Positions 1-64,000 of a DNA stretch of 64,000 nucleotides are shown here, in pieces. Each line of letters starts with the position of its first letter. The stretch's first letter is position 1. This stretch comes from Flavobacterium ammoniigenes (GTDB lineage Bacteria; Bacteroidota; Bacteroidia; Flavobacteriales; Flavobacteriaceae): positions 992,001 through 1,056,000 of the forward strand of contig NZ_AP025184.1 in NCBI RefSeq assembly GCF_020886055.1, read 5' to 3'. A program made the position numbers and the translations under genes. The notes under the pieces were generated by a model, which saw only the letters and a program-made list of their open reading frames with translations, had not been told where the DNA came from and did not search any database.

Positions 1-774
1 TTAAATCATCCAGAAACCATTGAGAGTTGTATTCAACCCAATACTAAAATTTTGTTTGCCGAATCGCCAACAAATCCTGCGGTAGATATTATCGATCTGG
101 AATTATTGGGAAAAATTGCCAAAAAACACAATTTGATTTTAATTATTGACAACTGTTTTGCAACGCCTTATTTGCAACAACCTATCAAATGGGGTGCTGA
201 TTTAGTGATCCATTCGGCAACTAAATTGATGGACGGTCAAGGACGTGTTTTAGGTGGAATCACAGTGGGTAGCGCCGATTTGATAAAAGATATTTATCTT
301 TTTTCTAGATTGACTGGGCCAACATTATCACCGTTTAATGCCTGGGTTTTGTCGAAAAGTTTGGAAACATTAGCCGTTCGTTTGGAAAAACATTGCGAGA
401 ATGCTTTGAAAGTGGCTGAGTTTTTAGAAAACCATCCTCAAGTAAATAAAGTGAAATATCCGTTCTTGAAATCGCATCCGCAATATGCTATTGCGCAAAA
501 GCAAATGAAATTAGGAGGCAATATTGTAGCTTTCGAAATCAAAGGTGGAATCGAAGCGGGAAGAGCTTTCTTGGATAAAATTAAATTATGTTCGTTGTCA
601 CCCAATTTAGGAGACACTAGAACAATTGTTACGCATCCGGCATCAACAACACATAGTAAATTATCTGTTGAAGAACGTTTGGCAGTGAGTATTACCGATG
701 GATTGGTTCGAGTTTCGGTAGGTTTAGAAACTGTTGCCGATGTCATTGCTGATTTGGAACAAGCTTTGTCTTAA
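1..774 (+). CDS. metZ: O-succinylhomoserine sulfhydrylase-like PLP enzyme, C-terminal part
   Basis: The reading frame is open from the first base, so the N-terminus lies outside the window; 257 residues are present. It belongs to the Cys/Met metabolism PLP-dependent family (cystathionine gamma-synthase fold). The SATK motif in HSATKLMDGQGRVLGG holds the PLP-binding lysine, and this DGQGRVLGG form is typical of sulfhydrylases that join sulfide to an activated homoserine to give homocysteine. The C-terminal HPASTTHSKL and VSVGLE segments are also characteristic. It sits directly upstream of the sulfate-assimilation genes, which would supply its sulfide. The acyl-homoserine substrate cannot be told from this fragment; a cystathionine synthase or lyase is the alternative. 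Confidence 0.85.
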   Translation, partial: LNHPETIESCIQPNTKILFAESPTNPAVDIIDLELLGKIAKKHNLILIIDNCFATPYLQQPIKWGADLVIHSATKLMDGQGRVLGGITVGSADLIKDIYLFSRLTGPTLSPFNAWVLSKSLETLAVRLEKHCENALKVAEFLENHPQVNKVKYPFLKSHPQYAIAQKQMKLGGNIVAFEIKGGIEAGRAFLDKIKLCSLSPNLGDTRTIVTHPASTTHSKLSVEERLAVSITDGLVRVSVGLETVADVIADLEQALS

Positions 775-832
775 AATTTAAGATGTGCGATAGTGGATTT
801 TCGATTTAGTGTTATAATTTCGCACTTTGCAG

Positions 833-856
833 ATCGTAAATCATGTATCGTAAATC
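833..856. repeat. Short direct repeat upstream of the Rrf2 gene
   Basis: The decamer ATCGTAAATC occurs at 833-842 and again at 847-856, a 14-base period, just before the Rrf2 start codon at 870. It could be a regulator site or a degenerate AT-rich intergenic repeat. Nothing in the sequence decides between these. Confidence 0.4.
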
Positions 857-869
857 GAATATATAAATC

Positions 870-1280
870 ATGTTATCAAAAAAAACAAAGTACGGAATAA
901 AAGCATTGACTTTCTTGGCACGCCAAGAGAATCAAACGCCGGTGCAAATTGCAGAAATTGCCAAGAGTGAGCATATTTCGATTAAGTTTTTAGAAAGCAT
1001 TTTATTACTCTTACGTCATTCGGGTTTTTTGGGAGCCAAAAAAGGGAAAGGTGGCGGTTACTATTTGATCAAAGAACCGAAAGATATTAATATGGCGCAT
1101 GTGTACCGTATTTTAGAAGGTCCTATTGCCTTACTTCCTTGTGTAAGTCACAATTTTTATGAAAAATGTGATGATTGTGTGGATGAAGTGAACTGTTCCG
1201 TTCATAAACTAATGACCGAAGTCCGCGATAACACTCTGATGATACTCGAAAACAATACGCTCGCAGACGTTTCTTTTTAA
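870..1280 (+). CDS. Rrf2 family transcriptional regulator
   Basis: A 136-residue winged-helix protein of the Rrf2 family (IscR, NsrR, CymR relatives). The N-terminal MLSKKTKYGIKAL start, the HTH around residues 25-50 and the wing GAKKGKGGGYYL at about 55-66 are typical. Cysteines at 91, 100, 103 and 109 lie in the region where IscR/NsrR-type proteins bind an Fe-S cluster, although the spacing differs from the usual three-cysteine pattern, so redox or cluster sensing is only possible. It lies between a methionine/cysteine enzyme gene and the sulfate-assimilation operon on the same strand. The likely role is control of sulfur assimilation, by analogy with CymR; this is inferred from context. 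Confidence 0.88.
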   Translation: MLSKKTKYGIKALTFLARQENQTPVQIAEIAKSEHISIKFLESILLLLRHSGFLGAKKGKGGGYYLIKEPKDINMAHVYRILEGPIALLPCVSHNFYEKCDDCVDEVNCSVHKLMTEVRDNTLMILENNTLADVSF

Positions 1281-1303
1281 ATTCAAACTTTTTAAATTTC
1301 CAT

Positions 1304-1333
1304 TTTGTAATTAGTAAAAAAGTACTATTTTTG
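1304..1333 (+). promoter_or_regulatory. Bacteroidota-type promoter of the sulfate-assimilation operon
   Basis: A -33 TTTG at 1304-1307 and a -7 TATTTTTG at 1326-1333 fit the Bacteroidota consensus TTTG-N17-23-TAnnTTTG. Transcription would start near 1340 and give a leader of about 60 bases before the permease gene at 1402. Confidence 0.6.
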
Positions 1334-1347
1334 CACTTTAATCTACT

Positions 1348-1362
1348 TTACCGATAGGGTAA
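1348..1362. promoter_or_regulatory. Candidate operator, TTACC-N5-GGTAA palindrome
   Basis: TTACCGATAGGGTAA is a perfect 5+5 inverted repeat with a 5-base centre. It lies 15 bases past the -7 element, around or just downstream of the expected transcription start of the sulfate-assimilation operon. A repressor bound here would block transcription. The Rrf2 protein encoded immediately upstream is the obvious candidate to bind it, but this is inference. Confidence 0.45.
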
Positions 1363-1401
1363 TAGATTTTTACATAAGAAAATTAAGAATAAGCTGTAAT
1401 A

Positions 1402-2304
1402 ATGAGTCGAGAAGCTAAAGAAAATAGATTAGAAGCCAATACAAAAGTACCCTTCAAACAACGTTTGTGGGTGATTATTCCAGTTGCTTTGTTAGTGGGT
1501 TTAATTTCAAGTTTAATCTACAACCATCATGCGGAGTTTTCTTGGGAGGGTTTACTAGCAGGTTTCGATCAAGAGTTTTTGGTTTTTTTCTTAATAGGAG
1601 TATTTGCTCAGTTAGTAGACGGCACTTTAGGAATGGGGTATGGGGCTACTTCCACTTCGTTCTTATTGGCCTACGGAATTCCACCAGCAATAAGCAGTAC
1701 GGGAGTTCACGTTGCCGAGATGTTCACAACAGGAGCTTCTGCAATTTCGCACCACCGTTTTGGAAATATCAATAAAAAATTAGTGAAACACTTGTTAATT
1801 CCAGGTGTGTTAGGATCTGCTGTGGGAGCTTATTTGCTTTCGGATGTTATCGACGGAGATGTAATTAAGCCTTTTATTGCGGTTTATATGATTGCACTAG
1901 CGATCATCATTATTAGAAAAGCAGCTCAAAAAAATATCATCAAAAAGAAAACCAAGCGCTTGAGTGTCCTTGCTTCTTTTGGAGGTTTTATGGATGCTGT
2001 TGGTGGCGGTGGTTGGGGACCAATTGTAACCTCTACTTTGTTAGGTCGCGGTAGAAATCCACGTTACACTATAGGCTCTGTAAATGCTGCCGAGTTTGCT
2101 GTTTCTTTTGCCAGTGGGGTAACTTTTATGCTTTTTGGCGGAATTGAAGGTTGGCAAGTCATCATTGGTTTGATTTTAGGAGGAGTGATGGCAGCACCCA
2201 TTGCCGCCTTTTTAGTGAACAAAATTAAAAGACAACCTATGATGATAGCAGTGGGAATATTAATTATCATTTTAAGTTTGCGAACCTTATCTAAATTACT
2301 ATAA
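1402..2304 (+). CDS. TauE/SafE (DUF81) family anion permease
   Basis: A 300-residue polytopic membrane protein of the TauE/SafE family, with about eight hydrophobic segments after a charged N-terminus. The internally repeated GxxxGxG-rich loops (GTLGMGYGATSTSFLL and DAVGGGGWGPIVTSTLLG) are hallmarks of the family. Members move sulfite, sulfonates or other organic anions, and in some bacteria are thought to take up sulfate. Being the first gene of the operon, overlapping cysH by one base (TAATG), suggests movement of an inorganic sulfur anion. Import of sulfate and export of sulfite are both compatible with what is seen. Confidence 0.88.
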   Translation: MSREAKENRLEANTKVPFKQRLWVIIPVALLVGLISSLIYNHHAEFSWEGLLAGFDQEFLVFFLIGVFAQLVDGTLGMGYGATSTSFLLAYGIPPAISSTGVHVAEMFTTGASAISHHRFGNINKKLVKHLLIPGVLGSAVGAYLLSDVIDGDVIKPFIAVYMIALAIIIIRKAAQKNIIKKKTKRLSVLASFGGFMDAVGGGGWGPIVTSTLLGRGRNPRYTIGSVNAAEFAVSFASGVTFMLFGGIEGWQVIIGLILGGVMAAPIAAFLVNKIKRQPMMIAVGILIIILSLRTLSKLL

Positions 2305-3005
2305 TGAGTACATCAGTCGTAGCCAGTTTATTGGAAAAAACAAAGGACTTCTCTATCGAGGAGACGCTTGCTTTTTTAGCGAATGAATATCCAAATCAAG
2401 TAGTTTTTTCTACTTCTTTTGGACAAGAAGATCAAGTGATTACCGATTTGATTGGTCAAAATCAATTGCCAATTACCGTATTTACTTTAGATACCGGGCG
2501 TTTGTTTCAAGAAACCTATGATGTATTTCATAAAACAGTTAAAAAATACAAGACCGAAATCAAAACCTATTTCCCTGAAACAGCAGCCGTAGAAAGCTTG
2601 TTGAATGAAAAAGGGCCGAACAGTTTTTACAGCTCGGTAGAGAATAGAAAAGAATGCTGTTTCATTCGAAAAGTAGCGCCTTTGACAAAAGCCTTGCAAG
2701 GCAATGCAATTTGGATTACCGGTTTGCGAGCAGAGCAATCAGAGAACAGAAGCGACTTGAACTTTTTTGAATACGATGCCCATTTTGATATCATTAAATT
2801 CAATCCATTACTAAAATGGACATTGCAGGAAGTGGAAGAATATTTAGAAAAGAATAACGTGCCGCAGAATACCTTACATAAAAAAGGTTTTGTGAGTATC
2901 GGATGTGCGCCATGTACCAGAGCAATTTTGCCTGGCGAGGACATCAGAGCAGGAAGATGGTCGTGGGAATCAAGTCACAAAGAATGTGGCTTACACCAAA
3001 AATAG
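2304..3005 (+). CDS. cysH: Adenylylsulfate (APS) reductase, CysH family
   Basis: A 233-residue PAPS/APS reductase family protein that reduces activated sulfate to sulfite. The catalytic KECGLH motif is at the C-terminus (Cys228). The cysteine pairs CC at 118-119 and CAPC at 201-204 form the CC...CxxC set that binds a 4Fe-4S cluster in APS-type enzymes and is missing from E. coli-type PAPS reductases. Direct use of APS also fits the lack of an APS kinase (cysC) gene beside cysDN. Its ATG overlaps the permease stop by one base, which indicates translational coupling. Confidence 0.93.
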   Translation: MSTSVVASLLEKTKDFSIEETLAFLANEYPNQVVFSTSFGQEDQVITDLIGQNQLPITVFTLDTGRLFQETYDVFHKTVKKYKTEIKTYFPETAAVESLLNEKGPNSFYSSVENRKECCFIRKVAPLTKALQGNAIWITGLRAEQSENRSDLNFFEYDAHFDIIKFNPLLKWTLQEVEEYLEKNNVPQNTLHKKGFVSIGCAPCTRAILPGEDIRAGRWSWESSHKECGLHQK

Positions 3006-3033
3006 TGATTAGTCAATAGTAATTAGTGATTAG
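3005..3033. repeat. Degenerate ATTAGT-type repeat
   Basis: The cysH-cysD gap begins with imperfect copies of an AGTRATTAGT unit, including TAGTAATTAGTGATTAG. The same kind of unit builds the long hairpin between the 23S and 5S genes at 48370-48436. No function is evident. Confidence 0.4.
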
Positions 3034-3085
3034 AATATAATAAATAAAAAAGTAGTGGAAAGTTTAATGATAAGAGGTTAACCAA

Positions 3086-3114
3086 CCTTAAACCTTAAAC
3101 TTTAAACTTTTAAA
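3086..3114. repeat. Four tandem CYTTAAA units before cysD
   Basis: CCTTAAA, CCTTAAA, CTTTAAA and CTTTTAAA follow each other head to tail and end nine bases before the cysD start codon. Such a short tandem array could vary in copy number and alter the cysD leader. Confidence 0.5.
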
Positions 3115-3123
3115 CAATTATAA

Positions 3124-4023
3124 ATGAGTTCAATAGTAAAAACAAATGCTTTAGAAAGCGAAGCAATTTATATTTTCAGAGAAGTAATTGCTCAATTTGA
3201 GAAACCTGTATTGCTTTTTTCAGGTGGAAAAGATTCGATCACCTTAGTGCGTTTGGCACAAAAAGCTTTTTTTCCAGCAAAAATACCTTTTCCATTATTG
3301 CACGTTGATACCGGGCATAACTTTCCAGAAACGATTGAGTTTAGAGATAAGTTGGTAGCCGAATTAGGATTAGAATTAATCGTTCGTAACGTTCAGGATG
3401 CTATTGACCAAGGAAAAGTAGTAGAAGAATCTGGGAAGTATTCTAGCAGAAATAGTTTGCAAACGACTACGCTTTTGGATGCGATTGAAGAATTCAAATT
3501 TGATGCATGTATTGGTGGCGCGCGAAGAGACGAAGAAAAAGCAAGAGCTAAAGAACGCATTTTTTCAGTACGTGATGATTTTGGTCAGTGGGATGAAAAA
3601 AACCAACGTCCTGAATTGTTTGATTTGTTGAACGGAAAAATTGAATTGGGTCAAAACGTTCGTGTTTTTCCAATTTCAAACTGGACCGAATTAGATGTTT
3701 GGAGTTATATCGAACAAGAAGGCATTGAAATTCCGTCAATTTATTTTTCACACAAACGTAAAGTGTTTTTAAGAGACGGATTGATTTGGTCTCATTCCCC
3801 ATTTGTGTACCAAGAGGAAGATGAAGAAATCGAAGAACGAATTGTTCGTTTTAGAACCGTGGGAGATATGAGTTGTACGGCTGCTGTTGAATCCTATGCC
3901 GCAACCATTCAAGAAGTAGTAGGAGAGATTCGCTCATCCACTATTTCTGAAAGAGGTGCTAGAATTGACGATAAACGATCAGAAGCAGCTATGGAGAAAA
4001 GAAAACAACAAGGGTACTTTTAA
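3124..4023 (+). CDS. cysD: Sulfate adenylyltransferase subunit 2
   Basis: A 299-residue ATP sulfurylase small subunit of the adenine-nucleotide alpha-hydrolase fold. The PP-loop SGGKDS is at residues 33-38, and the GGARRDEEKARAKERIFS region and C-terminal ISERGARIDD segment are strongly conserved in CysD. With CysN it makes APS from sulfate and ATP in the cytoplasm. It is followed by cysN, but a palindromic repeat fills the 110-base gap between the two partners, which is unusual for genes encoding a heterodimer. Confidence 0.96.
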   Translation: MSSIVKTNALESEAIYIFREVIAQFEKPVLLFSGGKDSITLVRLAQKAFFPAKIPFPLLHVDTGHNFPETIEFRDKLVAELGLELIVRNVQDAIDQGKVVEESGKYSSRNSLQTTTLLDAIEEFKFDACIGGARRDEEKARAKERIFSVRDDFGQWDEKNQRPELFDLLNGKIELGQNVRVFPISNWTELDVWSYIEQEGIEIPSIYFSHKRKVFLRDGLIWSHSPFVYQEEDEEIEERIVRFRTVGDMSCTAAVESYAATIQEVVGEIRSSTISERGARIDDKRSEAAMEKRKQQGYF

Positions 4024-4133
4024 GCCCCCTAACCCCCAAAGGGGGGACGAAGGAGCGAAAAAAAATAAACAAAATATTAATTTAAAATCAAAACTCAGCT
4101 CCCTCCCTTTTGGGGAGGGCTGGGGAGGGGCTT
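4022..4133. repeat. Intergenic element with long imperfect terminal inverted repeats
   Basis: The cysD-cysN gap is filled by an element whose ends are related inverted copies. The left arm starts AAGCCCCCTAACCCCCAAAG and continues to about 4057. The right arm (about 4098-4133) ends GGGCTGGGGAGGGGCTT. Each arm also folds on itself through its C-run and G-run. The centre (about 4058-4097) is AT-rich. It starts on the last base of the cysD stop codon and ends on the base before the cysN ATG. It looks like a REP/MITE-like mobile palindrome. Confidence 0.7.
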
Positions 4134-5378
4134 ATGGAAGTTTTAAAAATAGCAACAGCAGGAAGTGTAGATGATGGAAAGAGTACTTTAATCGGGAGGT
4201 TATTGTATGATACCAAATCATTGACAACGGATAAAATTGAAGCAATAGAAAAAAGCAGCAAGCAAAAAGGATACGATTATCTTGATTTTTCTTTGGCTAC
4301 GGATGGTTTAGTTGCCGAAAGAGAGCAAGGAATTACAATTGATGTAGCCCATATTTATTTTTCGACTGCAAAGAAAAGTTACATTATTGCCGATACTCCA
4401 GGTCACGTAGAATATACGCGTAACATGGTAACGGGAGCTTCGACTTCGCAAGTGTCCATCATTTTGATTGATGCGCGAAAAGGAGTAATTGAACAAACCT
4501 ACCGTCACTTTTTCATCAATAATTTATTGCGTGTGAAAGAGGTAATTGTTGCGGTAAACAAAATGGACTTAGTGGATTATTCAGAAGAGGTTTTTAACAA
4601 AATCAAAGCCGACTTCCAAGCCTTGAATGCCAAAAGTTCGTTCAAAGAACAAAACGTAAGTTACATTCCGTTGAGCGCAATTAACGGCGGGAATGTAGCC
4701 GATAAATCTGAAAATATGCCTTGGTATACTGGGCAAACGGTATTGGAACACTTAGAAGATTTAACTCCTGAAGATGTTTTTGAAACCGGTCAAACGCGTT
4801 TTCCTGTGCAAACAGTGATTCGTCCCAAAACAGAAGAATACCATGATTTTAGAGGATATGCTGGGAAATTATATGGGAATTCCATTAAAGTAGGCGATGC
4901 CGTTACAGTTTTACCTTCTTTAACCGAATCAAAAGTGTCCAAAATCCACTTCTTTGACCAACAATTTGATGAAGCCAAAGCAGGTTCCTCTATTGTATTG
5001 GAATTAGAAAACGACATCAACGTGACTCGAGGAGATATGATTGTAAAATCAGGAGAATTACCTCAAGTAGAAAAAGATATCAATGCGACTATTTGCTGGA
5101 TGGACAGCAAGAAATTAGTCTCAGGAACCAAGTATTTAGTGCAACACAATACCAATAGAGTTTTGGCTAAAATTGATGCAATCAAAAATGTAATTGCGAC
5201 CGATTATTCTGGTGCGACTCCGGCTTCGCAATTAGCCATTAACGAAATTGGAGAAGTAACCATCAAATTAAGCAAAGCATTGTATTTTGATAAATACAAC
5301 GATAACAAATCCAATGGAGCGTTTATTTTAATTGACGCCAATACCAACACAACAGCGGGAGTTGGATTTATTAATTAA
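4134..5378 (+). CDS. cysN: Sulfate adenylyltransferase subunit 1 (GTPase)
   Basis: A translation-factor-type GTPase that drives ATP sulfurylase. G1 GSVDDGKST is at residues 10-18, G3 DTPGH at 87-91 and G4 NKMD at 142-145, followed by EF-Tu-like beta-barrel domains. The ATG at 4134 (414 residues) is chosen over an in-frame TTG at 4110, because the extra residues would be encoded by the palindromic repeat and the family starts right before the VLKIATAGSVDDGKS segment. There is no fused APS kinase domain, in keeping with the APS-type reductase. Confidence 0.95.
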   Translation: MEVLKIATAGSVDDGKSTLIGRLLYDTKSLTTDKIEAIEKSSKQKGYDYLDFSLATDGLVAEREQGITIDVAHIYFSTAKKSYIIADTPGHVEYTRNMVTGASTSQVSIILIDARKGVIEQTYRHFFINNLLRVKEVIVAVNKMDLVDYSEEVFNKIKADFQALNAKSSFKEQNVSYIPLSAINGGNVADKSENMPWYTGQTVLEHLEDLTPEDVFETGQTRFPVQTVIRPKTEEYHDFRGYAGKLYGNSIKVGDAVTVLPSLTESKVSKIHFFDQQFDEAKAGSSIVLELENDINVTRGDMIVKSGELPQVEKDINATICWMDSKKLVSGTKYLVQHNTNRVLAKIDAIKNVIATDYSGATPASQLAINEIGEVTIKLSKALYFDKYNDNKSNGAFILIDANTNTTAGVGFIN

Positions 5379-5394
5379 ATAAAAGCCCACAAAA

Positions 5395-7485
5395 ATGGAA
5401 AGTTTTAGAACCGAAATAGAAAATCCGATTGTCCAAAAAGACATCATTGATTTAGAAAGAAAAATACGATTATTCAAAGAAGGTAAAATTGATGACGAAC
5501 GTTTTCGTAGTCTTCGTTTGGCTAGAGGTGTATACGGTCAACGTCAAGAAGGAGTACAAATGATTCGTATCAAATTGCCTTTTGGTAAAGTGAGTAGCGA
5601 ACAATTAGTGCGAATTACTAAAGTATCTGACGAATATTCGACTGGGCGTTTGCATATTACTACGCGTCAAGACATTCAAATTCACTACGTAAGTTTAGAT
5701 AGAACACCGGAGCTTTGGGCTAATTTGGAAAAAGACGATATTACCCTTCGAGAAGCTTGTGGAAATACGGTTCGAAATATTACAGCGAGTGAAAATGCAG
5801 GAATTGACCCAGAAGAACCTTTTGATGTGTCGCCTTATGCGCACGCTTTGTTTCAATTTTTCTTGAGAAATCCGGTTTGTCAAGAAATGGGACGTAAATT
5901 CAAAATGTCTTTTTCATCTTCTGATAAGGATACCGCTTTGAGTTATTTGCACGATTTAGGATTCATACCAAAAATTGTCAATGGAGAACGCGGATTTAAA
6001 GTAATGTTAGGTGGTGGATTAGGTTCGCAACCCAGCCATGCCGAATTGCTTTCTGAATTTGTTCCGGTCAACCAAATCATTCCGATGACAGAAGGTGTCT
6101 TGCGTATATTCGATCGCTATGGCGAAAGAGCCAAACGTTTGAAAGCCCGTATGAAATTCTTAATCAAAGAAATTGGTAGAGATGAATTTTTACGATTGGT
6201 AGAAGAAGAGAAAAAAGCCTTGTCGTACCAAACAGTGGAAATTGATACTACTGCCTTTGAAGGTCCAATTCCAGCACCAGCTTTGGAAGTTCCTAAAGTA
6301 ACTATCGAAGATGTTGCTGCTTTTGAGGCTTGGAAAAAATCAAATGTAATCGCGCAAAAACAAGCCGGTTATGTAGCTATCGGAATCAAAGTAGCGTTAG
6401 GTGATTTTTATACGGATAAAGCAAGAGCTTTGGCCCATTTGATTAAAAATTACGGCGCCAATGAATTGCGTTTTACCTTGCGTCAAGACATTTTAATTCG
6501 CTACATAAAAGAAGAAAATTTACCGTTCTTTTACCAAGAATTAGCCAAGTTGGATTTTGTTACTTTAGGGTACAACACCATTAATGACGTGACGGCTTGT
6601 CCTGGTACCGATACTTGTAATTTAGGAATTGCTAGCAGTACCGGAATCGCAGTAGAATTAGAACGCGTTTTAGCAACAGAATATCCACAATATAGCAACA
6701 ATCAAGAAATCACGATTAAAATTAGTGGTTGTATGAATGCTTGTGGACAACACAATATGGCAGAAATTGGTTTCCAAGGAATGTCTATCAACTCTGGAAA
6801 ATTAGTAGCACCAGCCCTTCAAGTTTTGTTGGGAGGTGGTAACTTAGGAAATGGCCAGGGACGTTTTTCAGATAAAGTAATTAAAATCCCAAGTCGAAGA
6901 GGACCTGAAGCTTTGCGTTTGATCTTAAATGATTTTCAAGCCAATGCAAATGGACTATCGTTCTTGAATTATTATGATGCCAAAGGTGAAAAATATTTTT
7001 ACGAATTTTTGAAACCTTTAGCCGATGTAACCAATTTGACAGAAGCTGATTTTGTCGATTGGGGAAATGCTGACAACTATGTAAAAGCAGTAGGTGTAGG
7101 AGAATGTGCAGGAGTAGTGATTGACTTAGTAGCTACCTTACTGGTAGAAGCCAAAGACAAATTGACCTTCTCTCAAGAAGCATTGAACGACCAAAAATGG
7201 TCCGATTCTATTTACTTAACCTATGCAGGATTTGTTAATGCAGCCAAAGCTTTATTGTTGGCCGAAAAACAAAAAACAAACCACCACGCCGGAATTATTG
7301 ATTTGTTTGATACCGTATTTGTGGAGACGAATACCATTCCATTAGCCACTACTTTCAAAGAGTTGGTGTACCAAATTAAAGACAACGAACCTTCGGAAGC
7401 GTTTGCCAAACAGTATTTAGAACAAGCCACAGCGTTTTTTGCAACCATAGAAGAATACAGAGAAAAAGATTTAGCTAATGCATAA
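5395..7485 (+). CDS. Siroheme sulfite/nitrite reductase hemoprotein with C-terminal HEPN-like domain
   Basis: A 696-residue protein with the duplicated nitrite/sulfite reductase fold. The first ferredoxin-like half has RLHITTRQDIQIHYV (about 85-99) and the second has ELRFTLRQDILIRYI (357-371). Siroheme/4Fe-4S ligands are Cys402 and Cys408 in ACPGTDTC and Cys446 and Cys450 in GCMNAC. It would reduce sulfite to sulfide. After about residue 585 comes an alpha-helical extension (AGFVNAAKALLLAEKQKTNHHAGIIDLF region) that resembles a HEPN domain and is not part of standard CysI. No cysJ flavoprotein is present, so ferredoxin is the likely donor. A nitrite-reducing role is possible, but the operon argues for sulfite. 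Confidence 0.9.
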   Translation: MESFRTEIENPIVQKDIIDLERKIRLFKEGKIDDERFRSLRLARGVYGQRQEGVQMIRIKLPFGKVSSEQLVRITKVSDEYSTGRLHITTRQDIQIHYVSLDRTPELWANLEKDDITLREACGNTVRNITASENAGIDPEEPFDVSPYAHALFQFFLRNPVCQEMGRKFKMSFSSSDKDTALSYLHDLGFIPKIVNGERGFKVMLGGGLGSQPSHAELLSEFVPVNQIIPMTEGVLRIFDRYGERAKRLKARMKFLIKEIGRDEFLRLVEEEKKALSYQTVEIDTTAFEGPIPAPALEVPKVTIEDVAAFEAWKKSNVIAQKQAGYVAIGIKVALGDFYTDKARALAHLIKNYGANELRFTLRQDILIRYIKEENLPFFYQELAKLDFVTLGYNTINDVTACPGTDTCNLGIASSTGIAVELERVLATEYPQYSNNQEITIKISGCMNACGQHNMAEIGFQGMSINSGKLVAPALQVLLGGGNLGNGQGRFSDKVIKIPSRRGPEALRLILNDFQANANGLSFLNYYDAKGEKYFYEFLKPLADVTNLTEADFVDWGNADNYVKAVGVGECAGVVIDLVATLLVEAKDKLTFSQEALNDQKWSDSIYLTYAGFVNAAKALLLAEKQKTNHHAGIIDLFDTVFVETNTIPLATTFKELVYQIKDNEPSEAFAKQYLEQATAFFATIEEYREKDLANA

Positions 7486-8248
7486 ACCAATACAACCCAA
7501 AGTAACTTTAGTAGGTGCTGGTCCAGGCGATCCAGACTTGCTAACAATCAAAGGAGCCAATGCTTTAGCGGAAGCTCAGGTGGTTTTGTACGATGCCTTG
7601 GCCAACGAAGAAATTTTGACCTATGCCCCTAAAAAATCCATAAAAATTTTTGTGGGGAAAAGAAAAGGATGTCACGCCTATTCACAAGACGAAATCAATC
7701 AATTGATTGTGGACAATGCTTTGACTTACGGACATGTTGTACGTTTGAAAGGTGGCGATCCATTTATTTTTGGTCGTGGTAGTGAAGAAATTGATTTTGT
7801 AGAAAGTTTCGGAATTCCTACAGCCATAGTGCCGGGGATTTCTTCTTCGGTTGCAGTGCCAGCTTATCAAGGAATTTCATTAACTAAGAGAGGAGTTTCA
7901 GAAAGTTTTTGGGTAATTACAGGAACTACTTCGGATAGAAAATTATCAACTGATGTGGCTTTGGCAGCACAGTCATCAGCCACGGTAGTGATTTTGATGG
8001 GCATGAGTAAATTGAACCAGATTGTGAATTTGTTCCAAAATGAATCGAAAGGCGCGAGTCCAATTGCCATTATTCAAAATGGAACCACTCCCAAAGAAAA
8101 AATAGGAGTAGGAACCATAGATACGATTCAGCAAGTAGTAGCAGCAAAGAAATTAAGTTCACCAGCCATTATTGTTATTGGCGAAGTGGTGAGAGAAAGC
8201 AATAAACTGAAAGATTTTTATCACGATTATTTGATAGAAAAAAGATAA
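7478..8248 (+). CDS. cobA: Uroporphyrinogen-III C-methyltransferase (SUMT)
   Basis: A 256-residue tetrapyrrole methylase that converts uroporphyrinogen III to precorrin-2 using SAM. Family motifs are VGAGPGDPDLLTIKG near the N-terminus, RLKGGDPFIFGRG around residue 90 and VPGISS around residue 117. It overlaps the reductase gene by eight bases. With the next gene it makes the siroheme needed by that reductase. It is a single-domain enzyme rather than the trifunctional CysG of enterobacteria. Confidence 0.95.
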   Translation: MHKPIQPKVTLVGAGPGDPDLLTIKGANALAEAQVVLYDALANEEILTYAPKKSIKIFVGKRKGCHAYSQDEINQLIVDNALTYGHVVRLKGGDPFIFGRGSEEIDFVESFGIPTAIVPGISSSVAVPAYQGISLTKRGVSESFWVITGTTSDRKLSTDVALAAQSSATVVILMGMSKLNQIVNLFQNESKGASPIAIIQNGTTPKEKIGVGTIDTIQQVVAAKKLSSPAIIVIGEVVRESNKLKDFYHDYLIEKR

Positions 8249-8249
8249 A

Positions 8250-8282
8250 TAGCGTTCCTTTGGCGTGAGCCAATAAAGAAGA
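8250..8282. repeat. Possible repeat remnant
   Basis: The short cobA-sirC gap contains GCGTTCCTTTGGCGTGAGCC, which resembles the left end of the repeat at 42664-42758 (GCGTTCCCTGTTTGCCTCGT). It may be a truncated copy of the same dispersed family. Confidence 0.3.
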
Positions 8283-8867
8283 ATGAAAGAAAGAAACGAA
8301 CTATATCCGGTATTTTTAAAACTGCATCAATTGAATGTGTTGATTGTGGGTGGCGGAAATGTCGGTTTAGAAAAGTTGTCTTTTATGTTGAAATCCAGTC
8401 CGAATGCCAATGTTGAGGTGGTAGCGCCTAGATTTCTTCCTGAATTGGAAGCCTTGGCTACCCAACATCCTTCGGTTAAGCTAACACCAAAGAAATTCAA
8501 TCGTTGGATGCTTCGCAAACGCCATATGGTAATTGCTTGTACCGACGATTTGAAGGTCAATAAAAGAGTATTTGATTTGTGTCGCAAGCGTCATTTGATT
8601 TGCAATATCGCCGATACGCCTCAGTTGTGTGATTATTACTTGGGAGGAATTGTCACTAAAGGAAATGTGAAAATTGCCATTTCAACCAATGGAAAATCGC
8701 CAACAACAGCCAAGCGATTGCGAGAGTTTTTTGAAGAAATTATTCCGGACGATATCAATACAATGGTTGAAAACCTGAATGAATATCGAAAAACTTTGAA
8801 AGGTAATTTTGAAGAAAAAGTGCAAAAGATGAATGAAATTACCGAATCGTTGAAAAACAAGAAATAG
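8283..8867 (+). CDS. Precorrin-2 dehydrogenase / sirohydrochlorin ferrochelatase (Met8/SirC-like)
   Basis: A 194-residue NAD-dependent enzyme of the Met8/CysG N-terminal family. The Rossmann motif VLIVGGGNVGLEK is at residues 19-31, and TKGNVKIAISTNGKSPTTAKRLRE near 123-146 is characteristic. It oxidises precorrin-2 to sirohydrochlorin and may insert iron to finish siroheme. It follows the SUMT gene on the same strand. Whether it has chelatase activity cannot be read from the sequence. Confidence 0.92.
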   Translation: MKERNELYPVFLKLHQLNVLIVGGGNVGLEKLSFMLKSSPNANVEVVAPRFLPELEALATQHPSVKLTPKKFNRWMLRKRHMVIACTDDLKVNKRVFDLCRKRHLICNIADTPQLCDYYLGGIVTKGNVKIAISTNGKSPTTAKRLREFFEEIIPDDINTMVENLNEYRKTLKGNFEEKVQKMNEITESLKNKK

Positions 8868-8969
8868 CAATTGAAGAGGAAAAGTGATTAATGTTACCAT
8901 CAGAAACTAAAATCATTCGTTCATTTGCATAAAATAAGAGAAGATAATTAAAGAATAAAATACAATAGC

Positions 8970-10022
8970 ATGATTAAAACAGACATACTTATAATTGGAG
9001 CAGGCCCAACAGGTTTATTTGCCGTATTCGAAGCGGGATTATTAAAATTAAAATGTCACGTTCTAGATGCTTTGCCTCAACCGGGCGGACAGCTTTCGGA
9101 ATTATACCCTAAAAAACCAATCTACGATATTCCAGGATTTCCTGAAGTATTAGCTGGAGATTTAGTGGATAATTTGATGGAACAAATCAAGCAATTCGAA
9201 CCAGGATTTACACTGGGTGAACGCGCTGAAACTATCGTAAAACAAGAAGACGGAACCTTCATCGTAACCTCTAATGCAGGAACACAATTTCACACACCCG
9301 TAGTAGCTATTGCAGGTGGTTTAGGAAGTTTTGAGCCTCGTAAACCGTTGATTGAAAACATCGAATTTTACGAAGATAAAGGCGTAAAATATTTCATCAA
9401 AAATCCAGAAGAATTCAGAAACAAAAGAGTGGTAATAGCAGGTGGAGGAGATTCAGCTTTGGATTGGAGTATTTTCTTGGCTGATGTAGCTTCAGAAGTC
9501 ACTTTGATTCACAGAAGAAACGAATTCAGAGGTGCTTTGGATTCAGTAGAAAAAGTACAAGAGTTGAAAAACGAAGGTAAAATCCGAATGATTACTCCTG
9601 CCGAAGTAGTAGGTATTAATGGAACTAACCATGTAGAATCTATTGTAATTGACGAAGACGGTGCGCAAAGAACCATCGAAACGGATTACTTTATTCCGCT
9701 TTTTGGTTTGACACCTAAATTAGGTCCAATTGCCGATTGGGGATTGGAAATCGAAAAAAATGCGATCAAAGTAAACAACTCCTTGGATTATCAAACGAAC
9801 ATTCCTGGAATTTTCGCCATTGGTGACGTAAATACTTATCCTGGTAAACTAAAATTGATTCTTTGTGGTTTCCACGAAGCCACTTTGATGTGTCAGGCCG
9901 CCTACCAAATCATCAATCCAGGAAAACGTTATGTATTGAAATACACCACCGTTTCAGGAGTTGATGGGTTTGACGGTACTCGTAAAGAAGCGCCAAAAGC
10001 AGTAGTAAAAGCAATTGTGTAA
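8970..10022 (+). CDS. Ferredoxin-NADP reductase, thioredoxin reductase-like type
   Basis: A 350-residue FAD/NAD(P)-binding protein. The FAD Rossmann motif LIIGAGPTGLFAVFEAG is at the N-terminus and PQPGGQLSELYPKKPIYDIPGFP follows; the NADPH-binding motif VVIAGGGDSALDW is near residues 155-167. It lacks the CxxC redox pair of thioredoxin reductase, as in YumC-type ferredoxin-NADP reductases. Its place after the siroheme genes suggests it keeps ferredoxin reduced for the sulfite reductase, which has no flavoprotein partner here. The electron-transfer link is inferred from context. Confidence 0.9.
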   Translation: MIKTDILIIGAGPTGLFAVFEAGLLKLKCHVLDALPQPGGQLSELYPKKPIYDIPGFPEVLAGDLVDNLMEQIKQFEPGFTLGERAETIVKQEDGTFIVTSNAGTQFHTPVVAIAGGLGSFEPRKPLIENIEFYEDKGVKYFIKNPEEFRNKRVVIAGGGDSALDWSIFLADVASEVTLIHRRNEFRGALDSVEKVQELKNEGKIRMITPAEVVGINGTNHVESIVIDEDGAQRTIETDYFIPLFGLTPKLGPIADWGLEIEKNAIKVNNSLDYQTNIPGIFAIGDVNTYPGKLKLILCGFHEATLMCQAAYQIINPGKRYVLKYTTVSGVDGFDGTRKEAPKAVVKAIV

Positions 10023-10036
10023 CTACTTTTGCATCA

Positions 10037-10083
10037 CAATACAAAGCGCTATAACTTTTAAGTTTTAGCGCTTTTTGTATTTT
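10037..10083 (+). terminator. Terminator after the ferredoxin-NADP reductase gene
   Basis: AAAGCGCTA at 10043-10051 pairs with TAGCGCTTT at 10066-10074. The stem extends outward through ATAC/GTAT and inward through AACTT/AAGTT. A short T-run follows, so this is a plausible Rho-independent terminator separating the sulfate genes from metH. Confidence 0.6.
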
Positions 10084-10154
10084 GGCTTCAGCTCAAACGC
10101 CATTTTTTTAAAAGGATCGTATCTAATATTTTTTTAAAGCAAAGGAATGGCGTA

Positions 10155-10267
10155 TTTTTGCCAAGATTTTTTCCTGCTGTACGCTCTATCTTTTATTCTG
10201 AAACCCAGAATAAAAGGATGCCGCTTCCATCAGGGCTAAAGGGCAAAAAGGGATTTTTTTGCCAAGA
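10155..10267. repeat. Dispersed intergenic repeat (copy A) flanked by a 12-bp direct repeat
   Basis: An 89-base block (10167-10255) contains a strong hairpin, CTTTTATTCT / AGAATAAAAG, inside outer segments CTGTACGCTCTATC and GATGCCGCTTCCATCAGGGC. The dodecamer TTTTTGCCAAGA occurs immediately on both sides (10155-10166 and 10256-10267), which looks like a target-site duplication. In reverse orientation the outer parts match copy D at 48727-48770 (for example 11 of 15 bases of GAGCGTACAGCAGGA). It sits in the metH leader region. Confidence 0.6.
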
Positions 10268-10319
10268 AATAAACAACACAACAGTTTGATTGAGTGCCTG
10301 TAAGGCCAAAATAATAAAT

Positions 10320-11306
10320 ATGTCAAAAATTCAAAAAGCCATACAAGAAAGAATCTTAGTCCTAGACGGCGCTATGGGAACCATGTTGCAACGCAATAAT
10401 TTCTCTGAAGAAGATTTTCGTGGCGAACGCTTTAAAGATTTTCCTCATCCGTTAAAAGGGAACAACGATTTACTTTCGATCACACAGCCCGATGCCGTAA
10501 AACAAGTGCACCGTTTGTATTTTCAAGCAGGAGCCGATATTGTAGAAACCAATACGTTTTCTGGAACCACTATCGGTATGGCCGATTATCATTTGGAAGA
10601 TTTGGTGTATGAGTTGAACTTTCAATCGGCAAAAATTGCTCGTGAAGTAGCCGACGAATTTACAGACCGTCCGCGATTTGTAGCGGGTTCTATCGGACCA
10701 ACCAATAGAACAGCCTCGATGTCACCAGACGTAAACGATCCGGGTTACCGCGCGGTTACTTTTGATGATTTGCGCGTGGCCTACAAACAACAAGTAGAAG
10801 CCTTGATTGATGGCGGTTGCGATGTATTATTAGTCGAAACCATTTTTGACACCTTGAATGCTAAAGCAGCCCTTTTCGCCATTGAAGAAGTAAAAGAAGA
10901 ACGCAAAATAGACATGCCTGTAATGGTGTCAGGAACCATTACCGATGCTTCAGGAAGAACACTTTCAGGTCAAACGGTAGAAGCTTTCCTAATTTCGATT
11001 TCCCACATTCCGTTATTGAGTGTAGGATTCAATTGTGCTTTAGGAGCCGACCAATTGAAACCGTATTTGAAACGTTTGTCTATGAATACGCAATTGAATA
11101 TTTCGGCACATCCTAATGCAGGTTTGCCTAACGCTTTTGGACATTACGATCAAACTCCCGAAGAAATGCAAGCTTTGATTCGAGAGTATTTGCAAGATAA
11201 TTTAATCAATATTATTGGAGGTTGTTGCGGCACAACTCCAGAGCACATCAAAGCCATTGCTGATGTAGCGAGAGAGTTCAAACCGAGAAACGTTGAATTA
11301 AACTAA
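10320..11306 (+). CDS. metH: Methionine synthase, homocysteine-binding module (split MetH, N-terminal part)
   Basis: A 328-residue homocysteine S-methyltransferase domain as a separate protein. The start is ILVLDGAMGTMLQ, and the zinc-binding cysteines are in GFNCALG and GGCCGTTPEH near the C-terminus. It corresponds to the first domain of cobalamin-dependent MetH and would transfer the methyl group to homocysteine together with the product of the next gene. The ATG at 10320 is used; an in-frame TTG at 10290 would add residues not expected in the family. No SAM-binding riboswitch was recognised upstream. Confidence 0.93.
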   Translation: MSKIQKAIQERILVLDGAMGTMLQRNNFSEEDFRGERFKDFPHPLKGNNDLLSITQPDAVKQVHRLYFQAGADIVETNTFSGTTIGMADYHLEDLVYELNFQSAKIAREVADEFTDRPRFVAGSIGPTNRTASMSPDVNDPGYRAVTFDDLRVAYKQQVEALIDGGCDVLLVETIFDTLNAKAALFAIEEVKEERKIDMPVMVSGTITDASGRTLSGQTVEAFLISISHIPLLSVGFNCALGADQLKPYLKRLSMNTQLNISAHPNAGLPNAFGHYDQTPEEMQALIREYLQDNLINIIGGCCGTTPEHIKAIADVAREFKPRNVELN

Positions 11307-11345
11307 ACCACGAAGGTTTTCAAAACCAATAGGTTGTTACACGAT

Positions 11346-14021
11346 ATGAGTACACACGAAACGAAATATTTACAATTATCCGGACTAGAGCCATTAATTA
11401 TCACCCCAGAAACTAATTTTGTGAATGTGGGAGAACGAACTAATGTGACTGGTTCCAGAAAATTCCTTCGATTAATCAAAGAAGAGCAATACGAAGAAGC
11501 TTTAGATATTGCTAGAAATCAGGTAGAAGGTGGTGCACAAATCATCGATGTCAACATGGATGAAGGAATGTTGGACGGGGTGTACGCCATGACCAAATTC
11601 TTAAACTTAATTGCTGCTGAACCAGACATTTCTCGTGTTCCTGTAATGATTGATAGCTCAAAATGGGAGATCATCGAAGCGGGATTAAAAGTGATTCAAG
11701 GAAAAGGGGTGGTGAATTCTATTTCGCTAAAAGAAGGTGAAGAAAAGTTCATTGAATACGCCAAAAAAATCAAACGTTACGGAGCTGCAGTAATTGTAAT
11801 GGCATTTGACGAAAAAGGTCAAGCTGATAATTACGAGCGACGTATCGAAATTTGTAAAAGAAGTTACGATGTATTAGTCGATAAAGTAGGTTTTCCTGCT
11901 CAAGACATAATTTTCGACCCGAATATTTTTCCAGTGGCTACCGGAATGGAAGAGCATAAATTGAATGCTTTGGACTTTTTCCGTGCGACCAAATGGATTA
12001 GAGAAAACTTACCGTATGCCCATATTTCGGGTGGGGTGAGTAATGTGTCTTTTTCGTTTAGAGGGAATGATAAAGTGCGCGAGGCTATGCACTCGGCATT
12101 CTTATACCATGCCATCAAAAACGGAATGACAATGGGAATCGTGAATCCTGAAATGTTAGAGATTTACGACGAAATTGATCCGGTTTTGTTAGAACATGTA
12201 GAAGACGTTTTGTTGAACAGAAGAGAAGATGCTACCGAGCGTTTATTGGATCTAGCAGAAAGCTTTAAAGGTGATTTCAAAGCCAATGAAAAAGCGATTG
12301 CGGAGTGGCGAAACGGTACGGTTCAAGAACGATTGACGCATTCATTAGTCAAAGGAATTGACGAATTTATAGAAATAGATGTAGAAGAAGCAAGACAAGC
12401 CGCTTCTAAACCTATTGAAGTCATCGAAATCAATTTGATGGCCGGAATGAATGTAGTAGGCGATTTATTCGGAAGCGGAAAAATGTTCTTGCCACAGGTA
12501 GTAAAATCAGCACGTGTAATGAAAAAAGCAGTGGCGTATTTATTGCCTTACATCGAAGCCGAAAAAGATGGTGTGTCGCAAAGTGCGGGTAAAGTTTTGA
12601 TGGCAACCGTAAAAGGAGATGTTCACGATATTGGGAAAAATATTGTTTCGGTCGTTTTGGCCTGTAACAATTATGAAATAGTTGATTTAGGTGTAATGGT
12701 AGCGCCAGAAAAAATCATCGCGGCCGCTATTGAGCACAATGTAGATATCATCGGATTGAGTGGTTTAATTACGCCTTCGCTTGACGAAATGGTCTATTTG
12801 GCTAAAGAATTGGACAAAATCAATGTGCAAATTCCAATTATGATTGGAGGAGCAACCACTTCTCGAGCGCATACCGCTGTGAAAATTGCACCACAATACA
12901 AAGCGACTGTAGTACACGTAAACGATGCTTCAAGAGCAGTAACTGTTGCTGGAAACTTATTGAATTCGGATACCAATGAAAAATACACCCAAGACATTCG
13001 TACCGAATACGATGCGCTTCGTGAAGGCTATTTGAATCGAAGTAGAGATAAAAATTTCCTAACGATTGAGCAGGCAAGAGTTAATAAACTAAAACTAGAT
13101 TGGAATACCTACACCCCAGCCCAACCGAATTTCATTGGTACAAAAACTGTGGATGTAGCGATTGCCGATTTAGTCGACTATATTGATTGGACGCCGTTTT
13201 TCAATTCTTGGGAATTGTACGGAAAATATCCAGCGATATTAACTGATGAGGTAGTTGGAGAACAAGCCACTTCTTTATTTGCTGATGCGCAACAAATGTT
13301 GCACCAGTTAATTCAAGAAAATTGGTTAACGGCCAAAGGTATTGTAGGAATTTTTCCAGCGAATACCATCAACGACGACGATATTCTGTTGACAACAGAC
13401 AACGGACAACCGATCACTTTTTTAACTTTACGTCAACAATCTCAAAAAACCGCTGGAGCGCCTAACATCGCTTTAGCCGATTTTATTGCGCCAAAAGATT
13501 CAGGAGTGCAAGATTATATGGGTTGTTTTTGCGTCACCACCGGTTTTGGAGTAGAAGAAAAAGCCAAAGCTTTTGAAAAAGACTTGGACGATTACAATTC
13601 GATTTTAGTGAAAGCTTTAGGTGATCGTTTGGCCGAAGCCTTTGCGGAATATTTGCATTTGCAAGTGCGAAAAGAAATTTGGGGATATGCTTCTGATGAG
13701 AATTTATCGAATCAGGATTTAATTGCTGAAAATTATAAAGGAATTCGTCCGGCACCAGGATATCCTGCTTGTCCAGACCATTTAGAAAAACCAACGATTT
13801 GGAAACTCTTAGAAGTTGAACAAAAAATAGGTGTAACTTTGACCGAAAGTATGGCTATGTGGCCAGCGTCGTCAGTGTCCGGTTACTATTTTGCCAATCC
13901 AGAAAGTAAGTATTTTGGTTTGGGTAAAATCAAACAAGACCAAGTAGAAGATTATTCGAAACGAAGAAACACCACCATGGAGCAAGCACAAAAATGGTTG
14001 GCTCCTAATATTGCAGATTAA
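11346..14021 (+). CDS. metH: Methionine synthase, folate/B12/activation modules (split MetH, C-terminal part)
   Basis: An 891-residue protein with the remaining three MetH modules in order: pterin-binding ([16 protein letters not shown] near the N-terminus), cobalamin-binding (DVHDIGKN with the cobalt-ligating His, then [13 protein letters not shown] and [13 protein letters not shown]) and the SAM-binding reactivation domain ([12 protein letters not shown]). It follows the homocysteine module after 39 bases on the same strand. The ATG at 11346 is preferred to an upstream TTG at 11334. The pair makes one complete cobalamin-dependent methionine synthase. Confidence 0.95.
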
Positions 14022-14025
14022 TACA

Positions 14026-14059
14026 GTTGTCGGTTTATTTTGTAAATAAAACCGACAAC
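14026..14059. repeat. Hairpin between metH and metF
   Basis: GTTGTCGGTTTATTT and AATAAAACCGACAAC form a nearly perfect 15-bp stem with a four-base loop. There is no T-run after it, so it is not a normal terminator. It may act in mRNA processing or stability between the two genes. Confidence 0.55.
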
Positions 14060-14072
14060 CAACAATGATACT

Positions 14073-15029
14073 ATGAAAGTAACAGACCATATAGCAGCAG
14101 CCAAAGGGGAAACTTTATTCTCATTTGAAATTGTACCGCCTACTAAAGGGACAAGTATTCAGGAATTATATGATAATATAGATCCGTTAATGGAATTCAA
14201 ACCGCCATTTATTGATGTAACTACTTCGCGCGAGGAGTATATTTATGTGAATAAAGGCAACGGTTTATTGGAAAAAAAATTAACTAGAATGCGTCCAGGA
14301 ACTTTAGGAATTTGTGCTTCTATAAAACATAAATACCATGTGGATACAGTGCCTCACGTATTGTGTGGTGGATTTACCAAAGAAGAAACCGAATACCTTT
14401 TGGTAGATTGTCATTATTTGGGAATTGATAATGTTATGGCCTTGCGTGGCGATGCCATGAAAGACGAACAATCGTTTATTCCTAAAGAAGGTGGAAACCA
14501 TTATGCAGCTGATTTGGTGAGTCAAATTCACCAGTTGAATCAAGGGAATTATTTACACGGTTTGAAAGATATCGAACACAAATCGGATTTTTGTATTGGA
14601 GTAGCGGGCTATCCAGAAAAGCATTTGGAATCGCCGTCGTTAACTTCTGATTTGAAACGATTGAAAGAAAAAGTAGATGCCGGTGCTGATTATGTGGTAA
14701 CTCAAATGTTTTTTGACAATGCTAAATTTTTTGAATTTGTGGCCAAAGCAAGAGAAATTGGAATTAATGTTCCTATTATTCCAGGAATTAAACCAATTGC
14801 GGTACATAGACATTTGCAAATCCTACCTCAAATCTTTAGAATAGATTTACCAGAAGATTTAATCAATGCGGTGGAAAAATGTAAAACACCAGCGGATATC
14901 CGTCAAGTGGGAGTAGAATGGGCGATCCAACAGTCGTTGGAATTGAAAGCAGCAGGAGTGCCGTTTTTACATTATTATTCTATGGGTAAATCAGAAAACA
15001 TCCGACAAATAGCAAGTAAAGTTTTTTAA
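14073..15029 (+). CDS. metF: 5,10-methylenetetrahydrofolate reductase
   Basis: A 318-residue TIM-barrel flavoprotein that makes 5-methyl-tetrahydrofolate, the methyl donor of MetH. Typical segments are SFEIVPPTKG near residue 17, DNVMALRGDA near 124 and DAGADYVVTQMFFDN near 206-220, followed by PIIPGIKPI. It follows the split metH genes on the same strand, so folate supply and methyl transfer are encoded together. The ATG at 14073 fits the family start. Confidence 0.95.
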   Translation: MKVTDHIAAAKGETLFSFEIVPPTKGTSIQELYDNIDPLMEFKPPFIDVTTSREEYIYVNKGNGLLEKKLTRMRPGTLGICASIKHKYHVDTVPHVLCGGFTKEETEYLLVDCHYLGIDNVMALRGDAMKDEQSFIPKEGGNHYAADLVSQIHQLNQGNYLHGLKDIEHKSDFCIGVAGYPEKHLESPSLTSDLKRLKEKVDAGADYVVTQMFFDNAKFFEFVAKAREIGINVPIIPGIKPIAVHRHLQILPQIFRIDLPEDLINAVEKCKTPADIRQVGVEWAIQQSLELKAAGVPFLHYYSMGKSENIRQIASKVF

Positions 15030-15044
15030 TTAAAACAACACATA

Positions 15045-15078
15045 AAAAAAATCCAGTACCTAAAGACTGGATTTTTTA
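15045..15078. terminator. Bidirectional terminator between metF and gldA
   Basis: ATCCAGT (15051-15057) pairs with ACTGGAT (15066-15072). The stem has an A-run on its left and a T-run on its right, so it can end transcription from either side of this convergent pair. Confidence 0.75.
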
Positions 15079-15972
15079 TTTAGTAACTTCTCGAAATACC
15101 GTTTCAAGATTTTTATTTTTTTGATTCAGCTGTAACGTTTTTAGTCCATTGGCGGTAGCAAAATCAAAAACAACCGGGCGCATGTCTTTGTCAGTTGCAA
15201 AAGTCAATTCCCAAATGGCGCCATCAATATTGGAATAAGAACTTATATTTTCGATAGTGGCTATTTGAGTTTCGTTTACTTCTTGATCAAACTCCACTCC
15301 GATAATTTGGGTAGCCGACTCGCTAATGAGTTTTTCTAATTGTTTATCAGCTACAATTTTTCCTTTGTCAATAATTATAACGCGGTCGCAAATCGCTTCT
15401 ACTTCTTGCATGATATGTGTAGAAAGGAAAACAGTTTTGTCTTTACCAGCATTTTTTATCACATTTCGAATTTCTACTAATTGATTGGGATCCAAACCTG
15501 TGGTGGGTTCGTCCAAAATCAAAACGTCAGGATTGTGCAATAAAGCATTGGCTAAACCCACACGCTGGCGATACCCTTTGGACAATTGACCAATTTTTTT
15601 GTGACTTTCAGTAGTCAGTCCGGTCAATTGAATCACTTCTTCAATTTGGGATTGGGCTACCTTATACACATCGGCATTGAAGGCTAAATATTCCCGAACG
15701 TACAAATCCAAATACAACGGATTGTGTTCTGGCAAATAGCCAATTGAAAGTTGGACGTCCTTTTGTTGGGAATTCACATCAAAACCATTGACTTTAGCAC
15801 TGCCTTCGTCAGCGGTCAAATAAGTCGTTAGAATTTTCATCAAAGTCGATTTTCCAGCTCCGTTTGGACCAAGAAAACCCACAATTTCGCCCTTGTTAAT
15901 GGTAAAAGAAATTGCATCAAGTGCTTTTTGTGTTCCGTAACTTTTAGATATATTATGAATGGCTATTGACAT
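15076..15972 (-). CDS. gldA: Gliding motility ABC transporter ATPase GldA
   Basis: A 298-residue ABC ATPase. Walker A GPNGAGKST is at 35-43, the signature LSKGYRQ near 130 and Walker B VLILDEPTTGLD near 150-161. The order and wording of the N-terminus (MSIAIHNISKSYG) and the C-terminal region match GldA of flavobacterial gliding machinery, which works with the permease GldF and with GldG; those genes are not in this window. The start at 15972 is chosen because the 25 residues upstream do not look like an ABC domain. A generic ABC-2 ATPase is the alternative. Confidence 0.85.
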   Translation of the reverse strand: MSIAIHNISKSYGTQKALDAISFTINKGEIVGFLGPNGAGKSTLMKILTTYLTADEGSAKVNGFDVNSQQKDVQLSIGYLPEHNPLYLDLYVREYLAFNADVYKVAQSQIEEVIQLTGLTTESHKKIGQLSKGYRQRVGLANALLHNPDVLILDEPTTGLDPNQLVEIRNVIKNAGKDKTVFLSTHIMQEVEAICDRVIIIDKGKIVADKQLEKLISESATQIIGVEFDQEVNETQIATIENISSYSNIDGAIWELTFATDKDMRPVVFDFATANGLKTLQLNQKNKNLETVFREVTK

Positions 15973-16160
15973 GGTGTTGTATTTGCTACAAAAGTAAACA
16001 GAAAAAGCAATTAATTGTTGTTGCAACCGATTTGAATTTTGATGCAATTTTCAAATTCTTAAAAAACAGGGAATAAATAAACGTTTATTTAATCAATAGT
16101 TAAATAATAGTGTGTTTAACAAAGAATTTCGTTTTTGTTGTATAAAAGCATTGGTTTTTC

Positions 16161-16191
16161 TTGGAGGAGATGAAATAAATGCTAATATTTG
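16161..16191 (+). promoter_or_regulatory. Promoter of the pheA leader
   Basis: A TTG at 16161-16163 lies 23 bases before AATATTTG (16184-16191), close to the Bacteroidota TTTG/TAnnTTTG pattern. Transcription would begin near 16197, about 25 bases before the leader peptide start. The imperfect -7 (AA for TA) makes this moderate. Confidence 0.45.
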
Positions 16192-16221
16192 CACCGTAAT
16201 TATTTACAAAACAAGCAGGCA

Positions 16222-16278
16222 ATGTGTAATAACCGTTTTTATTTTAGCAATACTTATTACTTCTTTTTTAAGAAGTAA
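16222..16278 (+). CDS. Phe/Tyr-rich leader peptide of the aromatic amino acid operon
   Basis: An 18-codon ORF, ATG to TAA, reads MCNNRFYFSNTYYFFFKK. Eight of 18 residues are aromatic (five Phe, three Tyr), with YYFFF just before the end. It lies 88 bases upstream of pheA, and its last codons form the left and right arms of hairpin 1:2 of the attenuator described separately. Ribosome stalling on Tyr or Phe codons would report shortage of exactly the end products of the operon. A 62-codon ORF overlapping in another frame is less convincing. The call rests on composition, position and RNA folding. Confidence 0.85.
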   Translation: MCNNRFYFSNTYYFFFKK

Positions 16279-16359
16279 GGATTGTTATAGGGTTATTTGA
16301 AAAATTAAAAAGCAAATTAAAACAATATACAATCCTGATGAAAATCAGGATTTTTTTTT
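16257..16359 (+). promoter_or_regulatory. Transcription attenuator upstream of pheA
   Basis: Segment 1 TTACTTCTT (16257-16265) pairs with segment 2 AAGAAGTAA (16270-16278). Segment 2 continues as AGGATTGT-T-ATA (16278-16289), which can pair with TATACAATCCT (16326-16336) as antiterminator. That region overlaps AATCCTGAT (16331-16339), which pairs with ATCAGGATT (16344-16352) across a GAAA tetraloop and runs into eight or more T. The terminator ends seven bases before pheA. The antiterminator and terminator exclude each other, as in trp/phe attenuators of Proteobacteria. Confidence 0.85.
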
Positions 16360-16365
16360 GAATTT

Positions 16366-17193
16366 ATGGCAACAAAAATTGCAATACAAGGAATACAAGG
16401 TTCATTCCATCATCAAGTGGCTCAGGAGTACTTCGGGAAAGAGGTGGCTGTGGATGAATGTTTGTCTTTTGAAGAATTGGTGTCGAGCCTATTGTCTGGA
16501 GAATCAGATCAGGCGGTAATGGCTATCGAAAATTCGATCGCAGGCCCTATTATTCCGAATTATGCTTTGATTGACAAGAATAATTTGCACATTATTGGCG
16601 AACATTATTTGGATATTCAACAGAATTTAATGGCTTTGAAAGGTCAGACGATTCAAGATATTGAAGAGGTGCATTCGCATCCAATGGCTTTGCTGCAATG
16701 TATGGAGTTTTTGAAACAGTATCCACATATTAAAATTGTGGAAGACAAAGACACTGCAGAAACGGCGCGAAGAATTCACGAAAAGCAATTGAAAGGCATT
16801 GCAGCTATTGCCAGTAAAGTGGCTGCTGAAATGTATGATTTAGAAATTTTGGCACCGGAGATTCAGACGATTAATAATAACATGACCCGTTTTGTAATTA
16901 TTGATAAGAAGCAATCGGTTTTGTCAACTAATGAAATTAATAGAGCGTCGATTAAATTCGAATTGGATCACAAACGTGGCAGTTTAGCAGCCGTGCTGAA
17001 TGTTATGAGCGATTGCAAATTGAATTTAACCAAAATCCAGTCGTTACCCAAAATCGAAACTCCTTGGAAATATTCGTTTTTTGTGGATGTGACCTTTGAG
17101 AAATATGAAGATTATGCCAAAGCAAAAGCCTTGATAGATATTATGGCGGAGTATTTCAAAGTTTTGGGAGAGTACAAAAATGCAAAACCCTAA
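16366..17193 (+). CDS. pheA: Prephenate dehydratase
   Basis: A 275-residue enzyme converting prephenate to phenylpyruvate. The N-terminal AIQGIQGSFHHQVAQEYF and the catalytic-region NNMTRFVII (TRF motif) are typical. Residues from about 188 form an ACT domain (ASIKFELDHKRGSLAAVLNVM), the usual site of Phe feedback control. It is the monofunctional form; chorismate mutase is fused to the DAHP synthase three genes downstream. It is the first gene after the attenuator. Confidence 0.94.
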   Translation: MATKIAIQGIQGSFHHQVAQEYFGKEVAVDECLSFEELVSSLLSGESDQAVMAIENSIAGPIIPNYALIDKNNLHIIGEHYLDIQQNLMALKGQTIQDIEEVHSHPMALLQCMEFLKQYPHIKIVEDKDTAETARRIHEKQLKGIAAIASKVAAEMYDLEILAPEIQTINNNMTRFVIIDKKQSVLSTNEINRASIKFELDHKRGSLAAVLNVMSDCKLNLTKIQSLPKIETPWKYSFFVDVTFEKYEDYAKAKALIDIMAEYFKVLGEYKNAKP

Positions 17194-17239
17194 GAAGTAA
17201 AATACCTTTACGAAAGTAAATTAAGATAGTAGAACCAAC

Positions 17240-18385
17240 ATGATTGCAACAGCAAAACGTTTAGAGATAGTTGAAGAATATTATTTCTCTTCCAAATTGA
17301 GAGAAGTACGACAATTGGCTGCAGAAGGGAAACCCATTATTAATATGGGTATCGGAAGTCCTGATTTGAAGCCTTCGCAAGCTGTTATTGACGCGGTGGT
17401 TTTGGCCATGCAGGAAGAAAATGCACACCAATACCAAAGCTATCAAGGAGTTCCTGAATTGCGTCAAAGTATGGCTGATTTTTATCAGAATAACTTTGGG
17501 GTAGCAATGAATCCGACTACTGAAATTTTGCCTTTAATGGGTTCCAAAGAAGGGATCATGCATATTTCTTTGGCTTTCTTGAATGAAGGAGACCAAGTGT
17601 TGATTCCTAATCCGGGTTATCCAACCTATACATCGGTGACGAATTTAGTGGGTGCAGTTCCGGTGTATTATGATTTAAAAGAAAGTACCAATTGGGAACC
17701 GGATTTTGAGGCTTTGGAACAATTGGATTTATCTAAAGTAAAAATAATGTGGGTGGGTTATCCGCACATGCCAACGGGAGCTAGAGGCAGTTTGGCTTTA
17801 TTTGAAAAATTAGTGGCTTTTGCCAAAAAGCATAGCATTTTGTTAGTGAATGACAATCCGTATAGTTTTGTTCTGAATGACAATCCGATGAGTTTGTTGC
17901 AAGTCGAAGGTGCCAAAGAAGTAGCTTTAGAATTGAATTCGTTGAGTAAAACCTTCAATATGGCGGGCTGGCGTGTAGGAATGGTATTAGGAAATGCCGA
18001 TTGTATTGATGCTGTGTTGAAAGTGAAAAGTAATATGGACAGCGGTATGTTTTATGGCATCCAAAAAGGAGCCATCGCCGCTTTGAAAAGTGATGCTTCT
18101 TGGTTTGATTCGATGAATGCTATCTATAGAAAGCGTCGAGTTTTAACTGAACAATTGGCTGAAAAATTAGGTTGTGAAGTCTATAAAGAAGGAGTAGGAT
18201 TGTTTGTTTGGGCAAAATTGCCAGCAGGAATTAGCTCTGCAGAACAATTCATCGACCAAATATTATATCAAAAACATATTTTCATAACTCCGGGAACTAT
18301 TTTCGGAAGTAATGGTGAAGGATACATTCGATTTGCACTTTGTGTGAAAGAAGAAAAAGTACAAGAAGCAATAGATAGATTTTAA
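17240..18385 (+). CDS. Class I/II PLP-dependent aminotransferase
   Basis: A 381-residue fold-type I aminotransferase. Lys237 in SLSKTFNMAGWRVG is the PLP lysine, and GIGSPDLKPS, NPGYPTY and the C-terminal RFALC are family features. Between pheA and tyrA it most likely transaminates phenylpyruvate and hydroxyphenylpyruvate, or prephenate itself, to finish Phe and Tyr. Substrate cannot be read from sequence; aspartate or LL-diaminopimelate aminotransferases share the fold. Confidence 0.88.
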   Translation: MIATAKRLEIVEEYYFSSKLREVRQLAAEGKPIINMGIGSPDLKPSQAVIDAVVLAMQEENAHQYQSYQGVPELRQSMADFYQNNFGVAMNPTTEILPLMGSKEGIMHISLAFLNEGDQVLIPNPGYPTYTSVTNLVGAVPVYYDLKESTNWEPDFEALEQLDLSKVKIMWVGYPHMPTGARGSLALFEKLVAFAKKHSILLVNDNPYSFVLNDNPMSLLQVEGAKEVALELNSLSKTFNMAGWRVGMVLGNADCIDAVLKVKSNMDSGMFYGIQKGAIAALKSDASWFDSMNAIYRKRRVLTEQLAEKLGCEVYKEGVGLFVWAKLPAGISSAEQFIDQILYQKHIFITPGTIFGSNGEGYIRFALCVKEEKVQEAIDRF

Positions 18386-18389
18386 TGCA

Positions 18390-19247
18390 ATGAAAGTAGT
18401 TGTAGTAGGTATCGGTTTAATTGGAGGTTCAATGGTTTTAGACATCAAAGCATTGCATCCAGAAGCGACTATTTTGGGTATGGATGCCAATGAAAATCAT
18501 TTGCAACAAGCTATTGATTTGGGGGTGGTTGAAAAAGCAGGAACGTCTGAAGATTTAGCCGATGCTGATTTTGTGATTGTTTCGGTTCCGGTAGATGTTG
18601 CTTTGGTAGTATTGCCTCAAGTATTGGATGCTGTTGGAGAGAATACCATTGTTTTTGAAGTAGGTTCTACCAAGTTGCCTATTTGCGAAGCGGTAGCCAA
18701 TCATCCAAAACGACGCAATTATATTGCAACACATCCTATTGCAGGAACCGAGTTTTCAGGACCGACGGCAGCCATAAAAGGATTGTTCCAAGGGAAAACA
18801 AATATAATTTGTGAGGTAGAAAAAACGACCTTCAAGTTGCAGGAAAAAGCCTTACAATTGTTTACAGCTATAGGAATGCGAATTCGCTATATGGATCCGC
18901 AATCGCATGATAAACATATAGCTTACGTATCGCATTTGTCTCATATTAGCTCGTTCATGTTAGGTAAAACAGTAATTGACAAAGAGACCGAAGAGCAAGA
19001 TATTTTTGATATGGCGGGCAGTGGATTTGAAAGTACGGTGCGTTTGGCTAAAAGTTCCCCAGCCATGTGGACACCGATTTTCAAGCAGAACAAACAACAA
19101 GTGGTGAATACCTTAGAAGAATACATTTCTAATTTGTCAAAGTTTAAAACCTTGTTAGAAAATGAGGATTATGATGCGATTTATCAAGAAATGCAAAGTG
19201 TCAATAAAATAAAAGAAATATTAAACGGAATAAACATTAAAAAGTAA
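18390..19247 (+). CDS. tyrA: Prephenate dehydrogenase
   Basis: A 285-residue NAD(P)-dependent enzyme that makes hydroxyphenylpyruvate for tyrosine. The Rossmann start VVVVGIGLIGGSM, the HPIAGTEFSGP segment and the helix-rich HIAYVSHLSH region are typical. It starts four bases after the aminotransferase stop, within the same operon. No C-terminal ACT domain is visible, so feedback control probably sits elsewhere, for example in the attenuator and the DAHP synthase. Confidence 0.93.
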   Translation: MKVVVVGIGLIGGSMVLDIKALHPEATILGMDANENHLQQAIDLGVVEKAGTSEDLADADFVIVSVPVDVALVVLPQVLDAVGENTIVFEVGSTKLPICEAVANHPKRRNYIATHPIAGTEFSGPTAAIKGLFQGKTNIICEVEKTTFKLQEKALQLFTAIGMRIRYMDPQSHDKHIAYVSHLSHISSFMLGKTVIDKETEEQDIFDMAGSGFESTVRLAKSSPAMWTPIFKQNKQQVVNTLEEYISNLSKFKTLLENEDYDAIYQEMQSVNKIKEILNGINIKK

Positions 19248-19258
19248 TTTTAGAAAAG

Positions 19259-20341
19259 ATGGAGAATAGTAAAGAAATGAGAAATTGGTTGGATGCATTC
19301 AAATTAGATCATCCATTAGTAATTGCAGGACCATGTAGTGCTGAGACTGAAGAGCAAGTATTAAAAATTGCTCACGAATTGAAAGATTCAGATGTAAGTG
19401 TGTTTAGAGCAGGAATCTGGAAACCAAGAACTCGTCCAGGAGGATTTGAAGGTGTAGGAGAAATTGGATTGAAATGGTTGAAAAAAGCGAAAGAAGAAAC
19501 AGGTTTGCTAATGGGTACTGAAGTAGCTACTGCAGCACACTGTAAATTAGCTTTGGAATATGATATCGATGTATTATGGGTTGGAGCGCGTACAACTGCT
19601 AATCCATTCGCAGTGCAAGAAATTGCAGATACTTTGAAAGGAACAGATAAAATCGTTCTGATTAAAAATCCAGTAAACCCAGATATGGCTTTATGGTTAG
19701 GTGGTGTAGAGCGTTTGTATGCAGCAGGTATTAGAAAATTAGGAGTGATTCATAGAGGGTTTTCTACCTACCAAAAAACAAAATACAGAAACATTCCAGA
19801 ATGGCAAATTGCTATCGAATTGCAAAATAAATTCCCTGATTTGCCTTTGATCATTGACCCATCGCATATTACAGGAAACCGTGATATGATTTTGGAAGTG
19901 ACTCAAGAAGCCTTGGATTTGAATTACGACGGTATGATTATCGAAACACATATTGATCCAGACAATGCTTGGAGTGATGCTGCTCAACAAGTAACACCAG
20001 CTGCTTTGAAACAAATTTTCAAAGATTTGAAAATCAGAAAGCAAACAGGAGATACGGCTGATTTTGAAAACAAAATGACAAAATTAAGAGCGAACATCGA
20101 CGTGTTAGACGCTAACCTTTTAGAGTTACTAGGAAAACGTATGCAAGTGGCTTCTGAAATTGGACAAGTAAAAAAAGACGCTAACGTTGCGGTTTTGCAA
20201 AACAGTCGTTGGAATGAAATCCAAGCAAAAATGACTGCTGAAGGTGCTAAAAAAGGATTGTCTGAAGAATTTATCATTAAATTGTTCAAAGGCATTCACC
20301 AAGAAAGTATCGAACAACAAGAAAAAATATTGAATTCATAA
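19259..20341 (+). CDS. Bifunctional DAHP synthase / chorismate mutase
   Basis: A 360-residue fusion. Residues to about 260 are a type I-beta DAHP synthase (VIAGPCSAETEEQ, FRAGIWKPRTRPGGFEGVG, GVIHRGFSTY, DPSHITGNRD). The last 90 or so form an AroQ chorismate mutase (LRANIDVLDANLLELLGKRMQVASEIGQVKK). It catalyses the first shikimate step and the branch step to prephenate, feeding the two prephenate enzymes in the same operon. In related fusions the mutase domain helps regulate the synthase. It is the last gene before a clear terminator. Confidence 0.95.
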   Translation: MENSKEMRNWLDAFKLDHPLVIAGPCSAETEEQVLKIAHELKDSDVSVFRAGIWKPRTRPGGFEGVGEIGLKWLKKAKEETGLLMGTEVATAAHCKLALEYDIDVLWVGARTTANPFAVQEIADTLKGTDKIVLIKNPVNPDMALWLGGVERLYAAGIRKLGVIHRGFSTYQKTKYRNIPEWQIAIELQNKFPDLPLIIDPSHITGNRDMILEVTQEALDLNYDGMIIETHIDPDNAWSDAAQQVTPAALKQIFKDLKIRKQTGDTADFENKMTKLRANIDVLDANLLELLGKRMQVASEIGQVKKDANVAVLQNSRWNEIQAKMTAEGAKKGLSEEFIIKLFKGIHQESIEQQEKILNS

Positions 20342-20362
20342 TTCGTATTTTTCTATTTATAG

Positions 20363-20397
20363 AATCCTCACAGTTGAATCAATTGTGAGGATTTTTT
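20363..20397 (+). terminator. Terminator of the aromatic operon
   Basis: AATCCTCACA pairs with TGTGAGGATT around a short loop and runs into six T. It lies 22 bases after the DAHP synthase stop. Confidence 0.8.
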
Positions 20398-20453
20398 ATT
20401 TGAAGTCAGTGTAAAAACTTTGTAGTTCCAACCATAAACTTGAAACAAAATTT

Positions 20454-20461
20454 TACCTTTG
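20454..20461 (+). promoter_or_regulatory. Promoter -7 element next to the rsgA start
   Basis: TACCTTTG matches TAnnTTTG and ends only four bases before the rsgA ATG (20466), so the transcript would be leaderless or nearly so. A TTTG at 20419-20422 is too far upstream for a good -33, so support is partial. Confidence 0.35.
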
Positions 20462-20465
20462 CCGC

Positions 20466-21443
20466 ATGACAGGAATCGTTTATAAATCTACAGGGAGTTG
20501 GTACACCGTAAAATCGGAGACAGGCGATTTTATCGAATGTCGTATCAAAGGAAAATTCCGAATGAAAGGAATTAAAAGCACCAATCCAATTGCTGTAGGT
20601 GATGTAGTCGATTATGAAATAGACGAGAACTCAGATTCTGTTACAGGAACTATTCATCATATCCACGACAGAAAAAATTACATCGTTCGAAAATCGGTGA
20701 ATTTATCGCATCAAATGCACATCATTGCTTCGAATATTGATCGTGTTTTTCTTTTAGTGACAGTGAATAATCCACCAACTACTTTCAATTTTATAGATCG
20801 ATTTTTGGTTACTGCTGAAGCCTATGGAATTGAAACAGTATTGGTATTTAACAAAATAGATACGCTTGACGACGCTACTTTGGATGAGCAATTGTATATG
20901 CAACATGTCTATCAAGAAATTGGCTACCAATGTTTGCGCGTTTCATCAACCGAAATGAAAGGGATCGATGCATTGAAAGCTTTAATGATAAATAAAGTAA
21001 GTATGTTTTCTGGGCATTCCGGTGTTGGGAAATCGACTTTGGTCAATGCATTGGAGCCTGCTTTGCATTTGAAAACAAAAAACATTTCAGAAGCCAGCAA
21101 ACAAGGTCAGCACACGACCACTTTTGCCGAAATGTACGACTTGAGTTTTGGTGCCAAGATTATTGATACACCCGGAATCAAAGGATTTGGAATCGTGGAC
21201 ATGGAGAAGGAAGAAATCGGAGGCTACTTTCCTGAATTTTTCAAATTACAAGATCAATGTAAATTCAACAATTGTTTGCACAAAGAGGAACCTCATTGTG
21301 CCATCAAAGCAGCCTTGGAAAAGGATGAAATCGCTTGGTCGCGTTACAATAGTTATTTGAAGATTTTAGAAGGCGATGATGAACATTACCGAACGGATAT
21401 TTACAATGAAGACCGAATAGCTAGCGATAAAACACGAGATTAA
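20466..21443 (+). CDS. rsgA: Ribosome small subunit-dependent GTPase A
   Basis: A 325-residue circularly permuted GTPase for late 30S maturation. An N-terminal OB-fold is followed by NKID (G4), then GHSGVGKSTL (G1) and DTPGIKGFG (G3) in the permuted order. The C-terminal zinc motif CKFNNCLHKEEPHC fits Cx4CxHx5C. The ATG overlap (TAATG) with dtd suggests coupled translation. Confidence 0.96.
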   Translation: MTGIVYKSTGSWYTVKSETGDFIECRIKGKFRMKGIKSTNPIAVGDVVDYEIDENSDSVTGTIHHIHDRKNYIVRKSVNLSHQMHIIASNIDRVFLLVTVNNPPTTFNFIDRFLVTAEAYGIETVLVFNKIDTLDDATLDEQLYMQHVYQEIGYQCLRVSSTEMKGIDALKALMINKVSMFSGHSGVGKSTLVNALEPALHLKTKNISEASKQGQHTTTFAEMYDLSFGAKIIDTPGIKGFGIVDMEKEEIGGYFPEFFKLQDQCKFNNCLHKEEPHCAIKAALEKDEIAWSRYNSYLKILEGDDEHYRTDIYNEDRIASDKTRD

Positions 21444-21895
21444 TGAAAGTAGTATTACAAAGAGTAACATCGGCTTCAGTAATTGTTGAAGATAATATAG
21501 TCGGAGAAATTCAAAAAGGAATAGTAGTCCTAGTTGGAATTGAAGAGGCCGATTCGCAAGAAGATATTGACTGGTTAGTTGGCAAAATTACCCAACTTCG
21601 TATTTTTGGCGATGAAAATGGAGTGATGAATTTATCCGTTGAGGAGGTGAATGGAGATGTACTTGTAGTAAGTCAGTTTACTTTACATGCCGCTACCAAA
21701 AAAGGCAATCGACCTTCCTATATCAAAGCGGCTAGACCTGAAGTTGCTATTCCAATGTATGAAAAATTCGTAAGTTCGTTAGAAATAAAATTGGGTAAAA
21801 AAGTAGCGACGGGAATTTTTGGTGCCGATATGAAAGTGGCATTACTGAATGACGGTCCGGTCACCATAATTATAGATAGTAAAAACAAAGAATAA
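21443..21895 (+). CDS. dtd: D-aminoacyl-tRNA deacylase
   Basis: A 150-residue DTD family enzyme that clears D-amino acids from mischarged tRNA. The MKVVLQRVTSASV start, the QFTLHA segment, KKGNRPSYIKAARPE and the C-terminal NDGPVTIIID are conserved landmarks. It overlaps rsgA and the next gene by one base each, so the three genes form a tight translation-quality unit. Confidence 0.95.
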   Translation: MKVVLQRVTSASVIVEDNIVGEIQKGIVVLVGIEEADSQEDIDWLVGKITQLRIFGDENGVMNLSVEEVNGDVLVVSQFTLHAATKKGNRPSYIKAARPEVAIPMYEKFVSSLEIKLGKKVATGIFGADMKVALLNDGPVTIIIDSKNKE

Positions 21896-22221
21896 TGGAT
21901 TTAAAAAACGCACAATTAGACGTCGATACTTGGATTAAAGAGCACGGTGTTCGTTACTTTAACGAATTGACCAACATGGCGCAATTGACAGAAGAAGTGG
22001 GCGAAGTAGCGCGCATTATCGCACGCCGTTATGGCGAACAGTCTGAGAAAGAATCTGATAAAAATAAAGATTTAGGCGAAGAACTAGCAGATGTTGTTTT
22101 TGTAGTCTTATGTTTGGCCAATCAAACCGGAATTGATTTACAAGCTGCTTTCGACAAGAAAATGGATTTAAAATCGGTTCGTGATAAAGACCGTCATAAA
22201 AACAACGAAAAGTTGAAATAA
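21895..22221 (+). CDS. MazG-like nucleotide pyrophosphohydrolase
   Basis: A 108-residue all-alpha NTP pyrophosphohydrolase of the MazG superfamily. The metal-binding pattern is EEVGEVARIIARR followed by LGEELADVVFVVLCLA. Such proteins hydrolyse unwanted nucleoside triphosphates. It overlaps the dtd stop by one base. The specific substrate is unknown. Confidence 0.88.
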   Translation: MDLKNAQLDVDTWIKEHGVRYFNELTNMAQLTEEVGEVARIIARRYGEQSEKESDKNKDLGEELADVVFVVLCLANQTGIDLQAAFDKKMDLKSVRDKDRHKNNEKLK

Positions 22222-22242
22222 TGTGATACGCTGTTTTAAAAC

Positions 22243-22273
22243 TTGGGCAACTCCTTTTTTTAAAATAAATTTG
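22243..22273 (+). promoter_or_regulatory. Promoter of aroA
   Basis: TTG at 22243-22245 and TAAATTTG at 22266-22273 are 23 bases apart and match the Bacteroidota promoter pattern. They sit 30 bases before the aroA ATG. Confidence 0.6.
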
Positions 22274-22302
22274 CGCCCAATTACCTACCAACACAAAACA
22301 GA

Positions 22303-23529
22303 ATGAAATTACTACTACAATCTGCACTATCTGAAATTAATGCTGCAATAAAGATCACGGGTTCCAAAAGCGAAACCAATCGGTTGTTATTGCTAAAAGC
22401 ATTGTTTCCGAATATTAGTTTAGCCAATACTTCCAACTCAGATGATAGCGAAGTAATGCAAAAAGCGTTGAATGGTTCAGATGAAATAGTAGATATTCAC
22501 CACGCAGGAACGGCAATGCGTTTTTTGACGGCTTATTTTGCTGTTAATGCGGGTCGTGAAGTTGTGCTAACAGGTTCTAGCCGAATGCAAGAACGCCCTA
22601 TCAAAATTTTGGTAGAAGCTCTAGAACAGTTAGGGGCTGTCATCACCTACGAAAAAGAAGTGGGTTATCCACCTATCCGAATCAAAGGACAAAAAATTAC
22701 GGCTTCTAAAGTCAATTTAGCGGCCAATGTAAGTAGTCAATATATTTCGGCTTTATTGTTAGTAGCTTCGAATTTAGAGAATGGTTTGGAACTTACTTTA
22801 GAAGGAGAAATTACTTCTATTCCATATATCAAGATGACTTTGGCTTTGCTAAATGATTTGAATATTCACACGAGTTTTGAAGGAAATGTAATTACTGTTG
22901 CTCCTAAATCAGCTGTGGAAACTAAAGAAATGGTAGTAGAATCCGACTGGAGTTCGGCTTCCTATTATTTTAGTATTGCCGCTTTGGCAGACAAAGCTTC
23001 GATTACCATTTCAAGCTATAAAGCAAACAGTTTACAAGGTGATTCAGCCTTAGTCAACTTATACCAAGCTATGGGAGTAGAGTCAACTTTCAATGGAAAC
23101 CAATTGACATTGACCAAACAAGCCAATTTTGATTACCAAGACGTTACTTTCGATTTGAATAATACGCCGGATATTGCCCAAACAATTGTAGTAACCTGCC
23201 TTGGATTAGGAATTGGTTGTCATTTAACAGGTTTGCATACCCTAAAAATCAAAGAAACTGATCGTCTTGAAGCACTTCGAATCGAGTTAACAAAACTAGG
23301 TGCGAATATTTCAGTGACTAACGATAGTTTGACTTTGGTAGCCACCAAAGGAATCAATCCAAATGTTACGATTGCCACTTACAATGATCACCGTATGGCA
23401 ATGGCTTTTGCTCCATTGGCTTTCCGAGTTCCGATTTTCATTGACAATGCCGAAGTAGTCTCTAAATCCTATCCTGATTTTTGGGAAGACTTAACAAGAA
23501 TTGGCTTTGCAATCGAAGAAATAGCTTAA
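22303..23529 (+). CDS. aroA: 3-phosphoshikimate 1-carboxyvinyltransferase (EPSP synthase)
   Basis: A 408-residue EPSP synthase joining shikimate-3-phosphate and PEP in the route to chorismate. KITGSKSETNRLLLL near residue 17 carries the substrate-binding Lys and Ser-Glu-Thr variant of the usual SKS motif, GTAMRFLTA follows, and KETDRLEAL and NDHRMAMAFAPLA are the C-terminal domain motifs. It has its own promoter and is separate from the attenuated operon upstream. Confidence 0.95.
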   Translation: MKLLLQSALSEINAAIKITGSKSETNRLLLLKALFPNISLANTSNSDDSEVMQKALNGSDEIVDIHHAGTAMRFLTAYFAVNAGREVVLTGSSRMQERPIKILVEALEQLGAVITYEKEVGYPPIRIKGQKITASKVNLAANVSSQYISALLLVASNLENGLELTLEGEITSIPYIKMTLALLNDLNIHTSFEGNVITVAPKSAVETKEMVVESDWSSASYYFSIAALADKASITISSYKANSLQGDSALVNLYQAMGVESTFNGNQLTLTKQANFDYQDVTFDLNNTPDIAQTIVVTCLGLGIGCHLTGLHTLKIKETDRLEALRIELTKLGANISVTNDSLTLVATKGINPNVTIATYNDHRMAMAFAPLAFRVPIFIDNAEVVSKSYPDFWEDLTRIGFAIEEIA

Positions 23530-23595
23530 TTTGTAAGGTTACATAGTCGGCATCCCTTTCTGGTATTGGGTTGGTAAAAATAAACACCAAAAGAC

Positions 23596-23627
23596 TTGAC
23601 AACGCCTCTTTCACAATCGTATATTTG
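23596..23627 (+). promoter_or_regulatory. Promoter of queA
   Basis: TTGAC at 23596 and TATATTTG at 23620-23627 fit the Bacteroidota pattern (24 bases between element starts). The queA ATG is 60 bases further on. Confidence 0.55.
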
Positions 23628-23686
23628 CACCCACAAAGTAAAAGACTATAAATTCCCTTTTGCTTGAAACTTAAAATTCAAAACAA

Positions 23687-24736
23687 ATGAAATTATCACA
23701 TTTTCAATTCAATTTACCGAAAGAACTTTTAGCTGAGTTTCCTGCAGAGAACAGAGACGAGTCTCGTTTAATGGTGATCGACCGAAAAAAACAGACGATA
23801 GAGCACAAAATGTTCAAAGATGTTATCGATTATTTTGATGACGGAGATGTTATGATTTTGAATAACACCAAAGTTTTTCCAGCACGTTTGTATGGAAATA
23901 AAGAAAAAACCGGAGCAAGAATCGAAGTGTTTTTGTTGCGTGAATTGAATGCAGAACAACGTCTTTGGGATGTATTAGTAGATCCAGCTCGTAAAATCAG
24001 AATCGGAAACAAATTGTATTTTGGAGATGATGATTCGTTAGTAGCTGAGGTAATTGACAATACTACTTCTCGCGGAAGAACATTGCGTTTTCTTTACGAT
24101 GGTTCGTACGAAGAATTTAGAAACAAATTAACTGAATTGGGCGAAACCCCAATCCCAAAATACATTTCACGTGAGGTAACTCCAGAAGATGCAGAGCGTT
24201 ACCAAACCATTTATGCTAAAGAAGAAGGAGCTGTTGCAGCACCTACTGCAGGTTTGCACTTCTCAAAGCATTTATTGAAAAAATTAGAAATCAAAGGAAT
24301 CAATTTTGCTGAGGTTACTTTGCACGTTGGTTTAGGAACTTTCAATCCAGTAGAGGTAGAAGATTTATCGAAACACAAAATGGATTCGGAAGAATTAAAA
24401 ATCAGTCAAGAAGCTTGTGATATTGTGAATAATGCCAAAGCAAAAAAGAAACGTGTTTGTGCTGTTGGAACAACTTCTATGCGTGCCATTGAAAGTTCGG
24501 TTTCTTCACAATATACCTTGAATCCATTTGAAGGTTGGACTAATAAATTCATTTTTCCTCCTCACGATTTCAGTATTGCCGATTGTATGATAACCAATTT
24601 CCATACACCAAAATCGACTTTATTAATGATGATTTCAGCTTTCTGTGGTCACGATTTAATGAAACGTGCTTACGAAGAAGCAATCAAAGAAGAATACAAA
24701 TTCTACTCTTATGGAGATGCGATGTTGATTATTTAA
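23687..24736 (+). CDS. queA: S-adenosylmethionine:tRNA ribosyltransferase-isomerase
   Basis: A 349-residue QueA that adds epoxycyclopentanediol to preQ1 in tRNA during queuosine synthesis. [15 protein letters not shown] near residue 58, APTAGLHFS near 190, [12 protein letters not shown] and the C-terminal [20 protein letters not shown] are highly conserved. queE, an earlier step of the same pathway, is elsewhere in the window (37602). Confidence 0.96.
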
Positions 24737-24759
24737 TCACATCTACTTTAAATATATTA

Positions 24760-24792
24760 AAATCTCGTCCATCTTGGCGAGATTTTTTTTTT
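24760..24792 (+). terminator. Terminator of queA
   Basis: AAATCTCG pairs with CGAGATTT and runs into a long T tract, 24 bases after the queA stop. Confidence 0.8.
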
Positions 24793-24793
24793 G

Positions 24794-24898
24794 GCGTGAC
24801 CCTTTCCCTTCCTACAGCCAAGGCTTGGGTCGGGCTATACACTTCAAGTCCTCGCTGGCTTTCACCAGCTTCGGGCTTTCTGTTGCTATCCCTCACGC
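24794..24898. repeat. Dispersed intergenic repeat (copy B)
   Basis: A 105-base block with ends GCGTGA and TCACGC. It shares GGTCGGGCTAT, CAAGTCCTCGCTG, GGGCTTT and CTATCCCT, in the same order, with copy C at 42664-42758. It lies right after the queA terminator and before kynU. GC content is higher than in its surroundings. Confidence 0.7.
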
Positions 24899-24982
24899 AA
24901 AACGCTGTTAAATTCTAATTCACTTTATTCGTGCTTATTTTTCCTAATTGTTTGTTACTTTTACCTCTCAAAATTAGTTCGA

Positions 24983-26260
24983 ATGACATTTGAAAACAGC
25001 CTAGCTTTTGCGCAACAACTCGATGCTCAAGACCAATTAAGACAGTATCAAAATGAATTTTCTTTCCCACAAGTAAACGGAAAGAATGTGATTTACTTTA
25101 CCGGAAACTCTTTGGGACTCCAACCCAAAAGAGCCAAAACTTATGTAGATGAGGTAATGAATGATTGGGCAAACTTGGCGGTTGAAGGTCATTTTTATGC
25201 CGAAAAACCCTGGTGGGATTACCACGAGCGTTTTGCCAATCCGTTGAGTCAATTGGTGGGCGCTTTACCGTCTGAGGTTACGGTGATGAACACATTAACA
25301 GTGAATTTGCATTTACTAATGGTGTCGTTTTATAGACCAACAGCTACTCGATATAAAATTATTTGCGAGGAAAAAGCTTTTCCTTCCGATCAATATTTGT
25401 TTCAAAGTCAAGTCAATTTTCATGGCTATGCAACCGAAGACGCCATTGTAGAAGTGAAACGTCGTGAAGGCGAACACAACATTCGTTTGGAAGATGTGCT
25501 AGCAAAAATTAATGAAGTCGGAGACGAATTGGCTCTGGTACTCATTGGCGGAGTGAATTATTATACCGGTCAAGTTTTTGATATGAAAACCATCACTGAA
25601 GCGGGTCATCGCGTAGGCGCATACGTTGGTTGGGATTTGGCGCATGCCGCTGGAAATATTGAATTGCACTTACACGATTGGCAAGTAGATTTTGCTGCTT
25701 GGTGCAGTTACAAATACATGAATTCAGGTCCGGGAAATGCGTCGGGTTGTTTTATACACGAGAAGCATCATACTAATTCTGAACTACCTCGTTTTGCCGG
25801 TTGGTGGGGACATAATAAAGAACGCCGTTTCAAAATGGAACAGAAATTTGATCCTATTCAAGGGGCAGATGGTTGGCAAATAAGTAATTTACCCGTTTTG
25901 TCTTTGGCTCCTTATTTGGCTTCAGTCGAACTCTTTGCCGAAATTGGAATGGAGGCATTAATTCAAAAACGAAATCAAATTACGTCTTACTTGGAATTTG
26001 TTTTGCGCCAAATTGATCAAGAAGTGAATGGCAATTTTGAAATTATTACCCCTTCTAATCCATCAGAAAGAGGTTGCCAACTTTCGGTTTTTTTACATGG
26101 AGAAGGCAGAAGTTTATTTGACTACCTCATGAAAAATGGTGTAATAATCGATTGGCGCGAACCTAATGTAATTCGCCTTGCACCAGTTCCATTATACACT
26201 TCGTACGAAGATATTTATCGTTTTGGGCAAATTTTGAAAACCGGTATTGAATCGAAATAA
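24983..26260 (+). CDS. kynU: Kynureninase
   Basis: A 425-residue PLP enzyme cleaving kynurenine or 3-hydroxykynurenine to (hydroxy)anthranilate and alanine. FTGNSLGLQPK near residue 38, GWDLAHAAGN near 218 and SYKYMNSGPGN (PLP lysine) near 245 are diagnostic. kmo lies 3 kb downstream, so the two steps to 3-hydroxyanthranilate, and on to NAD, are encoded nearby. A 3-hydroxyanthranilate dioxygenase gene was not seen. Confidence 0.95.
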   Translation: MTFENSLAFAQQLDAQDQLRQYQNEFSFPQVNGKNVIYFTGNSLGLQPKRAKTYVDEVMNDWANLAVEGHFYAEKPWWDYHERFANPLSQLVGALPSEVTVMNTLTVNLHLLMVSFYRPTATRYKIICEEKAFPSDQYLFQSQVNFHGYATEDAIVEVKRREGEHNIRLEDVLAKINEVGDELALVLIGGVNYYTGQVFDMKTITEAGHRVGAYVGWDLAHAAGNIELHLHDWQVDFAAWCSYKYMNSGPGNASGCFIHEKHHTNSELPRFAGWWGHNKERRFKMEQKFDPIQGADGWQISNLPVLSLAPYLASVELFAEIGMEALIQKRNQITSYLEFVLRQIDQEVNGNFEIITPSNPSERGCQLSVFLHGEGRSLFDYLMKNGVIIDWREPNVIRLAPVPLYTSYEDIYRFGQILKTGIESK

Positions 26261-26268
26261 ATATTCAA

Positions 26269-26907
26269 TTACTTTATAAAGGATTCAGTTGGCTGGTTTT
26301 TTCTGGCATACTTTAATCGGTCTACCAATTTAGGCAAACAATACCCGTCTAAACCATTTACGGTAACTACCTTTCCTTTGTCGAGCTGTAACCAGCCATC
26401 TTCGTGTTGTAATTCTTCCTCAAAAAACAAGCGTTCAATCGAAGCAATGATATGAATCGTATCGTTTTCTTTTATGTGGTATTCGTTTAAATATTTGCAA
26501 TACAATTGTACGGGACTTCCTTTTACAAAAGGAATTTCGATATCTGTTTTATATTCTTCTTCTAAATTCGTTTTGTCAAACTCAGAAATACCCATATCAT
26601 AATTCGCTGAACTATGATGCGCGTCTTCAATCATGTCAACCGTTACATGGTTGATAGTGAAATAACCTGTTTCTTTGATATTTTTATAGGTATCTCTAGG
26701 AACTGTTGTTGGTCGCATGATAAATCCAATCATTGCAGGATCACTTCCTAGGTGCGTCACACTACTAAAAATTGCCACATTCGATTGTCCATCAACAGAT
26801 TTTGTAGCAATTAAATTGGTCGATTTGTAACCCGTACAGGAATTAATTAAATTCAAACGAGGCACTTTGTCCATGGCGCCAATGTTTGCCTTCGAAATGT
26901 CTTTCAT
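26269..26907 (-). CDS. Flavin reductase family protein (FMN-binding split barrel)
   Basis: A 212-residue protein of the flavin reductase-like split-barrel group. The NLINSCTGYKSTNLIATKS and VTHLGSDPAMIGFIMRPTTVPRDTYKNI segments resemble FMN-binding proteins, and TGYFTINHV is typical. It is convergent with kynU, with eight bases between the stops. The ATG at 26907 is chosen over a TTG at 26925. It may supply reduced flavin to a monooxygenase, but no partner is shown by the sequence. Confidence 0.8.
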   Translation of the reverse strand: MKDISKANIGAMDKVPRLNLINSCTGYKSTNLIATKSVDGQSNVAIFSSVTHLGSDPAMIGFIMRPTTVPRDTYKNIKETGYFTINHVTVDMIEDAHHSSANYDMGISEFDKTNLEEEYKTDIEIPFVKGSPVQLYCKYLNEYHIKENDTIHIIASIERLFFEEELQHEDGWLQLDKGKVVTVNGLDGYCLPKLVDRLKYARKNQPTESFIK

Positions 26908-27043
26908 CGTATTTATTTTGTGCAAAGATACTTTTTGTTTAATAAATATTTAATTTTAGTTAAACAAAATTCAAATTTTTGGATTAGTGTCAAGTAGTAA
27001 TTCTCGATTATTCTGTTATATTTGTTAATCAAATTTAAACGAT

Positions 27044-29434
27044 ATGAAAATTTTCAAAAAAGGACTTCTTGTTATAATTTCAATTTTGATACTACTTATT
27101 TTGGTTTTAGTGGGCTATGCTTTTTATTCTAAACCGCAATATGAAGGGGAATTGCCTTTGAAAAATATACAAAAAGAAACTACGGTTTATTTTGATGAAT
27201 TTGGAGTACCACACATTTATGCCGAGAGCCAAACTGATGCCATGGAAGCATTGGGCTATGTTCATGCTCAAGATCGTTTATGGCAAATGGAGTTGATGCG
27301 ACGTATTGCACCAGGACGATTATCCGAAATTTTCGGATCGGCAGCTTTGAAAAATGATCAATTTTTTGCGGGTATTGGTATCGAAGAAGCTTCGGCCAAA
27401 GCCATTGCGCAATTGGACAAAAACAGTCCGGCTTACAAATTGACACAAGCTTATTTGGACGGAATCAATCAATATTTAGAAGAAGGAAAAACACCTATAG
27501 AATTTCAATTATTGGGAATTCAAAAACAAAAATTTGAAATAAAAGACGTTTATAATATTTTCGGGTACATGTCATTTAGTTTTGCGATGGCACAAAAATC
27601 AGATCCCCTGATGACTGACTTGCGAAATAAATATGGTATGGAGTATTTGAAAGAGTTTGGTTTAGAGGGCGAATTCAACACTACCAAAATCAAGAATGCG
27701 AAGGAGAATGTTCAAGAATATTCGGCTATAGCCAAATCAGTAGCTTCTTTGTTAGACCGATCACCAATTCCTCCATTTATTGGAAGTAACAGTTGGGTCA
27801 TTGCGCCACAAAAGACCAAAAACGGAAAAGTAATTTTTGCCAATGATCCACATATTGGATTTTCGCAACCGGGCACTTGGTATGAAGCTCATATGGTAAC
27901 TCCAGATCATGAAATTTATGGCTACTATCTAGCGGGAACACCATTTCCTTTACTGGGACATAATCACAACTATGCCTACGGATTAACCATGTTTGAAAAC
28001 GACGATATTGATTTGTACCAAGAAGAAACTAGTTCGACAGATGTCACAAAGTACAAAACACCTTCAGGATTTAATGCCTTTGAGACAAGAACTAAAACGA
28101 TCAAAGTTAAAGACACGTCTGATGTGGTGATGAACGTTAAAGTGAGTCGTCACGGACCAATTGTCAATGATTTGATAGAGGGATTACAAAAAGACAAACC
28201 AGTCGCATTATCTTGGGTGTATACCCAACAACCTATTTTGATTTTAGATGCGGTTTATAAACTTTCGCATGCTAAAAATAAAGCCGATTTCCAAAAAGGG
28301 GTTCAATTAATTTCAGCTCCTGGTTTGAATGTGATGTATGGCGATGCTAAAGGCAATGTGGCGTGGTGGGCAACCGGAAAATTATACAAACACAATCCAG
28401 GTGTGAATCCGAATTTTATTTTGGATGGCGCTAGTGGAAAAGACGATATTAAGGAATATTTGGATTTCTCCAAAAATCCTTCCTCTGTCAATCCGAGTTG
28501 GAATTATGTGTATTCTGCCAACAATCAACCGGAAGCAATTGATGGTTTTTTATATCCAGGCTATTATTTACCTGAGGATAGAGCCAAACGAATTGTGCAT
28601 TTGTTGGATTCAAAATCCAATTGGGACAAAGAATCAGCAAGTAAAATGATTTTTGATAATACCTCTTCGGTTGCGCCTTCAGTGGTTAAAAATCTTATTC
28701 AAGCTGTTGATTTAAATACACTTTCTAAATCAGAAAAAGAAGCTATTGCTATTTTAAAAGACTGGAAAGGGTCTAGTAATTTGGAAGACGTAGCCCCTAC
28801 CATTTATAATAAATGGGTTTATTGCAGCCTAAAAAATACGTTTCAAGACGAAATGGGAGAGAAAGATTTCAAACAATTTTTAGGAACTCATATTGCGAAA
28901 CAAATTGTTGCAAGACAAATGGCCAATAACCAATCGCTTTGGTGGGATAATTTGTCTACTAAAAATATAAAAGAAACGCGCAGTCAAATCGTGACAACCG
29001 CTTTGAAAGAAGCTGTTGCTGCTCTTGAAAAGCAACTAGGTAAATCCGTACAATCGTGGACTTGGAACAAAGTGCATACGGCAGAACACCAACATCCTTT
29101 GGGGAAAGTGAATGCCTTGAAACCATTTTTTAATGTGGGACCTTTTGAAGTTTCGGGATCTGTGGAAGTAATCAACAATTTGTTTTTTGATTATACAGAG
29201 GATGGCAACTATGCAGTAAAAGGCGGGCCTTCAACGAGACGAATAATTGACTTTTCTGATATTGAAAACAGTTGGAGTATTTTACCAACAGGTCAATCTG
29301 GGAATCCAATGAGTCCGCATTATAAAGACCAAGCCGAAATGTACAACACAGGAAAGTTTAGAAAAATGAAATTGAATAAAGCTGAAATTGTTACCACTTC
29401 AACAAAATTGGTTTTTATTCCCAATAAAAATTAA
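27044..29434 (+). CDS. Penicillin acylase family protein
   Basis: A 796-residue Ntn-hydrolase precursor. A hydrophobic N-terminal anchor or signal (residues 7-27) is followed by the alpha-chain region (VYFDEFGVPHIYAESQTDAMEALGYVHAQDRLWQMELMRR) and the mature beta-chain start at the Ser of SNSWVIAP (about residue 243), where autocleavage is expected. Family members hydrolyse amides such as penicillins, acyl-homoserine lactones or N-acyl amino acids in the periplasm. The substrate is unknown. It stands alone, between the kynurenine genes. Confidence 0.9.
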   Translation: MKIFKKGLLVIISILILLILVLVGYAFYSKPQYEGELPLKNIQKETTVYFDEFGVPHIYAESQTDAMEALGYVHAQDRLWQMELMRRIAPGRLSEIFGSAALKNDQFFAGIGIEEASAKAIAQLDKNSPAYKLTQAYLDGINQYLEEGKTPIEFQLLGIQKQKFEIKDVYNIFGYMSFSFAMAQKSDPLMTDLRNKYGMEYLKEFGLEGEFNTTKIKNAKENVQEYSAIAKSVASLLDRSPIPPFIGSNSWVIAPQKTKNGKVIFANDPHIGFSQPGTWYEAHMVTPDHEIYGYYLAGTPFPLLGHNHNYAYGLTMFENDDIDLYQEETSSTDVTKYKTPSGFNAFETRTKTIKVKDTSDVVMNVKVSRHGPIVNDLIEGLQKDKPVALSWVYTQQPILILDAVYKLSHAKNKADFQKGVQLISAPGLNVMYGDAKGNVAWWATGKLYKHNPGVNPNFILDGASGKDDIKEYLDFSKNPSSVNPSWNYVYSANNQPEAIDGFLYPGYYLPEDRAKRIVHLLDSKSNWDKESASKMIFDNTSSVAPSVVKNLIQAVDLNTLSKSEKEAIAILKDWKGSSNLEDVAPTIYNKWVYCSLKNTFQDEMGEKDFKQFLGTHIAKQIVARQMANNQSLWWDNLSTKNIKETRSQIVTTALKEAVAALEKQLGKSVQSWTWNKVHTAEHQHPLGKVNALKPFFNVGPFEVSGSVEVINNLFFDYTEDGNYAVKGGPSTRRIIDFSDIENSWSILPTGQSGNPMSPHYKDQAEMYNTGKFRKMKLNKAEIVTTSTKLVFIPNKN

Positions 29435-29493
29435 ATAGAAATAAGGGTTAGTACGTTTTTATAATTATTTTTGCCCAACTTTTAAAATTAGTC

Positions 29494-30837
29494 ATGCAGA
29501 CTCCTCAAAAAATTGCAATAGTTGGTTCAGGGTTAGTAGGTTCATTATTGGCAATCTATTTGCGCAAAGCAGGCCATACCGTCCATATTTATGACAGAAG
29601 TCCGGATATTCGCCAAATTGAATTTTCGGGCCGCTCCATAAATTTAGCCATGTCCAATCGCGGTTGGAAAGCATTAGATGGAGTAGGAGTGGGAGATGCC
29701 GTTCGCCAAATTGCCATTCCCATGGACAAACGTGCGATCCATTTGGTTGACAAATTGAATTTTCAAGCCTACGGACAAGAAGGAGAAGCGATCTATTCAA
29801 TTTCAAGAGGTCTTTTGAATCGTAAAATGATTGATTTGGCGGAAGCCGCAGGAGCCGAATTCTTTTTCGAACAAAAAATCTGGGATGTGACGCTTGCCGA
29901 TGCTACTTTGCATATTGGCGAATCGGAACGTGGTGCTTGGGAGGAAAAAAAATATGATATGGTATTTGGTGCAGATGGTGCTTTCTCTAGAATTCGCCAC
30001 CGCATGCAACGCCAAAGCATGTTTGACTATTCGCAAGAATTTTTAAAAATTGGCTATAAAGAATTAAATATTCCTGCGAATCCAGACGGAACTCATAAAT
30101 TAGATCCGAATTCCTTCCATATTTGGCCACGAGGCGAATATATGTTAATTGCGTTGCCTAATTTAGACGGAAGTTTTACCTGTACTTTATTCATGCCTTT
30201 TGAAGGTGACAATTCGTTAGCAGAATTAAAAGATATTAATTTGGTAAAAGCTTTTTTTGCCAAAAATTTCCCAGACTCCATTGAGGTAATTCCAATGTTA
30301 GCGGAAGACTTTTTTAAAAACCCAACAAGTACATTGGTAACCATGAAGTGTTTTCCATGGGCATACGAAGACAAAATTGCATTGATTGGAGATGCCTGTC
30401 ATGCTATCGTTCCTTTTTATGGACAAGGAATGAATGCGGGTTTTGAAGATATTACTGTTTTGAACGAAATGATGCAATTGTATGGAAACGATTGGAAAAC
30501 AATTCTTTCAGAATACCAAAAATCAAGAAAACCAAATGCAGATGCCATTGCTGAATTGTCGTATCGCAATTTTATGGAGATGAGTACCAAAACTGCCGAT
30601 GAGAAATTCTTGTTGCAAAAGAAAATCGAAAAAGTATTTTCAGACAAATACCCCGACTTGTGGATTCCATTGTATAGTAGAGTAACTTTTAGCGACCGAC
30701 CTTATGCCGAAGCATTGGCTATTGGCGATGCCCAAAATACAATTATGGAAGAAGTGTTGCGAATGGACAATATTGAATCCATTTGGGATTCAGCTGAAGT
30801 GGAAAACAAAATCTTGGAATTACTTCAAGATAAATAA
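29494..30837 (+). CDS. kmo: Kynurenine 3-monooxygenase
   Basis: A 447-residue FAD-dependent aromatic hydroxylase. The FAD motif IAIVGSGLVGSLLAIYLRKAG is at the N-terminus, FSGRSINLAMSNRG near 49-62 is specific to KMO, and GDACHAIVPFYGQGMNAGFED near 300 is the flavin/substrate motif. It makes 3-hydroxykynurenine, the substrate of KynU encoded upstream. A TATTTTTG element at 29466-29473 may be its own -7 sequence. Confidence 0.93.
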   Translation: MQTPQKIAIVGSGLVGSLLAIYLRKAGHTVHIYDRSPDIRQIEFSGRSINLAMSNRGWKALDGVGVGDAVRQIAIPMDKRAIHLVDKLNFQAYGQEGEAIYSISRGLLNRKMIDLAEAAGAEFFFEQKIWDVTLADATLHIGESERGAWEEKKYDMVFGADGAFSRIRHRMQRQSMFDYSQEFLKIGYKELNIPANPDGTHKLDPNSFHIWPRGEYMLIALPNLDGSFTCTLFMPFEGDNSLAELKDINLVKAFFAKNFPDSIEVIPMLAEDFFKNPTSTLVTMKCFPWAYEDKIALIGDACHAIVPFYGQGMNAGFEDITVLNEMMQLYGNDWKTILSEYQKSRKPNADAIAELSYRNFMEMSTKTADEKFLLQKKIEKVFSDKYPDLWIPLYSRVTFSDRPYAEALAIGDAQNTIMEEVLRMDNIESIWDSAEVENKILELLQDK

Positions 30838-30838
30838 A

Positions 30839-31204
30839 CTAGTCTTCTTCTCGGTGTACTTTAGTAAAGTCAAATGCAGGCGTACAAATAGCAATGTATT
30901 CACAAGCTTTCTCAAATGGGTTGGAATATTGAACTCTGGTATTTTTTTCAATTTTAATAGATTGTCCTGCTTCTAATACGATTGTCTCTTCTTCCACAAT
31001 AAATTGTTTTTTACCACTTATTATATAGGTATACTCATCAAATTCGGGTGTTTGAAAAGGTTCGCTCCATCCAGGAGGCGCTATCATGTGTGCGATGGAC
31101 ACATTTGGATTGTTAGTACTCGCAAGGCCGTGATGCTCTTCAATTAATTTCCCGTCAGTAGTAGGGACAACGAATGGGTTATTTTGTAAGGTATATTTTT
31201 TCAT
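30839..31204 (-). CDS. Cupin domain-containing protein
   Basis: A 121-residue single cupin. The barrel strands PGWSEPFQTPEFDEYTYIISGKKQFIVEEE and AGQSIKIEKNTRVQYSN follow the two-motif cupin pattern, with an acidic residue where a histidine is often found. It is too short and too unlike to be 3-hydroxyanthranilate dioxygenase, despite lying one base from kmo on the opposite strand. Function unknown. Confidence 0.8.
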   Translation of the reverse strand: MKKYTLQNNPFVVPTTDGKLIEEHHGLASTNNPNVSIAHMIAPPGWSEPFQTPEFDEYTYIISGKKQFIVEEETIVLEAGQSIKIEKNTRVQYSNPFEKACEYIAICTPAFDFTKVHREED

Positions 31205-31734
31205 AATGTTGTATTTATCTCCTATTAATTATTAAGCTAGAACGGATTTAATCCATACTTGGATTTCAGTTTAGATTACAAACATATTAATTCTAGTAGA
31301 ATAAGAGGTTTTCAATTAATTAATTAGTTTTTAATTCCTATTTAATTGGATGGGTTACTATATTTTTTGCAGGATCAATTTAGTGATTGGGAGTACTTAT
31401 TTTTGGGCTAATTGTCACAAATAATCTCTTACTACAACGTTTTTTATTAAAAAAACATAAATTTTATATCCAAATTTTTTAGCAAGTTATATTGATAATT
31501 TAACTGAATATACGGCTTGTAAATGTGTAATTAGTATCAAACAATCGATTTCGTTATGTATTTTTTATTAAATAAATTAATTTCAAAAAAAAATTCAATT
31601 GACTCGACTAAAATTAACACTAATTAAATTAAAAAAAGTTTTTTTATTTAAACTAAAAATATAAATTTGCTCCACTACAAGTTTATTTAAACACTAAAAA
31701 ATTAAATTATTTAAAACTATTAAAATTAAAAAAA
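31205..31734. other. 530-base AT-rich gap before the exbB operon
   Basis: No gene is seen. The right end holds a candidate -7 TAAATTTG (31662-31669), 65 bases before exbB, with only a weak T-rich -33. The left end holds the palindrome AATCCATACTTGGATT (31250-31265), 46 bases upstream of the cupin start on the other strand. The rest is very AT-rich, with no fold or repeat recognised. Confidence 0.5.
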
Positions 31735-32553
31735 ATGGCAAACGTTAAAAAAGAAAATGGACCAAAAGGTGGAGGAGCAATTTCAGGAATTATCATCGCA
31801 GCATGTATTTTTGTTGGATGGATTATTTGGAATTTTATCATGGGTAATGGAGCTAACTTCGAAGGAGGAGTAAACACAGGTCACCCACTTCCAGGAAACT
31901 ATTTAGCAATGGTGTATAAAGGAGGTCCAATCGTTCCAATTTTGTTAGGATGTTTATTGATGGTAATTGTTTTCTCTTTTGAGCGTTTTGCAGTTATTTC
32001 AAAAGCAGCTGGAAAAGGAAACTTAGATGTTTTCATGAAAACTGTTCAAGCTAGTATTACTAAAGGAGATATCGATGCGGCTATTGCTTCATGTGACAAA
32101 CAACAAGGTTCTGTTGCTAATGCTATCAAATCTGCATTATTGAAATACCAAGACGTTAAAGCAGAAGGATTAGATAGCGAAGCTGCTGCTGAAACAATTC
32201 ACAAAGAAATCGAAGAGGCAACTTCATTAGAAATGCCAATGTTAGAGAAACACATGACTATCATCTCTACTTTAGTATCTTTAGGTACATTAGCAGGTTT
32301 GTTAGGAACTGTAACAGGGATGATTAAAGCGTTTGGTGCGTTAGCATCTGCTGGAACTCCAGATCAAGCTGCACTTGCAAATGGTATCTCTGAAGCATTG
32401 ATTAACACTGCAACAGGTATCTCTACTTCTGCATTAGCAATTGTTACTTATAACTTGTTTACTTCTAAAATTGATACTTTGACTTATTCTATTGATGAGG
32501 CTGGTAATACAATTGTAAATACTTACAGACACTTCAGAAGTACAAAAAAATAA
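31735..32553 (+). CDS. exbB: ExbB/TolQ/MotA family proton channel protein
   Basis: A 272-residue inner-membrane protein with three main hydrophobic stretches. The C-terminal pair EKHMTIISTLVSLGTLAGLLGTVTGMIKAF and GISEALINTATGISTSALAIVTYNLF is the conserved TolQ/ExbB core. It forms the proton channel with the ExbD proteins encoded next and powers TonB. The N-terminal region is longer than in E. coli ExbB, as usual in Bacteroidota. Confidence 0.94.
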   Translation: MANVKKENGPKGGGAISGIIIAACIFVGWIIWNFIMGNGANFEGGVNTGHPLPGNYLAMVYKGGPIVPILLGCLLMVIVFSFERFAVISKAAGKGNLDVFMKTVQASITKGDIDAAIASCDKQQGSVANAIKSALLKYQDVKAEGLDSEAAAETIHKEIEEATSLEMPMLEKHMTIISTLVSLGTLAGLLGTVTGMIKAFGALASAGTPDQAALANGISEALINTATGISTSALAIVTYNLFTSKIDTLTYSIDEAGNTIVNTYRHFRSTKK

Positions 32554-32620
32554 TTAAATAATTAATTGTAATAAGTGACTCGATTTATCGCACGCTTATT
32601 GAATTATAAAAAATAAAGTA

Positions 32621-33232
32621 ATGGCTGTAAAAATGTCCAAAAAAGCTGCGTCTATTGATATGACCGCTATGTGTGATGTTGTCTTTCTATTGTTAACTTT
32701 CTTTATTTTGACTGCTACAGCCAAAATTCCAGAACCGTTACCTGTAGATACCCCAGCATCAACAGTTCAAACCAAATTGCCAGACACTGATTTAGCTACT
32801 ATTACCGTAGGAAAAGGAAAAGTTTTCTTTGACCTAAAAGGTAGAGAAGTTAGAAAAAGAACTTTAGAGTTAATGGGTCAAAAGTATGAAGTTGCTTTTA
32901 CTGAAGAAGAATCTGCAAAATTTGCTTTAATGGAGGGTATTGGAGTGCCAATTACAAGCCTTAAGCAATTAATTGCAATGAAAAGTTCAGACAGAAGTAA
33001 AGCTAATTTACAACCTGGAATTCCTAAAGATTCTTTAGACAATCAGTTGTCTCAATGGATTCAAAATGCGCGTATTGCAAATATTGAATTACAAGATAAA
33101 GAATTGCAAATTGCAATCAAAGGAGATGCTAGAGAAGAATATCCAGCTATTAAAAAAGTAATGGATATTTTACAAGACCAAAAAATCAATAGCTTTAATT
33201 TAGTTACTGGTTTAAGAGCAAAAGATAAATAA
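32621..33232 (+). CDS. exbD: ExbD/TolR family biopolymer transport protein (first copy)
   Basis: A 203-residue protein with one N-terminal membrane segment (MCDVVFLLLTFFILTATA) containing the conserved intramembrane Asp19, then a periplasmic domain. It is one of two adjacent, diverged ExbD proteins. Compared with the second copy it has a longer periplasmic part. It couples the proton gradient to TonB together with ExbB. Confidence 0.92.
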   Translation: MAVKMSKKAASIDMTAMCDVVFLLLTFFILTATAKIPEPLPVDTPASTVQTKLPDTDLATITVGKGKVFFDLKGREVRKRTLELMGQKYEVAFTEEESAKFALMEGIGVPITSLKQLIAMKSSDRSKANLQPGIPKDSLDNQLSQWIQNARIANIELQDKELQIAIKGDAREEYPAIKKVMDILQDQKINSFNLVTGLRAKDK

Positions 33233-33249
33233 TATAAAAAGATACTAAA

Positions 33250-33807
33250 ATGGCTGAATTAAATACCGGCGACGGTGGTGGTAAAAAAGGCAGTGGTAAG
33301 GTAAGAAGTAAAAAATCTGGCTCTAAGGTTGATTTAACAGCCATGGTAGATTTAGCATTCTTATTGATTACTTTCTTTATGTTGACCACGACCTTGTCAA
33401 AGCCTCAATCGATGAGCTTGGGATTGCCAGATAAAGAAGATAAACCAGATCCTAAAAATCAAGTTAAAGTGGATGAAAATCGTACGATGACTATACTTTT
33501 AGGAGATAACGACAAATTAGTTCGTTATGTTGGACTTCTTGCAACTCCTGTTAAAGGCGGTGCTCCAAAAGATTTTTCTTATGGAAAAGGCGGAATCCGC
33601 GAAGAGTTATTAGCTCGTAAAAAGCTGGTACTTGAGTACACAGGGAATAAGGATAAAGGGATGATTGTAATTATCAAACCAAGTAAAAAATCGAATTATC
33701 GTAACTTGGTAGATATATTAGATGAAATGGCAATTGTAGATGTACCAACGTATGCAATTGTTAATGATTATACTCCTGAAGAAAAAAAATTGTTAGAAGG
33801 TAAATAA
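33250..33807 (+). CDS. exbD: ExbD/TolR family biopolymer transport protein (second copy)
   Basis: A 185-residue ExbD with a basic, Gly/Lys-rich N-terminus, then the membrane segment MVDLAFLLITFFMLTTTL holding the conserved Asp34. Two different ExbD proteins beside one ExbB suggest a mixed ExbD pair in the motor, or two alternative motors. It starts 17 bases after the first copy. Confidence 0.92.
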   Translation: MAELNTGDGGGKKGSGKVRSKKSGSKVDLTAMVDLAFLLITFFMLTTTLSKPQSMSLGLPDKEDKPDPKNQVKVDENRTMTILLGDNDKLVRYVGLLATPVKGGAPKDFSYGKGGIREELLARKKLVLEYTGNKDKGMIVIIKPSKKSNYRNLVDILDEMAIVDVPTYAIVNDYTPEEKKLLEGK

Positions 33808-33844
33808 TAATAGGATTTACTCAATAACCTAATAATTAAGAAAT

Positions 33845-34639
33845 ATGAAATTAGATATATTCACAAATCAATGGCTTGATATTGTTTTCGAAGGGAAAAA
33901 TAAGACATACGGGGCTTATGAACTTAGAAAATCAAATACAAAAACCACAGTTAGAGCGTTAATTATTGGTGCAGTTTTATTCTCTGTGCTTGTAGCTGCA
34001 CCTCTTATTATGAGTTTGTTGCCAGATTCTTCAGGTGATGATGATAGTTTAGATACTAAAATCGTAACCATGAAGTTACCTCCAAAAAAGGAAGAGCCTA
34101 AAAAAGACCTTCCACCACCTCCACCACCTCCACCAAAAGTGGATCAAGTGAAATTTGTTAAGCCAGTTGTGGCTAAAGCAGAAGAGGTAACAGAGGAGCC
34201 ACCAAAAATTACTGAAATTAAAGACAAGAAATTAGGTAACGAAACCATCAAAGGGGATCCAGATGCCGATTTGTCTGTTGAGCCTGTTGGAAATGGACCT
34301 GCAGCTGTAGTAGAAGAAGATAACAGTATTTACAATACTGCTGGTATCGAAGTAAAACCAGATTTTCCTGGTGGAATGGAAAAATTCTACAAGTTTGTTG
34401 GAAACAACTATCAAACTCCTGAAGAGGATGGCTTGAAAGGGAAAGTATATGTTACTTTCGTAGTTGAGAAAGATGGTTCATTAACAGATATCAAAGTAAT
34501 TAGAGATATTGGATACGGTACTGGTAAAGAAGCTATCCGTGTTTTGAACAAATGTCCAAAATGGACTCCTGGAGAGCAAAATGGTAAGAAAGTGAGAGTA
34601 CTTTACTCTCTTCCTATTACTATTCAATCTGCAGAGTAA
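33845..34639 (+). CDS. tonB: Energy transducer TonB
   Basis: A 264-residue TonB. A cytoplasmic stretch (about 1-35) containing EGKNKTYGAYELRK, typical of Bacteroidota TonB, precedes one membrane helix (about 38-58), a Pro/Lys-rich spacer with an eight-proline run near residues 90-97, and the C-terminal TonB domain (PDFPGGMEKFYKFVGNNY to the end). It spans the periplasm to energise receptors such as the SusC protein at the end of this window. Its stop overlaps the next ATG. Confidence 0.94.
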   Translation: MKLDIFTNQWLDIVFEGKNKTYGAYELRKSNTKTTVRALIIGAVLFSVLVAAPLIMSLLPDSSGDDDSLDTKIVTMKLPPKKEEPKKDLPPPPPPPPKVDQVKFVKPVVAKAEEVTEEPPKITEIKDKKLGNETIKGDPDADLSVEPVGNGPAAVVEEDNSIYNTAGIEVKPDFPGGMEKFYKFVGNNYQTPEEDGLKGKVYVTFVVEKDGSLTDIKVIRDIGYGTGKEAIRVLNKCPKWTPGEQNGKKVRVLYSLPITIQSAE

Positions 34640-34869
34640 TGATACAAAACTTTGTTAATAGTTTTCAGAAGAAATCGCTCAAAGAGCGATTTCTTCTCGT
34701 TATGGGGATTTTGTTTTTAATGTCTTACCTTACTTTAGGTATCTTGTTCATTTTCATGAAGCCCTTTCCATTTTCAATGCAATACAATTATAGAGTTGCT
34801 TTTGGCGTTCTTTTAATTGCGTATTCAATTATACGTTTTTTTCGAATTATTAATGATAGTAAAGAGTAA
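34639..34869 (+). CDS. Small two-helix membrane protein of unknown function
   Basis: A 76-residue protein with two hydrophobic helices (about 18-38 and 49-66) and a basic N-terminus. It is not a family I can name. It overlaps the tonB stop by one base and precedes the PstS-like gene by three, so it is very likely translated in the operon. A role in the ExbB/ExbD/TonB motor or in the next gene's function is possible but unproven. Confidence 0.75.
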   Translation: MIQNFVNSFQKKSLKERFLLVMGILFLMSYLTLGILFIFMKPFPFSMQYNYRVAFGVLLIAYSIIRFFRIINDSKE

Positions 34870-34872
34870 GTT

Positions 34873-35787
34873 ATGAATTCTACATTAAGACTAAGTACTT
34901 TTTTTTGCGTTCTATTTTTAGCTATTTCCTGCAACAAATCAGTTGATGCAAATCAAGAAACGATTTTGAAAGGTAAAGCAACGTTGCTTGTTGATGCTAC
35001 TTTGATGCCTGTGATGGAAGATCAAGTACAGATTTTTGAAAGTAGGTACGACGCGACCATTGGTATAAATGCACAATCAGAAACGGAAGTGATTCAATCT
35101 TTGGTTAAAGACACTTCTAGTATTGCGGTGCTGTCAAGAAAATTGAATGCTGATGAAATGAAAATTTTTGCGAATAGAAAAATAATTCCAAAAATTACAC
35201 CGATTGCATTAGATGCTGTAGCTCTTATTACCAATAGCAATTCAAATGATACATTGGTTGATATAAAGGCTGTAATAGATTTTATGAATGGAAAACCGTC
35301 ACCGAAAATCAAAGGTTTAGTGTTTGATAATGCTAACTCAAGTACGGTACGATATATGAATAAATTAGCCGGTTTAACTACAATTCCTCAAAAAGGAGTT
35401 TTTTCTTTTGGAACTAACAATGAAGTTATTAAATTTGTATCGCAAAATGAAGGCATGATTGGTGTAGTTGGATTAAACTGGTTAACACAACCAAAACCTG
35501 AAATGCAAGCCTATGTAGATAAAGTTGTTGCATTAAGCTTAAAAGGCCATAATCAAAATGATTTTTTCGCACCTGATCAAAACAATATAGCTGAGGGTAA
35601 ATATGCTTTAGCGCGTGAAATATACATTGTTAATTGTCAAGGTTTTTCCGGATTAGGAATGGGATTTGCTTCTTTTGTTGCGGGTGATATTGGTCAACGA
35701 ATTATTTTGAAGTCAGGATTGTTGCCCTACAAAGTCCCACCACGTAAATTAAGTATTAGAAATCAAATCAATAACGATAAAAAATAA
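34873..35787 (+). CDS. PstS-like periplasmic substrate-binding lipoprotein
   Basis: A 304-residue protein with a lipoprotein signal (LFLAISCNKS, Cys about 20) and a phosphate-binding-protein-like fold (ATLLVDATLMPVMEDQVQIFE, VKDTSSIAVLSRKLNADE, PIALDAVALITN). No ABC transporter genes are nearby. Its place in a TonB operon suggests a role linked to outer-membrane energisation or substrate capture rather than the classic Pst system. This is inferred from context. Confidence 0.82.
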   Translation: MNSTLRLSTFFCVLFLAISCNKSVDANQETILKGKATLLVDATLMPVMEDQVQIFESRYDATIGINAQSETEVIQSLVKDTSSIAVLSRKLNADEMKIFANRKIIPKITPIALDAVALITNSNSNDTLVDIKAVIDFMNGKPSPKIKGLVFDNANSSTVRYMNKLAGLTTIPQKGVFSFGTNNEVIKFVSQNEGMIGVVGLNWLTQPKPEMQAYVDKVVALSLKGHNQNDFFAPDQNNIAEGKYALAREIYIVNCQGFSGLGMGFASFVAGDIGQRIILKSGLLPYKVPPRKLSIRNQINNDKK

Positions 35788-35806
35788 ATTAACTATACAA
35801 CTCAAA

Positions 35807-37474
35807 ATGAAAACATTTAAAATTTTCGGATTACTTCTTTTGGCTACTGTTTCAGTAGGTCATGCGCAAGATATTAATCAAGCTAAAAAGGCAATTGATG
35901 CCGAAAAATACGAAGAAGCTAAAACGATATTAAAATCAATATTACAAGCTAAACCTTCCAATGGTATGGCCTCTTTCCTTTTAGGAAATGTTTATTTAAA
36001 TCAAAGCGTCAAAGATTCTGCTACAATTTCTTTTGGTAAAGGATTAGCAGCAACTGAAGCTGCACGTTTCAATCATATTGGTTTAGGTCAAATGGATTTG
36101 GACCGAAATGATACTATAGCGGCTAATGCAAAATTTATTTTGGCAACCAAAGACATGCGTAAAAAAGATTTTGAAGAATATGTGTATGTGGCAAGAGCGT
36201 ACATGAATGCTGAAAAACCAAATTACAAAGCAGCATTAGCAGTTTTAAAGCGTGCTATAGTAAACAACCCAATGGATGCTCAAGTTCAGTTAGCTTTAGG
36301 AGACGCTTATTATGGGTTAAGCAATCAAAACGATGCATACAAAGCGTATCGTGATGCATTCTCAGCTGACAATACATTGTTGAGAGCAAAAATGCAATTA
36401 GGGGTTTTGTTAAAAGGAGCAAAATCGTATGATGAAGCTTCAAAAGCCTACAATGAAGTGATTGCTATTAACGCAAATTACGGTCCAGTTTATAGAGAAT
36501 TGGCAGAAACTTATTATAAAATTGCTCGTAACAAACCGTCTAAAGCGGCTGAAAATTTCAAAATTGCGATTGATTACTATCAAAAGTACATGGATTTAAC
36601 AGATTATTCTATTCACTCTAGAATGCGTCGTGCCGACTTTTTAATTTTAGCAAAAGAATACAAAGCCTTAGAGGAAGAAGCAAATAAAATGATTGAATTG
36701 GATAAAGTGAATCCAAGAATTTTCCGTTATTTAGGATATGCTGCTTTTGAAAATGGAAATGTGGATAAAGCAATCCAATCTTTGGAAACATTTACTTCTA
36801 ATCCAGCTAGTAAAATTATCGCTAAAGATTTTCAAGTATTAGGTTTAGCTAAAATCAAAAAAGGAACAAGTGCTGATGGACTTGCTATTGATCCTATAGC
36901 TTTCGAATCCGGTTTAGTTTCTATCAAGAAATCTATTGAAATGGAACCTTTAGCAGTAGAGGATTTAAATGAAGTGGGTAAAAAATTATTTGGTCAGAAA
37001 TTGTACAAAGAAGCCGCGGCCATTTTTGAATTAGGTGCTAATAATGCAGAGTCAAAAACTTATCTTGATGACAATTTGTATCTTGGATTGTCTTTGTATT
37101 ATGCTAATAATAAAAAAGACGTTAAACCTGAGGTTGCTGGTCTTCAAAAAGCAGATGCTGCTTTTGATAAAGTATTAGTAGCTTCGCCAAGTTATTACGA
37201 AGCCTATATATTCAAAGCAAGAACCAATAGTTTGATGGAAAATGATGAGAACACCATTAAATTCTATGAAGCTTATGTCGCTGCAGTAATTGCTAAAGGA
37301 ACAGAAGAAACTGCAAAACCAGCAGTTATTAAAAAAATCGCTGAAAGTTACAACACTATTGGAGCAACCTATGCTAATACGGATAAAGTGAAAGCTGTAG
37401 AGTATTTCAATAAAACATTAGCTATTGACCCAACCAATGCTTACGCTTTAAGTTCAATTAAACAATTGAAATAA
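35807..37474 (+). CDS. Tetratricopeptide repeat protein, exported
   Basis: A 555-residue protein with a cleavable signal peptide (MKTFKIFGLLLLATVSVGHAQ) and repeated TPR-like helical pairs through most of its length (for example ALAVLKRAIVNNPMDAQVQLALGDAYYGL and AVEYFNKTLAIDPTNAYAL). It closes the exbB-tonB operon and is followed by a terminator. It is probably a periplasmic scaffold; partner unknown. Confidence 0.85.
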   Translation: MKTFKIFGLLLLATVSVGHAQDINQAKKAIDAEKYEEAKTILKSILQAKPSNGMASFLLGNVYLNQSVKDSATISFGKGLAATEAARFNHIGLGQMDLDRNDTIAANAKFILATKDMRKKDFEEYVYVARAYMNAEKPNYKAALAVLKRAIVNNPMDAQVQLALGDAYYGLSNQNDAYKAYRDAFSADNTLLRAKMQLGVLLKGAKSYDEASKAYNEVIAINANYGPVYRELAETYYKIARNKPSKAAENFKIAIDYYQKYMDLTDYSIHSRMRRADFLILAKEYKALEEEANKMIELDKVNPRIFRYLGYAAFENGNVDKAIQSLETFTSNPASKIIAKDFQVLGLAKIKKGTSADGLAIDPIAFESGLVSIKKSIEMEPLAVEDLNEVGKKLFGQKLYKEAAAIFELGANNAESKTYLDDNLYLGLSLYYANNKKDVKPEVAGLQKADAAFDKVLVASPSYYEAYIFKARTNSLMENDENTIKFYEAYVAAVIAKGTEETAKPAVIKKIAESYNTIGATYANTDKVKAVEYFNKTLAIDPTNAYALSSIKQLK

Positions 37475-37494
37475 ATAAAGTATTAAGAGTGCAT

Positions 37495-37528
37495 AAAAAA
37501 ACCGACAATTAGTTGTCGGTTTTTTTTA
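37495..37528 (+). terminator. Terminator of the exbB-tonB operon
   Basis: ACCGACAA pairs with TTGTCGGT across a four-base loop, with an A-run before and eight T after. It follows the TPR gene stop by about 20 bases. Confidence 0.85.
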
Positions 37529-37601
37529 TGGCTATTTTGCACAAATGAAGATAGGAAATGAATTTTGGAATTGACTATCTTTGCCGCTTCAATAGAACTA
37601 G

Positions 37602-38234
37602 ATGTTATCAAAAGAAATTCAATTAGAAGTTAATAAAGGAGCCATGTTGCCCTTGATGGAAGAATTCTACACCATTCAAGGAGAAGGTTCACATACTGGA
37701 ACGGCGGCTTATTTTATTCGAATAGGCGGTTGTGATGTGGGTTGTCATTGGTGCGATGTAAAAGAAAGTTGGAATGCTGAGTTGCATCCACCTACTAATG
37801 TCGATTTAATTGTTGCCAACGCCACTAAGTATGCTGATACAGTTGTAGTGACGGGTGGCGAGCCACTTACTTGGGACATGACCTTGTTAACTCAAAAACT
37901 AAAAGACAATAAGGTAAAAGTACATATTGAAACTTCAGGAGCTTATCCACTTTCTGGGACTTGGGATTGGATTTGTCTTTCGCCTAAAAAATACAAATTA
38001 CCTACTCAGACGGTCTATGACAATGCCGATGAGTTGAAAGTGATTATTTACAACAAACACGATTTTGTTTTTGCTGAAGAACAAGCCGAAAAAGTAAATA
38101 AAAATGCGATTCTTTTTTTGCAACCAGAATGGAGTAAAAGAGAAGAAATGACCCCTTTGATAGTAGATTATGTAATGAACAATCCCAAATGGCGTGTGTC
38201 GTTACAAACACATAAATATTTGAATATCCCTTAA
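37602..38234 (+). CDS. queE: 7-carboxy-7-deazaguanine synthase
   Basis: A 210-residue radical SAM enzyme of queuosine/7-deazapurine synthesis. The cluster-binding cysteines are in CDVGCHWC (Cx3Cx2C), preceded by FYTIQGEGSHTGTAAYFIRIGG. It lacks long insertions, as usual for Bacteroidota QueE. A possible -7 TATCTTTG lies at 37576-37583. queA is elsewhere in the window; other que genes are not seen. Confidence 0.94.
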   Translation: MLSKEIQLEVNKGAMLPLMEEFYTIQGEGSHTGTAAYFIRIGGCDVGCHWCDVKESWNAELHPPTNVDLIVANATKYADTVVVTGGEPLTWDMTLLTQKLKDNKVKVHIETSGAYPLSGTWDWICLSPKKYKLPTQTVYDNADELKVIIYNKHDFVFAEEQAEKVNKNAILFLQPEWSKREEMTPLIVDYVMNNPKWRVSLQTHKYLNIP

Positions 38235-38237
38235 TAA

Positions 38238-38268
38238 AAAAACTCCAAACCATTGTTTGGAGTTTTTT
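38238..38268. terminator. Bidirectional terminator after queE
   Basis: AACTCCAAAC pairs with GTTTGGAGTT across CATT, with an A-run on the left and a T-run on the right. It serves queE and the convergent gene at 38271. Confidence 0.85.
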
Positions 38269-38270
38269 AT

Positions 38271-38801
38271 TTACCAGCCTTTTCTTTTTTTCAATTCGGT
38301 AATATGGGCCAAATGATGCAATCCATGCCAGGCATATGTGCCAATGATTTCTTTAATTTTGAACGATGCATTATGTTCGGGATGAATGAATGATTTTTCT
38401 AAATCGGTTGCCGATAAGCTTTTCATTAAATACGCCAATCGAAAATGCAAACCTTCTAAAAAGGCTAGACTTGGTGCAACCGGCATTGTTACATTATCGG
38501 CCATATCGCCCCAGCGGTCCTCGAAATAAAATTTGATGGTGGGATTGTCTTCGGTTAATGCCCATTTGATTCGAATAAAACAGTTCATATGACTATCGGC
38601 ACAGTGGTGTACCACTTGTCTAATTGTCCAGCCGCCGTCTCTATAAGGCGTGTCCAATTGTTCGTCGGTTAAGTGCATCACTTCGTTTTTTAACAGCTCT
38701 GGGAATTGTGCTATTGCTTGAATGCGTTCTGATAAATAGTCTGAAGTATAGGTTTCAGGTGCTTTAAATTTTCCGATAGGATAACGTAATTGATCTTCCA
38801 T
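38271..38801 (-). CDS. DinB/YfiT-type putative bacillithiol transferase or metal-dependent hydrolase
   Basis: A 176-residue four-helix protein of the YfiT/BstA group. Three metal-ligand histidine sites fit the DinB fold: VVHHCADSH near residue 62 and AWHGLHHLAHI near 157. Relatives conjugate bacillithiol to toxic compounds. A function as bacillithiol S-transferase is a family-level inference. It starts 11 bases after a methyltransferase gene on the same strand. Confidence 0.82.
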   Translation of the reverse strand: MEDQLRYPIGKFKAPETYTSDYLSERIQAIAQFPELLKNEVMHLTDEQLDTPYRDGGWTIRQVVHHCADSHMNCFIRIKWALTEDNPTIKFYFEDRWGDMADNVTMPVAPSLAFLEGLHFRLAYLMKSLSATDLEKSFIHPEHNASFKIKEIIGTYAWHGLHHLAHITELKKRKGW

Positions 38802-38812
38802 TTTCAGTAGTG

Positions 38813-39520
38813 TTATAAATGAGTAAGTTGTGCTAAATAATCAAAATGATCGCCCTCCAAAACGAGCTTGCATTGCAATCCATTCGCGATTGCCGCATTT
38901 TGCAATGTATTGTAATCCAAATAAAGCCATGGAAAAGGAGTTTCTGTTTCGTTTTTATATTGAACAGTAAAAGTGAGTTCGCCATAATAGGTATCACTCG
39001 GAATCCATTTCCCCCCATCTTCATCCTCGTCAAACATATAAATGATATCAGATGAATCAATCAATATTTGTCCGTTTGGATTCAGTAAGCTTTTTAGTTT
39101 TTGAAGATAAATGGGTGTTCTCTCTAGAGTTTCGAAAATTCCGGTGCCGTTCATCAACAATAGAATCGTATCGTATTTCTCGTTTTCGATATTCAATACA
39201 TCTATAACTTGGGTGTTTTTCAATCCGCGAAGAGTACAAGCTGTTATCGCATTTTCAGAAATGTCGATGGAGTGAACGTCGATATTTCGTTCGTTTTGCA
39301 AATACAATCCGTGACTTCCAGCACCACATCCTACTTCTAAGGTTCTGCCTTTGGTTAATTGTAACGCTTTTTGTTCTAGAGTTGGCATTTCGGCAAAGCT
39401 TCGAAATAAATACACCACTTCCATTTCATCATCATCCGAAATAGAGGTTGAAGTGATCATGTTTTCTGGCGAAGTATTGGTTTGATAATCGAGTATGGCT
39501 TTTCCGAAAAGGTCTTTCAT
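38813..39520 (-). CDS. Class I SAM-dependent methyltransferase
   Basis: A 235-residue Rossmann-fold methyltransferase. Motif I is LEVGCGAGSHGLYL near residues 61-74, then a conserved acidic motif (VHSIDISENAI) and ILLLMNGTGIF. The substrate is unknown. It is followed closely by the DinB-like gene, so the two form a small operon. Confidence 0.85.
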   Translation of the reverse strand: MKDLFGKAILDYQTNTSPENMITSTSISDDDEMEVVYLFRSFAEMPTLEQKALQLTKGRTLEVGCGAGSHGLYLQNERNIDVHSIDISENAITACTLRGLKNTQVIDVLNIENEKYDTILLLMNGTGIFETLERTPIYLQKLKSLLNPNGQILIDSSDIIYMFDEDEDGGKWIPSDTYYGELTFTVQYKNETETPFPWLYLDYNTLQNAAIANGLQCKLVLEGDHFDYLAQLTHL

Positions 39521-39608
39521 AATATCGTTTTGAGGAATGAAGCAATCTTTCCTCTTTAATTAGTTTATAGATTCAACTTGTTTAACTTTGCAGTAGAAAT
39601 TTAGTAGT

Positions 39609-40106
39609 ATGTTAAAACCAAATTTAGCTGAACTCGGAAAACTGGCCAAAGATAAGCATATCGAAAATAAAAAATATTTCGATAAGCTGAAAAAGAAGGT
39701 ACCCAAGAATTTAGATTATGCGATGCAAGAATTGCATGATGCCGAATTTAAAAAAACCGATTGTTTGTCTTGCGCCAATTGTTGTAAAACTACCGGTCCT
39801 TTGTTTACTTCGGCTGATATTGAGCGAATAGCAAAACATTTACGACAAAAACCACAACAGTTTATTGAGCAGTATCTTCGTATTGACGAGGATAATGATT
39901 ATGTATTACAATCAGTGCCTTGTACGTTTTTGGATCAGGACAATACTTGTTTTATTTATGAGGTGCGACCAAAAGCCTGTCGCGAATTTCCTCATACCGA
40001 CCGAAAAAAGTTCCAGCAAATTTCTGATTTGACTTTAAAAAATATTCCTATTTGTCCTGCAGTCTACAATATTGTAGAAGAAATGAAAAAGAAACTGCCG
40101 CTTTAG
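39609..40106 (+). CDS. YkgJ-type cysteine cluster protein
   Basis: A 165-residue protein with the zinc- or iron-chelating cysteine pattern of the UPF0153/YkgJ family: CLSCANCCKTTGP, later CTFLDQDNTCFIYEVRPKACREFPH, with a final Cys near 148. Function unknown; metal binding is likely. A TAACTTTG at 39583-39590 may be its -7 element. Its end overlaps the convergent downstream gene by four bases. Confidence 0.87.
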   Translation: MLKPNLAELGKLAKDKHIENKKYFDKLKKKVPKNLDYAMQELHDAEFKKTDCLSCANCCKTTGPLFTSADIERIAKHLRQKPQQFIEQYLRIDEDNDYVLQSVPCTFLDQDNTCFIYEVRPKACREFPHTDRKKFQQISDLTLKNIPICPAVYNIVEEMKKKLPL

Positions 40107-41338
40107 TAAAGCAAATATTTTTTTCGAATTTCTTTAAACTGGTCTAGGCCGGGTTTCCAACTTTTTTTGATTTTTCGTTCAGAAATCCCTTCTTCAATTT
40201 GTAGTCGCAAGGTTTGCGTTCCCGCCAATTTGGTAAAAAAAGGATTGAAGAATGCGGTTTTATCTTCCGTTGTGTTATATGCTCGGATGAGCCATTTTAA
40301 TTCAATTTGGCTTACCGGTTCTATCGTTGATAAATCCTCCCCAAAACAACTAACACCTTTATATATGGGTTCTTTGGCACCAAAATTTGGCTCAGGAATA
40401 AAACTAAATCCAGATTGCGGTAAATTGGGCGAACCGTAAATTTGAAATTGTTTGTCGGTACCTCTTCCAACACTAACATTGGTACCTTCAAAAAAGCACA
40501 AACTCGCATACAAATTAATGGCTTGGTCATTAGGAAGATTGGGTGAAGGTCTTTCTGGAAAATGATACGAGGCATTTCGATCATAATCAACACAAGGAAT
40601 TACTTGTAAATTACATTGTACTTCCTCTTTAAGCCATTTTTCGCCATTAATCATTTGAGCATATTCGCCAATGGTCATTCCGTAAAGCACCGGTACAGGA
40701 TGCATTCCCACAAAACTGCTGAATTCTTTTTCTAAAATAGGTCCGTCAATGATAAAGCCATTGGGATTAGGGCGGTCCAAAACCACTAAGGGAATATTGT
40801 TTTCGGCACAGGCTTCCATGATGTAATGTAAACTAGAAATATAGGTGTAAAAACGAGCGCCTACATCTTGAATATCAAAAATCAAAATGTCAATTCCTTC
40901 TAATTGTTCTGGGGTTGGTTTTTTATTAGCACCATACAAAGAGATTATGGGAAGACCAGTTTTGGTATCTTTTCCATCAATAATCAGTTCGCCAGCATCT
41001 GCCGTCCCACGAAATCCGTGTTCGGGTGCAAATATTTTTTGAACTTGGATCGCATTGGAAACTAAAAAGTCTACTAAATGTATTTTGTTGGATAAAATCC
41101 CAGTTTGATTGCTTACGACTCCTACTTTTTTATCTTTCAAAAGTGGAAGATAGTTTTCGGAGTTATCAGCACCTGTTTTAAAACTGATCGATTGATTCGG
41201 TCGAATGGAGTTTTGATTTTCAGAAAGAGTTGATTTTTGATACGAATTTTTGCTTGGAATAGTTTTATTTATGGAACAGGAAGTCATCAAAAAAAGTACG
41301 CCTAAAAAAGGAATTGATTTTTTAAAAGTGTTGAACAT
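40103..41338 (-). CDS. DUF1343 / NamZ-type exo-beta-N-acetylmuramidase lipoprotein
   Basis: A 411-residue DUF1343 protein. The N-terminus is a lipoprotein signal (VLFLMTSCSIN, Cys about 21). Family landmarks are KVGVVSNQTG, FAPEHGFRGTADAGE, DIQDVGARFYTYISSLHY and FEGTNVSVGRGTDKQFQ. Characterised members (NamZ) remove N-acetylmuramic acid from peptidoglycan fragments, so cell-wall recycling is likely. The gene stands alone here. Confidence 0.88.
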   Translation of the reverse strand: MFNTFKKSIPFLGVLFLMTSCSINKTIPSKNSYQKSTLSENQNSIRPNQSISFKTGADNSENYLPLLKDKKVGVVSNQTGILSNKIHLVDFLVSNAIQVQKIFAPEHGFRGTADAGELIIDGKDTKTGLPIISLYGANKKPTPEQLEGIDILIFDIQDVGARFYTYISSLHYIMEACAENNIPLVVLDRPNPNGFIIDGPILEKEFSSFVGMHPVPVLYGMTIGEYAQMINGEKWLKEEVQCNLQVIPCVDYDRNASYHFPERPSPNLPNDQAINLYASLCFFEGTNVSVGRGTDKQFQIYGSPNLPQSGFSFIPEPNFGAKEPIYKGVSCFGEDLSTIEPVSQIELKWLIRAYNTTEDKTAFFNPFFTKLAGTQTLRLQIEEGISERKIKKSWKPGLDQFKEIRKKYLLY

Positions 41339-41419
41339 TGTCTTATAAATAAAGTTAAAGTCAATTAGTGTAATTCGTGTTTTAGCTGTATTTTTGGCTC
41401 AATTAAATACCCAATTTAC

Positions 41420-42655
41420 TTGAATTTAGATTATTTCATCGCCAAAAGATTGATTACTGCTAAAGATTATAAAAGTAGTATATCTGCACCAATAATAAAA
41501 ATTGCCATAGCTGCAATTGCTATTGGTATGGTAATGATGATTGTTTCTGTAGCCACTGGTATTGGTTTACAACAAAAAATCCGAGAGAAAGTATCCGCTT
41601 TCAACGGACATATTATTATTTCTAATTATGATAATAATCAATCGGAGGCTACATTAACTCCAATTACCAAGAACCAAGAGTTTTACCCTAAGTTCAATTC
41701 GGTTGCAGGCATTAGTCATGTTCAAGCTATAGCTACCAAAGCTGGAATTATCCGTACCGAAAAGGCTTTTGAAGGAATTGTTTTTAAAGGAGTAGGAAAA
41801 GACTATCAATGGAGTAATATTAAAGAGTATTTGGTTGCAGGCCGTTTGCCTTATTTGTCAAGCCAACTTAAATCGGAGGTAGTGATCTCACAATTTTTAG
41901 CCGATAGGTTGCAATTAAAAGTAGGCGATGCGTTCAATACTTTTTTCATCAAAGAAAATCAAAATCAATTGCCCAATATTCGCCGATTTAAAATATCAGG
42001 TATTTTTAATTCAGGCTTTCAAGAATTTGATGCTACTTATATATTGGGAGATATTCGCCATATTCAACGCATTAATAAATGGTCACCCAATCAAATCGGT
42101 GCGTTTGAGATTTTCGTAGACGATTTTGATCAGATTCAATCCGTTGGAGAAGAAGTGTACCAACAAACTCCGTCCAATCTAGATTCCAAAACCATAATCG
42201 AAAAATACAGTTACATCTTTGACTGGTTGCAATTGTTTGATTTCAACATTGTCGTTATTCTTGGCGTGATGATTTTGGTTGCTACCATTAATATGGTGGT
42301 GGCTTTATTGGTTCTAATATTAGAACGAACCCAAATGATCGGAATTCTAAAAGCACTAGGAGCTAACAATTGGTCTGTCCGAAAAATATTTCTTTACAAC
42401 GCCCTGTATTTAATTTTTCGTGGACTCTTATGGGGCAATGGTATTGGGATAGGCGTGTTACTCATCCAAAAATACTTTGGTGTCATCCAACTCAATCCCG
42501 AAAATTATTATGTCAATCAAGCACCAGTCTATTTTAATTGGGGCTATATCTTGGCGCTTAACCTATTAACAGTAACCGTTTGTTTTGTTGTATTATTGAT
42601 TCCTTCTTACCTTATTACTAAAATCTCCCCAGTCAAAGCCATTCGTTACGACTAA
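41420..42655 (+). CDS. FtsX/LolE-type ABC transporter permease
   Basis: A 411-residue permease with one N-terminal helix (about 24-46), a MacB-type periplasmic domain and three C-terminal helices (about 278-302, 325-350, 375-402). ILERTQMIGILKALGANNWSVRKIFLYNA is the typical FtsX-domain loop. It resembles LolC/LolE of lipoprotein export. The start is TTG; there is no ATG between it and an upstream stop at 41366. No ATPase gene lies beside it. Confidence 0.87.
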   Translation: MNLDYFIAKRLITAKDYKSSISAPIIKIAIAAIAIGMVMMIVSVATGIGLQQKIREKVSAFNGHIIISNYDNNQSEATLTPITKNQEFYPKFNSVAGISHVQAIATKAGIIRTEKAFEGIVFKGVGKDYQWSNIKEYLVAGRLPYLSSQLKSEVVISQFLADRLQLKVGDAFNTFFIKENQNQLPNIRRFKISGIFNSGFQEFDATYILGDIRHIQRINKWSPNQIGAFEIFVDDFDQIQSVGEEVYQQTPSNLDSKTIIEKYSYIFDWLQLFDFNIVVILGVMILVATINMVVALLVLILERTQMIGILKALGANNWSVRKIFLYNALYLIFRGLLWGNGIGIGVLLIQKYFGVIQLNPENYYVNQAPVYFNWGYILALNLLTVTVCFVVLLIPSYLITKISPVKAIRYD

Positions 42656-42663
42656 TTACCTGA

Positions 42664-42758
42664 GCGTTCCCTGTTTGCCTCGTGGCCTCGCAAACTAGGT
42701 CGGGCTATTGCTACAAGTCCTCGCTGCGCTGTGGGCTTTTCGCTTCTATCCCTAACGC
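42664..42758. repeat. Dispersed intergenic repeat (copy C)
   Basis: A 95-base block with ends GCGTT and AACGC. It shares GGTCGGGCTAT, CAAGTCCTCGCTG, GGGCTTT and CTATCCCT with copy B at 24794-24898. It starts nine bases after the permease stop, upstream of the rrn promoters. Confidence 0.7.
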
Positions 42759-42935
42759 GGTTTGTGATTAAAACATCTCTATCAAAGTTCAACATTCAAC
42801 ATTCTTTATCGAATTTTCGTTGTTTGAACCTTCTAATTCAACCTTTACAATTCCCAATTGACAAAAAACTTTGGTATTTACAAAACGGGGAATCAGCCAG
42901 TTAAGAAAAAGCTGTAAAATAAACTCAAAAAATAC

Positions 42936-42965
42936 TTGCCAGAGTGGATTTAGGTTGTACTTTTG
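42936..42965 (+). promoter_or_regulatory. rrn promoter P1
   Basis: TTG (42936-42938) and TACTTTTG (42958-42965) are 22 bases apart, start to start, followed by CACCCGC. This fits the Bacteroidota consensus. Confidence 0.75.
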
Positions 42966-43047
42966 CACCCGCAATAAAGGCGAGGTTCTTACATAGATAT
43001 TGAAAAGCAAACAAAAGGAGATAAAAGAAATTTTACTTGTAAAAAAT

Positions 43048-43077
43048 TTGCTAGAGATAAAAAAGTAATTATCTTTG
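43048..43077 (+). promoter_or_regulatory. rrn promoter P2
   Basis: TTG (43048-43050, in TTTG) and TATCTTTG (43070-43077) have the same 22-base spacing as P1 and P3. Confidence 0.75.
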
Positions 43078-43161
43078 CCCTCCCCAAAAGGAGCCAAGTT
43101 CTTAAGTAAGTTGAGTGAGTTAAAAAAGAAAGTATTTTTTCTAAAAAATTTTCAAATAGAC

Positions 43162-43191
43162 TTGCGAGATAAAAAAGAAGTTGTACTTTTG
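43162..43191 (+). promoter_or_regulatory. rrn promoter P3
   Basis: TTG (43162-43164) and TACTTTTG (43184-43191) are 22 bases apart. GTTGTACTTTTGCACCCGC is shared with P1. It is the promoter closest to the 16S gene. Confidence 0.78.
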
Positions 43192-43228
43192 CACCCGCTT
43201 TGAGAGATAAGCGCAACAAACAAGTTAG

Positions 43229-43249
43229 ACACGTTCCTAGACATATTGA
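43229..43249 (+). promoter_or_regulatory. rrn leader motif before 16S
   Basis: ACACGTTC...GACATATTGA here and at 45293-45313 before 23S agree at 19 of 21 positions. Looser GTTCTTA versions follow P1 and P2. Likely an rRNA processing or antitermination signal. Confidence 0.5.
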
Positions 43250-43374
43250 ATTGACAGCCGTTTTGAGAGAGATCTCAAAACAAATTAAAGAGTAATAGAA
43301 TCGTAAGATTCGAAAAAGACCATTAGATCATTGTCATAATAAATAGAAGCAAATTTATTTGCTTCGCATAATAT

Positions 43375-44888
<1,514 letters not shown>

Positions 44889-45017
44889 CTAGAGCTTGAA
44901 TGTTAGTTATTTTGGTAACACTTTCAAGAAAGAAGACGATAGATCGACATGGGATTGAATTTCATGATAATATTACTCTTGCTGTTAGTTCAAATAATAC
45001 AAATAAGTAAAAAACAG

Positions 45018-45091
45018 AGTCTCGTAGCTCAGCTGGTTAGAGTACTACACTGATAATGTAGGGGTCCCCAGTTCGAGTCTGGGCGGGACTA
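45018..45091 (+). tRNA. tRNA-Ile (GAT)
   Basis: A full cloverleaf can be drawn. The acceptor AGTCTCG/CGGGACT carries one G-T pair. The anticodon loop CTGATAA has GAT at 45052-45054, and the T-arm is CCCAG-TTCGAGT-CTGGG. CCA is not encoded. Confidence 0.97.
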
Positions 45092-45194
45092 CTATTTTTT
45101 AGCTTATGGAAATTTTAGAAGTTGAGTCATCCGATGGATGTTGTCTTTATCATTATACTGTCAACAGACGACTGATAACTGACAACTAAAACAC

Positions 45195-45268
45195 GGGGGA
45201 TTAGCTCAGCTGGCTAGAGCGCCTGCCTTGCACGCAGGAGGTCAACGGTTCGACTCCGTTATTCTCCA
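45195..45268 (+). tRNA. tRNA-Ala (TGC)
   Basis: The acceptor GGGGGAT/ATTCTCC carries two G-T pairs. The anticodon stem CCTGC/GCAGG encloses loop CTTGCAC with TGC at 45229-45231. The T-arm is AACGG-TTCGACT-CCGTT. This is the usual second spacer tRNA. Confidence 0.97.
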
Positions 45269-45292
45269 CAAGATGCTAATTAGATTTAGCAC

Positions 45293-45313
45293 ACACGTTC
45301 ATTGACATATTGA
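45293..45313 (+). promoter_or_regulatory. rrn leader motif before 23S
   Basis: The second copy of the ACACGTTC...GACATATTGA motif, about 110 bases upstream of the 23S gene. See the copy at 43229. Confidence 0.5.
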
Positions 45314-45402
45314 GATAAGAAAATAATAAAGTAGAAAACATTTTTACTTGTTTATCATTAGACAAGTAAAAGAAACGGCATATTTTAAGTAATATGTTGG
45401 TA

Positions 45403-48287
<2,885 letters not shown>

Positions 48288-48298
48288 TCCTGCCCCGC

Positions 48299-48318
48299 AA
48301 GGGGCAGGGAGAAACTTT
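48299..48318 (+). other. GCAA-tetraloop hairpin after 23S
   Basis: CCTGCCCC and GGGGCAGG form a perfect 8-bp stem closed by GCAA. It lies in the 23S-5S spacer without a T-run and is probably a processing or stability hairpin. Confidence 0.5.
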
Positions 48319-48369
48319 CTTAATTTTTTTCTTTATCTCAGTATGTTAAGATATTTGCTCGACGCGAGC

Positions 48370-48436
48370 AGTGACTAGTGAACAGTAACTAGTAATTAGT
48401 GTAAGACTAATTACTAATCACTACTAACTAATCACT
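48370..48436. repeat. 30-base imperfect inverted repeat in the 23S-5S spacer
   Basis: Arms 48370-48399 and 48407-48436 are complementary at 24 of 30 positions around a 7-base loop. The arms consist of AGTRAYTAGT-like units, like those at 3005-3033. In the pre-rRNA it would form a long hairpin next to 5S. Confidence 0.65.
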
Positions 48437-48445
48437 AACAACCTT

Positions 48446-48552
48446 AAGGTGGTTATTGCGGCGGGGCTCACCTCTTCCCATCCCGAACAGAGTAGTTAAG
48501 CCCGCCTGCGCAGATGGTACTGCAGTTATGTGGGAGAGTATGTCGTCGCCTT
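48446..48552 (+). rRNA. rrf: 5S ribosomal RNA
   Basis: About 107 bases. The terminal helix AAGGTGG/TCGCCTT, the CCCATCCCGAACAGAGTAGTTAAGC core and the GGTACTGCAGTTATGTGGGAGAGTA arm are all typical. It closes the operon, ten bases before a strong terminator. Confidence 0.95.
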
Positions 48553-48560
48553 TCTTTATT

Positions 48561-48595
48561 GAGCCTTGTCTTTATAGACAAGGCTCATTTTTTTT
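48561..48595 (+). terminator. Terminator of the rrn operon
   Basis: GAGCCTTGTC and GACAAGGCTC form a perfect 10-bp stem followed by ATTTTTTTT. Confidence 0.92.
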
Positions 48596-48602
48596 AATGG
48601 AT

Positions 48603-48635
48603 CGACGTGTTCGCCCTAAAGGGCTCGGTTCGTCG
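48603..48635. other. Hairpin between the two rrn terminators
   Basis: CGACG/CGTCG and the inner GCCCT/AGGGC give a GC-rich hairpin without a T-run. It may be a repeat-derived palindrome. Confidence 0.4.
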
Positions 48636-48645
48636 CTTTCTTTTA

Positions 48646-48680
48646 AAAACCCTGTTTCTAACCAAACGGGGTTTTTTGTT
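48646..48680 (+). terminator. Second terminator after rrn
   Basis: AAACCCTGTTT pairs with AAACGGGGTTT (one G-T pair) and continues into T. It would act as a back-up terminator for the rRNA operon. Confidence 0.65.
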
Positions 48681-48726
48681 TTAGATACATCCGCGAACTG
48701 CCACTGAAATACACCACGACTTGAAT

Positions 48727-48770
48727 AGCCCCGATAGGAGCTAGCTACCGCGTAGCGCGGATAGCGGGAC
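48727..48770. repeat. Dispersed intergenic repeat (copy D)
   Basis: A GC-rich block begins AGCCCCGATAGGAGC and ends GGATAGCGGGAC, with an internal GCTAC-CGC-GTAGC hairpin. In orientation opposite to copy A (10167-10255) it matches both of that element's outer segments. Confidence 0.5.
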
Positions 48771-48801
48771 AACTAGTGTTCAGGATGTAGAATAGTGCTG
48801 C

Positions 48802-48837
48802 AAAAAAAAATCCTCAATTACTAATTGAGGATTTTTA
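48802..48837 (-). terminator. Terminator of miaE
   Basis: ATCCTCAATT pairs with AATTGAGGAT across a three-base loop. On the minus strand it runs into a T tract (the A-run at 48802-48809). Confidence 0.8.
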
Positions 48838-49419
48838 TTAACCGTGTACGGTTTCTCGATTGCCGTAATTGGCTATGATAGACGATTCGTATTCAATCCA
48901 TTCTTTCCAACGGGTATCCACATTGATGTTGTCTTGGTACTTTTTTGCGAAGCCTAAAAAGGTAGTGTAATGTCCTGCCTCAGAAATCATAAGGTCTCTA
49001 TAGAATTTTGCCAATTCGGGATCTTGAATGTTTTCTGAAAGGACTTTAAAGCGTTCGCAACTTCGTGCTTCGATCATGGCAGCAAACAGTAATCGTTCGA
49101 CCAAGGCATCGTTTCTACTGCCGTCTTTTTTTGCAAATTTGACTAGATCGTTGACATAATTATCTTTTCGTTCACGTCCTAATGTCAAGCCCTTTTCTTT
49201 AATAATAGTATGAACCATTTGGAAATGTTCCATTTCTTCTAAAGCGATTCGAGTCATTTCGGTTACCAATTCTTCTTTTTCTGAATTGTTGACGATGATA
49301 TAAATAGCATTAGAGGCTGCTTTTTGTTCGCACCAAGCATGATCGGTCAAGATTTCTTCAATATTTGATTCGACGATGTTGACCCATCTTGGATCGGTTG
49401 CTAATTTAAGTCCTAACAT
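48838..49419 (-). CDS. miaE: tRNA-(ms2io6A)-hydroxylase
   Basis: A 193-residue ferritin-like diiron enzyme that hydroxylates ms2i6A37 in tRNA. The carboxylate/histidine ligands are in LTDHAWCEQKA, ALEEMEHFQMVH, MIEARSCERF and SEAGHYTTF, matching MiaE. Start MLGLKLATDPRWV. It stands alone, convergent with the rrn operon. Confidence 0.92.
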   Translation of the reverse strand: MLGLKLATDPRWVNIVESNIEEILTDHAWCEQKAASNAIYIIVNNSEKEELVTEMTRIALEEMEHFQMVHTIIKEKGLTLGRERKDNYVNDLVKFAKKDGSRNDALVERLLFAAMIEARSCERFKVLSENIQDPELAKFYRDLMISEAGHYTTFLGFAKKYQDNINVDTRWKEWIEYESSIIANYGNRETVHG

Positions 49420-49529
49420 GAATTGTGATTTTAGACTTACAAAATTACTCTTTTTATGTTCTATTTTTCAGATAAATGATTGAATTACCGTTTAATTACC
49501 ATTATTTTGTAGTTCGGAAAAATGGATAC

Positions 49530-50765
49530 ATGAATACAAATAAACGACTCTTACTAATTGGTTTTGTTTGGCCTGAGCCCAATTCCTCTGCTGCGGGTGG
49601 AAGAATGATGCAATTGATTGCATTGTTTCAAAATCAGGGCTTTGCTATTACTTTCGCTAGTCCCGCACTGGATAGTGATTTTATGGTCAATCTTGCTGAT
49701 TACGATGTAGATAAAGTGTCGATTGCTTTAAATGATTCTAGTTTTGATTCTTATATAAAGGAATTGCAGCCCAATGTGGTAGTATTTGATCGTTTCATGA
49801 TTGAAGAGCAATTTGGTTGGCGTGTAGCAGAACATTGTCCTAATGCTGTTCGAATTTTAGATACGGAAGACTTGCATTGTTTGCGGTTAGCGCGACAGAA
49901 TGCCTTTAAGGCAAATCGTAATTTTGATATTTCAGATCTAAGGAAAGAGGATGTAGCAAAAAGAGAAATTGCCAGTATTTTACGTTCGGATGTTGCTTTG
50001 ATGGTTTCTGAATATGAAATGGAGGTTTTGCAGTCTGTATTTAATATTGATCCATCGCTTTTGTATTATTTACCTTTACTTGTTACTACTTTTGATCCTA
50101 ATCCTTTGCCCTACATACAAAGGCAACATTTTGTTTTTATAGGTAATTTTCTGCATGAACCCAATTGGAATGCAGTTCAGTATTTGAAAGAGACAATTTG
50201 GCCAATTATTAGAAAGCAATTCCCAACAGCAGTTGTTGAAATATATGGGGCTTATCCTTCGCAAAAGGTTTTTCAACTACATAATGAAAAAGAGGGTTTC
50301 TTAATAAAAGGTAGGGCTGAAAGCGCTAAGGAGATTATTTCAAATGCGCGTGTTCTTTTGGCTCCAATTCGTTTTGGTGCCGGAATTAAAGGTAAATTGC
50401 TAGAGGCAATGGAATACGGTACCCCTTCCGTTACTACTTCTATCGGTGCAGAATCTATGCATGCTGATTTAAATTGGAATGGGAGTATTGAAGATGATTC
50501 GCAAGAATTTGCTGCTGCTGCTGTTCAATTGTATCAGGATGAAATCGTTTGGCAACATAGTCAACAAAATGGATTTTCCATTATTAAACAAAGGTATTTG
50601 ACCGCATTATTTGAAGATCAATTTGAAACAACATTGACTTATTTACAATCCAATTTAGAAAAGCACCGTAATCATAATTTTATTGGTCAAATGTTGATGC
50701 ATCATACTTTGCAAAGTACTAAATACCTGTCGCGATGGATAGAAGAAAAAAATAGAAAAATGTAG
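49530..50765 (+). CDS. Glycosyltransferase, GT-B fold (GT4-like)
   Basis: A 411-residue (from the ATG at 49530) glycosyltransferase. The GT-B C-terminal motif FGAGIKGKLLEAMEYGTPSVTT near residue 287 contains the nucleotide-sugar-binding glutamates, and FVFIGNFLHEPNWNAVQYL opens the C-terminal domain. An upstream ATG at 49476 would add 18 residues not expected in the family; which start is used is uncertain. No other glycan genes adjoin, so the acceptor is unknown. Confidence 0.85.
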   Translation: MNTNKRLLLIGFVWPEPNSSAAGGRMMQLIALFQNQGFAITFASPALDSDFMVNLADYDVDKVSIALNDSSFDSYIKELQPNVVVFDRFMIEEQFGWRVAEHCPNAVRILDTEDLHCLRLARQNAFKANRNFDISDLRKEDVAKREIASILRSDVALMVSEYEMEVLQSVFNIDPSLLYYLPLLVTTFDPNPLPYIQRQHFVFIGNFLHEPNWNAVQYLKETIWPIIRKQFPTAVVEIYGAYPSQKVFQLHNEKEGFLIKGRAESAKEIISNARVLLAPIRFGAGIKGKLLEAMEYGTPSVTTSIGAESMHADLNWNGSIEDDSQEFAAAAVQLYQDEIVWQHSQQNGFSIIKQRYLTALFEDQFETTLTYLQSNLEKHRNHNFIGQMLMHHTLQSTKYLSRWIEEKNRKM

Positions 50766-50769
50766 TTTG

Positions 50770-52017
50770 CTATTTTTTCTTTTCATCAATTAATGCTGCC
50801 ACTAGTCGTCCTGATTTCATAGCGGCATTTATAGAGCCATTCATCAAATGGTCTCCACATATGAAAATATTGTCGTTGATTTTCATGTCAGTTTTAGTTA
50901 GTTCATCGCTAACGCTATCTTGATTTGGTAAAGCATACTGAATGCGGTAGGTTTTCAACATTTTCCAATCGTCAACTTGATTTCCATACCATTGCTTTAG
51001 CTCAGCTTTCATATTCTCCGCTACTATTGTATCGTCTATTTCTGGTATGCCATTATAGGAGATGGAGAGTAGCACTTTTCCATCTGGGGCATATTTGTTC
51101 GAAATATTCGACATCACAGTGAGATTATTTACCCATTTTTTGTTCTCAGAAGCATTTAAAATGACAACAGCTTGGTTTGTTGGTGCTTTTGTTGCTTCAA
51201 AGTAGACAGTAGTAACGGAATGGGATTGTTGTTTTTGTTGGGCAATATAATTACCCGCTAAACCAGTTGCTTCTGTTGCAATTACTATGATGTCTGAATT
51301 CATTTCTGAACCATTTTCTAAATAGATTGTATTGTTTTCAATCGCTGTTACTTTTGTTTCAAATTGAATTGAATTTTCAGGAAGTAGTGCCGCTAGTTGT
51401 TTTGGGATTTCTTCCATACCGAGTTCAGGAATTGCGGCATCACCAGTTGAAAATTGTTTCATTACAAAGTCAAACATATTGCTTGATGTTGTCAATTCAT
51501 TTTCTAAAAATATACCAGAGAAAAAAGGTTTGTAAAAACGATCAATCATTTTTTGGCTAAAGCCATATCTTTTCAATTGCGAATAAGTATCAGTTTCGGG
51601 TTGTTTAAAAATAGCTGAGTTTGAAAGACGGACTAATTTAAGCTTTAACCAAAAGGTTTGAACCTTGTCTTTTAAGCTTCCTACGGGTGCAAATAATGTA
51701 GCAAAAAGGGCAGTAGGTCTTCTGAACGGATCGGCAATATCAAATTGTCCACCCTCAAAGAGTACGGTTGCACCTGGTATGAAGGGTTTCAAGTTTAATT
51801 TTTGATAATCTAAAAGCGCTTTCGTTTCCGGATAGTCAGTGAGCAAAACCTGAAATCCTCTATCTAATCGAAACCCATCTATACAATCTGTTTTGATTCG
51901 GCCACCCACTCGATCCGATGCTTCTATAAGTTGGACTTGGTAGTTTTTTTGATGTAAATAGACGGCGGCTGTTAAGCCTGATAATCCCGCTCCAATAATA
52001 GTTATAGTTGGTTTCAT
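50770..52017 (-). CDS. FAD-dependent amine oxidase/phytoene desaturase-like protein
   Basis: A 415-residue flavoprotein with the dinucleotide motif TIIGAGLSGLTAAVYLHQKNY at the N-terminus, EASDRVGGRIKTD following, and FICGDHLMNGSINAAMKSGRLVA at the C-terminus (FAD tail). The start at 52017 is used because the longer ORF would read through the terminator at 52062-52098. Substrate unknown; convergent with the glycosyltransferase. Confidence 0.85.
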   Translation of the reverse strand: MKPTITIIGAGLSGLTAAVYLHQKNYQVQLIEASDRVGGRIKTDCIDGFRLDRGFQVLLTDYPETKALLDYQKLNLKPFIPGATVLFEGGQFDIADPFRRPTALFATLFAPVGSLKDKVQTFWLKLKLVRLSNSAIFKQPETDTYSQLKRYGFSQKMIDRFYKPFFSGIFLENELTTSSNMFDFVMKQFSTGDAAIPELGMEEIPKQLAALLPENSIQFETKVTAIENNTIYLENGSEMNSDIIVIATEATGLAGNYIAQQKQQSHSVTTVYFEATKAPTNQAVVILNASENKKWVNNLTVMSNISNKYAPDGKVLLSISYNGIPEIDDTIVAENMKAELKQWYGNQVDDWKMLKTYRIQYALPNQDSVSDELTKTDMKINDNIFICGDHLMNGSINAAMKSGRLVAALIDEKKK

Positions 52018-52061
52018 TGTTTGTTTATCAGACTTTAAAATTACTAAATCTAACCTATAAA

Positions 52062-52098
52062 ATAAAAAATCCCGTTCTGATTTCTCAAAACGGGATTT
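52062..52098 (-). terminator. Terminator of the PDH genes
   Basis: ATCCCGTT (52068-52075) pairs with AACGGGAT (52088-52095). On the minus strand the stem is followed by a T-run. It lies 22 bases past the E2 stop. Confidence 0.8.
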
Positions 52099-52119
52099 CA
52101 TTTATTTAAAATACAATTA

Positions 52120-53736
52120 TTAAGCCAGCATGGTAACTGGATTTTCAATGTATTGTTTTAATGTTTGTAAGAACTGCGCGCCTGTTGCACCGTCAATAGT
52201 ACGATGATCGCAAGCTAATGATAACATCATAGTGTTTCCTACCACAATTTGTCCGTTTTTAACTACTGGTTTCTCAACAATTGCTCCTACAGATAGGATA
52301 GCAGAGTTAGGTTGGTTAATGATTGAGTTGAACTCGGTGATGCCAAACATACCAAGGTTTGAAACGGTAAAAGTACTTCCTTCCATTTCGTTAGGGAGTA
52401 ATTTTTTGTTTTTGGCTCTACCAGCCAAATCTCTTACGCTTGCACCAATTTGAGACAAACTCATCGCATCAGTAAATCGTAATACAGGTACAACTAATCC
52501 GTCTTCCACAGCTACAGCTACTCCAATATTTACATGGTGATTGATGATAATAGCATCTTCTCTCCATTGTGAATTAATGATTGGGTGTTTTTTCAATGCG
52601 GATGCACAGGCTTTAATTACCATATCGTTAAAAGACACTTTGGTATCAGGAACACTATTAATTACTGCTCTTGATTTCATTGCTTCGTCCATGGTAACTT
52701 CAATTGATAAATTGTAGTGAGGAGCAGTAAATAAAGATTCAGCTAAACGTTTCGCAATGATTTTACGCATTTGCGAATTTTTAATTTCTTCTGTAAAAAT
52801 TTCACCGGCAGGCACAAATACTTGTGGCGCTGCAGCTTTAGCAGTTTCTTGAGGTTGTGTTGCAGCAGTTGTTGCACTTGTTGCAGATGGAGTAAAGTTT
52901 TCGATATCGCTTTTTACGATACGTCCGTTTTCTCCTGAACCTTTTACTTGAGACAATTGGATTCCCTTGTCATTAGCTATTTTTTTAGCTAATGGCGAAG
53001 CCAAAATGCGCTGTCCGTCTACAGCAGCTTCTTGAGTAACTGGAGCCGCTTTTTCAGCTGGGGCAGCAGTAGTTTCTTCTTTAGCAACAGGAGTGTTTCC
53101 GCCTACTTTAAAGTTGTCAGCTACGCCGCTAATATCCGTTCCTGCAGGACCAATAATAGCTAATAAACTATCTACTGGTGCTGTATTTCCTTCTTGAATT
53201 CCAATGTATAATAATGTTCCTGCATTGAATGACTCGAACTCCATAGTTGCTTTGTCAGTTTCGATTTCAGCAAGTATATCGCCTTCTGCTACTGTATCGC
53301 CTACTTTTTTCAACCAAGTCGCAACTGTACCTTCCGTCATTGTATCGCTCAAACGAGGCATTGTTACTACAATTACTCCTTCTGGAAGTGAAGCGGCAGG
53401 TGCTGCTTCTGTTTTTGTTTCAGTTATTGTTGCTGTTTCAACTACTGGAGCTGCTACTGTAGTAGCACCGCCAGCTAGTAATGATGAAATATCCTCTCCT
53501 TCATTTCCTATAATAGCTAATAAAGAATCTACAGGTGCAGTTTCTCCTGCTGGAATACCGATATGTAAAAGAGTTCCTTCATTGAAGGATTCGAATTCCA
53601 TTGTTGCTTTATCTGTTTCGATTTCTGCTAAGATATCTCCTTCGCTAACTTTATCTCCGACTTTTTTAAGCCAAGTAGCCACCGTTCCTTCTGTCATTGT
53701 ATCGCTCAAACGAGGCATTGTTACTATTGTAGCCAT
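52120..53736 (-). CDS. Pyruvate dehydrogenase E2, dihydrolipoamide acetyltransferase
   Basis: A 538-residue E2 with two N-terminal lipoyl domains (about 1-80 and 122-200), each with ETDKATMEFES carrying the lipoyl lysine. A peripheral subunit-binding domain follows (ILASPLAKKIANDKGIQLSQVKGSGENGRI), then the catalytic acetyltransferase domain ending in SLACDHRTIDGATGAQFL (HRxxDG). The domains are joined by Ala/Pro/Thr-rich linkers. It starts six bases after the E1-alpha stop. Confidence 0.96.
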   Translation of the reverse strand: MATIVTMPRLSDTMTEGTVATWLKKVGDKVSEGDILAEIETDKATMEFESFNEGTLLHIGIPAGETAPVDSLLAIIGNEGEDISSLLAGGATTVAAPVVETATITETKTEAAPAASLPEGVIVVTMPRLSDTMTEGTVATWLKKVGDTVAEGDILAEIETDKATMEFESFNAGTLLYIGIQEGNTAPVDSLLAIIGPAGTDISGVADNFKVGGNTPVAKEETTAAPAEKAAPVTQEAAVDGQRILASPLAKKIANDKGIQLSQVKGSGENGRIVKSDIENFTPSATSATTAATQPQETAKAAAPQVFVPAGEIFTEEIKNSQMRKIIAKRLAESLFTAPHYNLSIEVTMDEAMKSRAVINSVPDTKVSFNDMVIKACASALKKHPIINSQWREDAIIINHHVNIGVAVAVEDGLVVPVLRFTDAMSLSQIGASVRDLAGRAKNKKLLPNEMEGSTFTVSNLGMFGITEFNSIINQPNSAILSVGAIVEKPVVKNGQIVVGNTMMLSLACDHRTIDGATGAQFLQTLKQYIENPVTMLA

Positions 53737-53742
53737 AACTGA

Positions 53743-54741
53743 TTATAATTTATGAGGTAAAAATGGATAGTCTTCTTGTTCGTATACTACGTCGTATAAT
53801 TGTTGAATCTCTGGATAAGGAGATTCTTCTGCAAATTTAACGCATTCGTCAACCAAATCTTTAACTCGTTGGTCAATAGCATCAATCTCTTTTTCGGTAG
53901 CATATTTTTTGTCCTTAATTACGTCTAATACTTGAGTAATTGGATCTATTTTTTTATACTCTTCTATCTCTTCTTTTGAACGGTATAATTGTGCATCAGA
54001 CATAGAATGTCCTCTGTAACGGTATGTTTTCATTTCAAGGAAAGTAGGTCCGTCTCCACGACGTGCTCTTTCGATAGCTTCGGTCATTGCTTCGGCTACT
54101 TTAACAGGATTCATTCCGTCAACTGGTCCACAAGGCATTTCATAACCTAAACCTAATTTCCAGATATCGGTATGATTTGCCGTTCTTTCTACAGAAGTAC
54201 CCATTGCATACCCATTGTTTTCAACAATAAATACAACAGGTAATTTCCATAACATAGCCATATTGAATGCTTCGTGTAATGAACCTTGACGTGCAGCACC
54301 ATCACCAAAATAGGTCATAGTAACTCCGCCTGTTTCAAAATATTTGTCTGCAAAAGCTAAACCTGCTCCTACAGGAATTTGACCACCTACGATTCCGTGC
54401 CCACCATAAAAGCGGTGTTCTTTTGAGAAAATGTGCATGGATCCACCCATTCCTTTTGAAGTTCCGGTTGCTTTCCCTAAAAGTTCTGCCATTACGCGTC
54501 TTGGGTCAACTCCCATACCAATAGGTTGAACGTGATTTCGGTATGCGGTAATCATTTTATCTTTGGTCAAGTCCATAGCATGTAAGGCACCTGCTAAAAC
54601 GGCTTCCTGGCCATTGTATAAGTGAAGAAATCCTCTTACTTTTTGTTGGATGTATAACGCTGCAAGTTTGTCTTCAAACTTTCTCCAAAGTAGCATGTCT
54701 TCGTACCACTTTAAATAAACTTCTTTTGTAACTTCTTTCAT
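53743..54741 (-). CDS. pdhA: Pyruvate dehydrogenase E1 alpha subunit
   Basis: A 332-residue thiamine-dependent E1 alpha. FYGGHGIVGGQIPVGAGLAFADK, the TPP motif GDGAARQGSLHEAFNMAMLWKLPVVFIVENNGYAMGTS and the phosphorylation-loop-like YRYRGHSMSD are diagnostic. It precedes E2 in one operon; the E1 beta gene is not in this window. Confidence 0.95.
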   Translation of the reverse strand: MKEVTKEVYLKWYEDMLLWRKFEDKLAALYIQQKVRGFLHLYNGQEAVLAGALHAMDLTKDKMITAYRNHVQPIGMGVDPRRVMAELLGKATGTSKGMGGSMHIFSKEHRFYGGHGIVGGQIPVGAGLAFADKYFETGGVTMTYFGDGAARQGSLHEAFNMAMLWKLPVVFIVENNGYAMGTSVERTANHTDIWKLGLGYEMPCGPVDGMNPVKVAEAMTEAIERARRGDGPTFLEMKTYRYRGHSMSDAQLYRSKEEIEEYKKIDPITQVLDVIKDKKYATEKEIDAIDQRVKDLVDECVKFAEESPYPEIQQLYDVVYEQEDYPFLPHKL

Positions 54742-54868
54742 TTGAATAATGTTGTGTTATCAATTGTACCTAATAACGCAAAATAGTTTCCTCACACAAA
54801 TTTGCGAAGTGCAAAAATAAGACATTCCATCGTAGCACTAAAATTAATATGCTATTTTTTGAAATTTT

Positions 54869-55351
54869 TTATAAGAACTTTTTATCAAAAAGTAGTGGGA
54901 GTAAGTTTTTCAGAGAGTCTGATTTGTAAATAGCGCCAATTTCACCCATAAAGTAAATTTCAATAGGGGTGTTTTGTTTTATTTCGTATTCGGCAATTGA
55001 TTGTCTGCAAGCACCACAAGGAGGAATAGGAGCGCCTGTAGTGTTGCTATCGGATGCGGCAGAGATAGCCATTTTTAGAATTTTGGCTTCTGGATATTTG
55101 GCTCCGGCATAAAATACGGCTACTCTCTCTGCGCAAAGCCCTGAAGGGTAGGCTGCGTTTTCCTGATTGGAACCCAGAATAATTTCCCCATTGTCCAATT
55201 TGAGAGCCACTCCAACTTTAAAATTAGAATACGGCGCGTAAGCAGTTTTACGAATCGTTACTGCTTCATGCATTAAATTTTGAATGTCATAAGGAAGTTC
55301 TTCTATGGTTTCAAAAACATTGAATTCTGCAGTGATTGTTATTTTGTTCAT
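54869..55351 (-). CDS. cdd: Cytidine deaminase
   Basis: A 160-residue zinc deaminase converting cytidine to uridine. The motif Cys-Ala-Glu (GLCAERVAVF) and PPCGACRQ supply the zinc ligands and catalytic Glu; AYAPYSNFKVGVAL is also conserved. The start at 55351 is used; the longer ORF overlaps the terminator of porV. Confidence 0.94.
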   Translation of the reverse strand: MNKITITAEFNVFETIEELPYDIQNLMHEAVTIRKTAYAPYSNFKVGVALKLDNGEIILGSNQENAAYPSGLCAERVAVFYAGAKYPEAKILKMAISAASDSNTTGAPIPPCGACRQSIAEYEIKQNTPIEIYFMGEIGAIYKSDSLKNLLPLLFDKKFL

Positions 55352-55362
55352 TTTTATTTCGG

Positions 55363-55399
55363 AAAAAAAATCCAAATTTCAAATGAAATTTGGATTTTG
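55363..55399 (-). terminator. Terminator of porV
   Basis: ATCCAAATTTC (55370-55380) pairs with GAAATTTGGAT (55385-55395). On the minus strand it is followed by a run of T. Confidence 0.8.
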
Positions 55400-55419
55400 A
55401 GTTACTTATAATCGATGTA

Positions 55420-56589
55420 TTAATTGAGTCCGTAATTGTCACCAAAATTAAATGTTAGTGAAAATCGAAGCGTATTTTCTAGTGGATTTTTTATTTTTGA
55501 AGTAGAGAATAAATAGGAGACATCAATTTTTGTGGAAGTATATTTGAATCCAGCTCCCATTGAGAAATAATTACGAGCTCCTTTGTCAGGACTCTCGTGA
55601 AAATATCCTGCACGAACCATAAATGCATCTTTAAATGCATATTCAGTACCTATTGCATAGGTGACTTCTTTTAGCTCTTCACTAAAGCCGTTTGGCGCAT
55701 CTCCAAAAGATTTGAAAATTCCTGAAACCCATCCTGTTTTAATGTAATTATTTTTAGTTTGTTCGTTCTCCAATGTTGAAATTGTGCCATCTCTATTTAA
55801 ATCTGCATCTTGAGGAGAGGGTACTAATAATTTATTCAATTCTACATTTGCAGTAAACTTATTGTCTTCATCAAAAATAAACTCAAATCCCGTACCGATT
55901 TTTAAATTGGCAGGTAAAAAATAGCCGGTATTCGTGTCATCGGCATTGTCGTAATTTATTTTCGGGCCTAAATTCTGGATGTTAAATCCAGCTCTCCAAA
56001 TCCCGTTAAAATGAGTATATACCTTTTCTTCTGATTGGTAAAATCCGGCTACATCTACAGCAAATGAAGATGCTGATGAAGCGTCAATATTTTGTGTTGG
56101 AAATTTTAGATTGGAACGAATGTATCTTCCGGCCACCGCCATAGAAAATGTTTTGCTTATTTGTAAAGAGTAGGAACCGTCTAGGGCTAATTCGTTTGGA
56201 GAAACTACATTAGCTTGCTCGTAGGGATCGTTACGTAATTCAATATTTCCGAGGCCAAAAAATCGAAGGCTTGTTGCCCATGCACTTCTGTCATTTATTT
56301 TATTGAAATAGGAAACTTGGCCTAATGAGATATCATTAACTAAATCAGTTAAATAAGGGGTGTAGCTAATTGAAAAACCTTGCTCTGCTGTTGCAAATGC
56401 AAATTTTGCAGGATTCCACTGTTGCGAAAAAACATCAGATGAAGTAGCAATACCTATATCTGCCATACCTGCCGATCTTGCATCAGCAGCAACCATTAAG
56501 AAGGGGGTACTTGTTGTAATTACTCTTTGTTGGGCATTGCTAATTGAGAAAGCAAGCATGGATGAAAACAGAAAGATGTATTTATTCAT
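55420..56589 (-). CDS. porV: Type IX secretion outer membrane protein PorV
   Basis: A 389-residue FadL-like beta-barrel with signal peptide (MNKYIFLFSSMLAFSISNAQ). The mature start RVITTSTPFLMVAADARSAGMADIGIATSSD is characteristic of PorV/LptO. PorV carries cargo with C-terminal signals to the attachment complex. The start at 56589 is chosen for its signal peptide. It is divergent from gldJ. The porU sortase gene, found next to porV in Flavobacterium johnsoniae, is not present here. Confidence 0.92.
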   Translation of the reverse strand: MNKYIFLFSSMLAFSISNAQQRVITTSTPFLMVAADARSAGMADIGIATSSDVFSQQWNPAKFAFATAEQGFSISYTPYLTDLVNDISLGQVSYFNKINDRSAWATSLRFFGLGNIELRNDPYEQANVVSPNELALDGSYSLQISKTFSMAVAGRYIRSNLKFPTQNIDASSASSFAVDVAGFYQSEEKVYTHFNGIWRAGFNIQNLGPKINYDNADDTNTGYFLPANLKIGTGFEFIFDEDNKFTANVELNKLLVPSPQDADLNRDGTISTLENEQTKNNYIKTGWVSGIFKSFGDAPNGFSEELKEVTYAIGTEYAFKDAFMVRAGYFHESPDKGARNYFSMGAGFKYTSTKIDVSYLFSTSKIKNPLENTLRFSLTFNFGDNYGLN

Positions 56590-56917
56590 TTTAAAATGAT
56601 GTTTAATAAACAAAAGTAATTTTTTTTGGATTATTTTCTATTCACAAGGTAGTTAATTTGAAAACATATTAGTTATTTAGGATTAGTTTATAACACTATT
56701 TTTCGTTTTTTATTGTTATTTAATTACAAATAGTAGGTTTTAGTAAATAAAAAATAGTAAGAGTATAGATTTAGGAAGTAAAAATACACTTCAAAGTTTA
56801 TTATTAATAATAAAAATTATAAATTTGCGTTCTGTTGTCTTAAGTTAGAGTTTAAAAGTTATTTTGAACAAAAATCTACAAAACAGATTTTTTGTAGAGA
56901 CCAGATGACCAATTTAT
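56590..56917. other. porV-gldJ divergent region
   Basis: No gene is seen in 328 bases. Candidate -7 elements are CAAAAGTA (minus-strand TACTTTTG, 56611-56618) for porV and TAAATTTG (56820-56827) for gldJ. The remainder is AT-rich, with no clear palindrome. Confidence 0.5.
56820..56827 (+). promoter_or_regulatory. gldJ promoter -7 element
   Basis: TAAATTTG matches TAnnTTTG and lies about 100 bases upstream of the gldJ ATG. The -33 region is only T-rich. Confidence 0.45.
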
Positions 56918-56929
56918 TTGATAAATAAT

Positions 56930-58615
56930 ATGAAAGTGAAAAATATAAAATTTTTACAATTAGCATTGTCTTTAGTAGTATTGCTAGGTGTTACGAGTTG
57001 TAGTAAAAAATCATCTAGTTCTGGTAAAGGAGCCTCACAAGCTACAGGCTGGAATGTCAATAAAAAGAAAGCTGGATTCCAAAAAACAGGAGATCAAGAA
57101 GCAGGGCCTGGACTTGTTTTTGTAGAGGGAGGTACCTACACAATGGGTAAAGTACAAGATGATGTAATGCACGATTGGAATAATTCCCCTACACAACAAC
57201 ATGTTCAGTCGTTTTATATGGACGAAACGGAGGTAACTAATTTTATGTATTTGGAATATTTAAATTGGTTAAAAAATGTTTTTCCTCCTACTGAAGAAAA
57301 TTATAAGCAAATATACGAAGGTGCTCTTCCTGACACTTTGGTGTGGAGAAATAGATTAGGCTACAGTGAAAACATGACTAATAATTATTTAAGACATCCT
57401 GCTTATGCAAGTTATCCTGTTGTTGGTGTGAACTGGATACAAGCAAATGAATTTAGTAAATGGCGAACAGATCGTGTTAACGAAGCTTTGTTAGAAAAAA
57501 ATGGATTCTTGAAAAAAGATGCTAAAACTTTAGATGTAACTGCAGAAAATTCATTTAATACAGAAACGTATTTTAATTCTCCATCTTTATCTTATGGTGG
57601 TGATGAAAAAATTGTATTGAAAGGTAGAAAAGGTTCTGCAGCCAAAGGGACTAAAACTGGTAAAGATGGAAAAGTAATTCCGCCTAAAAATATTTATGTG
57701 CAACGTTCATCGGGTTTATTATTGCCAGAATATAGATTGCCAACAGAATCTGAATGGGAGTATGCTGCAGCAGCCGATATTGGACAAAGAGAGTACAATG
57801 TATACAAGGGACAAAAAAAATATCCTTGGTCGGGACAAGATACTCGATCTGGAAAACGAAAAACAGTAGGAGATCAGTTAGCTAATTTTAAACAAGGTAA
57901 CGGAGATTACGGCGGTATTGCAGGTTGGTCTGATGATGGTGCGGATATAACTAATGAAGTTAAAAAATACCCTGCTAACGATTTTGGATTATATGATATG
58001 GCAGGAAACGTGGCTGAATGGGTTGCCGATGTGTACAGACCTATTGTTGACAACGAATTCAATGATTTTAATTATTTTAGAGGGAATCAATACACCAAAA
58101 ATAAAATTGGTAAAGACGGTAAAGCTGAAATTGTTACTAAAGAAACTATGAAGTATGACACTTTAAGTAATGGTAAACTCATTGCGAGAACTTTTCCAGG
58201 TCAAATTGCTCAAGTTCCGGTTGATAAGAATGAGACTTATTTAAGACAAAATTTTGATAAAAGTAACAACTTGAATTACAGAGATGGTGATCAACAATCA
58301 AGTAAAGAATACAAGTTTGGATCTTCAGAATCTACTAAAGATCCTAAAAATATGTACAATTCCCCAAAACATACATTAAAAAGAGATAGTTTAGGAATGC
58401 CTTCAGGTTATGATGTATCAAATAAGAGAACTACATTGGTTAATGACAAAGCAAGAGTTTTTAAAGGAGGTTCTTGGCGAGATAGAGCTTATTGGTTAGA
58501 TCCTGCACAAAGAAGATTCTTCCCTGAAGATATGGCAACAGATTACATCGGTTTTAGATGTGCCATGTCAAGAGTAGGATCAAAATCACAAAATAAAAAA
58601 AGACCTAGAAACTAG
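56930..58615 (+). CDS. gldJ: Gliding motility lipoprotein GldJ
   Basis: A 561-residue lipoprotein (lipobox LGVTSCSKK). It has the formylglycine-generating-enzyme-like (SUMF1) fold without evident catalytic use: FVEGGTYTMG, LPTESEWEYAAAADIG, LYDMAGNVAEWVADVYRP and FKGGSWRDRAYWLDPAQRRFFPED. GldJ is needed for gliding and stabilises other Gld proteins. The ATG at 56930 gives a length that, to my memory, matches F. johnsoniae GldJ; the TTG at 56918 is not needed. murF follows after a terminator. Confidence 0.94.
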   Translation: MKVKNIKFLQLALSLVVLLGVTSCSKKSSSSGKGASQATGWNVNKKKAGFQKTGDQEAGPGLVFVEGGTYTMGKVQDDVMHDWNNSPTQQHVQSFYMDETEVTNFMYLEYLNWLKNVFPPTEENYKQIYEGALPDTLVWRNRLGYSENMTNNYLRHPAYASYPVVGVNWIQANEFSKWRTDRVNEALLEKNGFLKKDAKTLDVTAENSFNTETYFNSPSLSYGGDEKIVLKGRKGSAAKGTKTGKDGKVIPPKNIYVQRSSGLLLPEYRLPTESEWEYAAAADIGQREYNVYKGQKKYPWSGQDTRSGKRKTVGDQLANFKQGNGDYGGIAGWSDDGADITNEVKKYPANDFGLYDMAGNVAEWVADVYRPIVDNEFNDFNYFRGNQYTKNKIGKDGKAEIVTKETMKYDTLSNGKLIARTFPGQIAQVPVDKNETYLRQNFDKSNNLNYRDGDQQSSKEYKFGSSESTKDPKNMYNSPKHTLKRDSLGMPSGYDVSNKRTTLVNDKARVFKGGSWRDRAYWLDPAQRRFFPEDMATDYIGFRCAMSRVGSKSQNKKRPRN

Positions 58616-58633
58616 TTTTTATTTCATTTAAAC

Positions 58634-58661
58634 AAAAAGCCCTTTTTAGGGCTTTTTGTTT
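58634..58661 (+). terminator. Terminator of gldJ
   Basis: AAAAAGCCCT pairs with AGGGCTTTTT across a short T loop, ending in T. It lies 19 bases after the gldJ stop and 17 bases before murF. Confidence 0.8.
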
Positions 58662-58677
58662 TTAAAATTTCCAATAT

Positions 58678-59967
58678 ATGGATATTGCAAAAATTCACGA
58701 AGTATTTTTAAAATGCACCTCGGTTTCAATTGATACCCGAAAAATTCAACCCAATTCGTTATTTGTTGCCATAAAAGGCGATAATTTTGACGCCAATACT
58801 TTTGCTAAAGAAGCTCTAGAAAAAGGCGCTTCCTATGTTATAGTAGACAATTCTAATTACTGTATTGATGACAGAACTATTTTGGTAAAAAATAGTCTTA
58901 AAACACTACAGCAATTAGCGCAGTATCATAGAAATTATTTAAAATTACCAATCATCGCCCTTACAGGAAGTAATGGTAAAACGACTACCAAAGAGCTGAT
59001 TTATTCGGTACTTTCTTCAAAGTATACTACCAAAGCTACCATAGGAAATTTAAACAACCATATAGGAGTTCCATTGACCTTACTTTCTTTTACGTCTGAA
59101 ACAGAAATTGGGATTGTAGAAATGGGTGCCAATCACAAAAAAGAAATTGAGTTTTTGTGTGAATTAGCCCAGCCTGATTTTGGTTATATTACTAATTTTG
59201 GCAAAGCGCATTTAGAGGGTTTTGGAGGTGTTGAAGGAGTTATAGAAGGCAAAAGTGAAATGTACTCTTATCTGTTCAAACATAATAAATTAGTTTTCGT
59301 TAATTTGGAAGATAGTATTCAAGTTGAAAAAACGCGATCTATAAATCAGTTTACTTTTGGACTTAATACAACGACGGCTAATGTTTCGATTACTCAAGTT
59401 ACTGCAAATCCATTCGTAACTGTCAAATTTCAAGATTTGAAAATAACCTCGCATTTAATTGGCCTTTATAATGCTAATAATATAAATGCTGCCATAGCAA
59501 TCGGTAATTACTTTGAAGTTCCTAATGCATCTATCAAGGCCGCTTTAGAAGGATATATTCCAGAAAACAATCGATCACAAATGATTGCTAAAGGAACAAA
59601 CCAAATCATTTTAGATGCTTACAATGCCAATCCAAGTAGTATGGCTGTAGCAATTGAAAATTTCAAACAGTTAGATCGCCCAAATAAAATGGCCATTTTA
59701 GGAGATATGTTTGAATTAGGGGATGAAAGTCTTTACGAACACAAACAAATTGTGAATTCTTTGTCTAATCAAAATGAAATTGATTGTCATTTTGTTGGTG
59801 CTGATTTTTTTGTCCATAATATAGAAGCAAAAAATTTCCATTTTCATGCAACTTTTGATGAATTAGCAACGTATTTAAATAAACAAAAAATTAACGACAG
59901 CACTATCTTAATTAAGGGCTCTAGGGGAATGGCTTTAGAACGTACTTTAGATTTTTTTGAAAAATAG
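58678..59967 (+). CDS. murF: UDP-MurNAc-tripeptide--D-Ala-D-Ala ligase
   Basis: A 429-residue Mur ligase that adds D-Ala-D-Ala to the peptidoglycan precursor. The P-loop GSNGKTTTKE is near residue 99, then NLNNHIGVPLTLLS and the MGANHKKEIEFL motif; DAYNANPSSM near 316 is typical of MurF. It follows gldJ, as in other flavobacteria, and is convergent with the regulator. Confidence 0.95.
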   Translation: MDIAKIHEVFLKCTSVSIDTRKIQPNSLFVAIKGDNFDANTFAKEALEKGASYVIVDNSNYCIDDRTILVKNSLKTLQQLAQYHRNYLKLPIIALTGSNGKTTTKELIYSVLSSKYTTKATIGNLNNHIGVPLTLLSFTSETEIGIVEMGANHKKEIEFLCELAQPDFGYITNFGKAHLEGFGGVEGVIEGKSEMYSYLFKHNKLVFVNLEDSIQVEKTRSINQFTFGLNTTTANVSITQVTANPFVTVKFQDLKITSHLIGLYNANNINAAIAIGNYFEVPNASIKAALEGYIPENNRSQMIAKGTNQIILDAYNANPSSMAVAIENFKQLDRPNKMAILGDMFELGDESLYEHKQIVNSLSNQNEIDCHFVGADFFVHNIEAKNFHFHATFDELATYLNKQKINDSTILIKGSRGMALERTLDFFEK

Positions 59968-59982
59968 GGGTGCTTGTGAAGT

Positions 59983-62853
59983 TTAAATTCTCATTAGATA
60001 CCCGGTTAAACTTTCCTTTTTTTCAAGCTCTAATTTTTTTCTTAAACGATAACGAGCAAGTTCTACTCCACCTCCTGAAATATTCATAATTTCAGAGATT
60101 TCTTTTGTTGACATATTCATCAATAAATAGGTTGACAAATCCAATTCTCTCGGAGAAATTGTCGGATGTTTTTCTTTTAGCCGTTTTAAAAATTCAAAGT
60201 GTACATTTTTTATATGCTTTTCTAAATCCTTCCAGCTTTTATCCGAATTTACTTCTTTAAGGATACTTTTACGTAATTTTTCAAATTGAAATTTATTAGT
60301 TTCATCAAAAGTAGAGGTGTCTATATCTTTCAAACGCTGAATTATACCATTCAAGATTTTGTTTTTTTTCACCACCTGAAGTGAATTGGTTACCAGTTCT
60401 TTATCTTTTGCTAATAAATTGAGCTGTAGTTTATCATTATTTAATTTTTCAATTTCTTTTTCTAAATTAAATTGTTCTTGACGGATTCTAGCTTCTTTTT
60501 CTAAGTACAATCGACGTTGTTCTATTGTTTCGTAATATTTATTTCTTCGAATTTTAATTTTAATTCTATCCCGAATAACACGAATAGTTGCTCCAATCAA
60601 TATCAAGTAAAATAGATAAGCAATAAAATGTCTGTACCAAGGAGGTGAAATTGTAAAGGGTATGGATGCGGTGTCTGAAATAATTCCAAAACTATTTTTG
60701 ACTTTAACATTCATTGTATATTTTCCCTCTCTAAGATTTGTATACTCTTTAATTGTTGCCGACGACCAGTTACTCCATTCCTCGTCAAATCCGTTTAATT
60801 TGTATGAATATTTTATATTTTCAACATTTTCAAATGTCGGAGATGAAAATCTAAATTTCACGAAATTGGAAGCGTATGGGATGGTTATTTTTTTATCAAC
60901 AGATGTATTTGAACTAGTATAAATTGTAGTTTCTTGAGTTGTGAAATCTTGAATAAATACTTTTGGTTTGCTGTTGATGTTGTTTAACTGATTGGAATCA
61001 TAATGTACTAATCCATCGGTTAGTCCTATAAATATATTTTTAGAATCTAGAGTATTAATAGATAGATTGTTGTATACTAGATATTGTGTGAAATTGAGAA
61101 ACGGATTACTAGTATTTGTGTATGTTCCATTTGGTGTCTTTTTTAAAACCCCTAATGTCTCCTTAACAACATACCAAATATTTCCAGCCTTATCTTCCAC
61201 AATTGTGTTAGTTTTTGGAATTTTTTGAAATATTTTTGTCAAAAACATATTGGGTTCAAATTTGTTTTTCTTTTCTGAGTAGGTGTAAAAATGATTATTA
61301 TATTGAAAAACAACAGAGTTCTTTATCCGCTGAACACTGGTAATCCCACTGTCTTTTTCAGATAGCTTCTTGTGTGTTTTTATACTTATAAATCTAGAGT
61401 AATTCGAGTCTAATTTTAATTGGAATAAATTCTCATCTTTCTTAACCCATAAATTAGTATTGGAAAGCTCAAATTCACCTACAGATTTTGAAAATCCTTT
61501 TATTTGATTTATTAACACCCAATTTCCATTCCTGTTTTCTAATAGAGAAAAACCATTGTAGTTAGAGGCAATTATCTTATCAGGTTTGCCCGGAACACCT
61601 TTAAAACTCCAGTATCCAGTACTGTCTAGTGTCCGTGATATCAAATTGCCATTTAATATAAATGCACCTCTATTATGGGCGCAAAATAAAGTACCATTTA
61701 TAAGTTGTAGGTTCCAAGCTTGGCCTTCTGTACCATTTATAAGTTGAAAATCCTCTTCTCTAAAGGGGATGCTCCATCGATGGTAAAATACGCCTTGGTT
61801 GGTAGCAACATATAATATTTCTTTATGTACAATAGTAGCATAAACTGTACTTAAATTGTAACTCGACCCAAAAAATGTAAATGGAGAATTTTCATTTAAA
61901 AAAGATATTCCATTGTCTAATCCTAACCAAAGGTTCTCATTTTTATCGATAAATGACGTTAGTGAGGTGTTGTTTTGTAAGCCTTTTTTTCGGTTGATAT
62001 GTTGAATGATTTTCCCATTTCGATCACAAATAATTACTCCATCTACAACTGAATTCAGTACGAGATGATTGTTTTTCATTGCAACACCACCAAGGCCACT
62101 ATTTTTTTTAATGAACCAATTTGCATCGGTATCCCAAGGTGCAATTTTGTTATTTTGATAAATGTAAAGTCCCTTGTCTAATGTGCTTATAATTATTTTA
62201 TTATCAATTGGAAACATCCCCCAAATTTCAGTATTGTTGAGTAAAGTAGAGTTTGGAATTGCAGTTAAATTTCCATTTCTATATTTTAAAATACCTTTAT
62301 TGATATCTTGAAAATATAAAGTGTTTTTTACGAGAAAAGAGAATTGAAATCGAGTAGGTGCTTTTATAATTTTTAACTGATTGTTTTTAAAGATATAGGC
62401 AGCATTAAACGATTGAAAAATTATTTCGTTTTTGAGTTGATGTATTTTCCAAATAATGTCAATTGAAATAGTATTCTTATTCTTTAGGAATTTAGATAAT
62501 GAAAAATAGACCAATTTTCCATTACTATTTGGTTTGAAATAACCGAATTCATTATACCCCCCCACGAATATTTTTCCAGACGAATGCGTTTTTAAAGATC
62601 GGACAACGGATTTGTTAGGTAGTTCATATTTGGACCAAACGGTTCCGTCAAACATAAACATTCCATCATTATTGGCGAAATATAAATTATTATTAGCGTC
62701 TTGGTCTATATTCCAGTTTTGGGTACCACCCTTATAATCTGTCCTTTTGTAGTTTCTAATTTCTGGAATACCAATGCTTTTCACCTGGCCTACAAATACA
62801 GAGTGAAGTAATAGGAAAAATGCAAGAAAAGAGTTTCTTTTTATGATTTTCAT
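59983..62853 (-). CDS. Membrane-bound two-component-type propeller regulator with C-terminal LuxR-like HTH
   Basis: A 956-residue protein. After a signal peptide (FLAFFLLLHSVFVGQ) come repeated beta-propeller blades like those of hybrid two-component regulators, then a triple-tyrosine (Y_Y_Y) domain near 655-720. One membrane helix (WYRHFIAYLFYLILIGATI, about 735) leads to a coiled coil and a LuxR-type HTH in the last 60 residues (SPRELDLSTYLLMNMSTKEISEIMNISGGGVELARYRLRKK). There is no kinase domain, so periplasmic sensing would act directly on DNA. It faces a SusC gene, the likely target. Confidence 0.88.
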   Translation of the reverse strand: MKIIKRNSFLAFFLLLHSVFVGQVKSIGIPEIRNYKRTDYKGGTQNWNIDQDANNNLYFANNDGMFMFDGTVWSKYELPNKSVVRSLKTHSSGKIFVGGYNEFGYFKPNSNGKLVYFSLSKFLKNKNTISIDIIWKIHQLKNEIIFQSFNAAYIFKNNQLKIIKAPTRFQFSFLVKNTLYFQDINKGILKYRNGNLTAIPNSTLLNNTEIWGMFPIDNKIIISTLDKGLYIYQNNKIAPWDTDANWFIKKNSGLGGVAMKNNHLVLNSVVDGVIICDRNGKIIQHINRKKGLQNNTSLTSFIDKNENLWLGLDNGISFLNENSPFTFFGSSYNLSTVYATIVHKEILYVATNQGVFYHRWSIPFREEDFQLINGTEGQAWNLQLINGTLFCAHNRGAFILNGNLISRTLDSTGYWSFKGVPGKPDKIIASNYNGFSLLENRNGNWVLINQIKGFSKSVGEFELSNTNLWVKKDENLFQLKLDSNYSRFISIKTHKKLSEKDSGITSVQRIKNSVVFQYNNHFYTYSEKKNKFEPNMFLTKIFQKIPKTNTIVEDKAGNIWYVVKETLGVLKKTPNGTYTNTSNPFLNFTQYLVYNNLSINTLDSKNIFIGLTDGLVHYDSNQLNNINSKPKVFIQDFTTQETTIYTSSNTSVDKKITIPYASNFVKFRFSSPTFENVENIKYSYKLNGFDEEWSNWSSATIKEYTNLREGKYTMNVKVKNSFGIISDTASIPFTISPPWYRHFIAYLFYLILIGATIRVIRDRIKIKIRRNKYYETIEQRRLYLEKEARIRQEQFNLEKEIEKLNNDKLQLNLLAKDKELVTNSLQVVKKNKILNGIIQRLKDIDTSTFDETNKFQFEKLRKSILKEVNSDKSWKDLEKHIKNVHFEFLKRLKEKHPTISPRELDLSTYLLMNMSTKEISEIMNISGGGVELARYRLRKKLELEKKESLTGYLMRI

Positions 62854-63005
62854 GGTTAAATTTTGTAAAATACAGAATTAGAAAAGTTCATTTTTTGCTA
62901 ATTTAATTCAAATTGCCATTTGTAAGTTACTTTCAGATTTTATTTTTTTACAAATATATTTTTTATTTTTTTAAATTATTTATAATCAATTAATTATAAA
63001 TTTTA

Positions 63006-63054
63006 TGATGTGTTTTTGTATTTTATAAAATCAGCATTTGATGTGTTTTTGTAT
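63006..63054. promoter_or_regulatory. Paired 16-bp direct repeats, candidate operator for the susC gene
   Basis: TGATGTGTTTTTGTAT occurs identically at 63006-63021 and 63039-63054, 33 bases apart (about three helical turns), in the divergent region between the regulator and susC. Spaced direct repeats suit an HTH regulator binding as a dimer or tetramer. The regulator encoded next door is the natural candidate. Confidence 0.6.
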
Positions 63055-63134
63055 AGATTTTTTTTTCTTTTATTTAAAATAATTACAATAATATTGTGCC
63101 ATATTACTAATTAATTAACCAAAATTTTAGAAAA

Positions 63135-64000
63135 ATGAAATTAACGAAATTATTTATTTTTTGTTTTTTGTCTTTGTTTTTCTCTATTTATGTACAAGCA
63201 CAAGATCTTGTCGTAAAGGGGAAAGTGTATGATGATAATGGTTTGTCTATTCCAGGGGCTACCGTTTTATTGAAAGGGACATCCAAGGCAACAACATCAG
63301 ATTTTGATGGAGCATTTGAAATTAAAGCTCCTAAAAATGGTGTTTTAGTTGTAAGTTATATTGGATATGCTTCTATTCAACAATCCATTAATGGTAAAAC
63401 GTCATTAACTTTTAAGTTAAAGTCGCAATCTCAAGATTTAAATGAAGTTGTTGTAGTAGGGTATGGTACTCAAAAGAAGAGTGTTGTAACTGGTGCAATT
63501 TCTAGCGTTAAAGCAAAAGATTTAGAGAAAGTACCTAATGGTAGAATTGAACAAACACTTCAAGGTAGAGTTTCTGGTGTTACCATTGCTGCACAATCGG
63601 GTCAGCCAGGTGCCGCTTCAACAGTGCGTGTTAGAGGTTTAACCACTTTTGATACGTATGGAGGAAATAATCCTTTATGGGTTGTTGATGGTGTTATTGT
63701 AGATTCTGGAGGAATTGGTTTTGTTAATCAATCTGATATTGAATCTATCGAAGTGCTTAAAGATGCTGCTTCTTTGGCTATCTATGGTGCGCGTGCTGCC
63801 TCAGGTGTTATTTTAGTAACAACTAAGAAAGGAAAATCGGGTAAGATTAGTGTTAATTATACTGGGTTTACTGGTGTTTCTGCTCCAGAAAAAACCCTTA
63901 AATTATTAAATGCTACACAATATGGTGCTTTGATGAACGAGAAATCTGTTGCAGGAGGTGGTCCAATTTTATATTCTGATTTAACTAGTTTAGGTAAAGG
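63135..64000 (+). CDS. SusC/RagA family TonB-linked outer membrane protein, N-terminal part
   Basis: The gene starts at the ATG at 63135 and runs off the window. A signal peptide (MKLTKLFIFCFLSLFFSIYVQAQ) is followed by a CarboxypepD_reg-like domain (VKGKVYDDNGLSIPGATVLLKG), the TonB box region DLNEVVVVGYGTQKKS, and the plug domain (GRVSGVTIAAQSGQPG, GARAASGVILVTTKKGKSG). It imports a nutrient, usually with a SusD partner encoded downstream. Energy would come from TonB/ExbB/ExbD, as encoded at 31735-34639. Confidence 0.94.
   Translation, partial: MKLTKLFIFCFLSLFFSIYVQAQDLVVKGKVYDDNGLSIPGATVLLKGTSKATTSDFDGAFEIKAPKNGVLVVSYIGYASIQQSINGKTSLTFKLKSQSQDLNEVVVVGYGTQKKSVVTGAISSVKAKDLEKVPNGRIEQTLQGRVSGVTIAAQSGQPGAASTVRVRGLTTFDTYGGNNPLWVVDGVIVDSGGIGFVNQSDIESIEVLKDAASLAIYGARAASGVILVTTKKGKSGKISVNYTGFTGVSAPEKTLKLLNATQYGALMNEKSVAGGGPILYSDLTSLGK

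Follow-up and report, generated by a model that had tools for sequence, protein, structure and literature searches.

A very likely ribosome-mediated attenuator upstream of pheA in Flavobacterium ammoniigenes and its relatives

Introduction

Are the aromatic amino acid genes of Flavobacterium ammoniigenes controlled by a ribosome that translates a short leader in front of pheA, and which amino acids would such a ribosome sense? In the classical pheA attenuator (Phe_leader, RF01859), a leader with Phe codons and alternative hairpins precedes pheA, and the arrangement described here follows the same logic. The general mechanism of attenuation has been described (PMC1183508). A reading of this locus made from the DNA letters alone (the sequence-only reading) had proposed that a Phe/Tyr leader peptide acts in this way on four genes. 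The region belongs to a 64-kb window (the whole stretch of DNA that was analysed) of the 2.26-Mb genome, and we compared it with regions upstream of pheA in other Bacteroidota. We consider it very likely that the pheA leader is a ribosome-mediated transcription attenuator, and the best reading of its codons is that it would sense both Phe and Tyr.

The leader region and the aromatic gene cluster

The leader ORF lies where the sequence-only reading had placed it, and eight of its codons are aromatic, five being Phe and three Tyr (Table 1). Segment 2 starts on the last base of the leader stop codon and can pair with segment 3, and this 2:3 pairing is extended through a one-base bulge (16287-16289 with 16326-16328). 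Segment 3 in turn overlaps the 5' arm of the terminator, the T run of which ends six bases before the pheA start codon at 16366. The 1:2 and 2:3 pairings and the GAAA-capped terminator with its T tract were all located as claimed, and to these known parts we add the promoter-like element and the inner antiterminator stem, both missing from the sequence-only reading. Complementarity similar to that of the inner stem was seen by eye in some relatives.

Table 1. Features of the pheA leader region and neighbouring genes (positions in the window)
Feature	Position	Strand	Remarks
Upstream neighbour ORF	15076-16047	-	Divergent from pheA
Promoter-like element TTG-N19-TAATATTTG	16161..16191	+	Read from sequence
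Leader ORF MCNNRFYFSNTYYFFFKK	ATG 16222 to TAA 16276-16278	+	18 codons
1:2 protector hairpin	16245-16265 paired with 16270-16287	+	-13.8 kcal/mol (computed fold)
Segment 2 AGGATTGT, antiterminator 5' arm	Core 16278-16285, extended to 16289	+	
Inner antiterminator stem	16292-16299 with 16313-16323	+	Computed fold
Segment 3 ACAATCCT, antiterminator 3' arm	Core 16329-16336, extended from 16326	+	
3:4 intrinsic terminator	16331-16339 / 16344-16352, T run 16351-16359	+	9-bp stem, GAAA loop
pheA, prephenate dehydratase	16366..17193	+	Pfam PF00800 above cut-off
Class I/II aminotransferase	17240..18385	+	Pfam PF00155 above cut-off
tyrA, prephenate dehydrogenase	18390..19247	+	NF006307 above cut-off; PF02153 and PF20463
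DAHP synthase / chorismate mutase	19259..20341	+	PF00793 and PF01817
Terminator-like hairpin 3' of the last aromatic gene	20361..20395	+	16 pairs

The upstream neighbour, which we take to be an ABC-transporter ATPase, is divergent from pheA, and the terminator before pheA therefore faces transcripts that begin in the leader region. The TAATATTTG part of the promoter-like element exceeds by one base the -7 consensus TAnnTTTG given by Guerin et al. 2021 (PMC9723704). The element is common to the closest relatives, and other relatives carry TACATTTG or TACATTCG at the same place; the leader transcript would be expected to start near 16196. Downstream, the four aromatic genes announced by the sequence-only reading are adjacent, and their identities are backed by the Pfam and NF006307 matches. 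Since they are separated by just 46, 4 and 11 bases and the last one is followed by a terminator-like hairpin, they look like one operon and are presumably cotranscribed. That hairpin was judged solely by its pairs and its location; a terminator scan around it gave three sites against 2.7 in shuffles, which alone is no evidence.

Elsewhere in the window, between 10290 and 14021, adjacent ORFs of 338 and 895 aa presumably represent a split metH and are followed by what we take to be a metF-like ORF. A Flavo-1 RNA (RF01705, 80.1 bits) lies at 10166-10241 on the minus strand, just before the ORF at 10290.

When the 152-base leader region was shuffled with dinucleotides preserved, 30 of 5000 shuffles contained an ORF of 10-45 codons that starts with ATG and has at least eight aromatic codons; the leader ORF by itself is unusual, not extreme, relative to chance. 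The fold of 16194-16362 has a z of -3.25, and one of 200 shuffles folds equally well; leaving out segment 4, z is just -1.89 and five of 200 shuffles are as good. Two terminator-like sites, representing one hairpin read on both strands, were found in 801 bases against 0.4 expected. The strong evidence for an attenuator at pheA comes from conservation.

Conservation in the genus, the family and the phylum

Regions upstream of pheA were taken from the loci of three PheA searches together with 80 further stretches. A search of named genomes gave 246 candidate stretches, and among the best 80 of these the PheA of the window has up to 99% identity to named Flavobacterium records. The genus search gave a PheA match in 103 of 150 genomes and the family search in 178 of 199, and 70 loci of the latter were examined (30 listed ones, two of them already in the set, and 40 picked by hand). 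After removal of 24 duplicates, 190 distinct regions reaching 250 bases or more upstream of pheA were retained. Three loci with shorter upstream sequence were left out (L074, L106 and L114, the last with hairpins visible by eye), as were L150 and L151, the start of which was not located by the script and the upstream regions of which hold no leader by eye. ORFs were picked from ATG starts only, GTG and TTG starts having given overlong or wrong ORFs in some rows; the ORF picked in L051, L116 and L212 is probably in the wrong frame.

In 187 of the 190 genus and family regions a terminator lies no more than 140 bases from pheA, the exceptions being L149, L209 and L223, and in every one of these 187 loci an ORF with an ATG start includes five or more Phe, Tyr or Trp codons. 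Three loci without a recognisable segment 3 core (L142, L204 and L228) were left out of the further counts. In the remaining 184, the leaders hold 8.8 aromatic codons on average against 1.3 in dinucleotide shuffles, and at least seven such codons are present in 183 of them, compared with 2.5% of shuffles. Typical leader peptides are MSNNRFYFSNTYYFFFRK in Flavobacterium and MTTTVYYTYFNNWFYFFFSKRNEALYV and MTKKYFWNGFYFYFFFKRGTGLL in other genera; their order, length and C-terminus vary between clades, while the aromatic content and the RNA pairing are kept. The sequence-only reading had suggested aligning this region across relatives, and in that comparison both the aromatic leader ORF and the terminator proved conserved, confirming that what it had observed at the pheA leader is real. 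As a separate observation, L149, L150 and L151, which have no attenuator upstream, encode the three full-length PheA proteins of lowest identity in the genus search (41-49%).

We also examined 20 more distant Bacteroidota loci (16 of the same class and four of the same phylum), hand-picked from the 172 of 198 genomes with a match. Thirteen have an ORF with at least nine aromatic codons and a terminator 21-39 bases further on, with a predicted 2:3 duplex of -10 to -22 kcal/mol, taken without a swap control. An aromatic ORF with no terminator by the scan criterion is present in L245, L251 and L253, no ORF was found in L243, and the ORF/terminator arrangement was not found in L235, L236 and L254.

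Covariation of the pairing partners

The five-base core of segment 3 differs by clade (ATCCT, ATCCC, GTCCC, GTCTC, GTCCT and GTTCC), and segment 2 varies along with it, mainly as AGGAT, GGGAT, GGGAC and GAGAC/GAGGC. A 2:3 helix of at least 6 bp is formed by the locus's own partners in 177 of 184 loci (it is absent from seven) and in 23.1% of 23,710 swaps between core classes, a comparison which, like the other swap comparisons and alignment counts below, ignores relatedness. The rule used here (five-base core and extension) was set after a six-base core had fared badly on the Flavobacterium classes; that first trial gave 67 of 184 loci at the 5.5 threshold. When whole regions were swapped as duplexes (55 arms), the own mean was -8.8 and the permuted mean -7.1, and none of 10,000 permutations was as low; for single loci, the rank of the own region varies between first and last. 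The 1:2 duplex had an own mean of -9.52 and a permuted mean of -7.96 (sd 0.15, 150 distinct). Its own pairing beat the swapped one in five of the six core classes, and in the small GTCCT class (three loci) it was not clearly better.

Alignment A1 contains 52 Flavobacterium rows, 51 of them distinct. Of the 84 sequences in the commonest core class it takes 16, and the 36 sequences of the two remaining Flavobacterium classes are all included. Pairing is kept in 95.8% of the 2:3 cells and 100% of the 3:4 cells, and the covariation scores of both helices exceed all 500 shuffles and all slid versions. Double changes between GC and AU coincide in the two helices at a shared segment 3 base. One pair in 2:3 and three in 3:4 are double-changed; the single 2:3 pair is changed in 14 rows, possibly by one event, and the last 2:3 pair is broken in 12 rows. 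Counts of double-changed pairs and of pair types were not above those of the shuffles, 499 and 492 of 500 reaching the count for 2:3 and 69 and 298 of 500 for 3:4. The independent changes behind the covariation are few, perhaps fewer than ten. A second alignment, A2 (63 sequences of other genera), was left uncounted, segment 2 being off by one column between classes. In both the swap test and A1, the antiterminator and the terminator share segment 3 and are mutually exclusive. The sequence-only reading had looked for compensatory changes in all three helices; in these tests the 2:3 and 3:4 partners co-change, and those of 1:2 do so less clearly.

Predicted effect of ribosome position

In our stall model, the ribosome masks 12 bases, counted from where the A-site codon begins, and the nascent RNA extends to 16341. 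For the window, P(2:3) was 0.82-0.94 with the A site anywhere from the start through the last Phe codon, and past that codon it was 0.09, 0.00 and 0.00 at the two Lys codons and the stop; footprints of 9-16 bases shifted this edge by one codon either way. Applied to 187 loci, the model gave upstream pairing of segment 3 a mean probability of 0.95 with the ribosome at aromatic codons and of 0.06 with the ribosome at the stop, and this probability fell by at least 0.3 at the stop in 181 of the loci. No such drop was seen in six loci. In the window itself (L001) and its nearest relatives L004, L005 and L006, a weak alternative partner of segment 3 persists (in the window it has -3.8 kcal/mol, compared with -10.8 for the terminator), and in L051 and L116 the wrong ORF was probably picked. 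On nascent RNA, then, the stall position is predicted to decide the fold, with a computed switch near the last Phe codon.

At equilibrium on full-length RNA, the terminator is favoured in every computed state, including those in which the ribosome is stalled (P(3:4) 0.94-0.96), and the switch must therefore be kinetic, with the antiterminator forming first. With no ribosome, segment 3 is paired upstream with a mean probability of 0.83, and this value was below 0.3 in just 12 of 187 loci, so that termination on untranslated RNA is not predicted in most loci; in most of them, 1:2 is predicted not to keep segment 2 off segment 3. The no-ribosome state of the window depends on the RNA ends that are assumed.

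We propose that RNA polymerase would start near 16196 and that a ribosome would initiate on the leader at 16222. Under a shortage of charged tRNA-Phe or tRNA-Tyr, the ribosome would stall on a Phe or Tyr codon (16237-16269) and open 1:2; 2:3 would then pair before segment 4 is made, no terminator would form, and the downstream genes would be transcribed. When Phe and Tyr are plentiful, the ribosome would arrive at the stop codon and cover segment 2, 3:4 would form, and transcription would stop before pheA. Leader translation, termination in vivo and the response to Phe and Tyr are steps that we infer. The leader stops before segment 2 in the clade of the window and just after it in many others (L030, L118 and L164 among them), which was one of the less expected points; a ribosome at the stop codon should cover segment 2 in either case. 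The sequence-only reading seems right on mechanism as well as on observation, as far as sequence can tell.

Amino acids probably sensed by the leader

Another less expected point was the Trp codon in most leaders of other genera. It is present in 52 of the 66 picked leaders outside Flavobacterium (among L154-L233), and it stands beside the Phe/Tyr run, as in NNWFYFFF, in 51 of these 66 compared with 25 of the 121 inside the genus. That a single ancient attenuator family spans the Bacteroidota and reads all three aromatic amino acids in most non-Flavobacterium genera is a tentative proposal, to which we give slightly less than even chances.

The attenuator might read mainly Phe, in which case the Tyr and Trp codons would be incidental. 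A Phe-rich leader is what the classical pheA attenuator has, and the mean Phe count of the leaders studied here is 5.5, against Tyr counts of 2.6 in Flavobacterium and 3.5 elsewhere. We regard this as unlikely, for at least two Tyr codons are found in 120 of 121 Flavobacterium leaders and 64 of 66 others, the gene set makes Tyr too, and the folding model switches at any of these aromatic codons. Sensing of Phe and Tyr together is the reading that we prefer for the window.

Putative translation of the leader frame

Codons differing by a single base were compared pairwise among 28 distinct Flavobacterium leader cores (114 loci, promoter look-alikes excluded). The differences were synonymous in 67% of cases in the leader frame and in 14% and 24% in the other two, and synonymous change prevails solely in the leader frame. 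The same genome has further leaders of this kind. Upstream of hisG (L188, minus strand) there is a leader, MISNLLHHHHLLNCSQAMC, with HHHH, and upstream of trpE (L189) there is MITNTNNTWWWNNLRQSS with WWW, each followed by a terminator; the stall model gave 0.99-1.00 at the His codons and 0.16 at the stop for hisG, and 0.96-0.98 at the Trp codons and 0.02 at the stop for trpE. A Thr-rich ORF lies upstream of thrA (L190), with no terminator by scan. A second genomic copy of the pheA element was considered and rejected, the two further matches being short terminator-like pieces at unrelated genes.

These results bear on whether a ribosome operates the switch at all. Terminator/antiterminator pairs also occur in switches operated by proteins or ligands, and T-rich sequence, as in this region, yields TTT and TAT codons easily, as the 5000 shuffles illustrate; an RNA-binding protein or a ligand might act on the hairpins while the aromatic ORF is incidental. 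We hold this to be very improbable. First, aromatic leaders accompany the terminator without exception in the genus and family loci. Second, synonymous change prevails in the leader frame and in no other. Third, the hisG and trpE leaders hold the matching codons. Finally, no Rfam family reached its gathering score in the pheA leader of the window or in 17 related pheA leaders. A plain constitutive stop or small RNA source combined with a functional micropeptide is hardly credible: small RNAs with terminators are common, and the C-terminal part of the peptide is alike within clades (SKRNEALYV, KRGTGLL) though it overlaps segment 2, but the T run ends six bases before the pheA start codon, the hairpin overlaps a co-changing alternative helix, and what clades keep is aromatic content and pairing, not the order, length or C-terminus of the peptide.

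Relation to known systems

Attenuators of Bacteroidetes/Chlorobi are reportedly mentioned by Vitreschak et al. in 2004. Bacteroid-trp (RF01692), listed by Weinberg et al. 2010 (PMC2864571), is a trp operon leader in Bacteroidetes and is matched by the trpE leader of this genome (66 bits, cut-off 49); it differs from the pheA leader, which does not match it, in its Trp codons and in its operon. Phe_leader (RF01859) scores 16.6 bits on the pheA leader (E 3.5), below its cut-off of 55. Most of what aligns is the part with the terminator, and the pheA leader is unlike RF01859 in having Tyr codons also and four genes downstream. His_leader (RF00514), which concerns another amino acid, weakly matches the region of the hisG leader, on the same strand as that leader (31.2 bits, below the cut-off of 49).

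For F. psychrophilum, the main text of Guerin et al. 2021 (PMC9723704) reports a structured 5' element upstream of pheA that is present in other Flavobacteriaceae genera and has no Rfam match, together with clues for leader-peptide attenuation before amino-acid operons. Gene and family are the same as here, and the main text gives no peptide, segments, amino acid or covariation for the element; judging from the gene name, it is probably the pheA leader described here. ORFs reminiscent of leader peptides have been noted in B. thetaiotaomicron (PMC7366714). Within the literature on Bacteroidetes attenuators and leader peptides, which here included the main text of PMC9723704, we found no description of the pheA leader peptide or its covariation. 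The sequence-only reading knew of no described example in Flavobacteriia; this has to be revised in view of the pheA element named in the main text of PMC9723704 and of RF01692, a Bacteroidete trp leader. Its interest in leader translation without a Shine-Dalgarno site also loses force, Bacteroidota being naturally without Shine-Dalgarno sequences according to PMC6847099. The pheA attenuator is a known kind of switch that was, going by the main text of PMC9723704, partly anticipated in print in 2021.

Conclusion

The comparison offers evidence that classical leader-peptide attenuation acts on the aromatic genes of a phylum that initiates translation without Shine-Dalgarno sites. It identifies codons and segments as targets for mutation, and natural variants, with or without Trp and with the stop on either side of segment 2, allow the rules of sensing to be tested. 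The pheA leader would justify an Rfam family. If one family reading all three aromatic amino acids does extend through the Bacteroidota, a shortage of any of the three would switch the aromatic genes on, and Flavobacterium clades like that of the window would be without the Trp input.
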